Both the position numbers and the translations under genes were made by a program. The notes beneath the pieces were generated by a model. The model was given only the letters and a program-made list of their open reading frames with translations, did no database searches and was not told the origin of the DNA. Below, one piece after another: positions 1-64,000 of a DNA stretch of 64,000 nucleotides (positions are counted from its first letter, which is position 1; every line of letters begins with the position of its first letter). Origin of the DNA: an uncultured Spirochaetales bacterium (GTDB lineage: Bacteria > Spirochaetota > Spirochaetia > Sphaerochaetales > Sphaerochaetaceae); assembly GCA_949300325.1 (NCBI GenBank), contig CASGDQ010000017.1, positions 1-64,000 of the forward strand. The letters are read 5' to 3'.

Positions 1-2
1 CA

Positions 3-839
3 TCCATTTCCGCCACTACGACATTCTATGTCGTAAGTGTGCTTGAGGAAGGAATAACCTCATCATGGCAGAGTAATAATACCAGGCTTCCTGTAACAAT
101 CGGAGATACGCTGAAAATCGATGCTGAAGTAACTCCGGCAAACGCAACGCTCAAAGCCTTGTCGTTCTCTTCCGCCAACCCTGAAATCGCCACTGTCGAC
201 CAGGATGGAAATCTTACTGTAAAAGGATATGGGGATGTGACAATCACCGTGAAATCCATTTCAGGCAAGACTATTGATATTCCATTCAGTTTCTATCATC
301 AGGCATTCACGGACAAGGATGAAATCATTAATGGAGTTAATCTCATCCTTAATAGATATCTTTCCGAAGCAAATGCCTCAAAATCGATTGGCGGAGACTG
401 GTGGCAAGGAGATACTAATAAAACATATACGACAGATAATGTAACCATCACATGTTCAACAGGACTGTGGACGACTCCATCTGCCGGGTCATTCTCAATT
501 ACAAGGTATAAAGACGACCTGGCCATCAGCCAAAACTTAGTCCCAGTATATATTTCAACAACAACTGAAGGCGGGCTTTCAATTAAAGCCGAAGCTGGTA
601 GTTATTTAGGAGATACTAAACTTGAGACAGTCGGACCAGGGACAATAAAAGTGGAATTGCCCGACAACCAGGGAGATGTGGAAATAGAATACAATGAGAT
701 AAATCTGCTGAGTTCTGATCGTAATGACAATTACACGATGAAATTCGAAAAAGATCTTCCGCACAATGGAATCACAGCAGGAGAATCATATACGATTACC
801 GATTTAAGCAAAATCACTAGAATCGCTGTAAATTTGTAG
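3..839 (+). CDS. Ig-like (BIG2-type) surface protein, 5' end outside window
   Basis: The reading frame is open from base 3 without a stop, so the GTG at 39 is not the real start and the N-terminus lies upstream of the window. Residues encoded by about 90-300 form a bacterial Ig-like module: a beta-rich stretch containing the typical 'NPEIATVDQDGNLTVKGYG' segment (a value that holds true, then 'TVKG.G..TITV'). Such domains occur in extracellular or outer-membrane adhesins and carbohydrate-binding proteins. The remaining ~180 residues are polar and beta-like with no motif I recognise. No membrane anchor or catalytic motif is visible in the part present. The call of an exported Ig-like protein is an inference from the domain; its partner or ligand is unknown. 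Confidence 0.6.
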   Translation, partial: SISATTTFYVVSVLEEGITSSWQSNNTRLPVTIGDTLKIDAEVTPANATLKALSFSSANPEIATVDQDGNLTVKGYGDVTITVKSISGKTIDIPFSFYHQAFTDKDEIINGVNLILNRYLSEANASKSIGGDWWQGDTNKTYTTDNVTITCSTGLWTTPSAGSFSITRYKDDLAISQNLVPVYISTTTEGGLSIKAEAGSYLGDTKLETVGPGTIKVELPDNQGDVEIEYNEINLLSSDRNDNYTMKFEKDLPHNGITAGESYTITDLSKITRIAVNL

Positions 840-976
840 AAAGTAAATTTTCAAACGGGAGTGTAATTCGTTTTGTGGACATTCCCTCTCTGCTAATCGA
901 AAGGATAGAAACAATCAGTAGCAGAGTTAGCAGATTATAGCTTTTCATCTGCGATCAGAAATTTAGATGTAAACAC

Positions 977-1016
977 AAAAGCGCTGTCAACGAATGTGGC
1001 TGACAGTGCTTTTCTA
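977..1016. terminator. Bidirectional hairpin terminator
   Basis: A 13-bp nearly perfect stem (977-989 with 1001-1013, one G-T pair) closes an 11-nt loop and is flanked by A-run and T-run. It lies about 140 bp after the Ig-like gene and could end its transcript; by symmetry it could also work on the minus strand. The rest of 840-1138 shows no convincing gene. Confidence 0.55.
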
Positions 1017-1138
1017 ATCATGTGATTAAGTATTTTGGACTCAGACAAAATCTTTATCTGTAATCCTGAGAACGAGATCATCAGCGGGAAAAATATCTTA
1101 CTACAGTAAGAGCCTTTCCGTACCACTTAACGGTTACG

Positions 1139-1660
1139 GAAGAGGACCTTGATGAGTGAGTCGGCAAATCAGGAACACGGCCCATGTGTTTGAAACTTTC
1201 CTCAACTTGCCATGCCTTTATATCCGAAAGTACACTATCATTGCACTTCGAATCATTTCCGTCAATGCCTCAATGCGTGGATCATGACCTTGACATAATG
1301 ATAGTCTGTCCTCTATAACTGAGCCATCTATCTGTAGTTTTTTTGCGATCTGTGGTATTAACATGCTGATGTGGTCACAGGAAACATGGAACTCCATGTC
1401 TTCACACAACGCAAGGACACTCTTACCAGAATGGCTGTTACGTCTGTTAATTCCGTTTCAACCACTCTCCCATCTCTCCGCCGAGATAGTAGTAAAGTTC
1501 TCCTTCAAGCATCTCGCGGCATCCGGCAAGAACATCTAGCCTTGAACATACCCTCGATACCTTTCATGCTCTTGACATCGATTTCACCTACAAGCTTTGG
1601 GATAAACTCATCCCTTTTTATCACGGTTGTACTAACGGCTTCTTGCAATATACAAAATTC
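1139..1660 (-). pseudogene. IS256-family (mutator-type) transposase remnant
   Basis: On the minus strand the N-terminal part of an IS256-type transposase can be followed across three frames. From about 1655 downward reads a segment ending 'VKSMKGIEGMFKA'; after a frameshift comes 'REMLEGELYYYLGGEMGEW' followed by an in-frame stop; after another shift comes 'RNSHSGKSVLALCEDMEF' and about 50 more residues. In the family this corresponds to the 'EML..E...HLGYE...RNG.S.KT' block and the beginning of the catalytic domain. The DDE core and C-terminus are absent. I see no terminal inverted repeats. The element is inactive and marks past insertion next to the AT-rich sugar operon. The family assignment rests on pattern memory only. 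Confidence 0.6.
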
Positions 1661-1756
1661 CTATGTCTTACTTCTTCCTAGCATAAAAGCTTTTTTATAT
1701 CCACAATTTTATTTACATGTCCATACAACACTCAGTTTAGCAAGTCAATAAAAATA

Positions 1757-2209
1757 TTAATTAAAATTATGTATTTCCAAATTTTTCAATATATTAAGAG
1801 ATATATCATGACGGCCTCCTTCATATTGATAATTTAACCAATTATGTATTATTTCGAACGCCATAAAATCACCAATACAACGTCCACCCAAACACAAAAC
1901 ATTGGAATTATTATGTTTACTTGTCATCATTCCTTGATATGGCGTATCGCACAAAGCTGCACGTATACCTTTATACTTATTGGCAACAATAGACATACCA
2001 ATACCTGTTGAACAAATTAGAATACCTCGATCGACCTTATTAGATAATATTGCATTACAAACTTTCTCTGCATAAATAGGATATCTGACGATATCGTTAG
2101 AATAGCACCCATAATCTATTATCTCTACATTCTCATGCTCTCTTAAATAAGGGATAATTTTCTGTTTCAACTCATATCCACCATGATCATTTGCAATTGC
2201 AATTCTCAT
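1757..2209 (-). CDS. rpiB: RpiB/LacAB-family sugar-phosphate isomerase
   Basis: A 150-residue protein of the usual length for ribose-5-phosphate isomerase B. It begins with the family signature 'IANDHGGYELK' (His after Asp in the active site), has 'CSTGIGMSIVANK' around residues 66-78 (the Cys of this loop is the catalytic base in the family; the second position is Ser where Gly is common) and 'NNSNVLCLGGR' near residue 100. Known members interconvert ribose-5-P/ribulose-5-P, allose-6-P/allulose-6-P or galactose-6-P/tagatose-6-P, and sequence alone does not separate these. It is the last gene of the minus-strand ABC operon and overlaps the dehydrogenase stop by 4 bp (ATGA), implying translational coupling. 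It probably feeds the product of the upstream enzymes into the pentose phosphate pathway. Confidence 0.85.
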   Translation of the reverse strand: MRIAIANDHGGYELKQKIIPYLREHENVEIIDYGCYSNDIVRYPIYAEKVCNAILSNKVDRGILICSTGIGMSIVANKYKGIRAALCDTPYQGMMTSKHNNSNVLCLGGRCIGDFMAFEIIHNWLNYQYEGGRHDISLNILKNLEIHNFN

Positions 2210-3252
2210 AAATTACCTCCTTCCAAAAAAATCTTTTTTCCGTCTGATAAAAGTGCGGCTTCATAAACTTGCATTATTTCATAAGCAAATTCTAGTGATC
2301 CATTTTTAGGTTTAATTTTATTTAATACACAATTACAAAAATACATGGCTTCAGAATAAAATCCTTGTATGAAAAGAGCCTTATTATCCAAAGTTGCAAC
2401 ACAGTTTCGAGGAGACCACTCATGTACCCCATAATTAAATCCTTCTGATATATAATTTGTTGTATTGTTATAGTCAAAAGGTATTCCACAATCCAATCTT
2501 ACAATAGCATTATCAATTACAGCTCGCCATCCTTCACCTGTAAAACTATAGTATTCAAAATCTGGTTTAGGACCTGAGCATAAAGAAAGCGTTCCAATAC
2601 ATCCAGAAGAAAAACCTAAAATAACAACACCATATCCATCCCTATCACATACAGTCTGCACATAATCAACATGTCCTCCAACACGCAACATCAAAGATAA
2701 TGGATGAACACCATTCCTCAACCAATTTGGAGTTTCTTTGTTTTCCAAAATTTCTCTTCCATTCTTCTCAATCGTCATGGGATACATTGCTGTTATTGTT
2801 TTCAAATGCCCAAAATTTGGATTTTTACATATCTCTACAATTTTATCACAAGACGGCATAAAAGCCTTTTTCAGACCAACAACAACAATATTTTCTTTAG
2901 AGTGCTCCATCATCATCAGAACCTCTGAAGCTCTGACTGCAATTGGTTTTTCCACCCATACATCTACTTTTGCATCCAAAGCCTCACAAACAAGCCTCGG
3001 ATGTAATGAAGGGCCAACCGAAATGAATACGGCATCCAACACCTCGTTGATATACATTTCTTTAGTGTCACAATATGAGTGACACCCATATTGTTTAGCA
3101 GTTAGATTGGCAATAGTAAAATTAATGTCACATACTGCAACAATATCAACTGGCAAGTAATTCATAAGAGGAAGTATATTCCTATAACAATGACTTCCTA
3201 ATCCTATAATTCCAACTTTTATTTTTCTATTAAATTCCCGTTGATAACTCAT
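2206..3252 (-). CDS. Gfo/Idh/MocA-family dehydrogenase
   Basis: A 348-residue protein with an N-terminal Rossmann fold: 'KVGIIGLGSHCYRN' (GxGxxx nucleotide loop) after a 10-residue lead, 'VDIVAVCDIN', and the family signature 'VWVEKPIA' near residue 97, whose Glu-Lys-Pro binds NAD(P) and substrate. The C-terminal alpha/beta domain contains 'NGVHPLSLML' where the family His sits. These enzymes oxidise or epimerise a hydroxyl of sugars, inositols or sugar acids. The start has a GGAG-like site, lies 1 bp after the ADP-ribosylglycohydrolase stop and is in the same operon. Substrate cannot be assigned; the context suggests an intermediate of the imported sugar. Confidence 0.8.
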   Translation of the reverse strand: MSYQREFNRKIKVGIIGLGSHCYRNILPLMNYLPVDIVAVCDINFTIANLTAKQYGCHSYCDTKEMYINEVLDAVFISVGPSLHPRLVCEALDAKVDVWVEKPIAVRASEVLMMMEHSKENIVVVGLKKAFMPSCDKIVEICKNPNFGHLKTITAMYPMTIEKNGREILENKETPNWLRNGVHPLSLMLRVGGHVDYVQTVCDRDGYGVVILGFSSGCIGTLSLCSGPKPDFEYYSFTGEGWRAVIDNAIVRLDCGIPFDYNNTTNYISEGFNYGVHEWSPRNCVATLDNKALFIQGFYSEAMYFCNCVLNKIKPKNGSLEFAYEIMQVYEAALLSDGKKIFLEGGNL

Positions 3253-3253
3253 T

Positions 3254-4294
3254 TTATTTCTCCAAAAGTTTTATACCTTCCATACAATCTGAAAATATTT
3301 TCCATCTCTTTCTTGCTATATCCGCCAATTTAATAGCTAAAAGTTTCTGGTCAACAACTTTCACAGAAGCCTTATAACTTTCTTTACTTACCTCTTGGTC
3401 ATAACCATAATTTGATTCAATTTTTCTAACCCAAGACAAAGGGAAAGCATCTATTCCGGCATATGCGCCAACTATACTTCCCACCATTGCACCAATTGTA
3501 TCAGCATCTCGACCAAAATTTGCTGCATACGTAATGGCTTTCTCGGGATCACCTTCCGATAACAGAAAAATAGCCAATGCACAAGGAATTGTTTCTCGTG
3601 AATCACTAACAATATCTCTTAAATAACTTGAATAATATGATTCTCTGAAAGTTTCATAGGACATCTCACTTTTTTTCAGAAGGTCCATTGCTCCATCTAT
3701 TACATTTTTGATTTCCATTGAAGAAATTGGATGAAGAAATTTTAGTGATAATTCAACAATTTCTTCAACAGACAACCTACTATCCATAGCCAAAGCAACA
3801 GCTGTACCAATTATACATGCTCCATCTCGACAAAATGTTGTATCTCCTGCATGCATTAATCCAGCAACATCATATATTTGCAAACTAGCCAAGTAAGGGT
3901 TACATGCATTTATCAATCCAAGAGGAGCGATACTCATGGCGCTTGAAGAAGACTGCATATTTCCAAGGCCTGCATAAACAGGTAATGTTAGTTTTGACTC
4001 AACCTTATGAAACATATTTTTTACAGGAATAAAAAAAAGTGGATAATATTCCCTATGTTGAAGAAAAGCTTCTGCCCATTCATCCGCTGTTATAAAACCA
4101 TCATGTTTAATAATAGCATCACATAATATTTGCTTTATTGCAGAATCATCAGTGCCGGCTCCATCGAAATCATCCACCCATCCAAATTCTCTTTCTATAC
4201 TCTGATAGCTCATATCTTCACAAGGAGCACCCATTGCATCACCTATGATTCCTCCAACAAGAGAGCCATAAATCTTCTTCTCGAACAAGTCCAT
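3254..4294 (-). CDS. ADP-ribosylglycohydrolase-family enzyme
   Basis: A 346-residue all-alpha protein of the ARH/DraG family. The N-terminal 'GSLVGGIIGDAMGAP' is the family opening. 'GTDDSAI' at about residue 48 supplies the Thr-Asp-Asp metal ligands, and 'GRDADTIGAMVGSIVGAYAG' near residue 262 supplies the second Asp-x-Asp-Thr set, so the binuclear Mg site looks complete. Known relatives remove ADP-ribose from proteins or hydrolyse O-acetyl-ADP-ribose and related ribosides. Here it sits inside a sugar ABC-transport operon between a TIM-barrel isomerase (9 bp gap) and a dehydrogenase (1 bp gap), so a catabolic role in cleaving a ribosyl bond of an imported compound is more likely than regulation of nitrogenase-type targets. 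That role is inference. Confidence 0.85.
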   Translation of the reverse strand: MDLFEKKIYGSLVGGIIGDAMGAPCEDMSYQSIEREFGWVDDFDGAGTDDSAIKQILCDAIIKHDGFITADEWAEAFLQHREYYPLFFIPVKNMFHKVESKLTLPVYAGLGNMQSSSSAMSIAPLGLINACNPYLASLQIYDVAGLMHAGDTTFCRDGACIIGTAVALAMDSRLSVEEIVELSLKFLHPISSMEIKNVIDGAMDLLKKSEMSYETFRESYYSSYLRDIVSDSRETIPCALAIFLLSEGDPEKAITYAANFGRDADTIGAMVGSIVGAYAGIDAFPLSWVRKIESNYGYDQEVSKESYKASVKVVDQKLLAIKLADIARKRWKIFSDCMEGIKLLEK

Positions 4295-4303
4295 ATAAAC
4301 CTC

Positions 4304-5071
4304 CTAAAAATTAAATTCTTTGAGCAAAGAATCAATAAAACATCTATTTAATGTCGAATCATAAAATGTTGTCTCTATTGAAATTCGCCCATCATATGAA
4401 ATCTCTTTTAAACATGAAAAAAACGGCCTGTATGTATCTTCCTCTTCATTCTGTGGGCATCGAAGATTATTGCTATTGCTTATATGTACATGCTTAACCA
4501 TAGAACCTGCTGTAACAATAGAATTCACCAAATCTCCTTGGGATCTCATTTGCTGAAAGTCTGTCATCACCCTTATGTTCGAACGATCTATTTTATTAGC
4601 CAAAGATATGCACTCAATCAATGTATTGAGAATATTTGTAGATTGTTTACGAATTGGTTCTATGCAAACCATTATATTTGTATTCCACAACAGATCACTG
4701 ATAAAAATAAGCCATTCTTTGAATTGTTCTATAGCCTGCTCTTTTGGGAACCCTTTAGGACAATATCTTGATGGTCCACTCCCGACCGTAACAGTCTCTA
4801 CTCCTAGTTTTTTTATGCGAGAAACTGCCTTGATACAATATTGCTCAATAGCAGAAATATCAAGATCTGGCCCTGTTATTTTCAAGTCATTTGGAAAAAA
4901 GAAATTACATGCTTTACAAGCAATACCTATATTTACAAGATGCTTTCTAACATTATCAAAATCATCTGGCTTCAACAATGTAAACCAATTACAAGGCATT
5001 TCAATATAATCAAATCCTTTGTTTTTAATAAAAGCGGCATCTTTAATTTTTGCACAAACACCTAAATCCAT
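4304..5071 (-). CDS. Xylose-isomerase-like TIM-barrel sugar isomerase/epimerase
   Basis: A 255-residue single-domain protein of the AP-endonuclease-2/IolE/hydroxypyruvate-isomerase superfamily. The metal-binding residues expected of the barrel are visible: Glu in 'VCIEPIRK', Asp in 'VMTDFQQM', His in 'KHVHISNSN' and Glu in 'RISIETTF'. Members isomerise or epimerise keto-sugars and sugar acids with a divalent metal. It begins 7 bp after the MalG-type permease stop and is part of the operon. The exact reaction cannot be read from the sequence; with the following dehydrogenase and RpiB-like protein it would fit a multistep conversion of an unusual sugar to a pentose phosphate. Confidence 0.75.
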   Translation of the reverse strand: MDLGVCAKIKDAAFIKNKGFDYIEMPCNWFTLLKPDDFDNVRKHLVNIGIACKACNFFFPNDLKITGPDLDISAIEQYCIKAVSRIKKLGVETVTVGSGPSRYCPKGFPKEQAIEQFKEWLIFISDLLWNTNIMVCIEPIRKQSTNILNTLIECISLANKIDRSNIRVMTDFQQMRSQGDLVNSIVTAGSMVKHVHISNSNNLRCPQNEEEDTYRPFFSCLKEISYDGRISIETTFYDSTLNRCFIDSLLKEFNF

Positions 5072-5078
5072 ACCAATC

Positions 5079-5930
5079 TCATCCTTTCAAACCTGAAGTT
5101 GCAATTCCATCTACAAAATAGTCTTGGGCGAAAAAGAATAACAATGTGCTAGGAATAATTGATAACAACGACATCGCCAGAACCTTGTTCCACTCTATAG
5201 CGCCAGATAGATCAAGAGACATCTTAAGTGCTAAAGAAATTGGATATTTTACAACACTATTGATATAAATAAGAACATTCTGGAAATCATTCCAAGTCCA
5301 TACAAACTGAAAAATCGCAGCAGAAAACAAAGAAGCTTTGCATAATGGGAGCAAAATTTTACTAAACGTTGTAAAAGTTGAACAACCATCAAGATATGCA
5401 GCTTCATCAAGTTCTTTTGGTAAAGCTCTCATAAATTGAACCATCATGAAAACAAAAAAAGGATAAGCTGCTAAAATGGCTTGTGCATAAAATGGAATAT
5501 ATGAATCCAACCAATGAAATTTGTTAAATAACAGATACCTTGGTATAATAATTACAGAATTCGGCAACAACAAAGTTGCAATGACAATTGAAAAAAGCAC
5601 TTTCTTACCATAAAAATCAAATCGAGCAAATCCATAAGCAACGAGAACACTAGAAAATAATGTAAATAATACTGTAGGTATAACCAATAATAAAGTATTA
5701 ATATAAAACGTCGTATATGTTATTTGTCCATTTCCTTTCCAACCATTTCTAAAGGCATCAAAAGTGACTTCATTGGGTAAAAGCTTAATAGACCCAAACA
5801 ACTCACTGTTAGTCTTGAAAGCTCCTGCAGCTAGCCAAAGTATAGGATAAATCATTATAAATCCAACAAATATTAAAAATATATATCGTAATATAATATT
5901 CTGTTTTTTTGATAAATGTATTCTTTTCAT
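5079..5930 (-). CDS. Carbohydrate ABC transporter permease, MalG type
   Basis: About 283 residues with six hydrophobic segments and the cytoplasmic EAA loop of inner-membrane permeases ('LDEAAYLDGC', then 'LPLCKAS') at roughly residue 190. It carries the N-terminal pattern of the CUT1 subfamily second permease ('YPILWLAAGAFK'). I start it at the ATG at 5930, preceded by GAAGG at 8 nt and 1 bp after the MalF-type stop; a longer form from 5951 would overlap the upstream gene and lacks a ribosome site. Pairs with the MalF-type protein to form the channel for the sugar delivered by the binding protein at 6890. No ATPase gene is in the operon, so a shared MsmK/UgpC-like ATPase encoded elsewhere is expected. 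Confidence 0.9.
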   Translation of the reverse strand: MKRIHLSKKQNIILRYIFLIFVGFIMIYPILWLAAGAFKTNSELFGSIKLLPNEVTFDAFRNGWKGNGQITYTTFYINTLLLVIPTVLFTLFSSVLVAYGFARFDFYGKKVLFSIVIATLLLPNSVIIIPRYLLFNKFHWLDSYIPFYAQAILAAYPFFVFMMVQFMRALPKELDEAAYLDGCSTFTTFSKILLPLCKASLFSAAIFQFVWTWNDFQNVLIYINSVVKYPISLALKMSLDLSGAIEWNKVLAMSLLSIIPSTLLFFFAQDYFVDGIATSGLKG

Positions 5931-5931
5931 A

Positions 5932-6828
5932 TTAATTACCTTCATCCTCATAAAAAACCCATTTTTGAGATGATTTAAATAAAAGAACAGTAAAAAACAT
6001 AATCACTATAAACAAGATCCAAGACAAAGCACTTGCATACCCGATTTTAAAATATCGAAAAGCTTCATTATATAATTTCATTCCATATAAATATGTACCT
6101 TGCAAAGGTCCCCCATTAGTAATAACAAAAGCTGATGTAAATTCTTGAAATGCGTTAATCATCTGCATAACAATATTGAAAAAAACCATTGGAGTTAACA
6201 TTGGAACCGTTATGAGCAAAAAAACCTTAATAGCTCCGGCACCATCAACTTTTGCGGCATCATACAATTCCGATGGTATTTGTTTAAGCCCTGCAAGAAA
6301 AATAACCATTGAAGAACCAAATTGCCAAATAGACAATAAACATATAGATAAAAGTGCAGTTCCAGGTTTTCCCAACCAAGGAATGGAAGGAATACCTATT
6401 TTCTCAAAAAAACCGTTAATTATACCATCAGAGAGAAATAACATACGCCAAACAATGGAAATCGCCACACTGCTACCAAAAATTGATGGAATATAATATA
6501 TAGTACGGAACAATCCAACCCATTTCAGCTTTTGATTAAGTAACACAGCAATCAACAAGGCAAAAATTAATTTACATGGAACAGAAATTACAACGAACAA
6601 TATTGTGACTTTGAGAGAATTCCAAAATTCAGAATCATTTGTAAAAATATCCACATAATTTTTTAATCCGACATAATCAGGTCGTCCACCCAAATTATAA
6701 TTTGTGAACGAATAAAAAAAAGATGCAAGAAATGGATATAATTGAAGTATTAAAAAACCAGCAATCCAAGGCAAAACATAGAGTAACCCGATATTCTGTC
6801 GGTTTGAAAAAATTGATTTTATTTTCAT
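5932..6828 (-). CDS. Carbohydrate ABC transporter permease, MalF/UgpA type
   Basis: 298 residues, six predicted membrane helices, starting with a Lys-rich cytoplasmic end and a first helix 'LLYVLPWIAGFLILQLYPF', typical of CUT1 permeases. The EAA loop is 'ELYDAAKVDGAGAIKVF' near residue 200. It forms the heterodimeric inner-membrane channel with the MalG-type gene that follows after 1 bp. A hairpin in the 61-bp gap upstream (6853-6877) probably sets its expression below that of the binding protein. Family assignment is secure; substrate is unknown. Confidence 0.9.
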   Translation of the reverse strand: MKIKSIFSNRQNIGLLYVLPWIAGFLILQLYPFLASFFYSFTNYNLGGRPDYVGLKNYVDIFTNDSEFWNSLKVTILFVVISVPCKLIFALLIAVLLNQKLKWVGLFRTIYYIPSIFGSSVAISIVWRMLFLSDGIINGFFEKIGIPSIPWLGKPGTALLSICLLSIWQFGSSMVIFLAGLKQIPSELYDAAKVDGAGAIKVFLLITVPMLTPMVFFNIVMQMINAFQEFTSAFVITNGGPLQGTYLYGMKLYNEAFRYFKIGYASALSWILFIVIMFFTVLLFKSSQKWVFYEDEGN

Positions 6829-6852
6829 GATAGCCCCAAAAATAAAGGATTT

Positions 6853-6877
6853 TATTGCCGAGAAAATCCCGGCAATA
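6853..6877 (-). promoter_or_regulatory. Intercistronic hairpin between binding protein and permeases
   Basis: The inverted repeat TATTGCCG/CGGCAATA with a 9-nt loop lies in the gap after the binding-protein stop. Only a weak T-run follows on the minus strand. Hairpins in this place usually protect the binding-protein mRNA or partly terminate transcription, giving excess binding protein over permease. Confidence 0.5.
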
Positions 6878-6889
6878 TTTTATTCTTCA

Positions 6890-8194
6890 TTACTTATTTT
6901 TCTCTAATTCGGCCAGTCTTGACTTCCAACCATTCATTAAAGTATCTGCTGCCTGTTCTGGAGTCTCCTTACCAAAGACTAGATTCTCATATTCATTATA
7001 AAGCAAATCCAAGCACACAACATCTTGAGAAAGAACACTATCCACTACACCAGGATTCTTCAATGCATTATCCGTTGCCTTTACAATCATTGGATCCATT
7101 AGATTTTGCTCATTACAAAGATTTCTTGCAGATTCAACAGCAGGAACAGATCTCACATCTTTTAATATCTGTTGTGCTTCTGGATCATTATAAAAGAAAT
7201 CCAAAAAACTCGCACAAGCTTCTTTATACTTTGAAGAGTCATTGATACAAATCAATTGAGAAGGCCTATTAAACATTCCTGTATTCTTAGCTCCACTTTC
7301 CATAATCGGCAGAACCGCAACATCAAGATTTTTCAGATTACCTTTCAAATCAGCATATTTACTAGTCCAGTTTAATGATACAGCAGCATTTCCGTTTATC
7401 CAAAGAGGATTCTGCTCACTCTTTTCCTTATATGTAAGGCTATCTTCCGGTGGTTGCATTATACCAAGTTCATAACACTGCATTATATATGAATAAACCT
7501 GTACTAATTCTTCTTTTGAAAAACCCAATTTATATACATCATCCAAAGTAGTAGGATTACCTGACAGCTGACTCAAATAAGCTCTTTGTATATAATAAGT
7601 TGCAGTATACTGATCAACATTCAAAAAATAACGATTGGGATTCTGCTGATGTACTTTTGGCCCTTCAACAAGAATATCCTCCCATGTCCACTGATCACGC
7701 CACTCAATTCCCGCATCCTCAAGCACGTCTCTATTGATTATCATCATGGGGGAATTGATACCTGTTGGCAATGCATATATAATTCCATCAATAGTACCAT
7801 AATCAATAATAAATTGACGATCGAACCCAGAAATATCCAAATTAGCAAAATTACTTAAATCCGCAAAACAATGAAATTTATTCTGTGCATCTGTCCACCA
7901 TGCATCAACTTGAATAATATCAGGTGCATTACCTCCAGCAAGCTGAGTAAATAATTTTTGCTGATATCCTTCTATACCGCCATATTCAGCAATTATTTTC
8001 ACTCCGGGATTTCTTTTTTCATATAACTCTATTGCTTTTAAAGTCGCTTCATGCCTGCTATCTCCTCCCCACCACATGAAACGCAACGTAATTTCATTGT
8101 TTTTTTCTGATGCTTTTTCTCCTCCTCCCTGGGCAAACAAAATAAAAGGCATCAACAAAAGCAAAATCATAACAATAAAAAAACACTTTTTCAT
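6890..8194 (-). CDS. Extracellular sugar-binding protein (family 1) of ABC transporter
   Basis: 434 residues. The first ~22 form a signal peptide (two Lys, then a long Leu/Ile core ending 'FILFAQGGGEK'); there is no lipobox Cys, so cleavage by signal peptidase I after 'LFA' is expected. The mature protein has the family-1 pattern: 'ITLRFMWWGGDSRHEATL' at the start, 'GGNAPDIIQVDAWW' near residue 90, and 'PLWINGNAAVSLNW' later. It captures the sugar in the periplasm and hands it to the two permeases. A GGAGG site lies 6 nt before the ATG. Expression is probably under the YesM/YesN pair immediately upstream (135 bp gap, where the operon promoter should lie). Ligand not predictable. Confidence 0.9.
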   Translation of the reverse strand: MKKCFFIVMILLLLMPFILFAQGGGEKASEKNNEITLRFMWWGGDSRHEATLKAIELYEKRNPGVKIIAEYGGIEGYQQKLFTQLAGGNAPDIIQVDAWWTDAQNKFHCFADLSNFANLDISGFDRQFIIDYGTIDGIIYALPTGINSPMMIINRDVLEDAGIEWRDQWTWEDILVEGPKVHQQNPNRYFLNVDQYTATYYIQRAYLSQLSGNPTTLDDVYKLGFSKEELVQVYSYIMQCYELGIMQPPEDSLTYKEKSEQNPLWINGNAAVSLNWTSKYADLKGNLKNLDVAVLPIMESGAKNTGMFNRPSQLICINDSSKYKEACASFLDFFYNDPEAQQILKDVRSVPAVESARNLCNEQNLMDPMIVKATDNALKNPGVVDSVLSQDVVCLDLLYNEYENLVFGKETPEQAADTLMNGWKSRLAELEKNK

Positions 8195-8329
8195 TCTTTC
8201 CTCCTTTTCGACTTTATCTAGTCATCGAAAGAATAAAACTGTTATAAGATAATTCCATCACCACAAATCATTAGAATTAGTGCTTTTTTTTTCTGATGAG
8301 AAACAAAATTGCAGATTGGTTGCATTATT

Positions 8330-10039
8330 TTAGATGAAAGGGATGGAAATAATTATTTTTGTACCACACCCCTTTGTGCTTTGAATATTGAAAACCAAAT
8401 TACCTCCATAAAATAGTTTTAGTCTTTTATATGTATTCACCAAACCTATATGAGTGCTACTATCAGAAAAATCCATCTCATTAATTATTTTCTCTCTTAC
8501 CTCATTGTCCATTCCACATCCATTGTCCTCAACAATTATTTCAACAACACTCTCTTTTCTAATAAAAGTAATCCAAATCATGCCTTTTCCTGCAATTTCC
8601 TTGAATCCATGGGAAATACAATTCTCCAAGAGAGGCTGCAAAATTAATTTTAATGTCTTTTGCTCAAGAGTTGATTCATCAATATCCCATAACACATTAA
8701 ACTTACCAGGAAATCTATAGGTCTGAATCAATAAATAATTTTTTGCATAATTTATTTCATCCTTCAAAGGGACCGTATCAAGAGGATTTGCCAAAGAATA
8801 CTCCAAAATGCTAGAAAGACTTTCTATCATATTACTAGCCTTATTCTTACCGCGACCAAGTCTTATTGATTCCCAATATATCGCATTCAATGTATTATAA
8901 AGAAAGTGAGGATTAATCTGATACTGAAGAGCACGGAATTCCATACTTGACATATGGTCCTGCAAATATTTCTTCTCTAAAAAAACCTGCAACACATTTC
9001 TTATGATAGCTTCATAAGAATTTTCTTTAATTGTCCAGTCGGTTGCCTCATCACCATTATTTAATATATCAACAATATCATTAAGTAATTTGTTATTCTT
9101 CTTTGTAATATGCATTGTGATACAAATAACAACAAAAATAGCAACAACCATAATAATCGTAATCACAATTCTTACAATTCTAGGTATTACCATGGAATAG
9201 GACTCTGATAGAAAAAGAAAATATCGCCATCCATTAAAATCTGAATTTTTATTAATAACAAAATACTTATTATTAGCTATTTCGATACGAGATACATCAT
9301 CAGATAGATTTTGCAAATCTATTGTCTTCAACTTCTCTACTTCTGGGTAAATAATACTACCTGTTTCATCTGTAATAAGAATAAAATAACCTTCTGACTT
9401 AGGAAAAAGAGAGCTAATCAACTCATAGAAATAACTATAATTGACATTAAACACTATTCCTCCTGGGTTTTCGTTACGTCTAAATATACTGATTACTTTT
9501 ATTCCTCCTGGATCAGAAAAAGCTTGTTTGATTTTCCTAATCTCATAATAACTATCCCATTTTTCCATTTTACCAACATATTCAAGCCAATCAGAATCCC
9601 AATAATCATCAGAATAGACGATCCCATTCAAAGAAGAGATAAATTTCCCATAAGAATTATCACCCCACATATAAATAGAATGAAAATATCCTCGTGAATT
9701 AATAAATGAATTTATAGTCGACTGCATCATATTGAAAGTTCTAATTTCATCCAAGGAATATGACTGATTCTCAAGAATTGTATTAATAAAATTTACGATT
9801 GAAGGATTTGAATGAAAATTCATTAAAAACCCATCTATATCAAGAAATGGAGAATCCATATTCATCTTTAACAATTCTGCATCTGTTTTCAAACTTTCCT
9901 CTACTTGTTTGGTTGTAACGTTGTCAATAATTACAATCAATCCTACTCCCATGATGACAAGAGGAATAATCAAAGGGATGACAAAAGCCAAAAGATTGTG
10001 AATAAAAAAATGTTTTTTTATAACCTTTTCGTTATTCAT
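8330..10039 (-). CDS. Sensor histidine kinase, YesM/LytS type
   Basis: About 569 residues. Two membrane helices (near residues 20-45 and 290-315) bracket an extracytoplasmic sensor of ~240 residues. A HAMP-like linker leads to the HisKA_5 H-box 'INPHFLYNTLNAIYWES' and an ATPase domain with 'PLLENCISHGFKE' (N-box) and 'VEDNGCGMDNEV' (G1). I start at 10039, where the ATG overlaps the response-regulator stop as ATGA and GGAG stands 9 nt upstream; the ATG at 10054 has no ribosome site. It should sense an extracytoplasmic sugar signal and phosphorylate the YesN-type regulator in the same transcript. Confidence 0.9.
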   Translation of the reverse strand: MNNEKVIKKHFFIHNLLAFVIPLIIPLVIMGVGLIVIIDNVTTKQVEESLKTDAELLKMNMDSPFLDIDGFLMNFHSNPSIVNFINTILENQSYSLDEIRTFNMMQSTINSFINSRGYFHSIYMWGDNSYGKFISSLNGIVYSDDYWDSDWLEYVGKMEKWDSYYEIRKIKQAFSDPGGIKVISIFRRNENPGGIVFNVNYSYFYELISSLFPKSEGYFILITDETGSIIYPEVEKLKTIDLQNLSDDVSRIEIANNKYFVINKNSDFNGWRYFLFLSESYSMVIPRIVRIVITIIMVVAIFVVICITMHITKKNNKLLNDIVDILNNGDEATDWTIKENSYEAIIRNVLQVFLEKKYLQDHMSSMEFRALQYQINPHFLYNTLNAIYWESIRLGRGKNKASNMIESLSSILEYSLANPLDTVPLKDEINYAKNYLLIQTYRFPGKFNVLWDIDESTLEQKTLKLILQPLLENCISHGFKEIAGKGMIWITFIRKESVVEIIVEDNGCGMDNEVREKIINEMDFSDSSTHIGLVNTYKRLKLFYGGNLVFNIQSTKGCGTKIIISIPFI

Positions 10040-10776
10040 TCTCCGTGTCTCCATGAATTAGGAGAACATCCATAATATGCTGAAAAAGCTCTGGAAAAAG
10101 CTTTAGGCGATGAATAGCCCACCAAAGATGAAATTTCACTAATTTTCATACCTTCTTTCAAATAAATAGAAGCTTTTTTCATTTTCTCAGCAGTGAGGAA
10201 ATCAGAGAAATTCATTCCAGTATGTTTTTTGAAGTATTGAGAGAAATAAGAAGGATTCATATTCATCAATGAAGCTCCATATTCAAGGGTTGCAGAAGCA
10301 ACAGAAGATAAAATATTTTTTATAGCTTTTTGTAACCCTACTGGATACGCACTGATATCAAAAACATCTGTGTCTTCAGCAGAAACAGTCTCTGCATCTA
10401 ATTCTTTTCTTATATGATCAAAAACACAAACTATTTCATCATATTTTGTAGGTTTGAGTATATAATCCCTTACTCCATATCTTAGAGCATTTTTCACATA
10501 CGAAAAATCTCGATATCCTGAAATAAAAACCATTTTTATTTTTAAATTATTTTCATAAACATATTTTGCAACAGCAATTCCATCCATCAAAGGCATTTTA
10601 ATATCACAAAGAATGACATCAACTAATCTAGAATGAATAAAATCAATCACTTCCCTACCATTACAAACCTGTCCAATTACCTCAAAACCAATGTCAGCCC
10701 AAGGAAAAAAACAACAAAGAGACGACCTCGCTTCAACCTCATCATCTGCGACTAACAACTGATAGATCCTTTTCAT
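10036..10776 (-). CDS. YesN-type response regulator with AraC HTH
   Basis: 246 residues. The receiver has the acidic pair in 'LLVADDEVEA', the phospho-acceptor Asp in 'VILCDIKMPLMDG' (about residue 56), Ser in 'VFISGYRDF' and Lys in 'YILKPTKY', so it looks functional. The C-terminal ~100 residues hold an AraC-type double helix-turn-helix ('ISEISSLVGYSSPKAFSRAF'). The linker is short compared with the ~500-residue Bacillus YesN. Together with the kinase it should activate the sugar operon downstream. A perfect TATAAT ends 7 nt before the ATG and no ribosome site is present, suggesting a leaderless mRNA. Confidence 0.9.
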   Translation of the reverse strand: MKRIYQLLVADDEVEARSSLCCFFPWADIGFEVIGQVCNGREVIDFIHSRLVDVILCDIKMPLMDGIAVAKYVYENNLKIKMVFISGYRDFSYVKNALRYGVRDYILKPTKYDEIVCVFDHIRKELDAETVSAEDTDVFDISAYPVGLQKAIKNILSSVASATLEYGASLMNMNPSYFSQYFKKHTGMNFSDFLTAEKMKKASIYLKEGMKISEISSLVGYSSPKAFSRAFSAYYGCSPNSWRHGE

Positions 10777-10783
10777 AGTGATA

Positions 10784-10789
10784 ATTATA
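10784..10789 (-). promoter_or_regulatory. -10 element of yesN-type gene (leaderless)
   Basis: On the minus strand TATAAT is followed by 7 nt and the ATG at 10776. Transcription would begin at or next to the start codon. No clear -35 box in this AT-rich stretch. Confidence 0.5.
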
Positions 10790-10836
10790 CATCATTAAAT
10801 TTTTATATAATAAGATTATTTCACAAAAAAAGAGTA

Positions 10837-10842
10837 TATACT
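10837..10842 (+). promoter_or_regulatory. -10 element of AlkD-like gene (leaderless)
   Basis: TATACT followed by 6 nt and the ATG at 10849. No Shine-Dalgarno sequence fits between them. The -35 region is AT-rich and unclear. Confidence 0.5.
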
Positions 10843-10848
10843 TTGTTT

Positions 10849-11487
10849 ATGACCGACACCTACCAGCTTTATCTTCCATATATCAGCAAAGAGTATTCGT
10901 CCTTTTCGAACAAGATCGTAAAGGATGTAGATTATCCTATCCTTGGCGTGAAGCTTCCAATTTTGAGGGCCCTGTCAAAAGAGATTGACGAGCTTGATTT
11001 CCCAATCCGCTATCACGAGGATGTGCTTCTGAGGGGCTTTGCCATCGCAAGGAAGAAATGCCCGCTTGGCGAGAAGCTCGATCTTGTTTCATCCCAGCTT
11101 CCGCTTTTAAAGAGCTGGGACGAAGTCGATTCGTTTTCAGCCGCGCTCAAATTCAAGAAGGCGGAGCTGGGCGAGGCATATTCATATTTCAAGAAGCTCT
11201 TCAAGGATGAAAGGGTGTTCGTCCGCCGCCTTGCAATCGTCTGGATGATGCAGAACAAGAAGAGCTTTAACGATCTTGACGAGATGCTTGCTCTCATAAC
11301 CTCCGTAAAAAACGACGATTACTATATCTCCATGGCCGTCGCCTGGGCGCTCTGCGATTTCTATATCCTCTCTGCCGACAAAGCCCTGCCCTATTTTAGG
11401 AAAGTGGACGAGGAGACAAGAAAGAGGGCGAAGCAGAAATGCAGGGACTCATTTCGAATCAGCGACAGGCGTTTCGAGGAATGCTGA
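10849..11487 (+). CDS. AlkD-like DNA alkylation repair protein (HEAT-repeat)
   Basis: 212 residues, close to the 210-240 of the AlkD family. It has the N-terminal 'VKLPILRALSKEID' that opens the helical repeats, and in the middle 'VRRLAIVWMMQNKK' and 'YYISMAVAWALCDFYI', the tandem helix pairs whose Trp and Asp side chains flip or contact alkylated bases in AlkC/AlkD glycosylases. Such proteins remove positively charged 3-methyladenine or 7-methylguanine. A closely related group, common in Firmicutes and spirochaetes, has not been tested enzymatically, so the activity is inferred. I start at the ATG at 10849, two codons after a TTG, because the -10 box lies 6 nt before it. It is divergent from yesN, and GC content rises sharply from here on. 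Confidence 0.8.
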   Translation: MTDTYQLYLPYISKEYSSFSNKIVKDVDYPILGVKLPILRALSKEIDELDFPIRYHEDVLLRGFAIARKKCPLGEKLDLVSSQLPLLKSWDEVDSFSAALKFKKAELGEAYSYFKKLFKDERVFVRRLAIVWMMQNKKSFNDLDEMLALITSVKNDDYYISMAVAWALCDFYILSADKALPYFRKVDEETRKRAKQKCRDSFRISDRRFEEC

Positions 11488-11517
11488 AAATTTCCTGATG
11501 TTTTTTGGGAAAACGTA

Positions 11518-11546
11518 TTGACACATGTTACTCTAAATAGTATCGT
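11518..11546 (+). promoter_or_regulatory. trpB promoter with TGTTACT direct repeats
   Basis: TTGACA (11518-11523), 17 bp, TATCGT (11541-11546) forms a good sigma-70 promoter about 28 nt upstream of the AAGGAG/ATG of trpB. Two copies of TGTTACT start at 11526 and 11546, exactly 20 bp (two helical turns) apart and spanning the -10 box, so they are candidate regulator sites. Confidence 0.65.
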
Positions 11547-11580
11547 GTTACTATCAATGGAAACACAAGGAGAAATAGAT

Positions 11581-12873
11581 ATGCAGAACCTCGTTACAAA
11601 AACGATAAATACGGAAAACCTTCCCGACAAGAACGGATTCTTTGGGGAATACGGCGGATCGTTCGTGCCTGAAGTGCTTGAGAAGGTCATGAAGGAAGTG
11701 GGAGAAGCCTATGACAAGATCGCAAATGATCCTTCCTTCATCAAGGAGCTCAAGGAGCTGAATGAGACCTATACGGGACGCCCGAGTCCGGTCTACCATG
11801 CAAAAAGGCTTTCCGAGGCGGTTGGAGGGGCTGAGATCTATCTCAAGAGAGAAGATCTGAACCATACCGGAGCACACAAGATCAACCACTGCCTTGGAGA
11901 GGTGCTGCTTGCAAAGAGGATGGGGAAAAAGAAGGTCATCGCAGAAACAGGTGCGGGACAGCATGGAGTGGCCCTTGCGACAGCAGCGGCCCTTCTCGGA
12001 CTTGAATGCGACATATACATGGGCGAGGTGGATGTGAAGAAGGAAGCTCCGAATGTTGCGAGGATGAAGGTGCTCGGAGCGAAGGTCGTGAGCGTCACAA
12101 CAGGAACCAGGACGCTCAAGGATGCCGTCGACGAAGCATTCAAGGCCTATCTTGAAGATCCCGTCAATCAGATATACTGCATCGGAAGCGTGGTCGGACC
12201 CGATCCGTTCCCGCGCATGGTGCGCGACTTCCAGTCGATAATCGGAGTGGAGGCGAAAGAGCAGATGCAGAAGCTCACAGGACGCCTTCCAGATGCTCTT
12301 GTGGCCTGCGTGGGCGGAGGCAGCAATGCGATGGGGCTTTTCTCTGCGTTCCTCGATGACAAGGATGTAAAGATTTACGGCGTGGAGCCCGCTGGAAAAG
12401 GCCTTGAGACAGGCAAGCATGCAGCAAGCATCTCGAAGGGAACAAAGGGCATGATCCACGGCTTCAAGTGCTATGTGCTCCAGAATGACAAGGGAGAACC
12501 GCTTCCTGTGTACTCGATCGCTTCCGGCCTGGACTATCCGGGAGTCGGCCCGCAGCACTGCTTCCTGCATGATATAAAGAGGGTCGATTACAAGACCGCG
12601 ACCGACAGGGAGGCTGTCGAGGCGTTCTATGCCCTTTCAAGGATGGAAGGCATCATCCCAGCACTCGAAAGCTCGCATGCGGTAGCATATGCCGTAAAGC
12701 TTGCAAAGGAACTGGGCAAGGGAAAGAACATCCTTGTAAACCTCTCTGGACGCGGAGACAAGGATATAGACTTCGTGATGGAGCACTACCCGCTTGAGGA
12801 GTACGAGCCGGAGGAGACGCTCAAGGACGGATACGACGAATTCCTGTCTCACATCGGAGGAGAAAAGAACTGA
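11581..12873 (+). CDS. trpB: Tryptophan synthase beta chain
   Basis: 430 residues. It shows the N-terminal '[15 protein letters not shown]', the PLP-lysine motif '[14 protein letters not shown]', '[18 protein letters not shown]' (with the catalytic-site Glu and the Gln-His loop), the tetraglycine-like phosphate loop '[12 protein letters not shown]' and the C-terminal '[13 protein letters not shown]'. TrpB condenses indole with serine to tryptophan in the cytoplasm, normally in a complex with TrpA. No trpA or other trp gene is adjacent, so here it is a single-gene unit that may work on free indole or with a distant TrpA. The ATG at 11581 is chosen because AAGGAG stands 8 nt upstream; an in-frame ATG at 11557 precedes that site. 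Confidence 0.95.
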
Positions 12874-12894
12874 AGGCCTCATTGCGCCATGGAA

Positions 12895-12923
12895 TTAACA
12901 TCGGATGAAAGTTCTGCTATACT
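12895..12923 (+). promoter_or_regulatory. Promoter of acyltransferase gene (leaderless)
   Basis: TTAACA (12895-12900), exactly 17 bp, TATACT (12918-12923), then 7 nt and the ATG at 12931. No ribosome-binding sequence. Start site of RNA and of translation should coincide. Confidence 0.65.
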
Positions 12924-12930
12924 TTAGCTG

Positions 12931-14190
12931 ATGTTTGATACTCTAGATACCACGGCGCACATGTTCGCATCCACATCAAGCATAAGGAATTCCTCGACCT
13001 ACAGGGTTGCGGCTGTGCTTGCAGCCCCGGTGGATGAAAAGTCCCTGCAGAAGGCGCTGGATAAGACCGTCGTACGGTATCCAATGATGACCAAGCGCCT
13101 GAAACGGGGGCTTTTCTGGTATTATCTGGAGAACAACGACAAGCCCCTTCTGGTCCGCCAGGAAAACGAGTATCCTGCACATCTCATGCAATGGGAAAAG
13201 AACAACAACTACCTTATCAAGGTCCTTTACTTCAACCACAGGATAAGCGTAGAGGCATACCATGTGGTAACCGACGGCACGGGCCTTTCCGAGTTTCTAA
13301 AAACCCTGTTATTCTATTATTTCAAAGAACTCGGGAAAGAAGGAGAATCTGAAAACAAAATACTTCTTCCGGAAAGCTCGGACAACGAGGAGGAAGAGGA
13401 TGCCTTCAGAAAGTACTTTTTGGAAAAGAAAGGAAAGGACCGCATGGCGGAAGATAAGGCCTATCTGATAAAAGGCGGACGTTTCAGCGATTTTGGAAAC
13501 AACGTGACAGTCTTCAAGCTAAAGGTGCCCGAATTAAAAAAAGAGGCATCCCGCATAGGGGTCACAATCACTGCGCTTCTTGCTTCATATGCAGCCTGTG
13601 CCATCGATGAGAATGAAAGAAGGCCCTCCAGACGGAAGAAGCCGGTTGTGGTCCAGGTGCCGGTAAATCTCCGCAAATTCTTTTTATCGAAGACGCTCAG
13701 GAACTTCTTCGGAGTTGTCAACATAACCATACCGTTCGGCAGCTTCGAGGATTTCGACAAAGGAGCAAGGATGGTCAATGCCAAGCTTAAGAGCCATCTT
13801 ACAAAAGCGCATCTGGAAAAAGTCCAAAAATCCAACGTGGCGATCAGCACCAACATATTCAGCAGGATAACCCCGTTAAAGCTTAAGGACCTGTTTATTC
13901 CGATAGGCTTCAAAAGCATCGGGGAAAACAGGAAGACGCTTGCGATATCCAATATCGGGAAGGTGGATATCCCCTTATGGATGCAGAAGAACATCCTATG
14001 CTTTGAGGAAGTGCTTTATCCGACGCTCAAGAGCCCGATCAACATAGGGGTGATAAGCATGGGGGATGTGATCACAATCTCTTTTGCGCGCAATATCGAG
14101 GATGCAAGGATAATCCGCAGCTTCTGCAATCATCTTGCAAAAATAGCGGATGTATCCGTCTATTCGAACATATGGGGGAGTGAAAAATGA
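12931..14190 (+). CDS. Condensation-domain/alcohol acyltransferase-like protein
   Basis: 419 residues of the CoA-dependent acyltransferase superfamily (condensation domains, WS/DGAT, PapA, alcohol acetyltransferases). The key motif HxxxDG is present as 'YHVVTDGTGLSEF' near residue 113. The N-terminal half begins with 'STYRVAAVLAAPVDEKSLQKA' type sequence, which positions substrates in this fold, and the C-terminal half has 'VPVNLRKFF' and 'VNITIPFG', matching the second lobe. No carrier-protein domain or adenylation gene is near, so a free-standing O- or N-acyltransferase is more likely than peptide synthesis. The stop overlaps the start of the zinc-ribbon membrane protein (ATGA), which implies a functional pair. 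Substrate unknown. Confidence 0.7.
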   Translation: MFDTLDTTAHMFASTSSIRNSSTYRVAAVLAAPVDEKSLQKALDKTVVRYPMMTKRLKRGLFWYYLENNDKPLLVRQENEYPAHLMQWEKNNNYLIKVLYFNHRISVEAYHVVTDGTGLSEFLKTLLFYYFKELGKEGESENKILLPESSDNEEEEDAFRKYFLEKKGKDRMAEDKAYLIKGGRFSDFGNNVTVFKLKVPELKKEASRIGVTITALLASYAACAIDENERRPSRRKKPVVVQVPVNLRKFFLSKTLRNFFGVVNITIPFGSFEDFDKGARMVNAKLKSHLTKAHLEKVQKSNVAISTNIFSRITPLKLKDLFIPIGFKSIGENRKTLAISNIGKVDIPLWMQKNILCFEEVLYPTLKSPINIGVISMGDVITISFARNIEDARIIRSFCNHLAKIADVSVYSNIWGSEK

Positions 14191-14846
14191 GAAGATGCAA
14201 AAACTGCGGCATAGATTGCATTGGCTCAGATCCTGCATGCCCGCTATGCGGAGCCCCGCTTGAGACGCCCGGCGATACGCCATATGCATATCCAAAGTAC
14301 AGGATAAAAAAATACATTGCAAAAAAGATCCTTCTGATCTTAAGCCTTTCCATGATCCTCATCATGGCCTTCATCAATTATTTTTCCTGGGAAAAGGCCC
14401 CTCATGCCTGGGCTGTGGAGATTTCCATAGGGATACTGCTTATATGGGCGCTCTGCAGCCTCTGGATCAGCCACAGGCCAAGCATGGGTGCCAAGCTGTT
14501 CACATCCTCGGTAATACTTATGGCGATAATCACCTATATCGATGTGCTTATGGATTTCAATGCATGGAGCACAGGCTATGTGATCCCGATCTACTCATCG
14601 CTTCTTACCATAACCCTTACGATACTGACGATGGCTGGAAGGAAAAACTATCCCCGATTCTTTTCTTATATGACAATATCGGTTCTGATATGCCTTTTAA
14701 GCCCGCTGCTGTACGTATTCTCCCTGGCAAAGATAAAATGGCTGAGCATGCTGCCCCTCCTCTGCGCGGTGATCTGCTTTTTAAGCCTTGCGATAATAAG
14801 GAGAAAGGATATGAAGAGGGAATTAGGAAAAAGATTCAGGCTCTGA
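14187..14846 (+). CDS. Zinc-ribbon six-helix membrane protein
   Basis: 219 residues. The first 30 form a zinc ribbon with two Cys pairs ('RRCKNCGIDC' and 'PACPLCGAPL'), followed by a linker and about six hydrophobic segments ('ILLILSLSMILIMAF', 'WAVEISIGILLIWAL', 'LFTSSVILMAIITYI', and three more). It resembles the DUF6320-type proteins; I know no established function. The start codon overlaps the stop of the acyltransferase, so the two are co-translated, and it may anchor or assist the acyltransferase at the membrane. A hairpin covers its last codons and serves as a terminator for the opposite strand. Confidence 0.65.
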   Translation: MRRCKNCGIDCIGSDPACPLCGAPLETPGDTPYAYPKYRIKKYIAKKILLILSLSMILIMAFINYFSWEKAPHAWAVEISIGILLIWALCSLWISHRPSMGAKLFTSSVILMAIITYIDVLMDFNAWSTGYVIPIYSSLLTITLTILTMAGRKNYPRFFSYMTISVLICLLSPLLYVFSLAKIKWLSMLPLLCAVICFLSLAIIRRKDMKRELGKRFRL

Positions 14847-14857
14847 TAGCCTGAATC
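14828..14857 (-). terminator. Terminator of nitroreductase gene
   Basis: A perfect 10-bp stem GATTCAGGCT/AGCCTGAATC with a 5-nt loop is followed on the minus strand by a run of five T. It lies 50 bp after the nitroreductase stop and inside the 3' end of the zinc-ribbon gene. Confidence 0.65.
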
Positions 14858-14907
14858 CGCATCTTATGTCATGTTATCGATAAAAAACAGGTCTAAGAGA
14901 TATCATT

Positions 14908-15405
14908 CTATCTGATATATGTAACAGTATCCTTTTTCAGCATGCGCTCATCCGGAGTCATGTCCGCATACCCAAGCGCAAGGCAGCCATAGACCCTGTA
15001 GCCTTCGGGAACCCCGAACTTCTGCATGCTTGCAGCCTTTTCTCCGCTTCTGTTTATCCTGTTTATCCACACAGATCCAAGCCCCAGAGCGCACGAAGCG
15101 TACATCATGGCGCACATTGCGCAAGCCGAGTCCTCGTTCGCATACGGGCTCTTCTCATCATAGCTGACCATGATGAACACCGGCGCGCCATAGCATATCT
15201 CGGCATCGCCGCCCAGGATAAAACGGCCGATTTCATCGATCTTGCTCCTGTCTTCCACAACCACGAAATGCCAGGCTTGCGTATTCATGCCGCTCGGGGC
15301 ATGGCGCGCAGCCTCCACCACCTTCTCAATAAGCTCATGAGGCACGGCATCCTTCTTGTACTTTCTTATGCTCCTTCTTGCAAGCAAACTTTCATATGCA
15401 TCCAT
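14908..15405 (-). CDS. Nitroreductase-family flavoprotein
   Basis: 165 residues, a short single-domain nitroreductase. It has the N-terminal 'SLLARRSIRKYKKDAVP' (Arg-Arg-Ser-Ile-Arg FMN phosphate contact), 'AARHAPSGMNTQAWHFVVV' and, near the end, 'YRVYGCLALGYAD' for the FMN ring. Members transfer electrons from NAD(P)H through FMN to nitroaromatics, quinones or flavins. It has an AGGAGG site 7 nt before the ATG. It is monocistronic, with a terminator downstream. The physiological substrate cannot be inferred. Confidence 0.88.
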   Translation of the reverse strand: MDAYESLLARRSIRKYKKDAVPHELIEKVVEAARHAPSGMNTQAWHFVVVEDRSKIDEIGRFILGGDAEICYGAPVFIMVSYDEKSPYANEDSACAMCAMMYASCALGLGSVWINRINRSGEKAASMQKFGVPEGYRVYGCLALGYADMTPDERMLKKDTVTYIR

Positions 15406-15452
15406 AAAAGCCTCCTATCAACTAAATATATCATGTTTTTCCATTAAAGGCG

Positions 15453-15481
15453 GTGACATAAATCAAAAAGAAAACTATGCT
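15453..15481 (+). promoter_or_regulatory. Promoter of lrgAB (leaderless)
   Basis: GTGACA (15453-15458), 17 bp, TATGCT (15476-15481), then 7 nt and the ATG at 15489. The upstream ATG at 15477 lies inside the -10 box and cannot be the start if this promoter is used. Confidence 0.6.
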
Positions 15482-15488
15482 TAACGCC

Positions 15489-15866
15489 ATGAAAATCCTA
15501 TCCCAACTGGCAATCCTGATGTTCATATGCCTTATGGCTGAACTGATCAGCGCGGCTCTTCCTTTTTCCTTCCCATCTGCGATCCTTGCGCTGTTTATAT
15601 TGCTCGCACTCCTTTCTCTTAAGATCATAAGGACGGAAAATCTCGAAGAGGTCTTTAATTTCTTCATCTCAAACATGGCCTTCTTCTTCATTCCTGCAGG
15701 AGTGCAGATCATAAACGAGACGGAAATACTGAAATCCGCATTCCTTGAAATCGTCCTGATAACCGTAATCAGCCTCTTCACCACTTTCCTCGCAGCTGCA
15801 AAAACGGTCGAACTAGTTGAAAGGCTCATAGAGAAAAAGAACAGCAGGAAAGGAGAAGAAGCATGA
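15489..15866 (+). CDS. lrgA: LrgA/CidA-family holin-like membrane protein
   Basis: 125 residues with four hydrophobic segments. It has the family pattern 'QLAILMFICLMAELISAALP' at the N-terminus, then 'PSAILALFILLALLSLKII' and 'FFISNMAFFFIPAGVQII' (the conserved 'FFVPaGV' segment). Known roles are control of murein hydrolases and cell lysis, or transport of small acids such as pyruvate and glycolate with LrgB. The start at 15489 is set by the -10 box 7 nt upstream. The stop overlaps lrgB by 4 bp. Confidence 0.85.
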   Translation: MKILSQLAILMFICLMAELISAALPFSFPSAILALFILLALLSLKIIRTENLEEVFNFFISNMAFFFIPAGVQIINETEILKSAFLEIVLITVISLFTTFLAAAKTVELVERLIEKKNSRKGEEA

Positions 15867-16549
15867 AGGAAATTCTTACCGCATCCCCTTTTTTCGGCAT
15901 CTGCATAACTGTTGCATCTTATAGGCTCGGCCTTTTGCTGAATAAGAAAACACATATGGCGCTATTCAATCCTCTCTTAATTGCCGAAATAATCATAATC
16001 TCCATTCTTCTTATAGCAGGCATACCGGTTGAGGCCTATAACAATGGAGGCATGCTAATAAATATGTTCCTCTCCCCGATAACTGCGCTTTTAGCAGTCT
16101 CGATATATAAGCAGAGAGAGAAAATTAAGAGGCATCTTGCGGCGATAGTCTCAGGAACATTAATCTCCAGCATCGTAAGCATCCTGACCATAATCATCCT
16201 TTCAAATCTCTTAGGAGTTCCAGCCCAGGTGAAATATTCCCTCATCCCCAAAAGCGTGACAACGCCGATTGCGATAGCAATAAGCAGCCAGCTTGGAGGT
16301 ATAGAAAGCCTTACTGTTACAAGCCTCCTTATTACAGGCATCCTGGGCAATGTCCTTGCGCCGTTCATGATAAGGCTGTTCTGCGTCAAAAGCAGGATCG
16401 CATCCGGAGTTGCAATCGGGGGAGCCAGCCATGTCGTAGGCACCTCGAAGGCTTTCGAGCTGGGAGAGGATATCGGCTCCATAAGCTCCATCGCCCTATC
16501 CTTTTCTGGAATAATAACCGCATTGATAGCCTTAATCTTTTTTACATGA
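15863..16549 (+). CDS. lrgB: LrgB-family membrane protein
   Basis: 228 residues, hydrophobic throughout. It contains the LrgB signatures 'LIPKSVTTPIAIAISSQLGG' and 'GVAIGGASHVVGTSKAFELG', which in this family and in the plant plastidial glycolate/glycerate transporter line the transport path. The gene overlaps lrgA by ATGA, so both are made together and probably form one membrane complex. A bidirectional terminator follows at 16558-16585. Confidence 0.92.
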   Translation: MKEILTASPFFGICITVASYRLGLLLNKKTHMALFNPLLIAEIIIISILLIAGIPVEAYNNGGMLINMFLSPITALLAVSIYKQREKIKRHLAAIVSGTLISSIVSILTIIILSNLLGVPAQVKYSLIPKSVTTPIAIAISSQLGGIESLTVTSLLITGILGNVLAPFMIRLFCVKSRIASGVAIGGASHVVGTSKAFELGEDIGSISSIALSFSGIITALIALIFFT

Positions 16550-16557
16550 GCAAAAAA

Positions 16558-16585
16558 AGCGGCCTGACTTGATTATAAGGCCGCT
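16558..16585. terminator. Bidirectional terminator between lrgB and yitT
   Basis: An 8-bp GC-rich stem AGCGGCCT/AGGCCGCT with a 12-nt loop is flanked by an A-run on the left and an AT-rich T stretch on the right, and sits between two convergent genes. Confidence 0.75.
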
Positions 16586-16605
16586 ATATTTTATCAGCAA
16601 AAGCA

Positions 16606-17529
16606 TCAGTTTTCTTTTTCTGCAATCTTCTTAAGCGATACAAAACCTTTCCCAAGGACTTCGTAAGCCGCGGTAACAAGCACGAATGCGGTCGGGTCTT
16701 CCTCGTTTATTATCTTTGTGAGGGCATTAAGCTGCTGATTGGGAACAACGACAAAAAGCAGATTCCTTGCTTTGGCTGTATACATCCCTGTCCCATGCAG
16801 CATCGTGCCGCTTCTATGAAGCTCGGTTATCACACGGCGGGAAATATCAGGGATATGCCCGTCAGAGAAAATATAGGCGGCCTTTGCGAGATTTGTTCCA
16901 AATCCAAGCAGGATGAAGTTGACCGTCTGGCTGCTGATATACATCGCGATAATTGAGAACAGCATGTTCTCCAGCCCCATGACCACGCCGCCGCAGGCGA
17001 CTATTATCGCATTGCATGTGAACTGCACCGCACCGAACGAAAACGGGGTCAGATGGCACACCACCTGGGCGACTATGTCGGTTCCGCCTGTGTTGCATCC
17101 GCTTTTAAGCACAAGCCCTATTCCCAGCCCCATGCACACTCCGCCGTATATCGCGCTCAAAAGGACATTGACGCGCTCGGAATAATCCAGGATGCCCGAA
17201 TAGCCTGTGACGCTTCCTATCAGGGAGACGAATACGGAAAGCGCTAAAGAACCCAGAAGAGCCTTCAGACCGTATCTCAAGCCGAAGAATTTCACCCCTA
17301 GTGCGAACAGAAACAGGTTGACAACCATCATCACCAAGCCCTGGTCCCAGGAGAAGAGAAAATAAAAGATAGTGCCTATGCCCGTAGCCCCGCCTCCGGT
17401 CAGATGGCCGGGAGTATAAAACACCGCAACACCGAAAGCCGCGATGAAGGCGCCGATGACAAGATAGAAGATGTCGCTTATGCGAGTAAAGAGCAAAAGT
17501 CCCTTGAATTTTTTTTCTGCACCGTCCAT
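16606..17529 (-). CDS. YitT-family membrane protein (DUF161 + DUF2179)
   Basis: 307 residues. The N-terminal two-thirds hold five or six helices, including 'IGAFIAAFGVAVFYTPGHLTG' and the repeated family motif 'KSGCNTGGTDIVAQVV' (Gly-Gly-Thr-Asp). The last ~85 residues are a soluble DUF2179 domain ('RRVITELHRSGTMLHGTGMY'). The family is widespread and has no firmly established function. The ATG at 17529 is chosen over an upstream one because a -10 box lies 7 nt before it. The gene is monocistronic. Confidence 0.9.
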   Translation of the reverse strand: MDGAEKKFKGLLLFTRISDIFYLVIGAFIAAFGVAVFYTPGHLTGGGATGIGTIFYFLFSWDQGLVMMVVNLFLFALGVKFFGLRYGLKALLGSLALSVFVSLIGSVTGYSGILDYSERVNVLLSAIYGGVCMGLGIGLVLKSGCNTGGTDIVAQVVCHLTPFSFGAVQFTCNAIIVACGGVVMGLENMLFSIIAMYISSQTVNFILLGFGTNLAKAAYIFSDGHIPDISRRVITELHRSGTMLHGTGMYTAKARNLLFVVVPNQQLNALTKIINEEDPTAFVLVTAAYEVLGKGFVSLKKIAEKEN

Positions 17530-17536
17530 GGCTAGA

Positions 17537-17565
17537 AGCATATCACATAAGCATTTCCAAAACAA
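17537..17565 (-). promoter_or_regulatory. Promoter of yitT-like gene (leaderless)
   Basis: On the minus strand TTGTTT (17565-17560), 17 bp, TATGCT (17542-17537), then 7 nt and the ATG at 17529. No ribosome site. Confidence 0.6.
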
Positions 17566-17603
17566 ATAAAAATCCCCTCTTCCTCGGATGAGAAAAAGGG
17601 GAT
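17566..17603 (-). terminator. Terminator of uxu operon
   Basis: ATCCCC/GGGGAT stem, with part of the interior able to pair (CTC/GAG), followed on the minus strand by TTTTTATT. It lies 20 bp beyond the uxuB stop. Confidence 0.65.
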
Positions 17604-17623
17604 GAAGCTTTTAAATAATGGAC

Positions 17624-19225
17624 TTAGCCGACATATTTTTTAAGCGTCGCGCGTACAGCACCCTTTCCTGCAAGCAGGCTGTTGAACGCATCCGTTATCT
17701 TCTCGCCGAATCCAGCCTCCACTAGATCGAGGCCGAAGATGTTGGCATTCCTGAGAATGCCCTCGATCTGGGAAAGAGAGACCTTCGAGCCGAGCGTGAT
17801 CCCTTCAAGCTCCTTCTGCGCATAAGAAAGCAGCGGATCCGGGGAAGGTGTGAAGGCGTTTCCTTCATCGTCGATTCCCAAAACATACCTGAGCCATCCT
17901 GCATGCACAAGCGGAATGCACTTGAGGACATCCATATCCATCTTCCTGGCCATATATGCCTTGATGGTCTCTCCGAAGCGGATGGAAAGCTTCTGAGAAG
18001 TATCGGTTGCAATGCGCTGAGGAGCATCCGGCATGAACGGGTTGGGCAAGCGGATCCCGATGACCTCGTCGATGAACTTCTTCGGATCGATGATGCCGGG
18101 ATCCACGACTACGGGAAGGCCCTCGACATATCCGATTCTCTTGATGAGCTTCAAAAGCTCCTCATCCTTCATCTCTGCAGAAATGAGAGTGTAGCCAAGC
18201 AGGCATCCATAGACAGCCAAAGCGGTATGAAGAGGATTGAGGCAGGTGCAGACCTTCATCTTCTCAACCTTGTTCACAGTATCCCTGTCGCAGAAATAGA
18301 CGCCGGCTTCTTCAAGCGCAGGCCTTCCGTTGGGGAACTTGTCCTCGATGACAAGATACTGGCACTCTTCCGCGTTGACGAAAGCTGCTGTATAGGTATG
18401 CTTGTCGGTGATTATCACCTCCGTATCCTCGAAGCCGTCGTCTGAAAGCATCTTGGCGACGCTGCTGTCCGGACGCGGTGTGATCTTGTCGATCATAGAC
18501 CAGGGATAGGACACCTTATCAGAGGAAAGATAATCGATGAACCCCTTTTCGACAAAACCGTTTTCAAGCCATTTGGAAGCGATCGTCTTTACAGCATTCT
18601 CAACCTTTTCCCCGTTGTGGGAGCAGTTGTCCATGCTCACAAGCGCAACAGGCGCGGCATTCTTCTTATATCTCTTGTATAAGAGCTCCGTGAGCCTGGA
18701 GAAAAGCATCTTCCCGCTTGCTGGACCCTTTGCGAAATCCTCGACATAGCCCGGGAAGTATTCCCCGGCGGGGTTTGTCAAAGCATAACCTTTTTCAGTG
18801 ATTGTGAAGCTCACCATCTGAAGCGAAGGATTCTCGAAGATCTCCACAAACCTAGCCCACTCCTTTTCTTCTTCATGGCAGATCGGATAAGCCTCTGCAA
18901 CAGAGCCTATCACTTCCTTCTCGATCGATCCGTCCGCTTTGAGGGTAACCCCGAGTGTGAGGTTGTCAAATGGAGCATATGCCTTGCTTATGATTTCGAA
19001 ATCGAATCCTTCTCCAACTACTATGCCGGTAGAAAGGCTGCCGGAAGAAAGGAGCTTCTGGCAAAGCGCTGCAGGGAATACTCTGAATATGTTTCCTGCT
19101 CCAAAATGTACCCAAGTCGGATTGATACGAGTGTTCTCTATCATCTTAGCCCTATCATAAGCGAGGGTCTTATAACCTTTTTCCTGCCAAGAGCCGTTCT
19201 TAAGCCCTTCATTTGTTAATTTCAT
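17624..19225 (-). CDS. uxuB: Fructuronate reductase (mannitol-dehydrogenase family)
   Basis: 533 residues, the size of long-chain polyol dehydrogenases of the UxuB/UxaB/MtlD family. The N-terminal domain has 'VHFGAGNIFRVFPAAL' (NAD-binding loop). The C-terminal half has 'MKVCTCLNPLHTALAVYG' and the catalytic Lys-x5-His motif in 'LKCIPLVHAGWLRYV'. UxuB reduces D-fructuronate to D-mannonate, the substrate of UxuA two genes upstream, so the assignment as fructuronate reductase rather than mannitol dehydrogenase comes from context. Last gene of the uxuA-gntR-uxuB operon; its start overlaps the regulator stop by 17 bp. Confidence 0.88.
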   Translation of the reverse strand: MKLTNEGLKNGSWQEKGYKTLAYDRAKMIENTRINPTWVHFGAGNIFRVFPAALCQKLLSSGSLSTGIVVGEGFDFEIISKAYAPFDNLTLGVTLKADGSIEKEVIGSVAEAYPICHEEEKEWARFVEIFENPSLQMVSFTITEKGYALTNPAGEYFPGYVEDFAKGPASGKMLFSRLTELLYKRYKKNAAPVALVSMDNCSHNGEKVENAVKTIASKWLENGFVEKGFIDYLSSDKVSYPWSMIDKITPRPDSSVAKMLSDDGFEDTEVIITDKHTYTAAFVNAEECQYLVIEDKFPNGRPALEEAGVYFCDRDTVNKVEKMKVCTCLNPLHTALAVYGCLLGYTLISAEMKDEELLKLIKRIGYVEGLPVVVDPGIIDPKKFIDEVIGIRLPNPFMPDAPQRIATDTSQKLSIRFGETIKAYMARKMDMDVLKCIPLVHAGWLRYVLGIDDEGNAFTPSPDPLLSYAQKELEGITLGSKVSLSQIEGILRNANIFGLDLVEAGFGEKITDAFNSLLAGKGAVRATLKKYVG

Positions 19226-19883
19226 CGTTATTGTTCCTCCTAAAATATTCCGGATTGGCTTTGATTATCTCAGCGGATTCGAAGGTGAGCTTGAATATAT
19301 GGTCCCCCTCGATCCTCAGCGCCGATGCCACATCCTTTTTTTCAAGCGCGCTGATAAGCTCCAGGTGCTGTTCGATATTCTTCTCCAGCACGCCCGGCAT
19401 ATCAAATGACAAAAGCCTCATTCTCCTGTAGTGTCCGGTCTCCCGGGCGATTATCTGCCAGCAGCGCTGCATGCCTGCAGTGGAGAATATGCACTGATGC
19501 ATCTCGTCGTCCCATTTGAAGAACGCGGCCTCGTCCCCGGCTTGCTGCGCCTCCTTCTGCAAGGAGACGAAATACAAGAGACGGGAGATGTCTGAGCTCT
19601 TGGAAGCATCTATGAAATAGCTCAATACGCTCTTTTCAAGCGAATGGCGCAAGAACCTCTCCTCCTCGACCCTGTCGATATCGATCAGGCTGACCCAGCA
19701 GCCGCGCTGGGGCAGCACATCTACCAGGCTCTCGGAATTGAGGCGCATCAAGGCATCGCGCACGGGGGATCTGGATATGCCCATGGCCTCCGTGATCTCG
19801 TTCACCTTGATTTCGCTTCCAGGCTTTTTGACCAGAGTGAGGATGTCGTCCTTTATAGCCTGATAGACATCCTCGCTCGCCAT
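19209..19883 (-). CDS. GntR/FadR-family regulator of hexuronate genes
   Basis: 224 residues. The N-terminal winged helix has 'VNEITEAMGISRSPVRDALM' and 'LVDVLPQRGCWVS', and the C-terminal all-helical FCD domain carries the metal-binding Asp/His pattern ('WDDEMHQCIF', 'QHLELISALEK'). The FadR group includes UxuR, ExuR and GntR, which bind uronates or their derivatives and repress catabolic operons. The gene lies between uxuA and uxuB and probably represses them through the palindrome at 21004-21015. I start at the ATG at 19883; a TTG at 19898 would overlap uxuA. Confidence 0.85.
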   Translation of the reverse strand: MASEDVYQAIKDDILTLVKKPGSEIKVNEITEAMGISRSPVRDALMRLNSESLVDVLPQRGCWVSLIDIDRVEEERFLRHSLEKSVLSYFIDASKSSDISRLLYFVSLQKEAQQAGDEAAFFKWDDEMHQCIFSTAGMQRCWQIIARETGHYRRMRLLSFDMPGVLEKNIEQHLELISALEKKDVASALRIEGDHIFKLTFESAEIIKANPEYFRRNNNDEINK

Positions 19884-19888
19884 CCTTC

Positions 19889-20968
19889 TTACTTGCAAAG
19901 CCTCTTCTCGCTCTTTTCAATGGCTTCCCAAAGGCCGAGGATGTACTCTGCTCCCAATGCCCTGTCATAAAGGCCGTAGCCAGGCATCGAGACTTCTCCC
20001 CAGATCGCTCTTCCATGGTCTGGGCGGATAGGTCCGTCGAAACCTGTCTCATAAAGCGCCCTTACGATCTCATAAAGGTCGAAGGTGCCGTCGGAAGAAA
20101 GATGCGCCGCCTCCTCGAATACGCCGGGTGCAAAGTGATGGAGGTTTCTGACATGGGCAAAATGCACACGTCCGGGAAGGGCCCTGATGATTCCAGGAAG
20201 GTCGTTCTTAGGATTGCTTCCAAAGCTTCCTGCGCAGAAAGTGAGTCCGTTGAACGGAGCATCCACAGCTTTCATGACCTTAAGGATCTTTTCCTTGCTT
20301 GTGATGATCCTCGGGAGCCCGAATACAGGCCATGCCGGATCATCCGGGTGGATAGCCATCTTGATTCCCCACTTCTCGCACACCGGCTGGATCGCCTTGA
20401 GGAAATACACGAGGTTGTTAAAAAGCGTATCCTCATCGACATTCTTATAAGCCTCGAAGAGCTCCTTTACCTTGGACAGCCTCTCCGGCTCCCAGCCCGG
20501 CATAACATAGCCGTTCGAATTGTCGTTCGTCTGATCGAAGAATGTCTGGGGATCGATAGTGTCGACAACCTTCTGGTCATAAGCCAGAACGGTAGCCCCA
20601 TCAGGGCGTTTTTTAGCAAGATCTGTTCTTGTCCAGTCGAAAACAGGCATGAAGTTGTAGCAGACAAGCTTGATGCCGCACTGCCCGAGGTTATCGAGGG
20701 TCTGGATGTATTTCTCGATATATCCATCCCTTTCCGAATTGCCGATCTTAATCGAATCATGGATATTCACGCTCTCGATGCCCGCAATCTCAAGGCCGGC
20801 TTCCTCAACCTCTTTCTGAAGGGCCTTGATCCTCTCTACCGGCCAAACCTCTCCGGCGGGAATGTCGTAAAGCGTAGTGATGACTCCTGTTACCCCAGGA
20901 ATCTGCTTAATCTGCCAAAGCTTGACGGAATCGAATTTGTCGCCAAACCAACGAAGTGTCATCTGCAT
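19889..20968 (-). CDS. uxuA: Mannonate dehydratase
   Basis: 359 residues, TIM-barrel of the UxuA family. It begins with the typical 'LRWFGDKFDSVKLWQIKQIP', has 'SVNIHDSIKIG' near residue 70, 'VCYNFMPVFDWTRTD' in the middle, 'GIKMAIHPDDP' with metal-ligand His, and 'IRPDHGRAIWGE' at the end. It dehydrates D-mannonate to 2-keto-3-deoxygluconate in glucuronate breakdown. It is the first gene of the operon, with GGAG 8 nt before the ATG and a promoter-operator at 21004-21045. No uronate isomerase (uxaC) or kdgK/kdgA is within the window. Confidence 0.96.
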   Translation of the reverse strand: MQMTLRWFGDKFDSVKLWQIKQIPGVTGVITTLYDIPAGEVWPVERIKALQKEVEEAGLEIAGIESVNIHDSIKIGNSERDGYIEKYIQTLDNLGQCGIKLVCYNFMPVFDWTRTDLAKKRPDGATVLAYDQKVVDTIDPQTFFDQTNDNSNGYVMPGWEPERLSKVKELFEAYKNVDEDTLFNNLVYFLKAIQPVCEKWGIKMAIHPDDPAWPVFGLPRIITSKEKILKVMKAVDAPFNGLTFCAGSFGSNPKNDLPGIIRALPGRVHFAHVRNLHHFAPGVFEEAAHLSSDGTFDLYEIVRALYETGFDGPIRPDHGRAIWGEVSMPGYGLYDRALGAEYILGLWEAIEKSEKRLCK

Positions 20969-21003
20969 GATTCTACTCTCCTTTTTAAAATGATTTTCTC
21001 TAA

Positions 21004-21015
21004 CTAATATATTAG
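21004..21015. promoter_or_regulatory. Palindromic operator of uxu operon
   Basis: CTAATATATTAG is a perfect 12-bp palindrome just downstream of the -10 box, over the expected transcription start of uxuA; an additional half site CTAATATA precedes it on the minus strand. Its position fits repression by the GntR-family protein of the operon. A second palindrome lies at 21067-21078. Confidence 0.55.
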
Positions 21016-21016
21016 T

Positions 21017-21045
21017 ATATTAGCTCCGGTTCCCTGTTTTGTAAA
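21017..21045 (-). promoter_or_regulatory. uxuA promoter
   Basis: Minus strand: TTTACA (21045-21040), 17 bp, TAATAT (21022-21017). The RNA would start near 21010, leaving a leader of about 40 nt that contains the ribosome site of uxuA. Confidence 0.65.
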
Positions 21046-21066
21046 CCCTTTTTTTTTATTACTTAT

Positions 21067-21078
21067 TATATTAATATA
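21067..21078. promoter_or_regulatory. Second AT palindrome upstream of nagB
   Basis: TATATTAATATA is a perfect palindrome 63 bp from the uxu operator, in the same divergent intergenic region. It may be a second site of the same regulator acting on nagB or on looping. AT-rich palindromes can arise by chance. Confidence 0.3.
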
Positions 21079-21149
21079 TATCCCGTCCGGATTATCAAAA
21101 AAAAACCGGTAAAACAAAAAATACATACAACGGGACAGGAGAAAAAGAG

Positions 21150-21902
21150 ATGCTGATCACGATATGCGATGACAAGAAAGCCCTGGGGAAAGAGGCGGCA
21201 AGCCTCGGTGCCATGCACATAAGAAAAGCCATAAGGGAAAAGGGAATATGCAACGTTGCATTTGTGACAGGGCTCAGCCAGATCGAAACGCTCAGGAACC
21301 TGGCATCGGAAGCCGGAATAGACTGGATGAAGGTCAACGTATTTCTTTTGGACGAGTTCATAGGATTGCCGGCCGGGCATGAGGCGAGCAGCTCGACATT
21401 CCTATATAAGAACTTTTTGAACCTGATCAAGGGAGTCAACAGCTTCACAGCAATCTCATCAGATCCGGAGAAGGTCGAGGAGACGGTGAAATACCTGAAC
21501 AAGACCATGGCGGAGCACCCATTGGACGTTGCATTCATATGCATCGGCGAAAACGGGCATCTCGCGTTCAACGATCCGCCGGCTGATTTCGATACCAAGG
21601 ACCCATACATAGTAGTCGAGCTCGAAGACCGCTCAAGGCGCCAGCAGGCCGGCGAGGGCTGGTTCAAATCGATACAGGAAGTGCCCCATCAGGCCATAAC
21701 GATGAGCATTTATGAAATCCTTTCAAGCAAACATATAATAGTAAGCTGTCCTGATCAAAGGAAGGCGAAGGCCGTGGCAATGAGCCTTTTTGACGATATA
21801 ACGCCATTAAGCCCCTGTACAGCCATCCGGAGGGCCGGAGATACCGCGTTATATCTAGACAGGCAGAGCAGCTGTCTTATCTTCAGCGACAGAAGGAGCT
21901 GA
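21150..21902 (+). CDS. nagB: Glucosamine-6-phosphate deaminase
   Basis: 250 residues. It has 'VNVFLLDEFIGLP' with the catalytic Asp of NagB (position about 71), 'ICIGENGHLAFNDPP' (the Gly-x-x-Gly-His active-site loop, with Glu-Asn in place of the usual Asn-Asp) and 'AITMSIYEILSSKHIIV' with the sugar-phosphate contact. It converts glucosamine-6-P to fructose-6-P and ammonia. The C-terminus is slightly shorter than in E. coli NagB and lacks an obvious allosteric lid. A GGAG site lies 11 nt upstream. The last 48 bp overlap the 3' end of the convergent integrase gene. No nagA is adjacent. Confidence 0.88.
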   Translation: MLITICDDKKALGKEAASLGAMHIRKAIREKGICNVAFVTGLSQIETLRNLASEAGIDWMKVNVFLLDEFIGLPAGHEASSSTFLYKNFLNLIKGVNSFTAISSDPEKVEETVKYLNKTMAEHPLDVAFICIGENGHLAFNDPPADFDTKDPYIVVELEDRSRRQQAGEGWFKSIQEVPHQAITMSIYEILSSKHIIVSCPDQRKAKAVAMSLFDDITPLSPCTAIRRAGDTALYLDRQSSCLIFSDRRS

Positions 21903-23114
21903 AGCTCCGTTCTCAAAGATTGAAAACAGCTTGTCCGTAAGTCCGCTCACGCGGTAAAGCGCATCCTCGGAGATGTGCGTATACCTGTCGTTGACCTCCT
22001 TGCTCTTATGGCCGAGCACAAGCATTCTATCTTCCTGGCTGATCTGGTCATCGCGGCCGAGGGTGGAAAAGGAATGCCTGAGGGAATGGAATGTGAGGTT
22101 GCGGTCATTGCGCTCCTTTTCATCTATTCCGATCTTATCCAGAATCTCATAAAAGAAGTTCCTCAGCGTCGGGGATGACATATAGCCTCCCCACTTGGAC
22201 GGGATCACTATCCCATTTGCATCGGCATTCTCCTCAAGCTCCTTTTTCATTGATTCGGGAATGAGCACCGCACGCTCATACTTTCCCTTTGTGCCCTTTA
22301 TGCCGGAATAAGGGGATATGGAATGCCGTATTATTATCTTATAAAGCCCGTCGAACTTGCTCGGCTGGATATCGGCCATATTGAGTGCGCGGATCTCTCC
22401 GCTCCTCATGCCGGTGCATAATGCCAAAAGCACGGCATAATAATAGGATGGAAAGATTTCAAGACGATGCTTTGAAAGGTAGGAAAGGATCCTTGAGCAT
22501 TCTTCTGCTGAAAAGAATCCCCTGCTCTTTTCCGTCCTGACGATCTTCATCATCCGGTCCGCGGGATTAGCATAGATCAGGCCGCAGCGGAACGCCTCTT
22601 TCAAAGGAAGAGTGAATGACAAGCTTATAAGCTGCAGCGTGCCGGATGCTAGATTCGCATCCCGGCTCAGTCCTGTGATCACGGCATCAAGATGTCTTGT
22701 CTGCACATTCTGCAGCTTGAGCCCTTCAGGAAGGTACCTGATCACATGCTTGCGCAAAAAGAAGCCCATATTCAGGGCATACTCCCTTCCGATCGAGCCG
22801 GGCTTAACGGTATTGCGCAGCTTGATGTATTCGCTCTTGTCATAATTCCAGAAATCCAGGCAATAGTCTGCAAACAGGATATTCACCCTGTCCTGGAAAA
22901 CCAATCCGCTGTCCAGCGCTTTCTTTGCGATAATCACAGCCTCGTCCCTGCGTTTCACGCTTTTGAAATCCCAAAGGCCAAGCCGCTCTTTCAATACGTC
23001 TATGCTCTTTGCATTGCCCTGCTTGCCGGTATCCCTGTCTAGATAGCAGACATACCAGTAGCTGCTTTTCTTCTTCCTGCGCTTATACAGATAGAATTCA
23101 CTTCTATGAGCCAT
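21855..23114 (-). CDS. Tyrosine recombinase (phage-type integrase)
   Basis: 419 residues. An N-terminal arm-binding-like domain (about 1-60, Lys-rich with 'YWYVCYLDRDTGK') is followed by a core-binding SAM-like domain and the catalytic domain. The catalytic set is complete: Arg in 'LCTGMRSGEIRAL', His-x-x-Arg in 'FHSLRHSFSTL', His in 'VLGHKSKEVN' and nucleophile Tyr in 'DRYTHISED'. It should carry out site-specific recombination of a mobile element, yet no phage, conjugation or cargo genes flank it, and neither att repeats nor a tRNA gene were found. It looks like a lone integrase, its 3' end overlapping nagB by 48 bp. A GGGAG site precedes the ATG. Confidence 0.92.
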   Translation of the reverse strand: MAHRSEFYLYKRRKKKSSYWYVCYLDRDTGKQGNAKSIDVLKERLGLWDFKSVKRRDEAVIIAKKALDSGLVFQDRVNILFADYCLDFWNYDKSEYIKLRNTVKPGSIGREYALNMGFFLRKHVIRYLPEGLKLQNVQTRHLDAVITGLSRDANLASGTLQLISLSFTLPLKEAFRCGLIYANPADRMMKIVRTEKSRGFFSAEECSRILSYLSKHRLEIFPSYYYAVLLALCTGMRSGEIRALNMADIQPSKFDGLYKIIIRHSISPYSGIKGTKGKYERAVLIPESMKKELEENADANGIVIPSKWGGYMSSPTLRNFFYEILDKIGIDEKERNDRNLTFHSLRHSFSTLGRDDQISQEDRMLVLGHKSKEVNDRYTHISEDALYRVSGLTDKLFSIFENGASAPSVAEDKTAALPV

Positions 23115-23206
23115 TTTAAAACTCCCGATTCTTTTGCTTTTCTATAAAATCCTATTAATGTTTCGTGATAGAAATTTGTGGGCTGTACAACAGAATCGTA
23201 AAGTTG

Positions 23207-23212
23207 TATGTT
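23207..23212 (+). promoter_or_regulatory. -10 element of aldolase gene (leaderless)
   Basis: TATGTT, 6 nt, ATG at 23219. A weak -35 TGTACA lies 17 bp upstream (23184-23189). An earlier in-frame ATG at 23165 would add 18 residues not expected in the family. Confidence 0.45.
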
Positions 23213-23218
23213 TTTCGT

Positions 23219-24253
23219 ATGATATATTTCCAGTGCGATTATGCGGAAGGAGGCCATCCTTCCATACTGAAAAGGCTTGTAGAAACCAATCTTGAGCAGA
23301 CTACGGGATATATGACCGACGAGTATTGCAGCAAGGCCAGAGAGCTTATAAAAAAAGCTGTTGGCAAGGATAATGCAGATGTGCATTTCATTGCAGGAGG
23401 AACACAGGCTAATCTTATAGTAATTTCTTCTGTATTAAGACCTTATCAAGGAGTAATAAGTGTATGTGAAGGGCATGTCGCAGGACATGAGACAGGGGCT
23501 ATAGAAGCAACCGGACACAAGGTACTCGCCATAGCTGGTAAGGACGGCAAACTAAGGGCGGAGGATGTCGATAAATATATATATGACCATTATGAAAATG
23601 CCTCGTTCGAGCACACTGTCCAGCCTGCAATGGTCTACATATCATTTCCAACAGAATCCGGCACAATCTACACAAAAGCCGAGCTTGAGGCATTGAAAGC
23701 AGTAACAAAGAAATGGAACATACCCTTATTCGTGGATGGAGCAAGGCTCGGCTATGGGCTGGCAAGCCCCGAATGCGACATAACCATAAGGGATATGGCG
23801 GATATCGCAGATGTGTTTTATATAGGCGGAACCAAGTGCGGCGCACTGTTCGGAGAGGCGGTGGTCATCAACTGGGAGCCTATGAAAAAGGATTTCCGAT
23901 ACAATATCAAGCAGCGCGGGGCGATGTTTGCAAAAGGAAGGCTTCTGGGCCTGCAGTTCGAGACTTTGTTCACCGACGATCTTTACTTCAAGATCACGCG
24001 TCACGCCGTCGAGCAGGCCATGCAGATCCGGAATGCATTTCAGGATAAAGGGATAAAAATGTTCGGCACCTCTTCCACAAACCAGCAGTTCCCAATACTC
24101 ACAAAGGAGCAGAAGGCTGTGCTTGACAAGGACTTTGTAAGCGAGGTATGGGGAGAGACTGAAGACGGAAAAATCATAACCCGGTACTGTACAAGCTGGG
24201 CCAGCACGGATGAGAACGTAAAAAAACTGATCGATGCAATCAAATCGCTTTAA
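23219..24253 (+). CDS. Low-specificity threonine aldolase/beta-eliminating lyase family
   Basis: 344 residues, PLP fold type I. It starts with 'FQCDYAEGGHPSILKRLVE', has 'VHFIAGGTQANLIVISSVL' (PLP phosphate cup), 'PLFVDGARLGYGLASPECD' (Asp binding the pyridine N, then Ala-Arg), and the Schiff-base Lys in 'FYIGGTKCGALFGEA'. Members cleave L-threonine/allo-threonine to glycine and acetaldehyde, or deaminate related amino acids. The length and order match GlyI-type aldolases. It is a single gene with its own promoter and a strong terminator. Confidence 0.88.
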   Translation: MIYFQCDYAEGGHPSILKRLVETNLEQTTGYMTDEYCSKARELIKKAVGKDNADVHFIAGGTQANLIVISSVLRPYQGVISVCEGHVAGHETGAIEATGHKVLAIAGKDGKLRAEDVDKYIYDHYENASFEHTVQPAMVYISFPTESGTIYTKAELEALKAVTKKWNIPLFVDGARLGYGLASPECDITIRDMADIADVFYIGGTKCGALFGEAVVINWEPMKKDFRYNIKQRGAMFAKGRLLGLQFETLFTDDLYFKITRHAVEQAMQIRNAFQDKGIKMFGTSSTNQQFPILTKEQKAVLDKDFVSEVWGETEDGKIITRYCTSWASTDENVKKLIDAIKSL

Positions 24254-24257
24254 CCCT

Positions 24258-24287
24258 ATCCGCCCGAACTACGGGCGGATTATTTAT
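24258..24287 (+). terminator. Terminator after aldolase gene
   Basis: A perfect 9-bp stem ATCCGCCCG/CGGGCGGAT with a 5-nt loop is followed by TATTTAT, 4 bp after the stop codon. Confidence 0.8.
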
Positions 24288-24908
24288 CAGGAACCAAGAT
24301 TACAGAATCAACACTGCGCACTGGAATTTTTAGCTGTATCTTTTAAATTTGTTTTTTTGATAAAAACGGAAATAAAACCTGTTTTTTCCGAATCATTTTT
24401 CCTTAAAATAAAAATCCATAAAAAACATAAAGTTTAAGAAACCCTGAACTGCCTCTTTTTTAACTTCCTCCATAAAATCTGTACTTATAGTACAAGTTTT
24501 ATAATACTCAATATTTGAACAACATAGTTGGAACCAAACTAAATTTAAAACTAATTCATTATGTTGCAAATAATAACTTATTAAATCCCCTACTCGTTAT
24601 TTCATAAGAGAAATCCTATTCTGCACCTTCTGCATTAATCGATCTGAAAGAAAAAAGCCTTTTCTGAATAAAATAAGTTATCATTGCTTCAAAACAACAA
24701 AGTTAGAAGAGCTAAAAGGGACGCAAAGCCGCCAAAGAAGGAAAAAATATCAATAAAAGCCTCGGAGAGAAAATAAAAGCGTATATAAGAATTTATTTAT
24801 CCACACAATAGGATTTTCCATCAGGTAATTATCTGCACTCTTTTCTGCAAAAATGTCAAAAAACATCCATTTAAGAGCGCCAAATAGCATTTTTCACAGC
24901 GAGGAAGT
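24288..24908. other. Long AT-rich intergenic region before porin gene
   Basis: About 620 bp without a credible gene; stops are dense in all frames and the composition is much more AT-rich than its neighbours. It holds the sequence at 24718-24733 that resembles part of a c-di-GMP-I riboswitch, and one exact TTATCCACA near 24797. The porin promoter is probably in the last 150 bp, but no clear -35/-10 pair was found. Confidence 0.6.
24718..24733 (+). promoter_or_regulatory. GEMM-like (c-di-GMP-I) conserved strand, doubtful
   Basis: GGGACGCAAAGCCGCC matches the most conserved 3' strand of c-di-GMP-I riboswitches (GGGACGCAAAGCC). A short TTAG/CTAA hairpin precedes it with a 5-nt loop, where the P1b stem would be. 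The partner GGCAAA strand needed to pair with GCC is not visible (ACAAAG stands there), so the fold is incomplete. It lies about 175 nt before the porin start. Confidence 0.25.
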
Positions 24909-25982
24909 ATGAAAAAATTACTTACAATTCTTACAGTCGCACTTCTTGCAAGCACAACTGTATTCGCAGCAGTAAACTTCTCCGGAAGTTCCACAATCGG
25001 CTACCAGTTCAATTATGGCAACACCCCCGACAAGTGGTCTCAGCTCTTCTATGGAGATGATGGAGATGATACAAACCCGAATACCCTCAATCTGACGCTT
25101 TCCGATGAGAACGGAATCTGGTCTGTCGGTTTCAGGGCTGGTTTGAACACTGCAAGTAAAGTAGTGAAAGATGCTCACGATCTTCAGGGTGCCACACTCG
25201 GCGATACCGGAAGCATGGGCGGAAACGTTACAATCGACTTTGCTAAGCTCTTCGGACTCAGCGATTGGACGCTCAAGGGCGGAATGATCGGAAACGACAG
25301 ATACACAACCCTCAGGGCTTATTCCAACCAGTCCGGCAACAACTTCGACAGGATCAGGACCAATGGTGGCAGCTATGTTGCATGGGCAGGCGTCGGCTAT
25401 GGCGGATACGTTGAAGCTCAGGTTGCAGTAGACCCCGGCCTCAATGGCGGTAATGACGATTATATCACAACTACTTCAGATATCCTCGCATCTGCTCTTG
25501 TAACTCCGATCAACGGACTCAAGGTATCTGTAGACTATGCATGGAAGGGCGATGGCGCAGACGGACTCTTTGGCGCAGCTGCCGACATCAACCTCGGCAA
25601 GATGCTCGACCTCGACTTCAACATTGGTCTTTCTGTTGCAGACAGATACGGAATCGGACCAAAGACAAATGACCTTGCTGTAACAGTTTACGGCGGAGTC
25701 GATGTTGTTGATGTTGCTGTTGAATATGCATACACAGCAGACAAGGCACACTACCTCTACATGGGAGCTGACTTTAACGTTGTTGAGAATCTGCTTCTTG
25801 GCGCATACTTCGGTGCAAACGATGTAACTGATTTCGCAAACGAGTTCTTCGTTGGTGGAAACGTCGGCTACGTCATCTCCGGTATGACATTCAACCTTGG
25901 CCTCGAGTATTCTGCAGGTGCTGCATACAACTACGATCTCAAGGGCCTCAACATCGTTCCGAGCGTTTCCTTCGCTTGGTAA
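24909..25982 (+). CDS. Porin-like outer-membrane beta-barrel protein
   Basis: 357 residues. A 20-residue signal peptide ('MKKLLTILTVALLASTTVFA') is followed by a mature protein of alternating hydrophobic residues, Gly, Asn and Asp, and closing aromatic positions. It ends in 'VPSVSFAW', a C-terminal aromatic residue as recognised by the BAM complex. No periplasmic or peptidoglycan-binding domain. It resembles the abundant major outer-membrane proteins of Sphaerochaeta-like spirochaetes; diffusion of small solutes is the likely role. A GAGGAAG site precedes the ATG, as in the other two barrels of the window. The 26058 regulator follows after a terminator. Confidence 0.75.
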   Translation: MKKLLTILTVALLASTTVFAAVNFSGSSTIGYQFNYGNTPDKWSQLFYGDDGDDTNPNTLNLTLSDENGIWSVGFRAGLNTASKVVKDAHDLQGATLGDTGSMGGNVTIDFAKLFGLSDWTLKGGMIGNDRYTTLRAYSNQSGNNFDRIRTNGGSYVAWAGVGYGGYVEAQVAVDPGLNGGNDDYITTTSDILASALVTPINGLKVSVDYAWKGDGADGLFGAAADINLGKMLDLDFNIGLSVADRYGIGPKTNDLAVTVYGGVDVVDVAVEYAYTADKAHYLYMGADFNVVENLLLGAYFGANDVTDFANEFFVGGNVGYVISGMTFNLGLEYSAGAAYNYDLKGLNIVPSVSFAW

Positions 25983-26005
25983 TAGATATTACAAATCTAA
26001 TCTGC

Positions 26006-26031
26006 CCCTCGAGCAATCGGGGGGTTTTTTA
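26006..26031 (+). terminator. Terminator after porin gene
   Basis: An 8-bp stem (26006-26013 with 26018-26025, one G-T pair) closed by a GCAA tetraloop and followed by six T. Confidence 0.85.
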
Positions 26032-26057
26032 CCTTTGCAACACAAAGGAGGAAGGCT

Positions 26058-26753
26058 ATGAAGACTATATTTCTTTTGAATCCTGATTCCTACGTTCTTG
26101 AAGAGGTTAAAGAGTTTCTTGAATTATCGGGTTTCCTTGTCAAAACCTTTAAAAGCATGAAAATGCTTGAAAAATCCCTTGAGATGGGACCGCCGGACAT
26201 GGTGATTTCTGAAATCTCTGCCGAAGACGGCAACGGGTTCATGCTACTGAAGAAAATCAGGACCAGATACACCTATCCATTCATCTTTTTGAGCAAAAGA
26301 ACGGATGAGAGTTCAAGAATACTCGCTTTTGAAATCGGAGCGGACGATTATATGACCATTCCATGCTCCACAAAGGAGCTTGTCCTACGGGTCAAGGCAA
26401 TCTTCAGACGGATTGACGACCGCTTGGAAAGCAGGCAGAAAAACGACTCCTGGAAGCTTGGAAAGCTGTCTCTTTACATGGATAAGGATGCACACAATTA
26501 CTATCTCGATGGAAGGGAGATCAATTTTACTGCATCTGAATGGAAAATCCTCTCCACTCTGACCAATGAACCGGGCATGTTGTTCAGCAGAAACCATCTG
26601 ATTCAACTATGCTTCGACTCTTCGGTTGGCTATGACCGCATCATAGACAACCACATCAAAAACATAAGGAACAAAATCGGTTCGGCATGGATCGAAACCG
26701 TCCGTTCCTACGGCTATCGCTTCGCCGGTGACAGCTTTGATAAGACAAGCTGA
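26058..26753 (+). CDS. Orphan OmpR-type regulator with degenerate receiver
   Basis: 231 residues. The N-terminal domain has the length and hydrophobic pattern of a receiver, but its active site is lost. The acidic pair is replaced by 'LLNPDS', the phospho-acceptor Asp by Glu52 ('VISEISAEDG'), and the Lys of the Lys-Pro dipeptide by Ile101 ('YMTIPCS'). The C-terminal winged helix is intact ('INFTASEWKILSTL', 'IDNHIKNIRNKIG', 'VRSYGYRFAG'). Family knowledge says such regulators do not respond to phosphorylation; they may be controlled by expression level or ligand. No kinase is adjacent. AAGGAGG precedes the ATG. It lies right after the porin gene and may control it or the efflux operon. Confidence 0.85.
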   Translation: MKTIFLLNPDSYVLEEVKEFLELSGFLVKTFKSMKMLEKSLEMGPPDMVISEISAEDGNGFMLLKKIRTRYTYPFIFLSKRTDESSRILAFEIGADDYMTIPCSTKELVLRVKAIFRRIDDRLESRQKNDSWKLGKLSLYMDKDAHNYYLDGREINFTASEWKILSTLTNEPGMLFSRNHLIQLCFDSSVGYDRIIDNHIKNIRNKIGSAWIETVRSYGYRFAGDSFDKTS

Positions 26754-26766
26754 AGTAGGGATCAAA

Positions 26767-26798
26767 AGCAATCGGGAAAAATACCGGTTGCTTTTTTA
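26767..26798 (+). terminator. Terminator after orphan regulator
   Basis: A 9-bp stem AGCAATCGG/CCGGTTGCT (one T-G pair), 8-nt A-rich loop, then TTTTT. Confidence 0.75.
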
Positions 26799-26856
26799 AT
26801 GCCATTTGAGAATCAAAATTACAATTCTAGTGCAGAAAATGAATTTACATGACATT

Positions 26857-26887
26857 AAAAAAGGCTGTGTACGCATTGTACACAGCC
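26857..26887 (-). terminator. Terminator of efflux operon
   Basis: A perfect 10-bp stem GGCTGTGTAC/GTACACAGCC with a 5-nt loop; on the minus strand six T follow. It lies 40 bp after the RND stop. Confidence 0.85.
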
Positions 26888-26927
26888 GACAAGCCTGTTG
26901 CAGGATGTAGGGATCGCCTGCAGAAGC

Positions 26928-29900
26928 TCATAATTCGCTGTCAATTGTCTTGAGCCTTCTCATGTCGTATTCGTTGAGCTGGTTCACAAGACTCTCCGGA
27001 TCGTCAAAGTGCTTTTCCTTCCTGCTGTTGAGGATCGTATAGAGCACCGGAGAGAGCAGGAGCGTAAGGAATGCGCCTGTGATAAGCCCTCCTACGAACG
27101 TGAGCGCTATAGGCTGCATCATCTCCGCACCCTCTCCTGGGAAGAATGCCATAGGAATCATTCCAAGCACCGTTGTGAGGGTTGTCATGAGTATCGGCCT
27201 CAGCCTTCCGCGTGCCGCCTGCAGACATGCCTGGCGTACTGGCACCTTCTGCCTTACAAGGCGGTTTATGCAGTCCACAAGAACAATGCCGTTGTTTACG
27301 ACGACGCCTATGAGTGCAACTATTCCGACTATCGAGAAGAGGGAGAAGGTTGCGCCGTAGATTATGTGTATCCAAATAACTCCAATCAGAAGCAGCGGGA
27401 TGGTTGCGAAGATGATCAGCGGGTCTGTGAGGCTCTCGAACTGCGCGGCCATCACAGCGTATACCAGGAAGAGGGCTAGGATGATGATCATCACGAGAGT
27501 CGGAAGATATTCTGCGAAATCGGCCATCTCTCCGCTTTGCACTATCTCTACTCCGTCGGGAAGCACAAGATGCTCATCGAGCGCCGCATTCACAAGATTC
27601 TGTACCGTTGAGGCATCATATCCGTCGGCAAGATTTGCTGTAACATGGTTGACCCTGGTCTTGTTTTCCCTGGTTATGGATCTCGGCGCAGAGCCTTCAG
27701 TGAACGTTGCTATGCTGTCGAGGCGTATGTTACCGCCAGCAGAAGGAATGGTTATAGCACTAAGAGTATCGATGGATTCTGCTTCGCTGTCAGGAAGCCT
27801 TACAACTACATCATAGCTTGTCGTAGTACTGAATGTGGTAAGCTCTGTGGCTGTCAGGCCTGTAAGCGCAGCCTGCATGGTGGTGGATATGTCGCTTACA
27901 GATATTCCAAGGTCCTTGGCCTTGTCATAATCGATCGTGATCGCATACTTGGGAGCACCATCTGTAAGATCGCTTTCAACATCCACAGCTTGCGGAACAT
28001 ATTCCTGAAGGATTGCAACAATGTCATTTGCAGCCTGCATTGCAAGATCCGAATTCTCACTATGGATGGCCACATCTATTGAAGAGCCTCCAAAACCACG
28101 TCCGGAACCGATCGTCCATGTCGCTTCAGGCTCCAGATAGAGGAACTGCCTCAGGATATTCTCTATTTCTGATGCCGATACCTCCTGCTCGGTTATATCT
28201 GGAAGGTTGATTGTTATGCTTCCTGTGTTGGAGGAACCGACCTCGACCATTATCGACTCATAGCTTCCCTCCGGGAGAGCTTCAAGGATCCTGTCTTCCA
28301 TTCTGAACAGATACTCGCGGGTAACAGTGTTTGTCGTGCCCGGATCGAGAGTAAGACTCAATGAGACCTCGTCATCAGTGGTCATTGCCGGCGTCAGGCT
28401 CAAGCCGATGCCGGAGAAGAAGGAAAGCGAGAAAAGCAGCAACAGGACAAGAAGGACAATAAGAAGAAGCCTGTGTGAAAGGAAATAATCCAACACCTTG
28501 ACGTATGCATTCTTCAGATGCTCCTCAAATGAGGCCATAGAGTTGTCTATCGCCCTGAGGACTCTCAGCTTCAAAGGCTTCTGCGTCCTTGTATTAATTC
28601 TGAGTATGCTGCCAGAAAGCGCAGGAACCAGCGTAACTGCTACGAAAAGCGAGCATGCAAGCGAGATGCAGACTGTGATTACAAGGTCCTGGAACATTAT
28701 GCCTATCATGCCCAGATCGTATTTGAAGATTATTATAGGCACGAATACGCAGAGCGTGGTGAGAGTCGATGCAACGATTGCGGTGAACATGTTCTTGCTT
28801 CCAAGTATTGCCGCAATTGCAGACTTTTCTCCCTGCTGGCGGAAGGAGTAGGTATTCTCGAGTATGATGATCGACGCATCGACTATCATTCCTATTCCAA
28901 GGATGAGTCCGCTCATGCTCATGCTGTTTACGCTTATATCCGCAATGGACATGACCATCAAGGTTATCAGGATGCATACAGGCATCGAGAGAGCGATGAT
29001 GATCGTGCTCTTTATTCCGCGCAGGAAGAGGAAGATGACAATAGCAGCAAGGATCACACCTTCGACTGCCGAGGAATACACCTCGTTCATCGTGCTGGAG
29101 ATCATCTCGGTCGAGTCTCTCTGGATTTCAAGCGTAATTCCAGGAGGAAGTGTTGCCACAATATCAGGAAGAGCTTCCTTTACTGCTGCTGCAACCGGGG
29201 TCTCGTTGCTGTCGGAATCGCTTGAAATGCTTATTGTTACGATCTTGTTGCCGTTATAATACGATTCCCTGGCCCTGGTTGTTGTGGAAATCTGTATATC
29301 TGCAACGTCCTTCACGAGCACCGGATATCCATTGATAGTTGTTATAACGGTGTTTTCTATATCCTCGACAGATTGGTATCTGCCGTCCAAGGTTATCTGA
29401 TAATCGACTCCGTCCTGTGTTATTTCACCCGCAGTCGATTGGACATTATGCGCGGCAATCGCCGAGGATACCTGGCTGAGTGTTATGCCGTACGCTTCAA
29501 GCCTGTTCTGGGAAACAAGGACCTCATATTCGATTTCCGAGCCTCCGAACGCCTCGGCCTCTCCGACGCCTTCGATCCTCTCGAAAAGAGGTATTATGTC
29601 GTCCTCTGCCAATGTCTGCAATTCATCGACCGTCATATCTCCAGAAAGCGTGAGACGCATGATTGTCGAGCTGGAATTTGCGTTGAAGGACATGACCTGC
29701 GGACTGTCAGCCCAGTCCGGAAGCATGCGGGATACCATGTTCAAACTGCTCTGGACATCGTCTTTCGCCTCATCAAGGTCGGTGCCGTAATCAAATTCCA
29801 TTACGATTATGCACATGCCTTCCCGGCTTATGCTTGTGATGGTATCCAGGTTTTCTATTGAACTCAGGTTGTTTTCAAGCACCTTTGCAATCTGCTGTTC

Positions 29901-30077
29901 TATTTCTTCCGGACCTGCATCGTTGCAATCCACCATTACGGAAAGGACTGGCAAGTCGACGGTAGGATAAAGAGCTATGTCCAATTTGGGAAGGAATACA
30001 ACCGCAATCACCATGATCAGAACATAGACCATGGTCATCAGCACGGGTCGCCTGACTGATAATTCGCTTATCGTCAT
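26928..30077 (-). CDS. RND efflux permease, HAE1/AcrB type
   Basis: 1049 residues, the full length of hydrophobe/amphiphile efflux pumps. Helix 1 follows 'ELSVRRPVLMTMVYVLI'. The two large periplasmic loops (about 40-330 and 550-840) contain porter domains. Helix 4 carries the proton-relay motif 'GLILGIGMIVDASIIILEN' (one Asp in place of the AcrB Asp-Asp pair), and the C-terminal repeat has 'GVVVNNGIVLVDCINRL'. It extrudes drugs or lipophilic compounds using the proton or sodium gradient, with the adaptor and TolC-like proteins encoded upstream. AAGGAGG stands 5 nt before the ATG at 30077; the GTG one codon earlier is too close to that site. Last gene of the operon. Confidence 0.95.
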   Translation of the reverse strand: MTISELSVRRPVLMTMVYVLIMVIAVVFLPKLDIALYPTVDLPVLSVMVDCNDAGPEEIEQQIAKVLENNLSSIENLDTITSISREGMCIIVMEFDYGTDLDEAKDDVQSSLNMVSRMLPDWADSPQVMSFNANSSSTIMRLTLSGDMTVDELQTLAEDDIIPLFERIEGVGEAEAFGGSEIEYEVLVSQNRLEAYGITLSQVSSAIAAHNVQSTAGEITQDGVDYQITLDGRYQSVEDIENTVITTINGYPVLVKDVADIQISTTTRARESYYNGNKIVTISISSDSDSNETPVAAAVKEALPDIVATLPPGITLEIQRDSTEMISSTMNEVYSSAVEGVILAAIVIFLFLRGIKSTIIIALSMPVCILITLMVMSIADISVNSMSMSGLILGIGMIVDASIIILENTYSFRQQGEKSAIAAILGSKNMFTAIVASTLTTLCVFVPIIIFKYDLGMIGIMFQDLVITVCISLACSLFVAVTLVPALSGSILRINTRTQKPLKLRVLRAIDNSMASFEEHLKNAYVKVLDYFLSHRLLLIVLLVLLLLFSLSFFSGIGLSLTPAMTTDDEVSLSLTLDPGTTNTVTREYLFRMEDRILEALPEGSYESIMVEVGSSNTGSITINLPDITEQEVSASEIENILRQFLYLEPEATWTIGSGRGFGGSSIDVAIHSENSDLAMQAANDIVAILQEYVPQAVDVESDLTDGAPKYAITIDYDKAKDLGISVSDISTTMQAALTGLTATELTTFSTTTSYDVVVRLPDSEAESIDTLSAITIPSAGGNIRLDSIATFTEGSAPRSITRENKTRVNHVTANLADGYDASTVQNLVNAALDEHLVLPDGVEIVQSGEMADFAEYLPTLVMIIILALFLVYAVMAAQFESLTDPLIIFATIPLLLIGVIWIHIIYGATFSLFSIVGIVALIGVVVNNGIVLVDCINRLVRQKVPVRQACLQAARGRLRPILMTTLTTVLGMIPMAFFPGEGAEMMQPIALTFVGGLITGAFLTLLLSPVLYTILNSRKEKHFDDPESLVNQLNEYDMRRLKTIDSEL

Positions 30078-30087
30078 CACGTCCTCC

Positions 30088-31005
30088 TTATACGATGTTT
30101 ACAGTCGTACCATCGCTTACGTTTCCGGCAACGACCACCATATCTCCCTCATTTAATCCGGAGGAGATTATGCTGTAACTGCTATTGCTTCCGCCAAGCT
30201 CGACCACCTGTCGTACGGCTTTGCCATCCTTGACCACGTATACCACATCATCGCCGGCATATGTGCTCAGCGCCTCTGTAGGAATAAGAAGAATGCCGTC
30301 GACCTGTTCTGTAACAATGGATGCGGAGGCATACATTCCTTCCATAAGACCTGATGTATCGCCGGTGAAGGAAAGCTCCACCTCAACTGTGCGTGTGGCC
30401 TGATCCACTGCTGGAGCGATATAGCTTATTTCTACCGGGTAAGTTTTATCCGGATAAGCCACGACCGTAACGGTTCCAGGCAGTCCTGTCCTGATTGTTC
30501 CAAGATTCCTTTCGGATATCTTGGTGCTTACGATAAGCGTCTTATTACCGGTAACAGTGGCTATCTGGGTGGTCGTTCCGACGGTTTCACCGACGGTTGC
30601 AGAGATTTCTCTCACCATGCCTTCTGTTGTTGAGACCACGGGGCTCTTCTGGTATTGGCTGCCGGGTTTAGAAGGATCTACATAAGCTATGATGTCGCCT
30701 TGCTTGACCATATCCCCTTTCTTTACGAGTATCTCGACAATTTTGCCGGATGCATCAGGATAAATGCCAATATCCGAATCTTCTGAAGTGATTTCCCCGT
30801 TTGTCTTTGTGGTGTTGATGAATGTTCCGATCTCTGCAGCAACAGCAGATACGTTTACGCTTGTCTGCTCCTGAACATTCGCTGCCATCTGGGGGATTTC
30901 CTTCTCCTGCCCGGATTTCATATATATTCCAACTGCAAGGGCGATACACACCAGAAGCAGTATTATCGTCACGATCCTGTCAAATACATTCTTTTTTTCT
31001 TTCAT
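30088..31005 (-). CDS. Periplasmic adaptor (membrane fusion protein) of RND pump
   Basis: 305 residues from the ATG at 31005, which has GGAG 6 nt upstream; an ATG at 31038 would overlap tolC and has no site. An N-terminal signal anchor ('IVTIILLLVCIALAVGIYM') is followed by a lipoyl/barrel-sandwich half ('GKIVEILVKKGDMVKQGD' and 'GMVREISATVGETV'), a beta-barrel domain and the membrane-proximal domain ending 'VVVAGNVSDGTTVNIV'. The alpha-helical hairpin is almost absent: the lipoyl halves are joined by only ~30 residues, as in short adaptors of spirochaetes and Bacteroidetes. It links the RND permease to the outer-membrane channel. Confidence 0.9.
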   Translation of the reverse strand: MKEKKNVFDRIVTIILLLVCIALAVGIYMKSGQEKEIPQMAANVQEQTSVNVSAVAAEIGTFINTTKTNGEITSEDSDIGIYPDASGKIVEILVKKGDMVKQGDIIAYVDPSKPGSQYQKSPVVSTTEGMVREISATVGETVGTTTQIATVTGNKTLIVSTKISERNLGTIRTGLPGTVTVVAYPDKTYPVEISYIAPAVDQATRTVEVELSFTGDTSGLMEGMYASASIVTEQVDGILLIPTEALSTYAGDDVVYVVKDGKAVRQVVELGGSNSSYSIISSGLNEGDMVVVAGNVSDGTTVNIV

Positions 31006-31024
31006 TTTCTTCTCCAAATCGTTT

Positions 31025-32329
31025 TCATTCCTCGCCATAAAGGTCGGTCAATGTTTCGTAATCCACGCCAAGCAGGAACCCGAGTCCGACACAGGCATCA
31101 AAATAGCCGTAACGTGCATCTACAAGGGATATGTTTGCGGCAAAAAGGCTGTTTTCAAGATTAAGGTAATCTGAAAGCGTCATAAGCCCATTTGCATAGG
31201 CTTCTTTTGCAAGGTCATATGTCTTTTCGGCTATAGCGGCTTTTTTCTCTGCCAGCAAAAGATTTTCCCTCTCCTGTCCTATTTCGATAAGCGAAGAGGA
31301 AATGCTGTTTCTCAAATCATTTTCAGCTTTTTTCAGATTCAATTTTGCTATCGATACGCTGTCCTTTGCATTCTCCACCTGGTTGTATCCGCTGCTGCCG
31401 GGAATATAACTGCTTACAGGAATTGAGAAAGCAACCGTCACCGAAGCAGTATCGGTGAATCCTCCTGACCATGAACTTGCGTATGTGCTTTCAGGACCGA
31501 TATCCCATCCGGCAGAAAGAGTCACCGAAGGAAGCTGGCTAGTGAGTTTTGTGCTGATCAAGGAGGTCTCGCTCTGGCTGACCTTAGCCGAATATGTTTT
31601 TATGGTGTTTGTGGAATCTGCATACAGGCTGTAAAGCTCATCTGCAGACGGGAGATTAAGGAAAACCGTATCAGGAAGAGCAGAGAGGACAATATCTTCG
31701 TCCTCAATTCCGGTAAGGATCCTGAAGTTTTCCTCTGAAAGCTCATATGAATCCTTCAGCGCCTTGAGATTGTATTCAGCTTCTGCAACTGAAAGCTCGG
31801 CATTTGCAAGATCCAATTCGCTCCCAAGCCCGTTGTTATAGGCTGTAAGCACATCCTCGTAGCTCTTTTTTGCGCTTTCAAGGGAATTTTGCGCCACAGC
31901 AATCTGATTCGATCCCGCCACCAGGTTCCAGTAGCTGGTTGTGACACTCTCTTCCAAACTGTCTACTGTGGAAGAGTATGAAAGGTTTGCAAGGGTGCGC
32001 TCAATGCTTTTTGAAGTTGCGTCAGTTATGAGGTTTGTTCCCAAACTCATGCTGATGCCTATCCCGCCCCGTGCGATCATGCTGCCGGAAGAGTCTATGG
32101 CGCTTCCTGACGCGGAAAAAGACCCGTCGATGGACAGGTCCGGGATATAGGATGAGGCTGTACTTGCATTTCTTAGACTCTGTTTGAGTTCTATCTGCGC
32201 TATTTCAAGGCTGATATTGTTTTTCATGGCGCTTTCTATAGCCTCATCAAGGGTTAACACACCCCCGGATGAAGCATATAGTCCAGCCAAGAAAATACAA
32301 AGAACCAAAAAAAGAATAGTTCTTTTCAT
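31025..32329 (-). CDS. TolC-family outer-membrane efflux channel
   Basis: 434 residues. A signal peptide ('LFLVLCIFLAGLYAS') is followed by two repeats of the OEP domain made of long coiled coils and beta strands. Typical elements are 'LTLDEAIESAMKNNISLEIA', 'ELDLANAELSVAEAEYNLKA' (the conserved 'lDllnAe..l..Ar.nl' helix) and 'EKTYDLAKEAYANGLMTLSD' in the second repeat. It forms the trimeric exit duct of the tripartite pump. First gene of the operon, with GGGAG 7 nt before the ATG; no regulator gene lies beside it on the same strand. Confidence 0.9.
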   Translation of the reverse strand: MKRTILFLVLCIFLAGLYASSGGVLTLDEAIESAMKNNISLEIAQIELKQSLRNASTASSYIPDLSIDGSFSASGSAIDSSGSMIARGGIGISMSLGTNLITDATSKSIERTLANLSYSSTVDSLEESVTTSYWNLVAGSNQIAVAQNSLESAKKSYEDVLTAYNNGLGSELDLANAELSVAEAEYNLKALKDSYELSEENFRILTGIEDEDIVLSALPDTVFLNLPSADELYSLYADSTNTIKTYSAKVSQSETSLISTKLTSQLPSVTLSAGWDIGPESTYASSWSGGFTDTASVTVAFSIPVSSYIPGSSGYNQVENAKDSVSIAKLNLKKAENDLRNSISSSLIEIGQERENLLLAEKKAAIAEKTYDLAKEAYANGLMTLSDYLNLENSLFAANISLVDARYGYFDACVGLGFLLGVDYETLTDLYGEE

Positions 32330-32872
32330 TTATATACTCCCGATTTGGTTTATGTTGACGGTTTATTCTAAGTACATTATTTCAAGAAAAAAAATTATTC
32401 CTGTTAATGTTTTCTGTCGATTTTATGATGATAAATGTACTTTTTGTGTGAATGCTGCAATAACAGCATGTATTCTCAAATTCTAAAATGAATAAATCAG
32501 GCAAAAACTCGGATTAAATAAAATAAAATAATCAAAAAAACACAAAGTTAACACCGAGTGACACAAATAATACAGACAAGCCTTTCTATGTTTTCATATT
32601 CTTTTGCTTTTATTAGTATACGGGACAGCGGGATCATACACTTCCGAATCAATTGCTTTTCACTGGTTTTTGTATACTCAGCCCGCTGTCCCTTTATAAT
32701 GATATACGATTATCGTAATTTCTTCTTCAAAAATCAGCATAATATTAAATGAAAAGGATTTGAGGGTGTAATTATATTGTTTTCTCCAACCTTATTACGA
32801 TTTATACAAGAAATAAGACATCATTAATACAAAAAAACTAAGGATTTTCCATAGTTCGTCCTTCGAGGAAGT
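32330..32872. other. Divergent intergenic region between tolC and porin paralogue
   Basis: 543 bp, AT-rich, with no supported gene. It must contain the promoters of the efflux operon and of the barrel gene at 32873, but I cannot place them with confidence. It also contains the 71-bp element with 11-bp terminal inverted repeats at 32622-32692. Confidence 0.6.
32622..32692. repeat. 71-bp element with 11-bp inverted ends
   Basis: GGGACAGCGGG (32622-32632) and CCCGCTGTCCC (32682-32692) are perfect inverted repeats 49 bp apart, much more GC-rich than the surroundings. Similarity continues weakly inwards (ATAC near both ends). No target-site duplication is evident. It may be a miniature insertion element, an IS scar or a regulator site. 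Confidence 0.5.
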
Positions 32873-32933
32873 ATGAGAAAAATTCTTTCAATCCTGTTGG
32901 TAGCTGTTCTCGCTGCTGGCACAACCTTCGCAG
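32865..32933 (+). repeat. 69-bp copy A, shared by two barrel genes
   Basis: From the ribosome site through codon 20 the DNA is identical to 36720-36652 on the minus strand, including all third codon positions; after one mismatch ten more bases match. The two copies are in inverted orientation about 3.7 kb apart. Confidence 0.85.
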
Positions 32934-34303
32934 GTTTCAGCGGAGAGGCTAGCCTCGGATTTGGTGGAAATCTTGACACTGGAGAGTTTGGTTTCATCGA
33001 TCAGGCTGCAAAAGTGAAGGTGGATGTCGATCTTGCCACTGCAAGCGCAGAAGAGATTGCAGAAGGTGAAGTATACGCATCAATCAAGGCTACTCTTGCT
33101 ATCAAGGCATATTCTGGAGAAAAATCCTTTACAGAAAATGAAGGGTGGCCATGGAAGAGCCCTGCTAAAATCGGTATTTTGGCTGATATCACAGAAGCAA
33201 AGGTTGCTGGTAAGAACTGGTATGTAAGCATTCTTGGACTCGATGATGCTCCGAACTATGCAAAGTCTTTCCAGACATATACTGTTGAAAATGGAATCGA
33301 CAAGTGGGGATTCAAGAGGGACGACTTTAAAGAAAATTATTCCAACGATGTTCCTTTCGACAAGGCTACTGGAGTTCAGGTAGGCGTTTACGATTATAAG
33401 ATCGGATTCGGTCTTGTTGGCGATTACAGCACCAAAGACACATGGAAGTTCACAGATGGACTTAAGGTTGCTGTTTCGGCAGAGACTCCCGAATATGATT
33501 TCAACGGCGTGAAGCTTCAGGCAGGAACTGCTTATAGTTTTGTCGACGGCGGAACAAACGCACTCGATTTGTCTGCAAAGGTTGGCTATGTGCTTGATGC
33601 ACTCTCAACAAGCGCAGCAACCGACTTGGTATTTGACTTCTCCGGTGAAAAGGCAAAAGTTGAAGCTGATGTTGCATTCAGCCTTGCTTATGATTTCATT
33701 TCTGCTGATGTCTATTACGGTTCAAGAGCTGTTACCGGCAAGACTCCGAAAGCAGACCCAGAAGATGGAACAATGGATCATTACAACTCATATGTTAAGT
33801 CTTATTCCGAGGATATGCTCTCTGCTCAGGTTAAGACCGATCTCAACAGCTTCAACGTACCTGTATCCCTTACCGTTGCTGTAAAGGATATGCTTGCAAA
33901 GCAGGATATTTCTGCTAGCGTCGAAACAACACCGATCGATGGACTCAAGGTAACTGTCAACGGCGGATATGTTGTTGATGCAGATGGAAGAGATGGAGCT
34001 GCCATCAAATCTGACAAGGGTCGTGATTTCGTCGGCAAATGGTCTGCTGGACTTTCAGGTGAATATGAGATGGATATCTTCAAGGTTGCTGCTGGCGTTT
34101 CTCTCGAGCAGAGGACTGAGAACGGAGCAAAGGTTGTTGTCGGAGGAAACGCTTCAATCGAGTCTTCCGCTCTTGTTCCTGGTGCAACTCTCAAACTCGC
34201 ATGGGCAGGTGATGACATCACAAGAGCAAATTCCACCAGCTATGCAGATGAGGATAATGGTGACCGCGGTAAGATCACAGCATCTTGCAAGATCACATTC
34301 TAA
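32873..34303 (+). CDS. Outer-membrane beta-barrel protein, paralogue 1
   Basis: 476 residues with a 20-residue signal peptide beginning 'MRKILSILLVAVLAAG'. The mature part is made of alternating strands, rich in Gly/Ala/Lys/Asp, and ends in 'ASCKITF' with a C-terminal Phe. Segments such as 'LKVAVSAETPEYDFNGVKLQ' and 'VPGATLKLAWAGDD' recur in the paralogue at 35330 ('YTLVDGLTIQAG', 'IPGATLKLAW'). It is clearly a duplicate of that gene in opposite orientation. Function is probably general porin or surface antigen; nothing indicates a specific substrate. Confidence 0.75.
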   Translation: MRKILSILLVAVLAAGTTFAGFSGEASLGFGGNLDTGEFGFIDQAAKVKVDVDLATASAEEIAEGEVYASIKATLAIKAYSGEKSFTENEGWPWKSPAKIGILADITEAKVAGKNWYVSILGLDDAPNYAKSFQTYTVENGIDKWGFKRDDFKENYSNDVPFDKATGVQVGVYDYKIGFGLVGDYSTKDTWKFTDGLKVAVSAETPEYDFNGVKLQAGTAYSFVDGGTNALDLSAKVGYVLDALSTSAATDLVFDFSGEKAKVEADVAFSLAYDFISADVYYGSRAVTGKTPKADPEDGTMDHYNSYVKSYSEDMLSAQVKTDLNSFNVPVSLTVAVKDMLAKQDISASVETTPIDGLKVTVNGGYVVDADGRDGAAIKSDKGRDFVGKWSAGLSGEYEMDIFKVAAGVSLEQRTENGAKVVVGGNASIESSALVPGATLKLAWAGDDITRANSTSYADEDNGDRGKITASCKITF

Positions 34304-34325
34304 TCCTTTTGATTCGGAAATGTAT

Positions 34326-34350
34326 TCCCTCCCTTTGGGAGGGATTTTTT
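34326..34350 (+). terminator. Terminator of barrel paralogue 1
   Basis: TCCCTCCC/GGGAGGGA 8-bp stem with a 3-nt loop followed by TTTTTT. The terminator of paralogue 2 is homologous. Confidence 0.85.
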
Positions 34351-34375
34351 AATACAATAGACTATTTTTGCAATA

Positions 34376-35242
34376 TTATGCAATTTTATTCCTTTTATTG
34401 TTGTATAAGAACATCAATACAGCCATAAGACATATTATGAAATAACCCAGAATGCTTAGATGATCAGGAATTTGTCCAAAGATGAATAGGCCAAGCAAAG
34501 CAGAGAATATGATCTGGGAATAATCATATACGGATATCTCTTTACCTGGCGCGTAAGAATATGCGGCTGTAATTGCAAACTGTCCTCCCGCTGCGCTGAG
34601 CCCTGCTAAAACAAGGATTAACAGCTGTCTTATTGTCATTGGATGGTAATCGAATATGTACCATGGCAAACATACCAGGCAGGAAAACAGAGAAAAGAAG
34701 AATACTATGCGTGAGCCTTTTTCGCCTTTCTGGCCAAGCCGTCTTACACAGGTATACGCAGCACCGGCTCCGAGTCCTCCTAAAAAGCCTATGCTTGCTG
34801 CAAAGAGATTCACATTCGCAAACGATGGCTTGATAACAAAAAGGCTTCCAAGGAAAGCTCCTATGACACAAAGGGCTTGAACAATTGAAACTCTTTCTTT
34901 AAGAAAAATGTAACTGAAGATAATTACGAAAAAAGGGCTCATCTTATTGAGCATGGAAGCATCTGAGAGCACTAGATGATCCACTGCGTAAAAATTGCAG
35001 ATTATCCCTATTGTGCCCATAAAGGAGCGCAACAGCAGCAATGGGAAATTACCTTTTTCCCATTTAAAGCCTTCTCCTGATTTAGCCAGTATGACAAACG
35101 CAAATACGGCTGCGACAAGATTTCTGAAAAGACTTTTCTGAATCGATGGCATGTCTCCTGAAAGTCTGACAAAAGCATTCATAAGCGCAAAGCAGAATGC
35201 CGAGATTATGATATAGATAATACCTTTGTATCTTCTTTCCAT
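34376..35242 (-). CDS. EamA/DMT-family transporter
   Basis: 288 residues with about ten hydrophobic helices arranged as two EamA repeats. The first is marked by 'KGIIYIIISAFCFALMNAFV' and 'NKMSPFFVIIFSYIFLKERV', the second by 'YSQIIFSALLGLFIFGQIPD' (the conserved end-of-repeat segment with Glu/Gln-Pro). Members export amino acids, nucleosides or other metabolites. TTGACA occurs about 35 bp before the ATG, but no clear ribosome site is present. It lies between the two inverted barrel paralogues; substrate unknown. Confidence 0.88.
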   Translation of the reverse strand: MERRYKGIIYIIISAFCFALMNAFVRLSGDMPSIQKSLFRNLVAAVFAFVILAKSGEGFKWEKGNFPLLLLRSFMGTIGIICNFYAVDHLVLSDASMLNKMSPFFVIIFSYIFLKERVSIVQALCVIGAFLGSLFVIKPSFANVNLFAASIGFLGGLGAGAAYTCVRRLGQKGEKGSRIVFFFSLFSCLVCLPWYIFDYHPMTIRQLLILVLAGLSAAGGQFAITAAYSYAPGKEISVYDYSQIIFSALLGLFIFGQIPDHLSILGYFIICLMAVLMFLYNNKRNKIA

Positions 35243-35275
35243 ATCTATATTCCGTAACCAAATAAAGAGATTATG

Positions 35276-35304
35276 TCAATAAAAATCCCTCCCAAGCGGG
35301 AGGG
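35276..35304 (-). terminator. Terminator of barrel paralogue 2
   Basis: TCCCTCCC/GGGAGGGA stem with a 4-nt loop; on the minus strand TTTTTATT follows. The sequence before it (GATTCGGAAATG) is shared with the end of paralogue 1. Confidence 0.8.
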
Positions 35305-35329
35305 AATGCATTTCCGAATCAATATCAAG

Positions 35330-36712
35330 TTAGAATGCGATTTTGCAGGATGCAATAATCTTTCCCCATTCTTCCTTGCTGTCTGCACCACGTCTGAGAA
35401 GATCGTTAGCGTCGGACCAAGCGAGCTTGAGTGTTGCACCAGGAATGAGAGCCTTAGTTTCGATAGAAGCGGATGCCTTAAGAATAAGATCATCTTTTTC
35501 GAATTTGGTCTCAGTCTTAATTCCAGCCTTTGCTGTGAATGCATCAACAGCATACTCGGCATCAAGTCCTGCAGAGAACTTTCCAGAATCGAAGACATAG
35601 CCAACAGAAGGAGTAAGCTTGACATCGGCGACCTTGAATTCCACCTTGAGGCTTGTATCCTGAGCATTGACAAGATCCTTACCGGCAACTGTGATCTTCA
35701 CAGGAACCTCGAAGCTGTTGAGATCTGTAACAACCTGTGCAGAAAGGAGATTCTTTACCTTTGCATCATCGGAATAAGATCCATTTGTAACAGTTCCGCT
35801 CTTAGCTGCCTTTGTAGCATAGTATGCATCAAAAGCAAGGAAGTCATAGGTTACATTTGCAGCAACGTCTGCACCGAATTCTTTTGCAAGGAAATCATAA
35901 CCCATATCAGAAGCAACGCTTGTGCTGAGAGCATCAGCCTTGTAAGCAACCTTTACAGATCCGCCAAGAGCATTGACTGCGCTGTCGCCATCATCAATAT
36001 AGTCAGCAACCTGGTTAGCATAGCTGGCACCAGCCTGGATTGTAAGACCGTCAACAAGAGTATACTCAGGAGTCTTTCCATAAAGAGTCAGGGCATATTG
36101 CTTGAAAAGGTTAAGCTTTCCGTCTTCTTTAAGAGCCTTAGCCTTATAGCCTGCACCAATAACATAATCGAACAAGCCAACCTCAACGCCAGGAGCCTTG
36201 TCATAACCTACCTTATAGGTAGCGTTCTTGTCGTAATCAGCTTTTCTGAAGCCATAATCGCTATCAATCTCATCTTCAACTGTCCAAGTATCGATAGCAG
36301 ACTTTGCAAAGTCATTTACGCTAGGCAGACCGAGGAAACTAACATACCAATTGTTTCCTGCAACCTTTGCTTCATCAATCTTTGCATAAAGCCATGCAGC
36401 CATATCTCCGTTTCCAAGCTGAGTGAAAACAGGGAACAAAGGATCTCCGGCTTTAATTCCGTCTTCGTCTGATTTGAGTGTGATGCCAAGAGATGCTTTG
36501 ATCGATGCATATACATCACCTTCTGAAACTGCTTCAGCAGAAGCTGATGTAAGATCAACGTTGAAATTAACATTTGTGCCATTCCCAATGAAACCATACT
36601 CTTGGGTATCAAAGTTTGCACCAGCTCCAATCGTAGCACTTCCGCTGAAAGCTGCGAAGGTTGTGCCAGCAGCGAGAACAGCTACCAACAGGATTGAAAG
36701 AATTTTTCTCAT
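35330..36712 (-). CDS. Outer-membrane beta-barrel protein, paralogue 2
   Basis: 460 residues from the ATG at 36712, which has GGAGG 6 nt upstream and begins the signal peptide 'MRKILSILLVAVLAAG'; the open frame continues 31 codons further but this is leader. The mature protein is strand-rich and ends in 'IIASCKIAF'. The first 20 codons are identical in DNA to those of the gene at 32873, while the mature proteins have diverged strongly, suggesting diversifying change outside the export signal. Likely an abundant porin or surface protein. A strong promoter (TTGACA, 18 bp, TAAAAT) lies at 36812-36783. Confidence 0.75.
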   Translation of the reverse strand: MRKILSILLVAVLAAGTTFAAFSGSATIGAGANFDTQEYGFIGNGTNVNFNVDLTSASAEAVSEGDVYASIKASLGITLKSDEDGIKAGDPLFPVFTQLGNGDMAAWLYAKIDEAKVAGNNWYVSFLGLPSVNDFAKSAIDTWTVEDEIDSDYGFRKADYDKNATYKVGYDKAPGVEVGLFDYVIGAGYKAKALKEDGKLNLFKQYALTLYGKTPEYTLVDGLTIQAGASYANQVADYIDDGDSAVNALGGSVKVAYKADALSTSVASDMGYDFLAKEFGADVAANVTYDFLAFDAYYATKAAKSGTVTNGSYSDDAKVKNLLSAQVVTDLNSFEVPVKITVAGKDLVNAQDTSLKVEFKVADVKLTPSVGYVFDSGKFSAGLDAEYAVDAFTAKAGIKTETKFEKDDLILKASASIETKALIPGATLKLAWSDANDLLRRGADSKEEWGKIIASCKIAF

Positions 36713-36720
36713 ACTTCCTC
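36652..36720 (-). repeat. 69-bp copy B, inverted relative to 32865
   Basis: Identical over 69 bp to 32865-32933 on the opposite strand, covering ribosome site, start codon and signal peptide codons. Confidence 0.85.
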
Positions 36721-36782
36721 CAAATAATTCGGGGACGCACCACAGGGCACGTATAACCCCTTTTTCCGTAATACTGATGATT

Positions 36783-36812
36783 ATTTTAGTCGCCACTTCA
36801 CCCAACTGTCAA
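36783..36812 (-). promoter_or_regulatory. Promoter of barrel paralogue 2
   Basis: Minus strand TTGACA (36812-36807), 18 bp, TAAAAT (36788-36783); RNA would start near 36776, giving a leader of about 65 nt. The AT-rich remainder up to 37008 shows nothing else. Confidence 0.65.
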
Positions 36813-37008
36813 GTTAAAAACACATAAGCTACACATACGAAATTATTTAAAAGTGATATAAGTTTAAATATTCGCTTGAACCCTAATATAACTAATAGTA
36901 TATAATCTTTACCATAAGTATATATTCTTCATATTATCGAACAAAATAATGGATAAAGTGTTCGATAATTACAGATTTAAAAAATTTGTAAAATTTATTT
37001 CAAAATTT

Positions 37009-37044
37009 CAAAAAAAATGGTCATCCGACCCTTCGGACGACCAT
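37009..37044 (-). terminator. Enolase terminator
   Basis: ATGGTC-TCCGA stem of 11 pairs with one mismatch and a 4-nt loop (37017-37044), followed on the minus strand by a run of eight T. It begins 20 bp after the eno stop. Confidence 0.85.
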
Positions 37045-37063
37045 AATCTTGCAAAAAATCAGG

Positions 37064-38371
<1,308 letters not shown>

Positions 38372-38440
38372 CTATATGCAAAAGATAATATCTAATGTTT
38401 TTTTAGTCAAACATTTTGCCGGCTGCCGGATCCGGCCCTT

Positions 38441-39268
38441 TCAGAAGGTCAAAGAGGGAAAATAATTCTTGGACAGCTGCATGTAATGGCGGTAAAGGAC
38501 TCCAAAGCGGTAGCTGTAGTGTTCCTTCCACGGCTTGGCTTTTCCGCAGAAATGGAAAACCGCGGTATGGCTCATGACCCAAGCGGTATCGGCCCTGCCA
38601 AAGCTCCTAAGAAGATAGCTGCTGTAATTCCTGGCATCATAATTCCAGATGAAATCATCTATCTTCCTTATCCTGTCCCAATAAAGGGCATTGAGCACAT
38701 CCTGATCAGGAAGAAGCAGGGAGGAAGAATGCTCCCTCACATAAGAAAAGATCTCCTCTGGATCGATTTCCTTCCTGCATAGCTCAAGATTGATCAATAG
38801 GACTCCGGAATTGAAATAGTCATTCTCGGTCTTAAGCCTTATCCTATTTATATTATTTGCAAGCTCAGTCTTGCCTGTATGCGCCGCGGCGGCAAAAAGG
38901 TAATTGCTTATGTCCAGATTCCAAAGCCTTTCAAGGCTGTTTGCAACAAGCACATCGGGATCAAGATACAAAATCTTTTTCAGTTCTTTGGGAAGGAGCT
39001 TGGAGGCAAGAAGGCGGTAATACATCTCCTGGGGATACTGCTTCATTACCGGAGCGCTGCTGAAAAGCTTCTCATCTATGAGCACGGGATAAAGGAGATA
39101 GCCGAGCCTCTCCAGGGAAGAAGAAAGCAAGGCCAGCTTTTTTTCCGGTATGCCCCTATGGATCAGATATATGCTGCATCCGCATCCGGGATTGTTAAGA
39201 TAAACGGATGTAAGCATCACGCAAAGCTGCCTCATATAGTTTTCATCCAAGCTTACCAAGATATCCAT
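38441..39268 (-). CDS. GT8-family glycosyltransferase
   Basis: 275 residues from the ATG at 39268 ('MDILVSLDENYMRQL'), preceded by a GAGAGGGA site. It has the GT8 core: nucleotide-binding start 'ILVSLDENY', 'SVYLNNPG', the metal-binding Asp-x-Asp as 'ILYLDPDVLVANSLERLW', 'YFNSGVLLINLELCR' (conserved Asn-Ser-Gly), 'LPDQDVLNALYW' and 'AVFHFCGKAKPWKEHY' (His-Phe-x-Gly near the end). Such enzymes add galactose or glucose from UDP-sugar to lipid or polysaccharide acceptors. Upstream frame extension overlaps the neighbouring permease and is not coding. Confidence 0.88.
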   Translation of the reverse strand: MDILVSLDENYMRQLCVMLTSVYLNNPGCGCSIYLIHRGIPEKKLALLSSSLERLGYLLYPVLIDEKLFSSAPVMKQYPQEMYYRLLASKLLPKELKKILYLDPDVLVANSLERLWNLDISNYLFAAAAHTGKTELANNINRIRLKTENDYFNSGVLLINLELCRKEIDPEEIFSYVREHSSSLLLPDQDVLNALYWDRIRKIDDFIWNYDARNYSSYLLRSFGRADTAWVMSHTAVFHFCGKAKPWKEHYSYRFGVLYRHYMQLSKNYFPSLTF

Positions 39269-39319
39269 GCAATCCCTCTCTCTATATAAAATACAATACT
39301 GGATAATCTCTAGTCCATA

Positions 39320-39345
39320 AAAAAACGCCCAAGAGACCTTGGGCG
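39320..39345 (-). terminator. Terminator of purine permease gene
   Basis: CGCCCAAG/CTTGGGCG perfect 8-bp stem with a 4-nt loop, followed on the minus strand by TTTTTTT. Confidence 0.85.
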
Positions 39346-39365
39346 CATCTGATCTTTTCCTATCA

Positions 39366-40670
39366 TCAGCCGATGATGAGCTTGATGAGGAATACGACAG
39401 CGACGATGATCGTCGGAATCGGCAGCGATTTGATCTCCTTCTTGAAGATCTTGAGAAGCACATAGGAAAGCATTCCGAACATGATGCCTTCGCTGATCGA
39501 GTATGCACAGATCATGAAGAGTATGGTGAGGAATGCTGGTATTCCTTCTGTCGGATCGTTGAAATCTATCTCCTTGACAGGTGTCATCATGAAGAATCCT
39601 ACAAGGATAAGAGCCGGAGCTGTAGCCGCGCTTGGGATAGCGAGGAACAGCGGAGAGAGGAAGAGAGCGATTATGAAGAGAACTGCTACAACGAGTGCTG
39701 TAAGACCGGTTCTTCCGCCTTCCATAACGCCAGCTGAGGATTCTACGAATGTCGTTACCGTGCTTGTTCCGAGGATTGCGCCGACCGTGGTTCCGACAGC
39801 ATCGGCAAAGAGAGCTTCCTTACAATTGGGAACAGATCCGTCCTCCTGGATCATATTCGCCTTTGTCGCACATCCGATAAGCGTTCCTACAGTATCGAAC
39901 ATATCGACAAAGAGGAAAGTGAACATGACAACCAAGAAGTCGATGCTGAATACCTGCGAGAAATCGAACTGAGCAAATGTCGGAGCGAGAGACGGCGGCA
40001 GGTATGAGCCTGACGGAGCTGCGGTTACTCCCATCGGGATTCCGATGATGGCAGTTATTGCGATGCCGATGAGCAATGCCCCCTTCACCTTGTAGACAAG
40101 GAGAATTCCCGTAATCAGAAGACCGATTATCGCCAGAAGCGCAGAAACGGAATTCGGATCGGAGAAGTTCATGAAGTCGTTGATGACGACGAGAGTCGAT
40201 GCATCTGCGACGATGATCTTCGCGTTCTGCAGGCCAATGAAGGCGATGAACAATCCGATACCGACGCTTATGGCGTTCTTGATATTCTTCGGGATACAAT
40301 TGACGATGGCCTCGCGGACATTGAAAATCGTGAGGATGATGAAGATCAATCCTTCCACAAGGACCGCTGTGAGTGCGAACTGCCATGAATATCCCATCGA
40401 ACCGCAAACGGTGAATGCCAAGAAGGCGTTCAGTCCCATTCCCGGGGCGAGAGCAAACGGCAGGTTGGCCAAGAAGGCCATTACAAGGGTGGCCACAGCA
40501 CTTGAAAGCGCCGTTGCGGTGAACACTGCACCTGCATCCATACCTGAGGCGGAAAGTATACTCGGGTTGACTGCAAGGATGTAGGCCATAGCCAGGAACG
40601 TCGTTACGCCGGCGACTATCTCGGTCCGGACGGTCGTTCCGTGATCCTTAAGCTTGAATAACTTTTCCAT
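39366..40670 (-). CDS. NCS2-family purine permease (AzgA/PbuG type)
   Basis: 434 residues with about 13 hydrophobic segments. Key parts are 'EIVAGVTTFLAMAYILAVNP' near the N-terminus, 'ALAPGMGLNAFLAFTV' (helix 3, purine contact), 'VGIGLFIAFIGLQNAKII', 'FLFVDMFDTVGTLIGCA' (helix 8 with Asp) and 'GTSTVTTFVESSAGVMEGGR' (helix 10 with Glu). AzgA-like carriers import adenine, guanine or hypoxanthine with protons. It is divergent from adenine deaminase, so the pair forms an uptake-and-deamination unit. AAGGAG lies 8 nt before the ATG. Confidence 0.92.
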   Translation of the reverse strand: MEKLFKLKDHGTTVRTEIVAGVTTFLAMAYILAVNPSILSASGMDAGAVFTATALSSAVATLVMAFLANLPFALAPGMGLNAFLAFTVCGSMGYSWQFALTAVLVEGLIFIILTIFNVREAIVNCIPKNIKNAISVGIGLFIAFIGLQNAKIIVADASTLVVINDFMNFSDPNSVSALLAIIGLLITGILLVYKVKGALLIGIAITAIIGIPMGVTAAPSGSYLPPSLAPTFAQFDFSQVFSIDFLVVMFTFLFVDMFDTVGTLIGCATKANMIQEDGSVPNCKEALFADAVGTTVGAILGTSTVTTFVESSAGVMEGGRTGLTALVVAVLFIIALFLSPLFLAIPSAATAPALILVGFFMMTPVKEIDFNDPTEGIPAFLTILFMICAYSISEGIMFGMLSYVLLKIFKKEIKSLPIPTIIVAVVFLIKLIIG

Positions 40671-40702
40671 CTATCGACTCCTTTTGTTTGTTTTATGATT
40701 TA

Positions 40703-40732
40703 ATTCTAACCCATGAGTCCCAAAATACGCAA
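40703..40732 (-). promoter_or_regulatory. Promoter of purine permease gene
   Basis: Minus strand TTGCGT (40732-40727), 18 bp, TAGAAT (40708-40703). The -35 part shares TTGCGWAT with the divergent ade promoter. Confidence 0.5.
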
Positions 40733-40818
40733 ATAATTTCAATTTACAGACCAAATAAATATTGAAAACTATAATAAAACCACTTTTTAGCCCCTATTTT
40801 TAAACCAAAAACTATATT

Positions 40819-40846
40819 TTGCGAATAAGCAAATCGGCTTTATACT
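40819..40846 (+). promoter_or_regulatory. Promoter of ade
   Basis: TTGCGA (40819-40824), 16 bp, TATACT (40841-40846), followed by AAGGAGG and the ATG at 40864. Confidence 0.5.
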
Positions 40847-40863
40847 ATTATAAGGAGGCACAA

Positions 40864-42600
40864 ATGACCAAAGAAAAAGCCATAAGACTTCTTGATGCCG
40901 CAACGGGGCGCAAGGCCTGCGATCTCGTCATCAGAAATGCAAAAGTGGTCAATGTATATACCCATGAGATACAAGAGGGAGACCTTTTCGTAGACAACGG
41001 GCTGATTGTAGGCATCGGAGGAAATCGGAAGGCAAAAAAAGAAATCGATGCAAAAGGAGCATACCTGGTACCTGGATTCATAGACGGGCATTGCCATATC
41101 GAATCATCCCATCTGACCCCGACCGCCTTTTCCGATATCGTAGTGCCATACGGCACCACCAGCGTCATCGCCGATCCGCATGAAATCTGCAACGTATGTG
41201 GCAACGATGCAATGGCGTATATGCTTAAAAGCGCCAAAAACGCCACGCTATCTATTTATTACATGTACCCGTCCTGCGTTCCTGCAACCCCGTTTGAGCA
41301 TGCAGGATGCATACTTGGAGCAAAAGAAGCAGAGGAATTCATAGACGACGACTCCGTTTTAGGACTCGGGGAAATGATGAACTACCCCGGCGTGGTAAAT
41401 GCCGATGAAATGGTATTGGATAAGCTTGCAGTTGCTTATGAGAAGAAAAAGAACATCGACGGACACGCACCGAATGTCAGCTCCAGCGACCTCGACGGAT
41501 ATATCGGAGTCGGAATAACCACAGACCACGAATGCGCCACCGCAGAGGAGCTGAAAGAACGCATAGCCAGAGGTATGTATGTGATGCTCCGTCAGGGAAC
41601 TGCATGCAAGAACGTGCTTGATCTGGTTAAGGGAATAGATGACAAGAATTACAGATGGGCGCTTTTCTGCACCGACGACAGGCAGCCCGAAACGATCGTC
41701 AAGCACGGCCATCTGAACCATGGCGTCAACCTTGCAATAGATGCAGGGCTGGATCCCGTTACTGCAATCTGCATGGCGACGATAAACGCCGCCGAATGCT
41801 ACGGCCTGAAGGACAGGGGCGCGATAGCCCCAGGAAAGAGAGCCGATTTCTTCCTTACAGAAAAACTTACCGATATAAGCGCAAAGCAGGTCTTTATAGA
41901 CGGCATGCTCGTCGCGGAAAATGGAAGCATCCTGAAGCCATCTGTACCTGTGAAGGCTGAAGGAATCGAAGGAAGGATGAATGTGAAGGACTTCTCAGCA
42001 GAAAAGCTCAAGCTGAAGCTCAATAGCAACCATGTCCGGATCATCGACATCATCCCAGGGCAGGTTGTAACAAAAGCGGGAGAAGCATATGTTAAAAGAG
42101 ACGAGAACGGCTATTGGGTGCACGAGAGCAGCAAAGACATCCTCAAGCTGGCTGTGGTCGAAAGGCATAACGGACTCGGAAACGTTGCTGTTGCACTGAT
42201 ACGCGGATATGGCATGAAGCATGGGGCGGTGGCAACATCGATCGCGCACGATTCGCATAACATAATAGTGATCGGAGATAACGATGAAGACATGGCCTCT
42301 GCCGTTAGAAACCTCATCAGCCTCGGCGGCGGAATAACGATGGTCAAGGATGGAAAAGTCCTTGACAACCATCGCCTGGAAGTCGGAGGGCTGATGACCG
42401 GTGATAGTGCATTGGAAGTATCCAAGACGCTTGAAAGGATGCATGAGACCGCTTATAAGGAGCTGGGAGTATCAAAGGATGTGGATCCGTTCATGACGCT
42501 CTGCTTCATGGCGCTTCCAGTCATACCTGAATACAAGCTTACAGACATAGGACTGTTCGATGTAGTGAAATTCGACTTTGTCGATATCAATCTTGACTGA
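40864..42600 (+). CDS. ade: Adenine deaminase
   Basis: 578 residues from the ATG at 40864 (AAGGAGG 6 nt upstream). It is an amidohydrolase with 'LVPGFIDGHCHIESSHLTP' (His-x-His metal site), 'GTTSVIADPHEICNVCG', 'GLGEMMNYPGVVNAD' (Glu ligand), 'IDGHAPNVS' (His) and 'FCTDDRQPETIVKHGHLN' (Asp). The C-terminal domain is the Ade-specific beta-rich part ('VALIRGYGMKHGAVATSIAH', 'GGGITMVKDGKVL'). It converts adenine to hypoxanthine plus ammonia and works with the divergent purine permease. The 3' end overlaps recX by 14 bp in convergent orientation. Confidence 0.96.
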   Translation: MTKEKAIRLLDAATGRKACDLVIRNAKVVNVYTHEIQEGDLFVDNGLIVGIGGNRKAKKEIDAKGAYLVPGFIDGHCHIESSHLTPTAFSDIVVPYGTTSVIADPHEICNVCGNDAMAYMLKSAKNATLSIYYMYPSCVPATPFEHAGCILGAKEAEEFIDDDSVLGLGEMMNYPGVVNADEMVLDKLAVAYEKKKNIDGHAPNVSSSDLDGYIGVGITTDHECATAEELKERIARGMYVMLRQGTACKNVLDLVKGIDDKNYRWALFCTDDRQPETIVKHGHLNHGVNLAIDAGLDPVTAICMATINAAECYGLKDRGAIAPGKRADFFLTEKLTDISAKQVFIDGMLVAENGSILKPSVPVKAEGIEGRMNVKDFSAEKLKLKLNSNHVRIIDIIPGQVVTKAGEAYVKRDENGYWVHESSKDILKLAVVERHNGLGNVAVALIRGYGMKHGAVATSIAHDSHNIIVIGDNDEDMASAVRNLISLGGGITMVKDGKVLDNHRLEVGGLMTGDSALEVSKTLERMHETAYKELGVSKDVDPFMTLCFMALPVIPEYKLTDIGLFDVVKFDFVDINLD

Positions 42601-43039
42601 TATCATCCCCGTCAATAAGACTTTCGATCATTGAAGCCTTGAAACCCTTTTGGATGAAAGCCGAAAGGGTTTTTTCTTTTCCCCTAATACGCAAGCTCTT
42701 TTCCACAGCCGGCTTGAGGTAAGGGACATACTCCCCGCTATTGAAAACCTCGTCGAGGATCTCCTGGTAGGCATCCTTCCTGCAGCCTTTCTGTTCAAGC
42801 CTCATTGCAAGCAGGAACCGGCCCTCGGGATTCTTCTTGAGCCGGGACCTGATGAAAACCTCCGCAAAGCGCCTGTCATCCAGGCTTCCTTCCTTCTCAA
42901 GACGGTCAAGTGCAGCCTGCACGGCAAGTCCGGCATATCCCTTGTCATTCAGTTTCCTTTCAAGCTCAGATCTTGTATGCTCTCTGAGCACAAGAAGCTT
43001 CAGCGCCTTGTCATAGGCATCATCGACAGGATTTTTCAT
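42587..43039 (-). CDS. recX: RecX-family RecA modulator
   Basis: 150 residues, within the usual 150-270. It contains three helical repeats: 'ALKLLVLREHTRSELERKL' (the 'L..R.rS..El..kL' signature), 'LDRLEKEGSLDDRRFAEVFI' and 'RFLLAMRLEQKGCRKDAY'. RecX binds inside the RecA filament groove and limits recombination. The ATG at 43039 lies 6 nt after a TATCAT box; the open frame upstream runs through the rpsI terminator and is rejected. No recA is adjacent. Confidence 0.88.
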   Translation of the reverse strand: MKNPVDDAYDKALKLLVLREHTRSELERKLNDKGYAGLAVQAALDRLEKEGSLDDRRFAEVFIRSRLKKNPEGRFLLAMRLEQKGCRKDAYQEILDEVFNSGEYVPYLKPAVEKSLRIRGKEKTLSAFIQKGFKASMIESLIDGDDISQD

Positions 43040-43045
43040 ACGCAC

Positions 43046-43075
43046 ATGATAAGGCTGCTGACACAAGAAGAGCAA
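43046..43075 (-). promoter_or_regulatory. recX promoter (leaderless)
   Basis: Minus strand TTGCTC (43075-43070), 18 bp, TATCAT (43051-43046), then 6 nt and the ATG at 43039. Just upstream is the terminator of rpsI, so an independent promoter is needed here. Confidence 0.55.
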
Positions 43076-43079
43076 GCCC

Positions 43080-43108
43080 GAAAAAAAAGCCCTGCCAACC
43101 GGCAAGGC
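43080..43108 (-). terminator. Terminator of rplM-rpsI operon
   Basis: GCCTTGCC/GGCAGGGC 8-bp stem (one T-G pair) with GGTT loop and eight T on the minus strand, about 20 bp after rpsI. Confidence 0.85.
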
Positions 43109-43128
43109 CTTTGATAGTCCATAAACGA

Positions 43129-43542
43129 TTATCTCTTTGAGAACTGGAAGCGCCTTCTTGCTCCGCGCTGACCATACTTCTTCCTTTCCACCATTCTCGG
43201 GTCTCTGGTCATGAGGCCTGCAGTGTGGAGGGCTGACTTATAGTCTTCGTTCTCATCAACGAGAGCTCTTGCAACACCATGCCTGCAAGCTTCAGCCTGC
43301 CCCTTGATGCCGCCGCCGTATACATTGATGACGAGATCGTATTTTCCTTCCGTTCCTGTTACAACAAAAGGCTCGGAAACAAGCTTTGCATTCAGTGCAT
43401 CAACAAAGTATTCCTCTACAGGCCTTCCATTGATGGTGATCTTGCCATTACCTTCTCTGAGGTAAACCCTAGCGACCGCAGTCTTACGGCGGCCAACTCC
43501 GCTTCCGAGGTTGACAACCTTATTCTCTACTTTCTTTGCCAT
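43129..43542 (-). CDS. rpsI: Ribosomal protein S9
   Basis: 137 residues from the ATG at 43542. GGAGG lies 9 nt before this ATG and only 3 nt before the one at 43548, so the shorter form is chosen. It shows 'GVGRRKTAVARVYLREGNGK', 'INGRPVEEYF', 'VYGGGIKGQAEACRHGVARA' and the basic tail 'YGQRGARRRFQFSKR', whose last Arg reaches the P-site tRNA in ribosomes. Cotranscribed with rplM, as in most bacteria (14 bp gap). Confidence 0.98.
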   Translation of the reverse strand: MAKKVENKVVNLGSGVGRRKTAVARVYLREGNGKITINGRPVEEYFVDALNAKLVSEPFVVTGTEGKYDLVINVYGGGIKGQAEACRHGVARALVDENEDYKSALHTAGLMTRDPRMVERKKYGQRGARRRFQFSKR

Positions 43543-43556
43543 ATCCATCTACCTCC

Positions 43557-43985
43557 TCAAAGTTCCACCACTTCCGGCTTCTGGGCAAGATGCGGATGCT
43601 CTGCACCTGCATACACCTTCACGTTTGTGAAGAGCTTTCTTCCGAGCTTTCCATGAGGAAGCATTCCCTTGATTGCATGCTCCATCGGATAGGTGGGCTT
43701 TCTCTTGAGAAGATCGCCGTAGCTCTCCTCCTTGAGCCCGCCTGGATACATGGAATAATTGTAGTACTTCTTATCTTCCATCTTGTTTCCGGTGACGGTT
43801 GCCTTTGCGGCGTTGATGATGATGACATAATCGCCGAGATCCTGGTGAGGAACATATTCGGCCTTGTTCTTGCCTCTTAAAATCCTTGCTGCGGCCACTG
43901 CGACCCTACCAAGGTTCTTTCCCTCCGCGTCGATGAGATACCATTTCTTCTCAACTGTAGCGGGCTTGATAAAAATAGTCTTCAT
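43557..43985 (-). CDS. rplM: Ribosomal protein L13
   Basis: 142 residues from the ATG at 43985. Hallmarks are 'KKWYLIDAEGKNLGRVAVAA', 'DLGDYVIIINAAKATVTGNK', 'YYNYSMYPGGLKE' and 'AIKGMLPHGKLGRKLFTNV'. It is an early-assembly protein of the large subunit. The operon starts at a strong promoter 234 nt upstream, leaving a long leader that may mediate autoregulation. Confidence 0.98.
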   Translation of the reverse strand: MKTIFIKPATVEKKWYLIDAEGKNLGRVAVAAARILRGKNKAEYVPHQDLGDYVIIINAAKATVTGNKMEDKKYYNYSMYPGGLKEESYGDLLKRKPTYPMEHAIKGMLPHGKLGRKLFTNVKVYAGAEHPHLAQKPEVVEL

Positions 43986-44219
43986 AATTAACCCTTTAGC
44001 ATTTTTTTCCGCACCTGCAAGGTTCACCGGCTTAAAAGACCACGCCGTGGTTTCCATCTTCCGGGGAAAGGGGGAAGAAAAGAAAGCCTTTGTCCGCGGC
44101 AAGCATCTCTAAGACATCCTGCAAGAGGAGGAGGACAAAATGAAAAAGGATTGTGGAGGTCCTTTTTACGATCATGCCTTTCCGCCTTTTTTGCGTACGG
44201 CCGGCACAAAACCAGCCAA
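43986..44219 (-). promoter_or_regulatory. Long 5' leader of rplM-rpsI mRNA
   Basis: About 234 nt between the predicted start of transcription and rplM. It contains an AT-rich hairpin, AAAAAGGA/TCCTTTTT with a 9-nt loop (44144-44168), which resembles an attenuator, and a possible 22-codon reading frame starting near 44175 with a GGAAAGG sequence before it. Ribosomal protein operons commonly use such leaders for feedback control; the exact fold here was not worked out. Confidence 0.4.
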
Positions 44220-44225
44220 GTTGGC

Positions 44226-44255
44226 ATTATAGCCTAAAAACCAAATCCATGTAAA
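44226..44255 (-). promoter_or_regulatory. rplM operon promoter
   Basis: Minus strand TTTACA (44255-44250), 18 bp, perfect TATAAT (44231-44226). Confidence 0.7.
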
Positions 44256-44287
44256 GTACCATGCAGGCAGGAAAAGCAAATGAAATA

Positions 44288-46654
44288 TCAAAGCTTTTCC
44301 AGTTTTGCATAGCTTTCTATGAGCTTCACAACAGAGCCGGAAAAATCCACAGTAAGAACCCTGTTGCCACGCACTTCCGCGATATCGGAGATCACTCCGT
44401 TCCCATAGGAAGGGCTTTTCACCCTGTCGCCGACAGCAAAACCCTGATTCTGCCCTTTTGACACCACCTCCAAGCTGGCATAGGCCTCATTTAGCCGCAC
44501 TTTCCCTTTACTCTCAAATAAGATGTTCATCATGCGGCGTCCTGTATCCCCTTCCATGGAAATGATTGTGCCAATACCGTATATGGAGCTTTTGACCTTC
44601 TGCCCGACCTCAAAGCCTGATTCAGGATTCTTCTTAGGCTTTTTTATGACCTCTACCTTAGCTGCCCATTGAGGTCTGTTCTCAACCTTCCTCTCTTCGC
44701 TCTGATACGATCTGACAACCCTCGATCCGACCGAACCGTAAACATTATAGACCCTGCGGTCGGTCAGGCTCCCGTTATAAAGCTCATGCGGAATATCCTT
44801 TAAAAACCGGCTCGGAGTCTCGATCTGGGACCGTCCCCACTGGAAGCGGGAAAGCGCGTAGGATAGATATAGATATTTGCGCGCACGCGTGATGGCAACA
44901 TAGAATATGCGCCTCTCTTCTTCTATATTATCCTCCTCTGCACCCTGTCCTGGAATAAGCTCATCTTCAAGTCCGACGACAAACACCCTATTGAATTCAA
45001 GCCCTTTGGTGTTGTGCATCGTAATCAGCGTCACCCCTTCACCTTCTTCGATTCCAGTACCTCCTAAAGTGGTGGAATCAAGGGTTATGGACTCAAGATA
45101 ATCATACAGTTTCCTCTCAAGATCCCCTGCTCCGCTTTCAGAAAGAGATCCTCTTAAGGCATCGAGGTTCTCAAGGCGGGACCGGCGTATTGCCGGATCC
45201 TTCTCCTCTTTGTATAAATCCAGCAGCCCCAGGCTGGATATTGCTTTGAAAAGGATCCAGCCAAGATCCATCTGGCCCGATTTGATGTCTTCTTTAATAT
45301 CTTTATAAATGGAAAGAAAGTTAAATGCCCCTTGCTGTGCCTTCGTTTTAACTTCCCTAGTATATTCCTCAAGGCAAAGGATGACATCATCGGAAAAAGA
45401 AAGGATATCCTCAACAGCCTTCGAGCCGATCCCCCGCGCGGGCTTATTGATTATCCTTCTGAAATTCACACTGTCGCGGGAATTGGCAAGCAGGAACAAG
45501 AAAGCGAGGGCATCCTTTATCTCCTCGCGGTCATAGAATCTGAGCGCGCCCACGAGATGGTGAGGGATCCTCTCTCTTGAAAAAGCCTGCTCGAAGGCAA
45601 GCGACTGCGCATTGGTCCTATATATCACAGCGGTATCCGAATAATTCCTGCTGAGCTTTATTATCGCTGCAATCTTCTCCGCCTCATCCCTGTCTCCTGA
45701 GGAAAAAAGCAGCTCGGGCTTGCTGCCATGGACGCCGTTTGCGCTTACAATCGCCTTCTTATGCCTTGATACGTTCTTATCTATCACTGCTGAGGCGATG
45801 GACAATATCTCCTCGGTGCTTCTGTAGTTTTTCTCAAGCTTTATCTCCCTGACATTCTCAAACGAGGATGTGAACGTCAGGATGTTGGATATGTCCGCAC
45901 CCCTGAAGGAATAGATCGACTGGTCATCGTCGCCTACGACGCAAAGCTGGGTATCCTTTCCGACAATCCTTTTCAAAAACTCGAACTGCATGCTGTTGGA
46001 ATCCTGATACTCATCCACCAGAACCAAACGAAAACGTCTGCGGTATTTTTCCGCGACATCCTCATATTCATCGAACAGGCGGACCGTCCGCGATATGAGA
46101 TCGGCAAAATCACAGTTGCCGGTTCTTCTAAGCGCAGCCTCATATCCCCGGTAGACCATACGGAATTGGGGATCGGCAGTAATGGAATTCAGGCGGCTGT
46201 CATCAGGATCGATTCCCATGTCCTTCGCTTTAGAAATGCATTTCTGATAGCCCCTGAGGATTTTCTTATCGACATTGGCAAATGTGTTGGAAAGAAGGGA
46301 AAGGGAATCATCGTCGTCATATATGGAAAAATTATCATCCAGACCGATAAGCGAGCCATGAAGGCGCAGCACATATGCTCCGAACGAATGAAAAGTCCTC
46401 ATCTGCAGAGAAGAAAGATCCATCTCAGGCAGCATCGATTCTATCCTCTCCCTCATCTCATGGGCGGCCTTGTTTGTAAATGTAACAGCCAATATCTGAT
46501 ACGGCCTCAATATGCCGTTCTCAAGATAATAAGCGATCTTACTGGTTATCGTGCGGGTCTTGCCGCTTCCGGCACAGGCAAGCAAAAGGAGATTATGATC
46601 CCTGTCGAGCACAGCCTCCTTCTGCTCGGGATTGAGAGAATCAAGATCAACCAT
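44288..46654 (-). CDS. pcrA: UvrD/PcrA-type DNA helicase
   Basis: 788 residues, superfamily 1A. Motifs in order: 'LACAGSGKTRTITSKIAYY' (Walker A), 'LQMRTFHSFGAYVLRLHG', 'LVLVDEYQDSNSMQ' (Walker B), 'VGDDDQSIYSFRGADISN', 'EKNYRSTEEIL', 'TLITMHNTKGLEFNRVFVVG' and 'ERRIFYVAITRARKYLYLSY'. It translocates 3'-5' and unwinds DNA in repair or replication restart. After about residue 670 come two similar ~50-residue modules, 'VGQKVKSSIYGIGTIISM' and 'VGDRVKSPSYGNGVISDI', resembling a duplicated Tudor-like PcrA tail that binds RNA polymerase. Start overlaps the rimO stop by 8 bp. Confidence 0.93.
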   Translation of the reverse strand: MVDLDSLNPEQKEAVLDRDHNLLLLACAGSGKTRTITSKIAYYLENGILRPYQILAVTFTNKAAHEMRERIESMLPEMDLSSLQMRTFHSFGAYVLRLHGSLIGLDDNFSIYDDDDSLSLLSNTFANVDKKILRGYQKCISKAKDMGIDPDDSRLNSITADPQFRMVYRGYEAALRRTGNCDFADLISRTVRLFDEYEDVAEKYRRRFRLVLVDEYQDSNSMQFEFLKRIVGKDTQLCVVGDDDQSIYSFRGADISNILTFTSSFENVREIKLEKNYRSTEEILSIASAVIDKNVSRHKKAIVSANGVHGSKPELLFSSGDRDEAEKIAAIIKLSRNYSDTAVIYRTNAQSLAFEQAFSRERIPHHLVGALRFYDREEIKDALAFLFLLANSRDSVNFRRIINKPARGIGSKAVEDILSFSDDVILCLEEYTREVKTKAQQGAFNFLSIYKDIKEDIKSGQMDLGWILFKAISSLGLLDLYKEEKDPAIRRSRLENLDALRGSLSESGAGDLERKLYDYLESITLDSTTLGGTGIEEGEGVTLITMHNTKGLEFNRVFVVGLEDELIPGQGAEEDNIEEERRIFYVAITRARKYLYLSYALSRFQWGRSQIETPSRFLKDIPHELYNGSLTDRRVYNVYGSVGSRVVRSYQSEERKVENRPQWAAKVEVIKKPKKNPESGFEVGQKVKSSIYGIGTIISMEGDTGRRMMNILFESKGKVRLNEAYASLEVVSKGQNQGFAVGDRVKSPSYGNGVISDIAEVRGNRVLTVDFSGSVVKLIESYAKLEKL

Positions 46655-47975
46655 CGATCTTCACCGTATCCAGATCAAATCCCATGGTCTTGATCACACG
46701 GACGGTACATACGTCCCCGGGCTTGAGATCCTCCCCTGAGATCACGCATACGCCATCAACTTCAGGAGCCTGGGCATAAATGCGCCCGAAGGCCATCTTC
46801 TCCCCCTCTATCGGCTCTTCAATAATGGCCTTGAAAGCTCGTCCGACAAATCTTTTCATCTGCTCGGAGGAAATGCCATCCTGCAAAGCCTGCAGCTCCT
46901 GCTGCCACTTTGCAGCGATCTTATGAGCCTTATCATGCTCCTTCTTGCCACGCATCTTGTAAGCTGGTGTATCCTCCTCCCTGGAATACAGGAACGAGCC
47001 CATCCAATCGAGGGATGCTTCCTTTACAAACAGCTTCAGATCCTCGAAAGCCTGCTCATCCTCTCCAGGAAAGCCAAGCATCAATGTGGAGCGGATCACC
47101 GCATCTGGAATGGCATCTCTTATCTTTTTGATCAACCCAACGTAGATTGTGCGATCGCCTGTTCTTCCCATAGGACGAAGGACTTTAGGCCAGGAGTGCT
47201 GGAACGGGATATCAAAATAAGGAAGAATCTTATCCCGGGATGCGGTAAGGCCTATCAGATCCATCGGGAAAGTATCCGGATGGATATACAGCATTCTCAG
47301 CACAAAATCCCCTTCAAGCGAGGACAGACGGTCCATGAGCTCGACAAAATGGCTTTTGCCGTCGATATCGAGGCCGTAGGCTCCGAGGTCCTGGGCTATC
47401 ACATTGATTTCATAAATGCCTTCGCTTATGAGCCTTTCCGCCTCTTTTATGATCTTATCCATCGGCCGGCTTCTGAGAGGCCCGCGGATGAGAGGAATAG
47501 CACAGTATGCACAGCAATGGTTGCAGCCTTCGCTGATCTTCAGGAAAGCCGTACGTGGAAAGGACAGAAGGACAAGCCTGTCATCCCTCTCGCAATCAGG
47601 ATCGGGATAAGGATATCTGGCTACCGGACGCTGCCCCTTTTCCACCTTGTCAAGAATTTCCGGAAAACGGGAAAGATCATGATTGCCGAATATGGCATCA
47701 GCCTCCTCCAAATCCATCTCGTCTGCATACCTTTGGGCAAGGCATCCTGCCAGAATTATCTTTGCATGCGGATACATCTGTCTGAAAGAAAGAAGGGTCT
47801 CGATGGATTCTTTCTTCGCATCCTCGATAAAACCGCAGGAATTGACTACGATGATTGAAGCCTTGAGGGGATCATCTGTCCGCTCATAACCGTTTTCAAG
47901 AGCATATGTCAGCAGGATTTCGCTGTCCACCTGGTTCTTAGCGCAACCCAGGCTTTCCAAATAGATCTTTTTCAC
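46647..47975 (-). CDS. rimO: Ribosomal protein S12 methylthiotransferase RimO
   Basis: 442 residues. The N-terminal MTTase domain has three cluster-ligand cysteines in 'ESLGCAKNQVDSE', 'VVNSCGFIEDAKKESI' and 'ILAGCLAQRYADE'. The radical-SAM core has 'ISEGCNHCCAYCAIPLIRG' (CxxxCxxC), and the C-terminal TRAM domain spans the last ~65 residues. It adds a methylthio group to Asp89 of S12 (E. coli numbering). The GTG at 47975 is chosen: a TTGAAA-17-GATAAT promoter ends 8 nt before it, whereas the TTG at 47981 would lie 2 nt from the -10 box. Forms an operon with pcrA. Confidence 0.95.
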   Translation of the reverse strand: MKKIYLESLGCAKNQVDSEILLTYALENGYERTDDPLKASIIVVNSCGFIEDAKKESIETLLSFRQMYPHAKIILAGCLAQRYADEMDLEEADAIFGNHDLSRFPEILDKVEKGQRPVARYPYPDPDCERDDRLVLLSFPRTAFLKISEGCNHCCAYCAIPLIRGPLRSRPMDKIIKEAERLISEGIYEINVIAQDLGAYGLDIDGKSHFVELMDRLSSLEGDFVLRMLYIHPDTFPMDLIGLTASRDKILPYFDIPFQHSWPKVLRPMGRTGDRTIYVGLIKKIRDAIPDAVIRSTLMLGFPGEDEQAFEDLKLFVKEASLDWMGSFLYSREEDTPAYKMRGKKEHDKAHKIAAKWQQELQALQDGISSEQMKRFVGRAFKAIIEEPIEGEKMAFGRIYAQAPEVDGVCVISGEDLKPGDVCTVRVIKTMGFDLDTVKIDG

Positions 47976-47983
47976 AAGCAAAC

Positions 47984-48012
47984 ATTATCATAGGAAGAAA
48001 GATTCTTTTCAA
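47984..48012 (-). promoter_or_regulatory. rimO promoter (leaderless)
   Basis: Minus strand TTGAAA (48012-48007), 17 bp, GATAAT (47989-47984), then 8 nt and GTG at 47975. No ribosome site. Confidence 0.55.
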
Positions 48013-48119
48013 GTGGCACTCCTATCTGCTTATGCTCCGGCAGAGGCATCAATACCATGTTTTTTTTCATTAAAAAGGAAGAAAAACCTTTTTCCTTTTT
48101 ATCCCGTACATGTGAAAAG

Positions 48120-48150
48120 TTGACAGCCTAAACCAATTCCTGTATATAAT
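48120..48150 (+). promoter_or_regulatory. opp operon promoter
   Basis: TTGACA (48120-48125), 17 bp, TATATA (48143-48148), overlapping TATAAT at 48145-48150. It would give a leader of about 80 nt before oppB. Confidence 0.6.
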
Positions 48151-48177
48151 TGACTATTAGTTCGAAAATTTGGTTAG

Positions 48178-48209
48178 ACCTGAAAAAATTTAGGGATGCT
48201 CAGGTTTTA
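48178..48209 (+). promoter_or_regulatory. Attenuator-like hairpin in opp leader
   Basis: ACCTGA/TCAGGT 6-bp stem with a 16-nt loop followed by TTTTA, between the promoter and the oppB ribosome site. Weak as a terminator. Confidence 0.3.
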
Positions 48210-48234
48210 TAGCTAAAAGTATAAGGAGTTGCCG

Positions 48235-49167
48235 ATGACAAAATACATCATCAAGCGGCTTCTGGGCATGATCCCAACGATGCTGATCATAATCACACTC
48301 AGCTTCTTCATCGTCAGAATCGCACCAGGCGGTCCGTTTGACGGAGAAAGGGCCCTTCCCGAAGTCGTAAAAAAGAACATCGAGGCAAAGTACCACTTTG
48401 ACGAGCCATTACCGAAACAGTACGCCAGATACATGCTTGACATCCTAAGAGGGGATTTGGGGCCATCCTATAAATATAAGGATCATGACGTGAATTATCT
48501 GATAGGCAATTCCCTGCCCAATTCAATCGTTCTCGGAAGCATGGCAATGGCGGTCGCGCTCATTTTCGGCATATCATTAGGGATAATAGCGGCTGTTAAA
48601 CAGAATACGGTGCTGGATTACATACCTATGGCCTTGGCCGCCCTGGGGCTGTCGGTGCCGCTTTTCGTCATAGGGCCGCTATTGCAGAACATCTTCACCA
48701 TGCAGCTCAAGTGGTTTCCGACCACCGGATGGTTCATGGACGGGCAGGCGCCATGGACGACAGCAGTCCTGCCGGTTATAGCGCTTTCCTTCGCCTATTA
48801 TGCAGATATTGCGCGACTGACAAGAAGCAGCATGCTCGAGACCCTCAGAAGCGATTATATCCGCACGGCAAAAGCCAAGGGGATGAAGAACAGCACGATA
48901 ATATTCAAGCATGCCATGAAAGGTGCGATGCTGCCGGTAGTATCATATCTCGGACCGGCCTTCGCAGGCATCCTCACCGGCAGTATCGTCGTGGAGCAGG
49001 TATTCATCGTTCCCGGACTTGGAAAGTTCTTCGTCCAAAGCTCCTTCAACCGCGACTACACACTCATCGTCGGCGTAGTCATCGTATATTCCGCAATTCT
49101 CGTCGTGATGAACTTCATTGTCGACATCATATATGCGCAGCTTGATCCCAGGATCACGTACAAATAA
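48235..49167 (+). CDS. oppB: Oligopeptide ABC transporter permease OppB
   Basis: 310 residues. It begins 'MTKYIIKRLLGMIPTMLIII', the usual OppB/DppB start, followed by 'SFFIVRIAPGGPF' and six helices. The EAA loop reads 'RTAKAKGMKNSTIIFKH' near residue 220, and the C-terminal 'GSIVVEQVFIVPGLGKFF' is typical. It forms the inner-membrane channel with OppC. AAGGAG lies 7 nt before the ATG at 48235; the TTG two codons earlier is rejected. First gene of oppBCDF. Confidence 0.95.
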   Translation: MTKYIIKRLLGMIPTMLIIITLSFFIVRIAPGGPFDGERALPEVVKKNIEAKYHFDEPLPKQYARYMLDILRGDLGPSYKYKDHDVNYLIGNSLPNSIVLGSMAMAVALIFGISLGIIAAVKQNTVLDYIPMALAALGLSVPLFVIGPLLQNIFTMQLKWFPTTGWFMDGQAPWTTAVLPVIALSFAYYADIARLTRSSMLETLRSDYIRTAKAKGMKNSTIIFKHAMKGAMLPVVSYLGPAFAGILTGSIVVEQVFIVPGLGKFFVQSSFNRDYTLIVGVVIVYSAILVVMNFIVDIIYAQLDPRITYK

Positions 49168-49181
49168 GGTGGAGGGAGAAA

Positions 49182-50783
49182 GTGAAACTGTTCAGAAGAA
49201 GAAAACTCGTTGCGACAAACGAATTCAACCAGACCATAGAAGGGACCAGCCTGACAAAAGAAGCCTGGAAAAGGCTGAAGAAAAACAAGCTTGCCGTCGT
49301 CGGCATGGTGATCGTAATCATATATTCGATACTTGCGCTCGCAGCCCCGATCCTTCCGATCTATCCTTATGACGAGGCCATTACAGACCATAAGAACCTC
49401 TCTCCTTCCCTTACAAAAACAAGCGGGGAGCTGATGCTTGAGCAGAACAAGAAAAACCTGTATTTCAAGGCATGGAGAGCTGGGACGCTTGTGGTGACCC
49501 CTGAAGAGGATGCCCAGATAAGGCAATGGATACAGGATGCGAAGACAAACAAGGTCTGGAACCTGCTATATGCCGAAGGAGAGAAGCAGCTTGCAGAAGG
49601 AACGTTCGAATTCAGCGCCTCCGACCTCAAGCAGCTTGAAAGGATACAGAGCAAAATCGACAACGACATCCAGATCACAATATCAAAGCTCTACTATGTC
49701 GACCAGAACGGAAAGAAGATCAATCTCGATAAGGCAGACTATGATACCCTGCTTCCGATCTATGCAAGCCTGATCGGTGCGGATCAGCAGGTGCTCGAGC
49801 AGAGCCTTTATTCAGAAGTGAGAACCGCGGTATCCAACGAGCTCAAGACAAACGACAGCACCTTAAGCGGTTCGGATCTCGAAACCGCTGTCGATTTCGA
49901 GATGGACAGCATCGGAGACGATGGGTTCAAGCAGAAAGCCACAATCAACCTGCTAGCATACATAGAGCAGCTTGAGAAGAGAAACGCACAGAAGCTCATC
50001 GAGCAGATGAATACAGCCGGAGAAATCGAATTCCCGTACAAAGGGCACCTTGATCTCGACGGGGGCATCAGCGTGGACATCAAAGCTACAAAGATGCATG
50101 AAAGAAAGTATTATCTCGGCACCGACTATCTCGGCAGGGACCTCCTTTCGAGGATCATCTACGGCGGACAGGTATCGATCGCCATCGGCCTTGTTGGAAC
50201 CATCGCCTCTGTGTTCATCGGCATCCTTGTCGGCGCCATTGCCGGATACAAGGGCGGCAAGGTGGACTACTATCTCATGAGGCTTGTAGATGTCATGTAC
50301 GGCCTGCCCTACATGCTGCTGGTAATAATCTGCATGGCGATCTTCGGACGCAACCTGCTCAATCTGTTCCTTGCCCTGGCCTTGGTCTCGTGGCTTACCA
50401 TCTCGCGCATGGTGCGCGGCCAGATCATGAGCCTCAAGAACCAGGAGTACGTTGAAGCCGCAAAAAGCATGGGTGCAAGCACCATGCACATCATCTTCCG
50501 CCACATGATCCCCAACTCGCTTTCTGTGATCATCGTATATTCCACAATCAGGATACCAGGCTTCATAATGCAGGAATCGTTCCTTTCGTTCCTCGGGCTC
50601 GGAGTTCAGGCGCCATATGCATCATGGGGATCTCTAATCGGCGATGCTGTAGATTCGATGACGCTCTATCCATGGAAGCTGATCTTCCCATCCATCGTCA
50701 TGATCACGTTCCTTTTTGCGATGAACTTTTTAGGCGACGGATTGAGAGATGCTTTCGATCCCCAGAGCAAGAACCAGCTTTAA
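49182..50783 (+). CDS. oppC: OppC permease with large extracytoplasmic insertion
   Basis: 533 residues, whereas OppC is normally about 300. Residues 1-56 hold the cytoplasmic start and helix 1 ('LAVVGMVIVIIYSILALAAP'). After 'YDEAITDHKNLSPSL', about 220 residues of hydrophilic, Lys/Asp/Gln-rich, largely helical sequence intervene before the family core resumes at 'YYLGTDYLGRDLLSRIIYGG'. Then follow five helices and the EAA loop 'YVEAAKSMGASTMHIIFRH'. By topology the insertion lies in the periplasm, where it could contact the binding protein OppA. 14 bp after oppB. Confidence 0.93.
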   Translation: MKLFRRRKLVATNEFNQTIEGTSLTKEAWKRLKKNKLAVVGMVIVIIYSILALAAPILPIYPYDEAITDHKNLSPSLTKTSGELMLEQNKKNLYFKAWRAGTLVVTPEEDAQIRQWIQDAKTNKVWNLLYAEGEKQLAEGTFEFSASDLKQLERIQSKIDNDIQITISKLYYVDQNGKKINLDKADYDTLLPIYASLIGADQQVLEQSLYSEVRTAVSNELKTNDSTLSGSDLETAVDFEMDSIGDDGFKQKATINLLAYIEQLEKRNAQKLIEQMNTAGEIEFPYKGHLDLDGGISVDIKATKMHERKYYLGTDYLGRDLLSRIIYGGQVSIAIGLVGTIASVFIGILVGAIAGYKGGKVDYYLMRLVDVMYGLPYMLLVIICMAIFGRNLLNLFLALALVSWLTISRMVRGQIMSLKNQEYVEAAKSMGASTMHIIFRHMIPNSLSVIIVYSTIRIPGFIMQESFLSFLGLGVQAPYASWGSLIGDAVDSMTLYPWKLIFPSIVMITFLFAMNFLGDGLRDAFDPQSKNQL

Positions 50784-50792
50784 GGAGACGAG

Positions 50793-51830
50793 ATGAAAGA
50801 CTTTGAAAAAGAAAAAGTGATATTGGAAGTAAAGAACCTCCAGACCTATTTCAAAACGGATGCAGGCATCGTCAAAGCTGTCGATGGCGTTTCCTTCATA
50901 GTCCATGAAGGCGAGACTGTGGGGCTGGTAGGAGAATCCGGATGCGGCAAGAGCGTCACAAACCTCTCCATAATGCGCCTCGTTCCATCCCCTCCCGGAA
51001 AGATAGTCGGAGGAGAGGTCGTTTACGGAGGCACGGACATACTGAAGCTGAGTGAAAAGGACCTCAGGCAGATCAGGGGAAACAAGATTTCCATGATCTT
51101 CCAGGATCCGATGACCAGCCTCAACCCGTTTTTAAAGATTTCTACACAGATGATAGAGACGATCCGGCTGCATCAGGACATGACCAAGCAGCAGGCAAGG
51201 GAAAGGGCTGTGCACATGCTCTCTCTTGTAGGCATCCCCTCGCCTGAAAAAAGGATCGACTGCTATCCGCACCAGTTCTCTGGAGGAATGAGGCAGCGCG
51301 TAATGATTGCGATGGCTCTAAGCTGCAATGCTGAGCTTCTGATCGCCGACGAGCCGACCACAGCCCTCGATGTGACCATACAGGCGCAGATTCTCGAGCT
51401 GATCAAGAAATTGAGCCAGCAGTTCAAGACCGCCGTCATATTGATCACGCACGATCTCGGTGTTGTTGCAGGAATGTGCGACAAGGTATGCGTCATGTAT
51501 GCCGGACGCATAGTCGAGCATGCCCCGACCGATGAGCTGTTTGAAAACCATCTTCATCCATACACGGAGGGCCTGATCGCTTCTGTGCCGAAACTCGATG
51601 GGCCGAAAGGCGAAAAGCTCTTTTCAATCGAAGGCCAGCCGCCAAACGTGATAGATCTCCCACCCTGCTGCCCGTTCCATCCCAGATGCCATAAGGCTAT
51701 GGATGTATGCAGATGCGCTTATCCACCGGAAAAGGCCATCAGTGAGAGCCACAGCGTATCATGCTGGCTCTACGCCGATGAGAAGGAAATCGCAGCCAAG
51801 CTCAAGGAGGCAAAGAATGCAAGAACATGA
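50793..51830 (+). CDS. oppD: Oligopeptide ABC transporter ATPase OppD
   Basis: 345 residues. It has Walker A 'LVGESGCGKSVTNLSIM', Q-loop 'ISMIFQDPMTSLNPF', ABC signature 'FSGGMRQRVMIAMAL', Walker B 'LLIADEPTTALDVT' and 'ILITHDLGVVAGMCD'. The C-terminal oligopeptide-transport extension contains 'CCPFHPRCHKAMDVCRCAYP' with the four-Cys iron-sulfur cluster pattern known from this subfamily. It powers peptide import with OppF. 9 bp after oppC. Confidence 0.96.
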   Translation: MKDFEKEKVILEVKNLQTYFKTDAGIVKAVDGVSFIVHEGETVGLVGESGCGKSVTNLSIMRLVPSPPGKIVGGEVVYGGTDILKLSEKDLRQIRGNKISMIFQDPMTSLNPFLKISTQMIETIRLHQDMTKQQARERAVHMLSLVGIPSPEKRIDCYPHQFSGGMRQRVMIAMALSCNAELLIADEPTTALDVTIQAQILELIKKLSQQFKTAVILITHDLGVVAGMCDKVCVMYAGRIVEHAPTDELFENHLHPYTEGLIASVPKLDGPKGEKLFSIEGQPPNVIDLPPCCPFHPRCHKAMDVCRCAYPPEKAISESHSVSCWLYADEKEIAAKLKEAKNART

Positions 51831-52851
51831 AATAATCCTTGAAGTAAAGGATCTCAAGCAGCATTTCCCCATCGACAACGGTGGAATATTCAAGAAGCAG
51901 ATAGGCGCCATCCGTGCTGTCGACGGAATTTCGTTCACTGTCAGGAAAGGAGAGACGCTTGGAATCGTAGGAGAATCAGGATGCGGAAAAAGCACCACGG
52001 TGCGCTCCATCGCGCAGCTTTATAAGCCTACTTCCGGGCAGGTGCTCTTCCATGGCGTGGACCTCTGCACTGCAGATAAGAGCACCCTTTTGAAGGAAAG
52101 GCGCAACATACAGATGATCTTCCAGGATCCGTATGCCTCCCTTGATCCCAGAATGACTGTGCGCACAATCATCGCAGAGCCTCTGAGAATCTACAACAAA
52201 AGAGGCCTGCTCGACCACAAGTGGACCGATGACGAGATCGAGGACAGGATAGAGGAGCTCATGGAGAAAGTTGGGCTCAACAAGCTGTTCAAGAACCGCT
52301 ACCCACATGAATTCTCCGGCGGGCAGAGGCAGAGGATCGGGATTGCAAGGGCTTTGGCGCTCAATCCGGAGATCATTCTCGCCGACGAGCCTGTCAGCGC
52401 CCTCGACGTGTCCATCCAGGCGCAGATACTGAACCTCATCTCGGATCTGCAGAAAGATCTGGGGATAACCTTCATATTCATCGCCCATGACCTCGGAGTC
52501 ATCCAGCATATATCCCACCGCGTGGTGGTCATGTATCTTGGAAAGATCATGGAGATCAGCCAAAGTGAGGAGCTCTATTCAAATCCGAAGCATCCATACA
52601 CTGAAGCGCTGCTTTCGGCAGCCCCGATTCCAGATCCGAAGGTCGAAAGGAACCGCCAGAGGATCGTCTTGGAAGGAGATGTGCCAAGTCCCGACAAGGA
52701 AAGGAACGGCTGCTACTTCTATGACAGATGCCCGCATAAGATGGAATACTGCTCATGCCATATTCCTCCGATGTTCAAGGTCGGAGACGACCACGAGGTC
52801 GCGTGCTGGCTGTATGACAGCACGGACCGTTCAAAGGAAAAGGCGGAATAA
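51817..52851 (+). CDS. oppF: Oligopeptide ABC transporter ATPase OppF
   Basis: 344 residues from the ATG at 51817, which overlaps the oppD end by 14 bp and has AAGGAGG upstream. Motifs: 'IVGESGCGKSTTVRSIAQL', 'IQMIFQDPYASLDPRMTV', 'FSGGQRQRIGIARALALN', 'ILADEPVSALDVSIQAQ' and 'IFIAHDLGVIQHISHR'. The Cys-rich tail 'CYFYDRCPHKMEYCSC' matches the OppF/DppF extension. The asymmetric partner of OppD. Confidence 0.96.
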   Translation: MQEHEIILEVKDLKQHFPIDNGGIFKKQIGAIRAVDGISFTVRKGETLGIVGESGCGKSTTVRSIAQLYKPTSGQVLFHGVDLCTADKSTLLKERRNIQMIFQDPYASLDPRMTVRTIIAEPLRIYNKRGLLDHKWTDDEIEDRIEELMEKVGLNKLFKNRYPHEFSGGQRQRIGIARALALNPEIILADEPVSALDVSIQAQILNLISDLQKDLGITFIFIAHDLGVIQHISHRVVVMYLGKIMEISQSEELYSNPKHPYTEALLSAAPIPDPKVERNRQRIVLEGDVPSPDKERNGCYFYDRCPHKMEYCSCHIPPMFKVGDDHEVACWLYDSTDRSKEKAE

Positions 52852-52863
52852 GATGATTATGCT

Positions 52864-52892
52864 CCTTCCCTCCGGGGAAGGATTTTTTTTTC
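52864..52892 (+). terminator. Terminator of oppBCDF
   Basis: CCTTCCC/GGGAAGG perfect 7-bp stem with TCCG loop followed by a long T-run, 13 bp after oppF. Confidence 0.85.
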
Positions 52893-52913
52893 AGATGGAT
52901 TTTTATGAAAATA

Positions 52914-53450
52914 TCAGGAATCGAATCTTTCGGACTTCATCGGAAGCCCGGTGAAGCCGGATAAGAGGGAAGCGTTGCGCTCCGCTTTCACCCCGCCCTT
53001 ACGCTCGCCGATGATCTCCAGATTCTCCCTCTTGTCCTCATCTTTCAGTTTCAGATAGAAAACGATCTGACGGGGATGCTTCCAGCTGGGTTTTGTAGCC
53101 AGAGCAGAATCATCGGGAATGCCTTTTAGAAAAAAGCCTATCCTGATTTCCTCAACATCATCATAAGACAGGCATCTTGTACGGAAAAACGGCCCGAGCC
53201 CAGCCTTATATGTTATTTTCCTTGTATTGTTGTCGAAAACCCATTCATCGCGGAGGAATGCTGAAAAAAGCAGGACCAGCATCAAAATGCATGGAATGAT
53301 CAGAAACGGATCCCTGGACCCTTCCAAAAGAACCGAAACAAGCCCAGAAGCAAGCACTATTGCAAAAAAAAGACATATGGACCTGAAAAACGGCGTCGGG
53401 CCATACACCGCCTTTTCGCTTTTCAGTACCATCAGATCATATGTGAACAT
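52914..53450 (-). CDS. Two-helix membrane protein with PH-like domain
   Basis: 178 residues. A short basic N-terminus is followed by two hydrophobic segments ('SICLFFAIVLASGLVSVLL' and 'FLIIPCILMLVLLFSAFL') and a ~100-residue soluble beta-rich part beginning 'EWVFDNNTRKITYKAG', which resembles the bacterial PH-like domains that follow a helical hairpin. I do not recognise a named family. It lies between oppF and a metallopeptidase-like gene, transcribed from its own promoter (TTGAAA-17-CATAAT) with the ATG 6 nt after the -10 box. Confidence 0.6.
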   Translation of the reverse strand: MFTYDLMVLKSEKAVYGPTPFFRSICLFFAIVLASGLVSVLLEGSRDPFLIIPCILMLVLLFSAFLRDEWVFDNNTRKITYKAGLGPFFRTRCLSYDDVEEIRIGFFLKGIPDDSALATKPSWKHPRQIVFYLKLKDEDKRENLEIIGERKGGVKAERNASLLSGFTGLPMKSERFDS

Positions 53451-53456
53451 ATGTTG

Positions 53457-53485
53457 ATTATGTCCGCTTTCACCCCTTTTTTCAA
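53457..53485 (-). promoter_or_regulatory. Promoter of PH-like membrane protein gene (leaderless)
   Basis: Minus strand TTGAAA (53485-53480), 17 bp, CATAAT (53462-53457), 6 nt, ATG at 53450. The region is only 43 bp wide and shared with the divergent gene. Confidence 0.6.
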
Positions 53486-53493
53486 TAATAGGA

Positions 53494-54537
53494 ATGGGCT
53501 ATCATCAGCATGTGGAAATCAGACTGATCTCGGAAACAACAATCGGCGCGATATCAAGGCTCCAAGAGCTGATGAGAAGCAAAAAGGACCTTCTTGGGAA
53601 TAAAGAGCTTCCCAAAATCATGTTTGCAGACCTCTCCGCCTCTTCAAAACTCGGATACTATGACAGCAGACAGAATCTCATCGTAATCGATGAACGCCTT
53701 TCTAAAGGATGTGAAAACGAATTGGATGCTGTTTTTCTGCACGAGCTTTCCCATTTCAAGAACTGGAGTGAAAATTCGCTTTTAGACCATGGTCCTGAAT
53801 TCCGGCGCTGCTGCACATTGCTCGGGGTCTCAGAAGGCTTTGACAAGGCAAAAGTGAAAATATCGGAAGAAAAAAAGAAAGCAATTTCAGATAAGGTCGA
53901 AAAACTCATCGCCTTATCTTCCAGTCCGTTTGAGGCGGAAGCTGCCTCGGCATTGAAAAAAGCGCAGCAGCTGATGATGGAATACAACATTGCCATAAAG
54001 GAGGATGAGGATAAGCTTTATGCGGTATCCGTCCTGAAAAAAAACAGGTTCTGCTATCATGAAAAGCTTTTGTTTCAAATAGTTCAGATGCTCTCTGGCG
54101 CGATGAGCGTGATCGAAAAGAAGAGAAATGCTGCAAATGAGGCTGTTTTTTACGGCAGTCTGGAGCAGGTCGAGTTCTCCATGTATTTATGGGAACATCT
54201 AGTGGCGGAAATGGAAAAATGCGTAAAAAACGAAAAAAGCAAAAGACATGGTTTTGACAAGAGATCCTTTCGCATCGGACTTGCAAGCGGCCTTCTTTCG
54301 CGGATAAAGGAAAACACGTCTAAAGATATGGAAAAGGCGCTGACAAATACAGTGGAAGGCACGAGAACCATATACAATCGCCTGATGAAAGCAAGACTGC
54401 ATTACCGGAAGCTTTCTTCCGGGATAGTTGATACGGGAAGCTATAACAGCGGTAAAAACGCCGCAGGAAGCATCACCATCCCCTCTAATGAGCATAAAAC
54501 AGGATATAAGAGGATAGGCTCCCAGAAAAACACCTGA
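53494..54537 (+). CDS. SprT-like HExxH protein with DUF2786-type domain
   Basis: 347 residues, apparently cytoplasmic. Near residue 85 is 'AVFLHELSHFKNW', followed by 'DHGPEFRRCCTLLG': the His-Glu-x-x-His zinc site plus a third His, as in SprT-like peptidases. Residues ~135-170 ('KVEKLIALSSSPFEAEAASA' and 'AQQLMMEYNIA') match the DUF2786 helical domain, usually found in phage and plasmid proteins. The rest is helical and basic. Two starts are possible: the ATG at 53494, or the GTG at 53512, which lies 6 nt after a TATCAT. Function unknown; a DNA- or protein-cleaving role is speculative. Confidence 0.65.
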   Translation: MGYHQHVEIRLISETTIGAISRLQELMRSKKDLLGNKELPKIMFADLSASSKLGYYDSRQNLIVIDERLSKGCENELDAVFLHELSHFKNWSENSLLDHGPEFRRCCTLLGVSEGFDKAKVKISEEKKKAISDKVEKLIALSSSPFEAEAASALKKAQQLMMEYNIAIKEDEDKLYAVSVLKKNRFCYHEKLLFQIVQMLSGAMSVIEKKRNAANEAVFYGSLEQVEFSMYLWEHLVAEMEKCVKNEKSKRHGFDKRSFRIGLASGLLSRIKENTSKDMEKALTNTVEGTRTIYNRLMKARLHYRKLSSGIVDTGSYNSGKNAAGSITIPSNEHKTGYKRIGSQKNT

Positions 54538-54623
54538 TGAAAGCGTTTTTTGAAACATCGTATCATTATTGCATTTTTATGCATGGAGTATACCATATTG
54601 CCGTATTTGCAAATGCAAAACTA

Positions 54624-54652
54624 TTGCTAATCGCAAAAAACTAAGGTATCCT
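54624..54652 (+). promoter_or_regulatory. oppA promoter
   Basis: TTGCTA (54624-54629), 17 bp, TATCCT (54647-54652), about 30 nt before the AAGGAG/ATG of oppA. Confidence 0.5.
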
Positions 54653-54687
54653 TAAACGTATATCTTAAGTCAAAAGGAGAGAAATCA

Positions 54688-56391
54688 ATGAAGAAACTAT
54701 TGATTGCTTTACTTGCTATTCTTTGTGCATTGACTGTATTCGTTGGTTGCTCCAAGTCGAGTTCCTCTTCGACACCTGCAGCAACAACCACAACAACAAA
54801 AACCACAACAACTACAACAAGCACAACCGCGACAGCAGCCAAAACAGAAACGGCAGCCGCTCCGGCAGCAGCAACTACAACAAGCTCAGACAGCGGAAAA
54901 GTTGTATTCCGCATTGCAAACGGCGCAGAACCGGAATCACTTGATCCGAGCCAGATCCAGGGTGTTCCAGAGCACAGGATTTTCGAAGCTCTCTTCGAAG
55001 GCCTCGTAGTTGTCGATCCTGAAACCGCTGGCGGAATCCCCGGCGTTGCAGAATCCTGGGATATCTCCGATGACGGACTCACCTATACCTTCTACCTCAG
55101 AGAAGATGCAATGTGGTCCGACGGCGTGCCAATCACCGCTGACGATGTCGTATACTCCTGGCTCAGGGAGCTCGCACCGGAAACAGCAAGCCCGTATGCA
55201 TGGTTCCCTGTGATGTTCATCGCAGGCGCAGCCGAATACAACTCCGGCGAAGCTGGTCCTGAAGCTGTTCAGATCGCAGCTCTTGACGACCATACATTCC
55301 AGATGACCCTCATCGGACCTCTTCCGTATGTCATCGGCGCTCTCAACCACTATTCGTTCGCAATCGTTCCTCAGCATGCCATCGAAAAGTACGGCAAGGA
55401 CTGGATCCTTCCTGAGAATTTCGTAGGAAACGGACCGTTCGTACTCAAGGAATGGACACCTCAGGACAAGATCGTATGCGTCAAGAGCGACACATACTGG
55501 GACAAGGACAACGTCAAGCTCGACGAGGTAGTATACTATGCTTCCGATGATACCTCCACCAACTACAACATGTATCTTGCAGGTCAGATCGACTGGCTCA
55601 CATCCGTTCCAAAGGATCTGATCGATTCCATCATGATGAGGGAAGATTATCAGTCGGCTCCACAGCTTTCAACATATTACTACACAATCAACACGACAAA
55701 GGTGCCTCTTGATGACGTAAGGGTCAGGAAAGCTATCAGCTACGCGATCGACAGGCAGACGCTCGTCGATACGATCACCAAGGCTGGTGAGATCGCATGC
55801 TGGGGCATCGTACCTTTCATGGACGGCTACGACGGACTTGGAGATGCCCAGTACGATCCAGAGTATGCACAGCAGCTCCTTGCTGAAGCAGGATATCCGA
55901 ACGGCGTAGGTTTCCCGACCTTGAACCTCCTCTACAATACAGACGATGCCCATAAGGCCATCGCCGAGTATGTACAGCAGCAGCTCAAGCAGAACCTGAA
56001 CATCAACATCGTTCTTGAGAACCAGGAATGGGCAACATACCTTGCAAACAGGAACGCAGGCAATTTCGACATTGCACGCGCTGGCTGGGTAGGCGATTAT
56101 CAGGATCCGAACACCTTCCTCGACATGTTCGTCACAGGCGCAGGCATGAACGGCGGCAAGTACAGCAACGACGTTTATGACACGCTCATCAACGAAGCTG
56201 CAAGAATGGAAGCCGGTCCGGAGAGATTCGAGGTTCTTCTCACAGCAGAAGACATCCTCATCAACGAGGACCAGGGCATCATCCCGTTCTACTACTATGT
56301 AAGCCAGAACCTTATCGACCTCAACAAGTGGGGCGGCTGGCATACAAACACGATGGATTACCATCCGCCGAAGAACATCTACCTCAAGTAG
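54688..56391 (+). CDS. oppA: Oligopeptide-binding lipoprotein OppA (family 5)
   Basis: 567 residues. The signal peptide ends in a lipobox ('LTVFVGC', Cys21), so the protein is lipid-anchored. It is followed by a ~45-residue linker almost wholly of Thr, Ala and Ser, encoded by ACA/ACC/GCA repeats. The family-5 domain begins at about residue 70: 'VFRIANGAEPESLDPSQIQG', 'ALFEGLVVVDPETAGGIPGV', 'LTYTFYLREDAMWSDGVPIT', and later 'ISYAIDRQTLVDTI'. It delivers peptides to OppBCDF, encoded 1.8 kb upstream. It has its own promoter and terminator, allowing high expression. Confidence 0.95.
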   Translation: MKKLLIALLAILCALTVFVGCSKSSSSSTPAATTTTTKTTTTTTSTTATAAKTETAAAPAAATTTSSDSGKVVFRIANGAEPESLDPSQIQGVPEHRIFEALFEGLVVVDPETAGGIPGVAESWDISDDGLTYTFYLREDAMWSDGVPITADDVVYSWLRELAPETASPYAWFPVMFIAGAAEYNSGEAGPEAVQIAALDDHTFQMTLIGPLPYVIGALNHYSFAIVPQHAIEKYGKDWILPENFVGNGPFVLKEWTPQDKIVCVKSDTYWDKDNVKLDEVVYYASDDTSTNYNMYLAGQIDWLTSVPKDLIDSIMMREDYQSAPQLSTYYYTINTTKVPLDDVRVRKAISYAIDRQTLVDTITKAGEIACWGIVPFMDGYDGLGDAQYDPEYAQQLLAEAGYPNGVGFPTLNLLYNTDDAHKAIAEYVQQQLKQNLNINIVLENQEWATYLANRNAGNFDIARAGWVGDYQDPNTFLDMFVTGAGMNGGKYSNDVYDTLINEAARMEAGPERFEVLLTAEDILINEDQGIIPFYYYVSQNLIDLNKWGGWHTNTMDYHPPKNIYLK

Positions 56392-56408
56392 TCTTGTTCA
56401 AACTGACA

Positions 56409-56436
56409 AGGGCATCCTCCGGGATGCTCTTTTTTT
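56409..56436 (+). terminator. oppA terminator
   Basis: GGGCATCC/GGATGCTC 8-bp stem (one G-T pair) and 3-nt loop followed by seven T. Confidence 0.85.
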
Positions 56437-56463
56437 GTCCCGGCTCTTTCGATATGCTATAAT
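56435..56463 (+). promoter_or_regulatory. Promoter of GNAT gene (leaderless)
   Basis: TTGTCC (56435-56440), 17 bp, perfect TATAAT (56458-56463), 6 nt, ATG at 56470. The -35 box abuts the oppA terminator T-run. Confidence 0.65.
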
Positions 56464-56469
56464 CTCCTT

Positions 56470-57246
56470 ATGGAAATACTTAACTTGTCAAATACCTCGA
56501 TTGAGGATATCGCAGAACTGATGAATAGGGCGTTTGCAGACTACATGCTGCCCATACATGTCACAGAGTCTTATCTGGAAAACCGTTTCAGACGCGCAAA
56601 CGTGGATTTAAGGCGCTCTTATGCTCTAAGCGAGGAGGAAAAGCTTTATGGAATGCTTGTAAACTCGTTTGAGGATGATATCTGCAACTGTCTGGTAGCA
56701 GGAATAGATCCCACAAAAAGGGGCTCGGGAATGCTGAAAAAGATGTTCTATAGGGCTTTTGAAGAGATTAAAGGGGTAAAAACATATCAGGTCGAGGTTC
56801 TGCAGCAGAATGCAAAGGCGATACATATATACTCAAGCCTGGGCTTTGAGATAAAAAGAAGCTATACCCTCCTAAAGGGCCGAGTGGAAGGAAAGGGAGG
56901 ATGCACCACAGCTTTGCTATCCAGCTGCAATTCGAAAAATTTAAGCCAGAGATTTCCTCCTTCATTTGAAAACACCATCCCTGCCCTGCTCCGCGCCGGA
57001 GGATTCGATCTGCATCTCTCACCCAACGGATATCTGATAGCAAACAGTTCCGGGGCATGCGCCCAGATTGGCGGAGATTACGAAGAGATCCTCTCCTCGC
57101 TCGAAGGAGAAAGGATGCTCACCTTCGGCAATATCGACGAAAGGGATGATGCGCTCATCTCCTGCTTGAAAAATAGGGGCTTCACTGAATATGCAAAGCA
57201 ATTCGAGATGCATAAGCCTGCAGATCCTTCAAAAGGATATTCCTGA
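56470..57246 (+). CDS. GNAT-family acetyltransferase with C-terminal extension
   Basis: 258 residues. Residues 1-140 form a GNAT domain: the acetyl-CoA pyrophosphate loop reads 'VAGIDPTKRGSGMLKKMF', with 'YQVEVLQQNAKAIHIYSSLG' and 'FEIKRSYTLLKGR' as motif B. Residues 150-258 form a second, weaker GNAT-like half without a visible CoA loop, as in two-lobed acetyltransferases. Substrate unknown. The 3' end overlaps the next gene, which runs the other way, by 65 bp. Confidence 0.8.
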   Translation: MEILNLSNTSIEDIAELMNRAFADYMLPIHVTESYLENRFRRANVDLRRSYALSEEEKLYGMLVNSFEDDICNCLVAGIDPTKRGSGMLKKMFYRAFEEIKGVKTYQVEVLQQNAKAIHIYSSLGFEIKRSYTLLKGRVEGKGGCTTALLSSCNSKNLSQRFPPSFENTIPALLRAGGFDLHLSPNGYLIANSSGACAQIGGDYEEILSSLEGERMLTFGNIDERDDALISCLKNRGFTEYAKQFEMHKPADPSKGYS

Positions 57247-57718
57247 CAAGGCCCCCATACATTTCTTTTGTCAGGACAACTTTGTAGCCTAGAGAAAGCG
57301 CGCTTTTCATCGATGCTGTATTATCAGGATGGATCGTGCACATCAGATAGCGGTAGCCCAAAGCCGATGCATCCTTTTCAGCCATCTGCATGAGCATCTT
57401 CTGTATGCCGCATCCCCTGAAACAAGCCCGCACTGCAGCAATATCCATATGCGCCACAAAAGAAAGCTCATCATCAGCAAGGCCTATGTCCCTGCCAAGA
57501 TTCTCCTCCCCCAATCCTGGAAAGGCGAGAGAGAATACTCCGGCAAGGCTATGATCATCTTTTTTCCGGCATAAATAAAGGATGCCGCCGGTGTTGGGAA
57601 TATAGTCGGGATCCAATGCAAGAAACTCCTTCCGCTCAAGACCGGAAAGGACTTCCCTGTAAAGATCCGCCACCTCCATATCATATTCCAACGGCTTTTT
57701 CTCCACTTCAAATTCCAT
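57182..57718 (-). CDS. GNAT-family acetyltransferase
   Basis: 178 residues from the ATG at 57718, preceded by AGAGGATG; the open frame upstream encodes a hydrophobic stretch in the promoter region and is rejected. It has 'HMDIAAVRACFRGCGIQKML' (acetyl-CoA loop, R-x-x-G-x-G/C), 'YLMCTIHPDNTASMKSALSL' (motif B, Asn contacts) and 'GYKVVLTKEMYGGLVR' at the end. Probably N-acetylates a small molecule or protein. The two GNAT genes overlap tail to tail. Confidence 0.8.
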   Translation of the reverse strand: MEFEVEKKPLEYDMEVADLYREVLSGLERKEFLALDPDYIPNTGGILYLCRKKDDHSLAGVFSLAFPGLGEENLGRDIGLADDELSFVAHMDIAAVRACFRGCGIQKMLMQMAEKDASALGYRYLMCTIHPDNTASMKSALSLGYKVVLTKEMYGGLVRNILLKDLQAYASRIALHIQ

Positions 57719-57862
57719 ACATTCATCCTCTTTTGCCACAAAAATGATACACCAGATGCAAAATAAAATCCCCAAAACGGTCAAATAAAAGCAATTATTT
57801 ACAATACAATAAAATATTATCCTAATGATAGAAATTCACTAGTATATTTTTTCCAATTTTAT

Positions 57863-57891
57863 TTGACAATATGGATAATAAACGGGAAAAT
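57863..57891 (+). promoter_or_regulatory. Promoter of candidate small RNA
   Basis: Perfect TTGACA (57863-57868), 17 bp, GAAAAT (57886-57891). The -10 box is weak; an AATAAT occurs 3 bp further on. Confidence 0.35.
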
Positions 57892-57897
57892 AATGTT

Positions 57898-58018
57898 GTG
57901 TAAAGAAACTGCACCTCCAAATATAGAAAGGGGTACGACCTTTTTCCGAACTATTTCTTTAAGCATCAGGGTATGGTGTTTCCATTCCGTCTCAGGAAAG
58001 CCATACCCGGTTTTTTTT
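57898..58018 (+). ncRNA. Candidate ~120-nt small RNA
   Basis: Between a TTGACA promoter and a strong terminator lies a stretch that folds into two hairpins: an AGAAAGG/CCTTTTT stem (about 57927-57947), and the terminal hairpin GGGTATGG/CCATACCC (57969-57976 with 58001-58008) with an inner TTTCC/GGAAA stem, followed by eight T (58011-58018). No downstream gene is attached: aroA has its own promoter 120 bp further on. A small frame in this stretch has no ribosome site and runs through the terminator. No known RNA family recognised. Confidence 0.45.
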
Positions 58019-58138
58019 GCCTTTCAAAATGAAAATTCCTGTTAAATAGAAATGCGGGGGAGGCCTGGCCCCGCCCCGCCGGCTGCTTTTCTTCCTGATA
58101 ATATAATCGCATAAGAAGGCCTTTCAGCCAAAACATCC

Positions 58139-58167
58139 TTTTCATTGAAAGAAGAAAAAACTACAAT
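58139..58167 (+). promoter_or_regulatory. aroA promoter (leaderless)
   Basis: TTTTCA (58139-58144, weak -35), 17 bp, TACAAT (58162-58167), 6 nt, ATG at 58174. Confidence 0.5.
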
Positions 58168-58173
58168 CGAAGC

Positions 58174-59427
58174 ATGAGCACAACACCTGAAATCTGGATA
58201 CCGGGCTCGAAAAGCCACAGCATACGCGCCCTCTTGATAGCCGCTTTTTCAAAAGGAAAAAGCAGGATACGCAACCTTCTCATATCTTCAGATACACTCT
58301 CGACCATGGAAGCCTTAAAAAGGCTCAATGTCAAAATAACCTATGACAAGGACAATAACGAATATGTGGTGGATGCGGAAAACCTCGGCAAAGGGCTTGA
58401 AAGCGCAGTTCTCGACCTGGGCAACAGCGGAACGGGAACATACCTTCTTATGGGGCTTGCCGCAAGTCTGGAGATACCTGTGACAATAACAGGGGACGAA
58501 TCGCTTTCTTCCCGTCCTATCGGCCCTCTTGCAGAGGCATACCGGAGCCTGGGAGCGCATGTAACAGATAACAAAGGATATCTTCCTGTTACGATCCAAG
58601 GTCCTTTGAAAGGAGGATCTTTAAGCATAGAATGCAGGACCAGCCAGTATCTTTCCTCCCTCCTGCTTGCAGGAGTCCTTTCAAAAGGGGATTCAAAGAT
58701 AACCTGCCCGATTCTTTTTGAGAAGCCGTATGTCGGCATGACGCTCAAATGGCTTGATGAGCAACAGATAGAATATGAGATCTCAAAAGACTATCAAGAG
58801 ACCTTTATCAAGGGTGGACAATGCTTCAAAGCCCTTGATGCCACGATTTCCGGAGATTACTCCTCAGCCTCGTTCTTTTTCGGCCTAGCTGCGATAAGCA
58901 GGAAAAAGATAAACATACTAGGACTTGAGAAAAACGACAGCCAGGGAGATAAAAGAGTGCTCGAGGTGCTTGAGAAAATGGGCTGCTCCATCCAATGGAT
59001 CGAAAACGGAGTGTCGGTGCAAGGGCCTGAAAAGCTCAAAGGCGGCTCGTTCGATATCAACGACATACCAGATGCACTCCCGATACTGAGTGTGATCGCA
59101 ACCCAGGCAGAAGAGGAAGTGACGCTATACAATGTCGCACAGGCCAGGATAAAAGAAACCGACAGGATAGCCTCCATGGCAGAAAACCTCAGCATTCTGG
59201 GAGCGGATGTAACAGAAATGGAGGACGGGCTGAAGATAAAGCCATCCGTGCTGCATAAGGCAAAGGTGAAGGGTTATGACGACCATAGGATAATAATGGC
59301 CATGGCAATACTTTCTTATGCTGTAAAGGATGGGATCGAGATAGACGATACAAGGCGTGCGGATGTCACATTCCCGACATTCTTCGAATTGTATGAGAAA
59401 ATAAAGAAGGAGCTTTCAGATGCCTAA
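58174..59427 (+). CDS. aroA: 3-phosphoshikimate 1-carboxyvinyltransferase (EPSP synthase)
   Basis: 417 residues. Motifs of EPSP synthase: 'PGSKSHSIRALLIAAF' (Lys binding PEP), 'DLGNSGTGTYLLMGLAASL' (in place of the usual GNAGT), 'SSRPIGPLAEAYRSLGA', 'ECRTSQYLSSLLLAG', 'INDIPDALPILSVIATQA' (Asp general base), 'RIKETDRIASMAENL' and 'YDDHRIIMAMAILSY'. It joins shikimate-3-P and PEP in aromatic amino-acid synthesis. The GNSGTGT loop, with Ser for the usual Ala, differs from the class I consensus. It overlaps the flavodoxin-ferredoxin gene by 8 bp, which is odd company for an aro gene. Confidence 0.95.
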   Translation: MSTTPEIWIPGSKSHSIRALLIAAFSKGKSRIRNLLISSDTLSTMEALKRLNVKITYDKDNNEYVVDAENLGKGLESAVLDLGNSGTGTYLLMGLAASLEIPVTITGDESLSSRPIGPLAEAYRSLGAHVTDNKGYLPVTIQGPLKGGSLSIECRTSQYLSSLLLAGVLSKGDSKITCPILFEKPYVGMTLKWLDEQQIEYEISKDYQETFIKGGQCFKALDATISGDYSSASFFFGLAAISRKKINILGLEKNDSQGDKRVLEVLEKMGCSIQWIENGVSVQGPEKLKGGSFDINDIPDALPILSVIATQAEEEVTLYNVAQARIKETDRIASMAENLSILGADVTEMEDGLKIKPSVLHKAKVKGYDDHRIIMAMAILSYAVKDGIEIDDTRRADVTFPTFFELYEKIKKELSDA

Positions 59428-60169
59428 AACCATAATCGCGTGCTACAGTGCCACGGGCAACAGCCTTTACATTTCAAAACGCCTCGGGGCCGACAAGATA
59501 ATAACAATAGGAAAAGATTCATCGATAGATGCGGACGCAGAAATACTCGGGATCGTAACACCGGTATACTGCGGGACGCTCCCTATTCCTGTAAAGGAAT
59601 TCATTTCCTCAATAATAGCCGAAAGGGACAATTCGAATCTCAAATACATATTCGGCATCCTCACTTACGGGAAAACCCCGTTCTGGGCCGCATCCCATCT
59701 TTCAAGAGCGCTGCAGGACGCAGGATGCGTCCTGTCCTATGTAAACGGAGTGCAAATGCCGGATGCCTATCTTCCCCTGAAAAAGAAAGCAGTAAAAAAT
59801 GAGGAAAGAAACAAGATGCTGGCTGAAGCCGAGGATAAGCTGGAAAAAATAAGGGATGACATAAAAAAGGAGGAATTCAGGCTTGCAAGGATGGGCCTGT
59901 CATACCGCCTTATAGGAAAGCTCATGTATAATGCGGCGCAAAGAAGCAGCAACAGGCTTTCTGTTTCAGATAAATGCATCGGATGCTCGATATGCGCTTC
60001 AGCCTGCCCGGATGAAAATATAAAAATTGAAAACGCAAAAGCGGTCATTAATGAAAAATGTCTTTGCTGCTATGCCTGCTACCATATCTGCCCAACAGGG
60101 GCAATAGGCTTTCCGGGAGCAGAAGGGCAATATGAGATGCCGGAGAATATGAAAGGAAGGTACAGATAG
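59420..60169 (+). CDS. Flavodoxin-ferredoxin fusion (EFR1-type)
   Basis: 249 residues. The N-terminal ~150 form a flavodoxin-like domain, with the FMN phosphate loop as 'ACYSATGNSLYISKRLG' and 'VTPVYCGTLPIPVKEFI'. The C-terminal part carries two 4Fe-4S motifs, 'CIGCSICASACPDENI' and 'CLCCYACYHICPTGAI' (CxxCxxCxxxCP twice). Such proteins shuttle electrons in anaerobes, but specific partners are not known. It overlaps aroA by 8 bp, and the next gene starts directly after its stop, so the three are one operon. Confidence 0.85.
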   Translation: MPKTIIACYSATGNSLYISKRLGADKIITIGKDSSIDADAEILGIVTPVYCGTLPIPVKEFISSIIAERDNSNLKYIFGILTYGKTPFWAASHLSRALQDAGCVLSYVNGVQMPDAYLPLKKKAVKNEERNKMLAEAEDKLEKIRDDIKKEEFRLARMGLSYRLIGKLMYNAAQRSSNRLSVSDKCIGCSICASACPDENIKIENAKAVINEKCLCCYACYHICPTGAIGFPGAEGQYEMPENMKGRYR

Positions 60170-61396
60170 ATGAACTATGATTTCGACAATCCCGTCGACA
60201 GACGGAACACCAACAGCGTCAAATGGAGCAAAAAAGCCATCAGCAACATCTGCGGCAATCCTGAGGCCGAACCGTTCTGGGTTGCGGATATGGATTTCAA
60301 AAGCGACAGCAACATCACAAACAAGGCAATGCAGCTTGCAGAGGAAGGCGTATTCGGTTACCCCGTATTCGATGACTTTGAGGAAATAGCCTCCTCATGG
60401 CTCGAAAGGAAACATTGCTGGAATGTGCCAAAAGAGGATATCGTATTTACGAACGGGCTCCTGCACGGAGTAGCGCTTGCAATCAACCTCTTTTCAAAGA
60501 AGGGAGATAACATATTGATTCCGAGCCCGACCTACAAGCCGTTCAGGCAGCTCTGCATCGATAATGGAAGGATAATGCTCGACTACCCTTTAAGCTATAA
60601 GGACGGGGTCTACAGCCTGGATGCAGAAAGGTTCAGAAAGGAAGCGAAAAAAGCACAGATGATACTCTTCTGCTCCCCCCACAACCCTTCCGGGCTTGTT
60701 TTCAGCAAGGAAGACCTTTCGCTCGTTTTAGAGGTTGCGAAGGAATGCGGCATTCCGGTGCTCAGCGACGAAATCCATGCCGATCTTGTGCATCCGGGCG
60801 CACTGCATATCCCTATGGGAAAGGCAAACGAGGCCATAGGAGCGGATGTGATAACCTTCATGGCGCCCAGCAAGACATTCAATGTCGCAGGAGAGCACAG
60901 CGGGATCGCAATCTTTTCCAATAAAGATATGGAAGAAAGGTTCAGAGCCCTGCAGAAGGGGCTTTATGTCACCGAGCCGGGATATCTTATCGGAAGCCTC
61001 ACAGAAACGGTCTATTCAACCGGACTCGATTACAACAAGGCGCTTTGCAGCTATTTAGGAGAGAATGCAAAAGCGATAAGGGAATATCTGGAGGCAAACA
61101 TGCCGCAAATAAGGATGGTGGATGCAAAAGCCTCGTTTGTGACATTTTTGGACTGCAGCGCGATATTCGACAAAGTCAAGAAAGAAATCGATGCAAACCC
61201 TTGCCTGTATCCTCCTGCTCCAGGCGGCGGATATCTTTCACGCTTCTTCGGCTCTGCAGCCTCGGTATGCATGAACGACGGCACCTGGTTTGGCGAGCAA
61301 TATTACAATTTCGTACGCTTCAATTACGGCACGTCGAGAAAGAAGGTGCTTTCTGCGCTTGAAAGGATGAAAAAGGCGGTGAACAGCCTCAAATGA
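60170..61396 (+). CDS. MalY/PatB-family PLP enzyme (cystathionine beta-lyase/aminotransferase)
   Basis: 408 residues, PLP fold type I. It starts 'MNYDFDNPVDRRNTNSVKW' as in MalY/PatB proteins, with 'FWVADMDFKSDSNITN' (conserved Trp-Val-Ala-Asp-Met-Asp-Phe), 'ILFCSPHNPSGLVFSKEDL', 'VLSDEIHADLVHPG' and the Schiff-base Lys in 'MAPSKTFNVAGEHSG'. Members split cystathionine or cysteine conjugates, or act as aminotransferases. Third gene of the aroA unit; an aminotransferase role in aromatic or sulfur amino-acid metabolism is possible. The 3' end overlaps the helicase-nuclease gene tail to tail by 8 bp. Confidence 0.9.
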   Translation: MNYDFDNPVDRRNTNSVKWSKKAISNICGNPEAEPFWVADMDFKSDSNITNKAMQLAEEGVFGYPVFDDFEEIASSWLERKHCWNVPKEDIVFTNGLLHGVALAINLFSKKGDNILIPSPTYKPFRQLCIDNGRIMLDYPLSYKDGVYSLDAERFRKEAKKAQMILFCSPHNPSGLVFSKEDLSLVLEVAKECGIPVLSDEIHADLVHPGALHIPMGKANEAIGADVITFMAPSKTFNVAGEHSGIAIFSNKDMEERFRALQKGLYVTEPGYLIGSLTETVYSTGLDYNKALCSYLGENAKAIREYLEANMPQIRMVDAKASFVTFLDCSAIFDKVKKEIDANPCLYPPAPGGGYLSRFFGSAASVCMNDGTWFGEQYYNFVRFNYGTSRKKVLSALERMKKAVNSLK

Positions 61397-64000
61397 GGCT
61401 GCCATCGGATGTCCATAACGGTCCGGGAGCCATGCTTCTCAGATAGAACACCTGGCATAAGCAGGGCTTGGAGTATATGCTTTCCATCGCCTTGGCATAG
61501 GATATAAGCTGGCTCTTATGGAAATCGGGATCATAATACCTGTCGCTCTTATAATCAACGACAAGATTATGGTCCTTTTTAAATACCACGAGATCTGCAG
61601 ATCCAACTGCCACCTCATTTGCCTGAAGACAGAAGAACCGCACTTCGCTCTCAGCCTCACAGCCTTTTATCTCATTGATGTAGTAAGGGCTTGAAAGAAA
61701 TCTTTCAACAACAGCCTCAGCTTCCTTCTTGAGCATCAGCATCTCATCCTCCGTCACCCTCTGATCATATTCAGGAGAAAATTTTTCCCCTTTGAACATA
61801 GATTCAAGCGCCTGATGGCAGAGCGTGCCGAAAAGATCAAAGCAGGAGGAAGAAGAAAGGATCTCATCGACAGCGGAAGGAAACGAAGGAAGGATTTCCC
61901 TCTTTCCGTCATCCTTATATATCTCATCGCCATCATGGCTGAGCTCTTTGACTCCGCGGCTTCTGCTCCGAGAGGGAAGGACTGCTTGCGGCCTGGAAGA
62001 ATAAAACCTGTCATTGGTTTTTATCACAATCCTCGAAGAGGATACCTCCCCTTCAAAAAGCACATCGAACACCTCCTCTTCATAAGAAACGCAGCTTTCA
62101 ATAAGCGCCCTCTCATAAAGGGCCGCCATATTCCCCTTCTCGCTGCTCCGTTCTTTATCGGACATTATCACAACAAGATGGGAGGAGGCGCGAGTAAGGG
62201 CGACATAAAGGATCCTCTTCATCTCCGCATCCTCTCTCAGTCTCCTATATCTAGAGAAGATGAGCCTTTTGATATTCGCACCTTCGGAGGAATCTATTGC
62301 AAAGAACGGAACAACCGGATCATCGATCGCAATCCCCTTTTCTGGGACAGTAGAGGTGGTGACCCCGCATACAAATACAATGGGGAACTCAAGGCCCTTG
62401 GACTTATGTATCGTCATCAGCTTTACTCCATCTGCTTTCAGATGAAGAAGATTGACATCCATCCGTCCACGCGCTTGTACGACATTCTTTATGTAGGAAA
62501 GGAATTCCACCAGACCGCCCTTTTCCTTCGCCGTCTCCCAGATATACTCATAATGCTCCTCGAAGGAAGAGAGCTCGGGGTTGGCGCTTATGTAGGAAAA
62601 ATACCCGCCCTGGTAATAAAGATGGCTCACAAGCTGCTCGATCGGCAGGCGGGAGGCCATGATCCTCAACTCCGAATAAAGGGATGAGGCTGCTTCGAAT
62701 CGGGCTTTATCCTTACCAGAAAGGCCTTCCGGGACAGTTGAGAAACAATCGTAAGGAAGCTCGTAGGAATCCTTGAACGAAGAGAAGAACAGCAGGGCCT
62801 TGTCGGAGATCCTTGCAAAAGGCCCCCTGAGGACATTGAAATAGCATTCCTTATCCCTCGGCTGCACCAAAAGGTTCAGAAAGCTGTAAAAATCGCTTAT
62901 CATGGCCTCCACGGTTATCGAGGTGCTCTCGACTATCGTATAAGGTATTCCTCTGCGCCTGAAAGCCTTCTCAAGCGGAATCTGGCTGGAGGAATTGCGA
63001 TAGAGGATCGCAATATCATCAAAGCCGGGGCGGCGGGGCCCGTCCGGGGAGGAAATGAGATAATCATCGGATGAGATCATCACATTTATCTTATCTGCGA
63101 TATACTCAGCCTCGTTCTCAGTCCATCTCAGATTCTCCTCATCAGTCTCCTCTTCTCTCATCTTTGAATGTGCAAAGACTATCTTAGGAATAATCCCTTC
63201 GCTTGCTTTTCTGCTTCCTATCCTTTCCGCCTCTGCCTCATACCTGTCATCTTTTTTATATTTTGAAATGGCTCTCTTTAAAAGGCACTCAAGCTCCGCA
63301 TCCCCTTCCCCTTTTTCGCTTTCATAAGAGAAGGCGCATCTGAAAAGCCCGTTGTAATGCTCGATGAGCCCCGGCTCTGAGCGGTAGTTGGTGCCCATGG
63401 AAAAAACATTTCCGCCTATCGAGGCTATTTCATCCTTCAGGCTGTTGAACACGGAGACATCGGCTCCTCGGAAAAGATATATGGACTGCTTCGCATCGCC
63501 GACGAAAAAGAGCTTGGAATCATCAAGGTCCTGGACTGAAGGCACCCCTTGCCCATTTAGCTCCTCCTTTTCAGAGAGGATGTACAAAAGCTCCTTCTGA
63601 CGGATGGAGTCGTCCTGGAACTCGTCGATCATTATGTATTTGAACTTATGCTTGTAATAGGAGCGCACATGCCTGTTTTCCTTGAGTATCCTTATTGCAA
63701 GGGCCTCGACATCCTTGAAGGTAAGCGCGCCAAGCTTACTTTTCTCTTTTCCAAGACGATCAAGGAATATCCCGAAGAGCTTGAAATAGCTGCTCTGCGC
63801 CTCATCCTCCCTAAGCTCGATGATCGAAATGAGAAGAGGATAGAGCGCATTATAGCACTTTGCCACAGCCTTGATCTCGTCGGATCTATCCTTTTTCGCT
63901 CCTCTGGTTGCAAAGCCTCTTTTGAGCCCTATTGCCACCAGGCTGCGATAATCCCCTTTTTTTATGCAATCAGCAAGCCTTTCATGATACGCGGGGCTTG
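61389..64000 (-). CDS. addA: AddA/RecB-like helicase-nuclease, N-terminus outside window
   Basis: The frame is open to the right edge of the window, so the GTG at 63938 is not the start; about 870 residues are present. Helicase motifs: 'YIMIDEFQDDSIRQKELLYI' (Walker B), 'FFVGDAKQSIYLFRGADVS', 'MGTNYRSEPGLIEHY', 'LMTIHKSKGLEFPIVFVCGV' and 'MKRILYVALTRASSHLVVIM'. The last ~150 residues are a RecB-type nuclease ('VGSADLVVFKKDHNLVVDYK' followed by Ser-Asp; later 'QLISYAKAMESIY'). The Walker A part is beyond the window. It resects double-strand ends to Chi-like sites with an AddB/RexB partner, expected upstream outside the window. Confidence 0.9.
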   Translation of the reverse strand, partial: SPAYHERLADCIKKGDYRSLVAIGLKRGFATRGAKKDRSDEIKAVAKCYNALYPLLISIIELREDEAQSSYFKLFGIFLDRLGKEKSKLGALTFKDVEALAIRILKENRHVRSYYKHKFKYIMIDEFQDDSIRQKELLYILSEKEELNGQGVPSVQDLDDSKLFFVGDAKQSIYLFRGADVSVFNSLKDEIASIGGNVFSMGTNYRSEPGLIEHYNGLFRCAFSYESEKGEGDAELECLLKRAISKYKKDDRYEAEAERIGSRKASEGIIPKIVFAHSKMREEETDEENLRWTENEAEYIADKINVMISSDDYLISSPDGPRRPGFDDIAILYRNSSSQIPLEKAFRRRGIPYTIVESTSITVEAMISDFYSFLNLLVQPRDKECYFNVLRGPFARISDKALLFFSSFKDSYELPYDCFSTVPEGLSGKDKARFEAASSLYSELRIMASRLPIEQLVSHLYYQGGYFSYISANPELSSFEEHYEYIWETAKEKGGLVEFLSYIKNVVQARGRMDVNLLHLKADGVKLMTIHKSKGLEFPIVFVCGVTTSTVPEKGIAIDDPVVPFFAIDSSEGANIKRLIFSRYRRLREDAEMKRILYVALTRASSHLVVIMSDKERSSEKGNMAALYERALIESCVSYEEEVFDVLFEGEVSSSRIVIKTNDRFYSSRPQAVLPSRSRSRGVKELSHDGDEIYKDDGKREILPSFPSAVDEILSSSSCFDLFGTLCHQALESMFKGEKFSPEYDQRVTEDEMLMLKKEAEAVVERFLSSPYYINEIKGCEAESEVRFFCLQANEVAVGSADLVVFKKDHNLVVDYKSDRYYDPDFHKSQLISYAKAMESIYSKPCLCQVFYLRSMAPGPLWTSDGSLI

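Follow-up and report, generated by a model that had tools for sequence, protein, structure and literature searches.

Which compound is taken up and broken down by an operon that joins a CUT1-type ABC importer to an ADP-ribosylglycohydrolase-fold (ARH) hydrolase and an RpiB-like isomerase? ARH-family genes commonly adjoin sugar transporters, and we found no such operon with an assigned substrate in the literature, E. coli yegTUV included. The stretch analyzed here (the window, 64,000 nucleotides; contig C17:1-64000) belongs to a 2.32-Mb draft genome, and between positions 10776 and 1757 it carries nine minus-strand genes with predicted sensing, import, and sugar-enzyme functions. By analogy with related operons, our preferred reading is that this is a horizontally acquired operon that serves to import and degrade an extracellular glycoside with a pentosyl, most likely a ribosyl, group; we give this reading a probability of about 0.4. 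The operon is a compact and testable set, as its solute-binding protein (SBP) can reveal the substrate and two of its enzyme subfamilies can be assayed.

Locus Organization and Gene Content

The nine genes are listed in Table 1. An earlier note on this DNA, made from the sequence alone, had delimited these nine open reading frames (ORFs) and assigned their families, and the profile matches bear out both. It had also put the gaps from the SBP gene onward at 61 bp or less, which agrees with the ORF coordinates: the gap between the SBP and PermF genes is 61 nt, PermF and PermG overlap by 20 nt, the PermG-TIM, TIM-ARH, and ARH-Gfo gaps are 7, 9, and 1 nt, respectively, and Gfo and RpiB overlap by 4 nt. 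Upstream, the response regulator and histidine kinase genes overlap by 19 nt, and 135 nt separate the kinase gene from the SBP gene.

Table 1. Genes of the operon, from the highest to the lowest window coordinate, with profile matches and protein identity to the G038 relative (locus L033).
Predicted product	Position	Strand	Profile match	Identity to G038 (%)
YesN-type response regulator with AraC-type DNA-binding domain	10036..10776	-	Response_reg 1.1e-19, HTH_18 1.1e-19	
YesM-type membrane sensor histidine kinase	8330..10054	-	His_kinase PF06580 5.9e-25, HATPase_c 1.2e-11	
CUT1-type extracellular solute-binding lipoprotein (SBP)	6890..8194	-	SBP_bac_8 3.1e-29	65
ABC permease, UgpA/MalF type (PermF)	5932..6828	-	BPD_transp_1 6.8e-13	75
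ABC permease, UgpE/MalG type (PermG)	5079..5951	-	BPD_transp_1 7.6e-16	76
Xylose-isomerase-like TIM barrel, possible sugar isomerase/epimerase (TIM)	4304..5071	-	AP_endonuc_2 5.3e-21	47
ADP-ribosylglycohydrolase-fold hydrolase, GNMxSSSSAM subfamily (ARH)	3254..4294	-	PF03747 3e-40	66
Gfo/Idh/MocA-type dehydrogenase (Gfo)	2206..3252	-	PF01408 1e-16	58
RpiB-like isomerase with D42R, G67S, and R137S (E. coli numbering)	1757..2209	-	PF02502 6.2e-52	72

No sugar kinase is encoded in the nine-gene block, as had been pointed out before, and eight PfkB matches lie elsewhere in the genome. An ABC ATPase is likewise absent from the block; the SBP and two BPD permeases, combined with seven UgpC/MsmK-like ATPases encoded elsewhere in the genome, make up the parts of a CUT1 importer. 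Promoter-like and terminator-like sites at the locus were found at the level of shuffled sequence. Downstream of the operon, at the start of the contig, lies a gene for a Big_2-domain protein (window positions 39-839).

Base Composition and Conservation

The GC content of the operon is 32.8% overall and 30–36% in each of its nine genes, compared to 47.4 ± 1.5% (minimum 44.1%) in 9-kb pieces of the remaining window. The edge is sharp: at about 11 kb, the GC fraction rises from 0.33 to 0.50 between neighboring 500-bp steps. Low GC content and a sharp edge together suggest that the operon was probably acquired as a unit, and a recent transfer of the whole operon, together with its regulators, from an AT-rich donor is most likely. 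Neither a tRNA nor convincing flanking repeats were found at the ends of the acquired block.

A scan of genome contigs for the operon returned one relative, the Spirochaetaceae metagenome assembly G038 (contig CALXKZ010000080.1), which represents a second species of the genus. The gene order SBP-PermF-PermG-TIM-ARH-Gfo-RpiB is intact there, with protein identities of 47–76%; the G038 contig ends inside the SBP gene, and the comparison covers these seven genes. The earlier note would have given up its reading if the ARH gene were not conserved with the rest in related operons, and in this one other species it is. At 44% GC, the G038 copy has either had a history separate from that of the copy described here or been ameliorated. 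Among 139 genomes of the family, a close match to the Gfo protein occurs in one other genome, again G038, and no further ARH match below 1e-25 was found in 393 sampled genomes of the phylum (a sample without G038). Judging from these searches, the close ARH form appears to be rare outside this operon and its G038 counterpart.

The ARH-Family Hydrolase

The ARH protein matches PF03747 with 139.2 bits (cut-off 26.2) over profile positions 1-285 of 287, and the metal motifs reported as complete in the earlier note are all in place (GDAMGAPCE, TDDS, and GRDADT). The G038 and Microvirga proteins fall in the same clade (support 100/99), and its nearest homolog beyond the spirochaetes is a Microvirga plasmid protein with 40.6% identity and the same SSSSAM loop. 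The clade is marked by the signature GNM[QP]SSSSAM[SA] in place of the NGxAMR of YegU-type and several other homologs; the loop reads GNMQSSSSAMS in the operon protein, compared to TNG[SA]AMR in YegU and in the spirochaete loci L042, L046, L052, and L110. Further marks of the clade are H-x5-FC[RQ]DGA and DSRET[VI]P. We take the NGxAMR loop to be in contact with the ADP part of the substrate in ADP-ribose hydrolases (DraG, ARH1/3). If it is, a changed specificity would follow for the clade, and these proteins may act on something other than a riboside.

The literature yielded no biochemistry for the GNMxSSSSAM subfamily and nothing directly relevant on ARH proteins in sugar operons. An AlphaFold2 model of the protein, built from a two-sequence alignment, had a mean pLDDT of 35.5 and was discarded rather than taken into fold searches.

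Proposed Pathway and Substrate Context

The gene content and order, their conservation, the residue changes, and the base composition are observations; for the preferred reading, a pentosyl glycoside, we infer the catalytic steps, their order, and the substrate as follows. The YesMN-type sensor would respond to the compound itself or to a signal related to it, and expression of the transporter would be switched on by the AraC-type regulator. The compound would be imported by the CUT1 SBP and permeases, with power from an MsmK-type ATPase that is encoded elsewhere and shared. In the cytoplasm, the metal-dependent ARH-fold enzyme would cleave the glycosidic bond, and the Gfo/Idh dehydrogenase, the TIM-barrel protein, and the specialized RpiB-like isomerase would convert the released sugar, any phosphorylation being left to a kinase encoded elsewhere.

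The strongest hint to the substrate comes from another genome, G061, in which a member of the same RpiB clade is found in a CUT1 operon with two IU nucleoside hydrolases. The contexts of other ARH proteins, which include a ribokinase (Agrobacterium), a PfkB kinase (with the second ARH of this genome), nucleoside enzymes (L042, L052, and L046), and yegTUV, also point to ribosyl compounds. As a counterpoint, it is not a ribokinase that accompanies the Microvirga ARH but a dehydrogenase together with an enzyme of the enolase superfamily. Across the family, ARH and nucleoside hydrolase genes are close to each other in 6 genomes vs. 2.3 expected (P ~0.03), a modest excess from cases that are not independent and are in part one operon repeated. 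No nucleoside hydrolase was detected in the two genomes that bear the operon, both of which are incomplete drafts. The riboside substrate proposed earlier therefore stands in part: the RpiB-clade and ARH-CUT1 contexts favor it, while the closest relatives of the SBP, the lost NGxAMR loop, and the altered RpiB-like protein do not.

Transporter and Partner Enzymes

Among solved structures, the SBP is nearest to YesO (5z6b, 3.5e-47) and the 2uvg-j sugar-binding protein (3.7e-42), both of which we take to be pectin-oligosaccharide binders, and CUT1 transporters typically carry oligosaccharides. The TIM-barrel protein matches D-psicose 3-epimerase (2hk0, 2.2e-11) and scores 65.7 of 300 bits against the curated PsicseEpim model, which is under its cut-off. 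Pairwise alignment to 2hk0 shows that E, D, H, and E are kept, presumably the Glu-Asp-His-Glu metal ligands of ketose 3-epimerases, and that Gln stands in place of the His that follows the Asp and contacts the substrate. The same protein is weakly similar to 3-keto-D-glucoside 4-epimerase (6wn6), and the Gfo protein to the DgpA and glycoside 3-dehydrogenase families, in each case below curated cut-offs. Gfo is also 39% identical to a Mesorhizobium plasmid protein; its plasmid relatives lie beside Tm-1-like and PEP-hydrolase genes or an unrelated TIM barrel and give no hint to the substrate.

Much of this would suit a different cargo, namely a plant-derived oligosaccharide or a hexosyl or uronosyl glycoside, with the Gfo/Idh and TIM-barrel proteins acting as a 3-keto-glycoside pair and ARH serving not as a ribosyl hydrolase but as a glycosidase with a new specificity. 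Such a cargo would fit the SBP relatives and the altered ARH loop as well. The 3-keto enzyme matches on which the proposed pair depends are weak, however, and nucleoside hydrolases accompany the RpiB clade in its other context, as ribokinase or PfkB and nucleoside enzymes accompany ARH proteins elsewhere. We regard it as a possible, if somewhat doubtful, explanation.

The RpiB-Like Isomerase

The RpiB-like protein scores above the curated rpiB equivalog cut-off (171.4 vs. 138.65 bits) and groups with the G038 and G061 proteins in one clade (support 98/99). D42R, G67S, and R137S are common to all three, and the clade keeps C66 (catalytic Cys66), H99 (ring-opening His99), R133, and R110 or K110. 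Ribose-5-phosphate isomerase B also has Asp42 and a pair of arginines, 133 and 137, that anchor the phosphate; of these, R133 alone is kept, with R42 and S137 in 3/3 members. In the Leishmania enzyme, the D45N variant (Asp45 being the equivalent of Asp42) is inactive, and Arg141, the equivalent of Arg137, anchors the phosphate (PMC4783025). Given D42R and R137S, the annotation as an ordinary ribose-5-phosphate isomerase probably does not hold for the clade; since the cut-off was passed without residues important for that activity, automatic annotation is probably misleading for these proteins. The earlier note had relied on the general statement that RpiB acts on phosphates of the ribose or allose type; this may not apply to a protein with one of its two phosphate anchors gone and a charge beside the active site reversed. 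A second RpiB in the same genome, encoded at C49:83042-83452, keeps D42, R133, and R137, and the pentose phosphate pathway therefore does not depend on the operon copy.

Loss of the anion site is not the only way to read these changes. LacAB has Arg39 where RpiB has Asp42, and this arginine binds the phosphate of a hexose phosphate (PMC3755991), which suggests that the anion site of the clade may have been rebuilt. One form that this could take, which we consider rather unlikely, is a route that needs no kinase and handles an unusual glycoside, pentosyl or other: ARH would be a cytoplasmic glycosidase without ADP-ribose recognition, and the RpiB-derived isomerase, with its rebuilt anion site, would act on a sugar that bears no phosphate or has a different charge and is supplied by the dehydrogenase and the TIM-barrel enzyme. 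Less probable still is that the compound arrives as a phosphorylated or acidic pentosyl compound and that R42 takes over anion binding in the manner of LacB Arg39, in which case no kinase would be needed in the operon. The shared substitutions, the retained residues, and the LacAB precedent are compatible with this proposal. Against it, there is no sign of an anionic substrate, kinases encoded elsewhere could act, and R42 adjoins Y43, whereas LacB Arg39 lies three residues before Tyr42, so that the equivalence is structural at best.

Counted by eye, RpiB and ARH genes co-occur in five genomes of the family in three unrelated arrangements, which is not clearly above chance. Two loci (L047:5165-9846 and L104:1764-6278) have an ARH gene followed by three TRAP-transporter-like genes (by sequence appearance) and an RpiB homolog, whose active-site residues are altered to Y42, F43, D100, and V137.

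Catabolic or Regulatory Role of ARH

The earlier note had taken ARH to be the cleaving step rather than a regulator of protein modification. This is the better reading, given that ARH travels with the operon, that ARH-CUT1 operons elsewhere carry ribokinase or nucleoside enzymes, and that a member of the RpiB clade lies beside two nucleoside hydrolases. The ARH family does include DraG and ARH3, and a regulatory de-ADP-ribosylase might sit by chance in a sugar operon. We consider this very improbable: curated models for DraG and Tri1 gave partial matches far under their cut-offs (46.9 of 337 and 30.1 of 490 bits, respectively), the NGxAMR loop is lost, the gene lies within a series of catabolic genes whose order is conserved, and no ADP-ribosyltransferase was seen in the nine-gene block. 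That the genes are a loose assembly without one common pathway is the least credible reading of all, since the intergenic gaps are near zero and the order is identical in G038 at 47–76% identity, even though the partners of TIM, Gfo, ARH, and RpiB vary among the wider families.

Comparison with Known Systems

The yegTUV-yegW genes of Enterobacterales encode a nucleoside-type permease, the ARH-family YegU, a PfkB kinase, and a GntR regulator; the function of E. coli yegTUV is still unestablished (PMC10819704). What the two systems have in common is a small operon, sugar- or nucleoside-like, that combines a transporter with an enzyme of the ARH family. They differ in that yegTUV has an MFS permease and a PfkB kinase, in contrast to the CUT1 ABC, Gfo, TIM, and RpiB proteins found here, and YegU keeps TNGAAMR where the operon protein has SSSSAMS. 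Rhizobial LacI-CUT1-ARH-ARH-UgpC-ribokinase operons likewise combine a CUT1 transporter with ARH. Unlike the present operon, they include their own ATPase, a ribokinase (Agrobacterium), and ARH proteins of other clades, and they lack Gfo, TIM, and RpiB. On a Microvirga ossetica plasmid the order is AraC-SBP-permease-permease-UgpC-dehydrogenase-ARH-enolase superfamily, with 6-phosphogluconate-dehydrogenase-like and enolase-superfamily enzymes instead of Gfo, TIM, and RpiB.

Spirochaetes provide further examples. A recurrent ARH-CUT1-TIM-SIS-YjbQ-like-nucleoside hydrolase-deoxyribosyltransferase operon (L042:7334-18288, L052:594-9899, and L110:4305-13763) shares ARH, a CUT1 ABC transporter, and a TIM-barrel protein with the operon, and at L042 also an RpiB homolog. 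It differs in its separate ARH clade, which keeps NG[SA]AMR, in its explicit nucleoside enzymes, and in its unrelated TIM subfamily. The ARH-CUT1 operon at L046 has a deoxyribosyltransferase, a TIM-barrel protein, and PNP alongside. In the genome studied here, an ARH-family protein and a PfkB kinase are also encoded with a CUT1 ABC transporter in another operon (L090:3409-8787; G000:C49).

The G061 operon (L100:7046-13856; G061:C5) consists of a CUT1 ABC transporter, an enolase-superfamily enzyme, the RpiB-clade member, and the two IU nucleoside hydrolases. Its RpiB is 63% identical to the one described here and has D42R, G67S, and R137S, and both operons use a CUT1 transporter. G061 differs in having nucleoside hydrolases where the present operon has ARH, such that they would appear to fill the hydrolase slot, and in lacking Gfo and TIM; the permeases are 28–35% identical. 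Compared to RpiB and LacAB themselves, the operon isomerase shares the fold, catalytic Cys66, and ring-opening His99, and differs by D42R and R137S. The operon is best filed as an uncommon gene set within a familiar kind of system, the known ARH-containing operons for sugar or riboside uptake.
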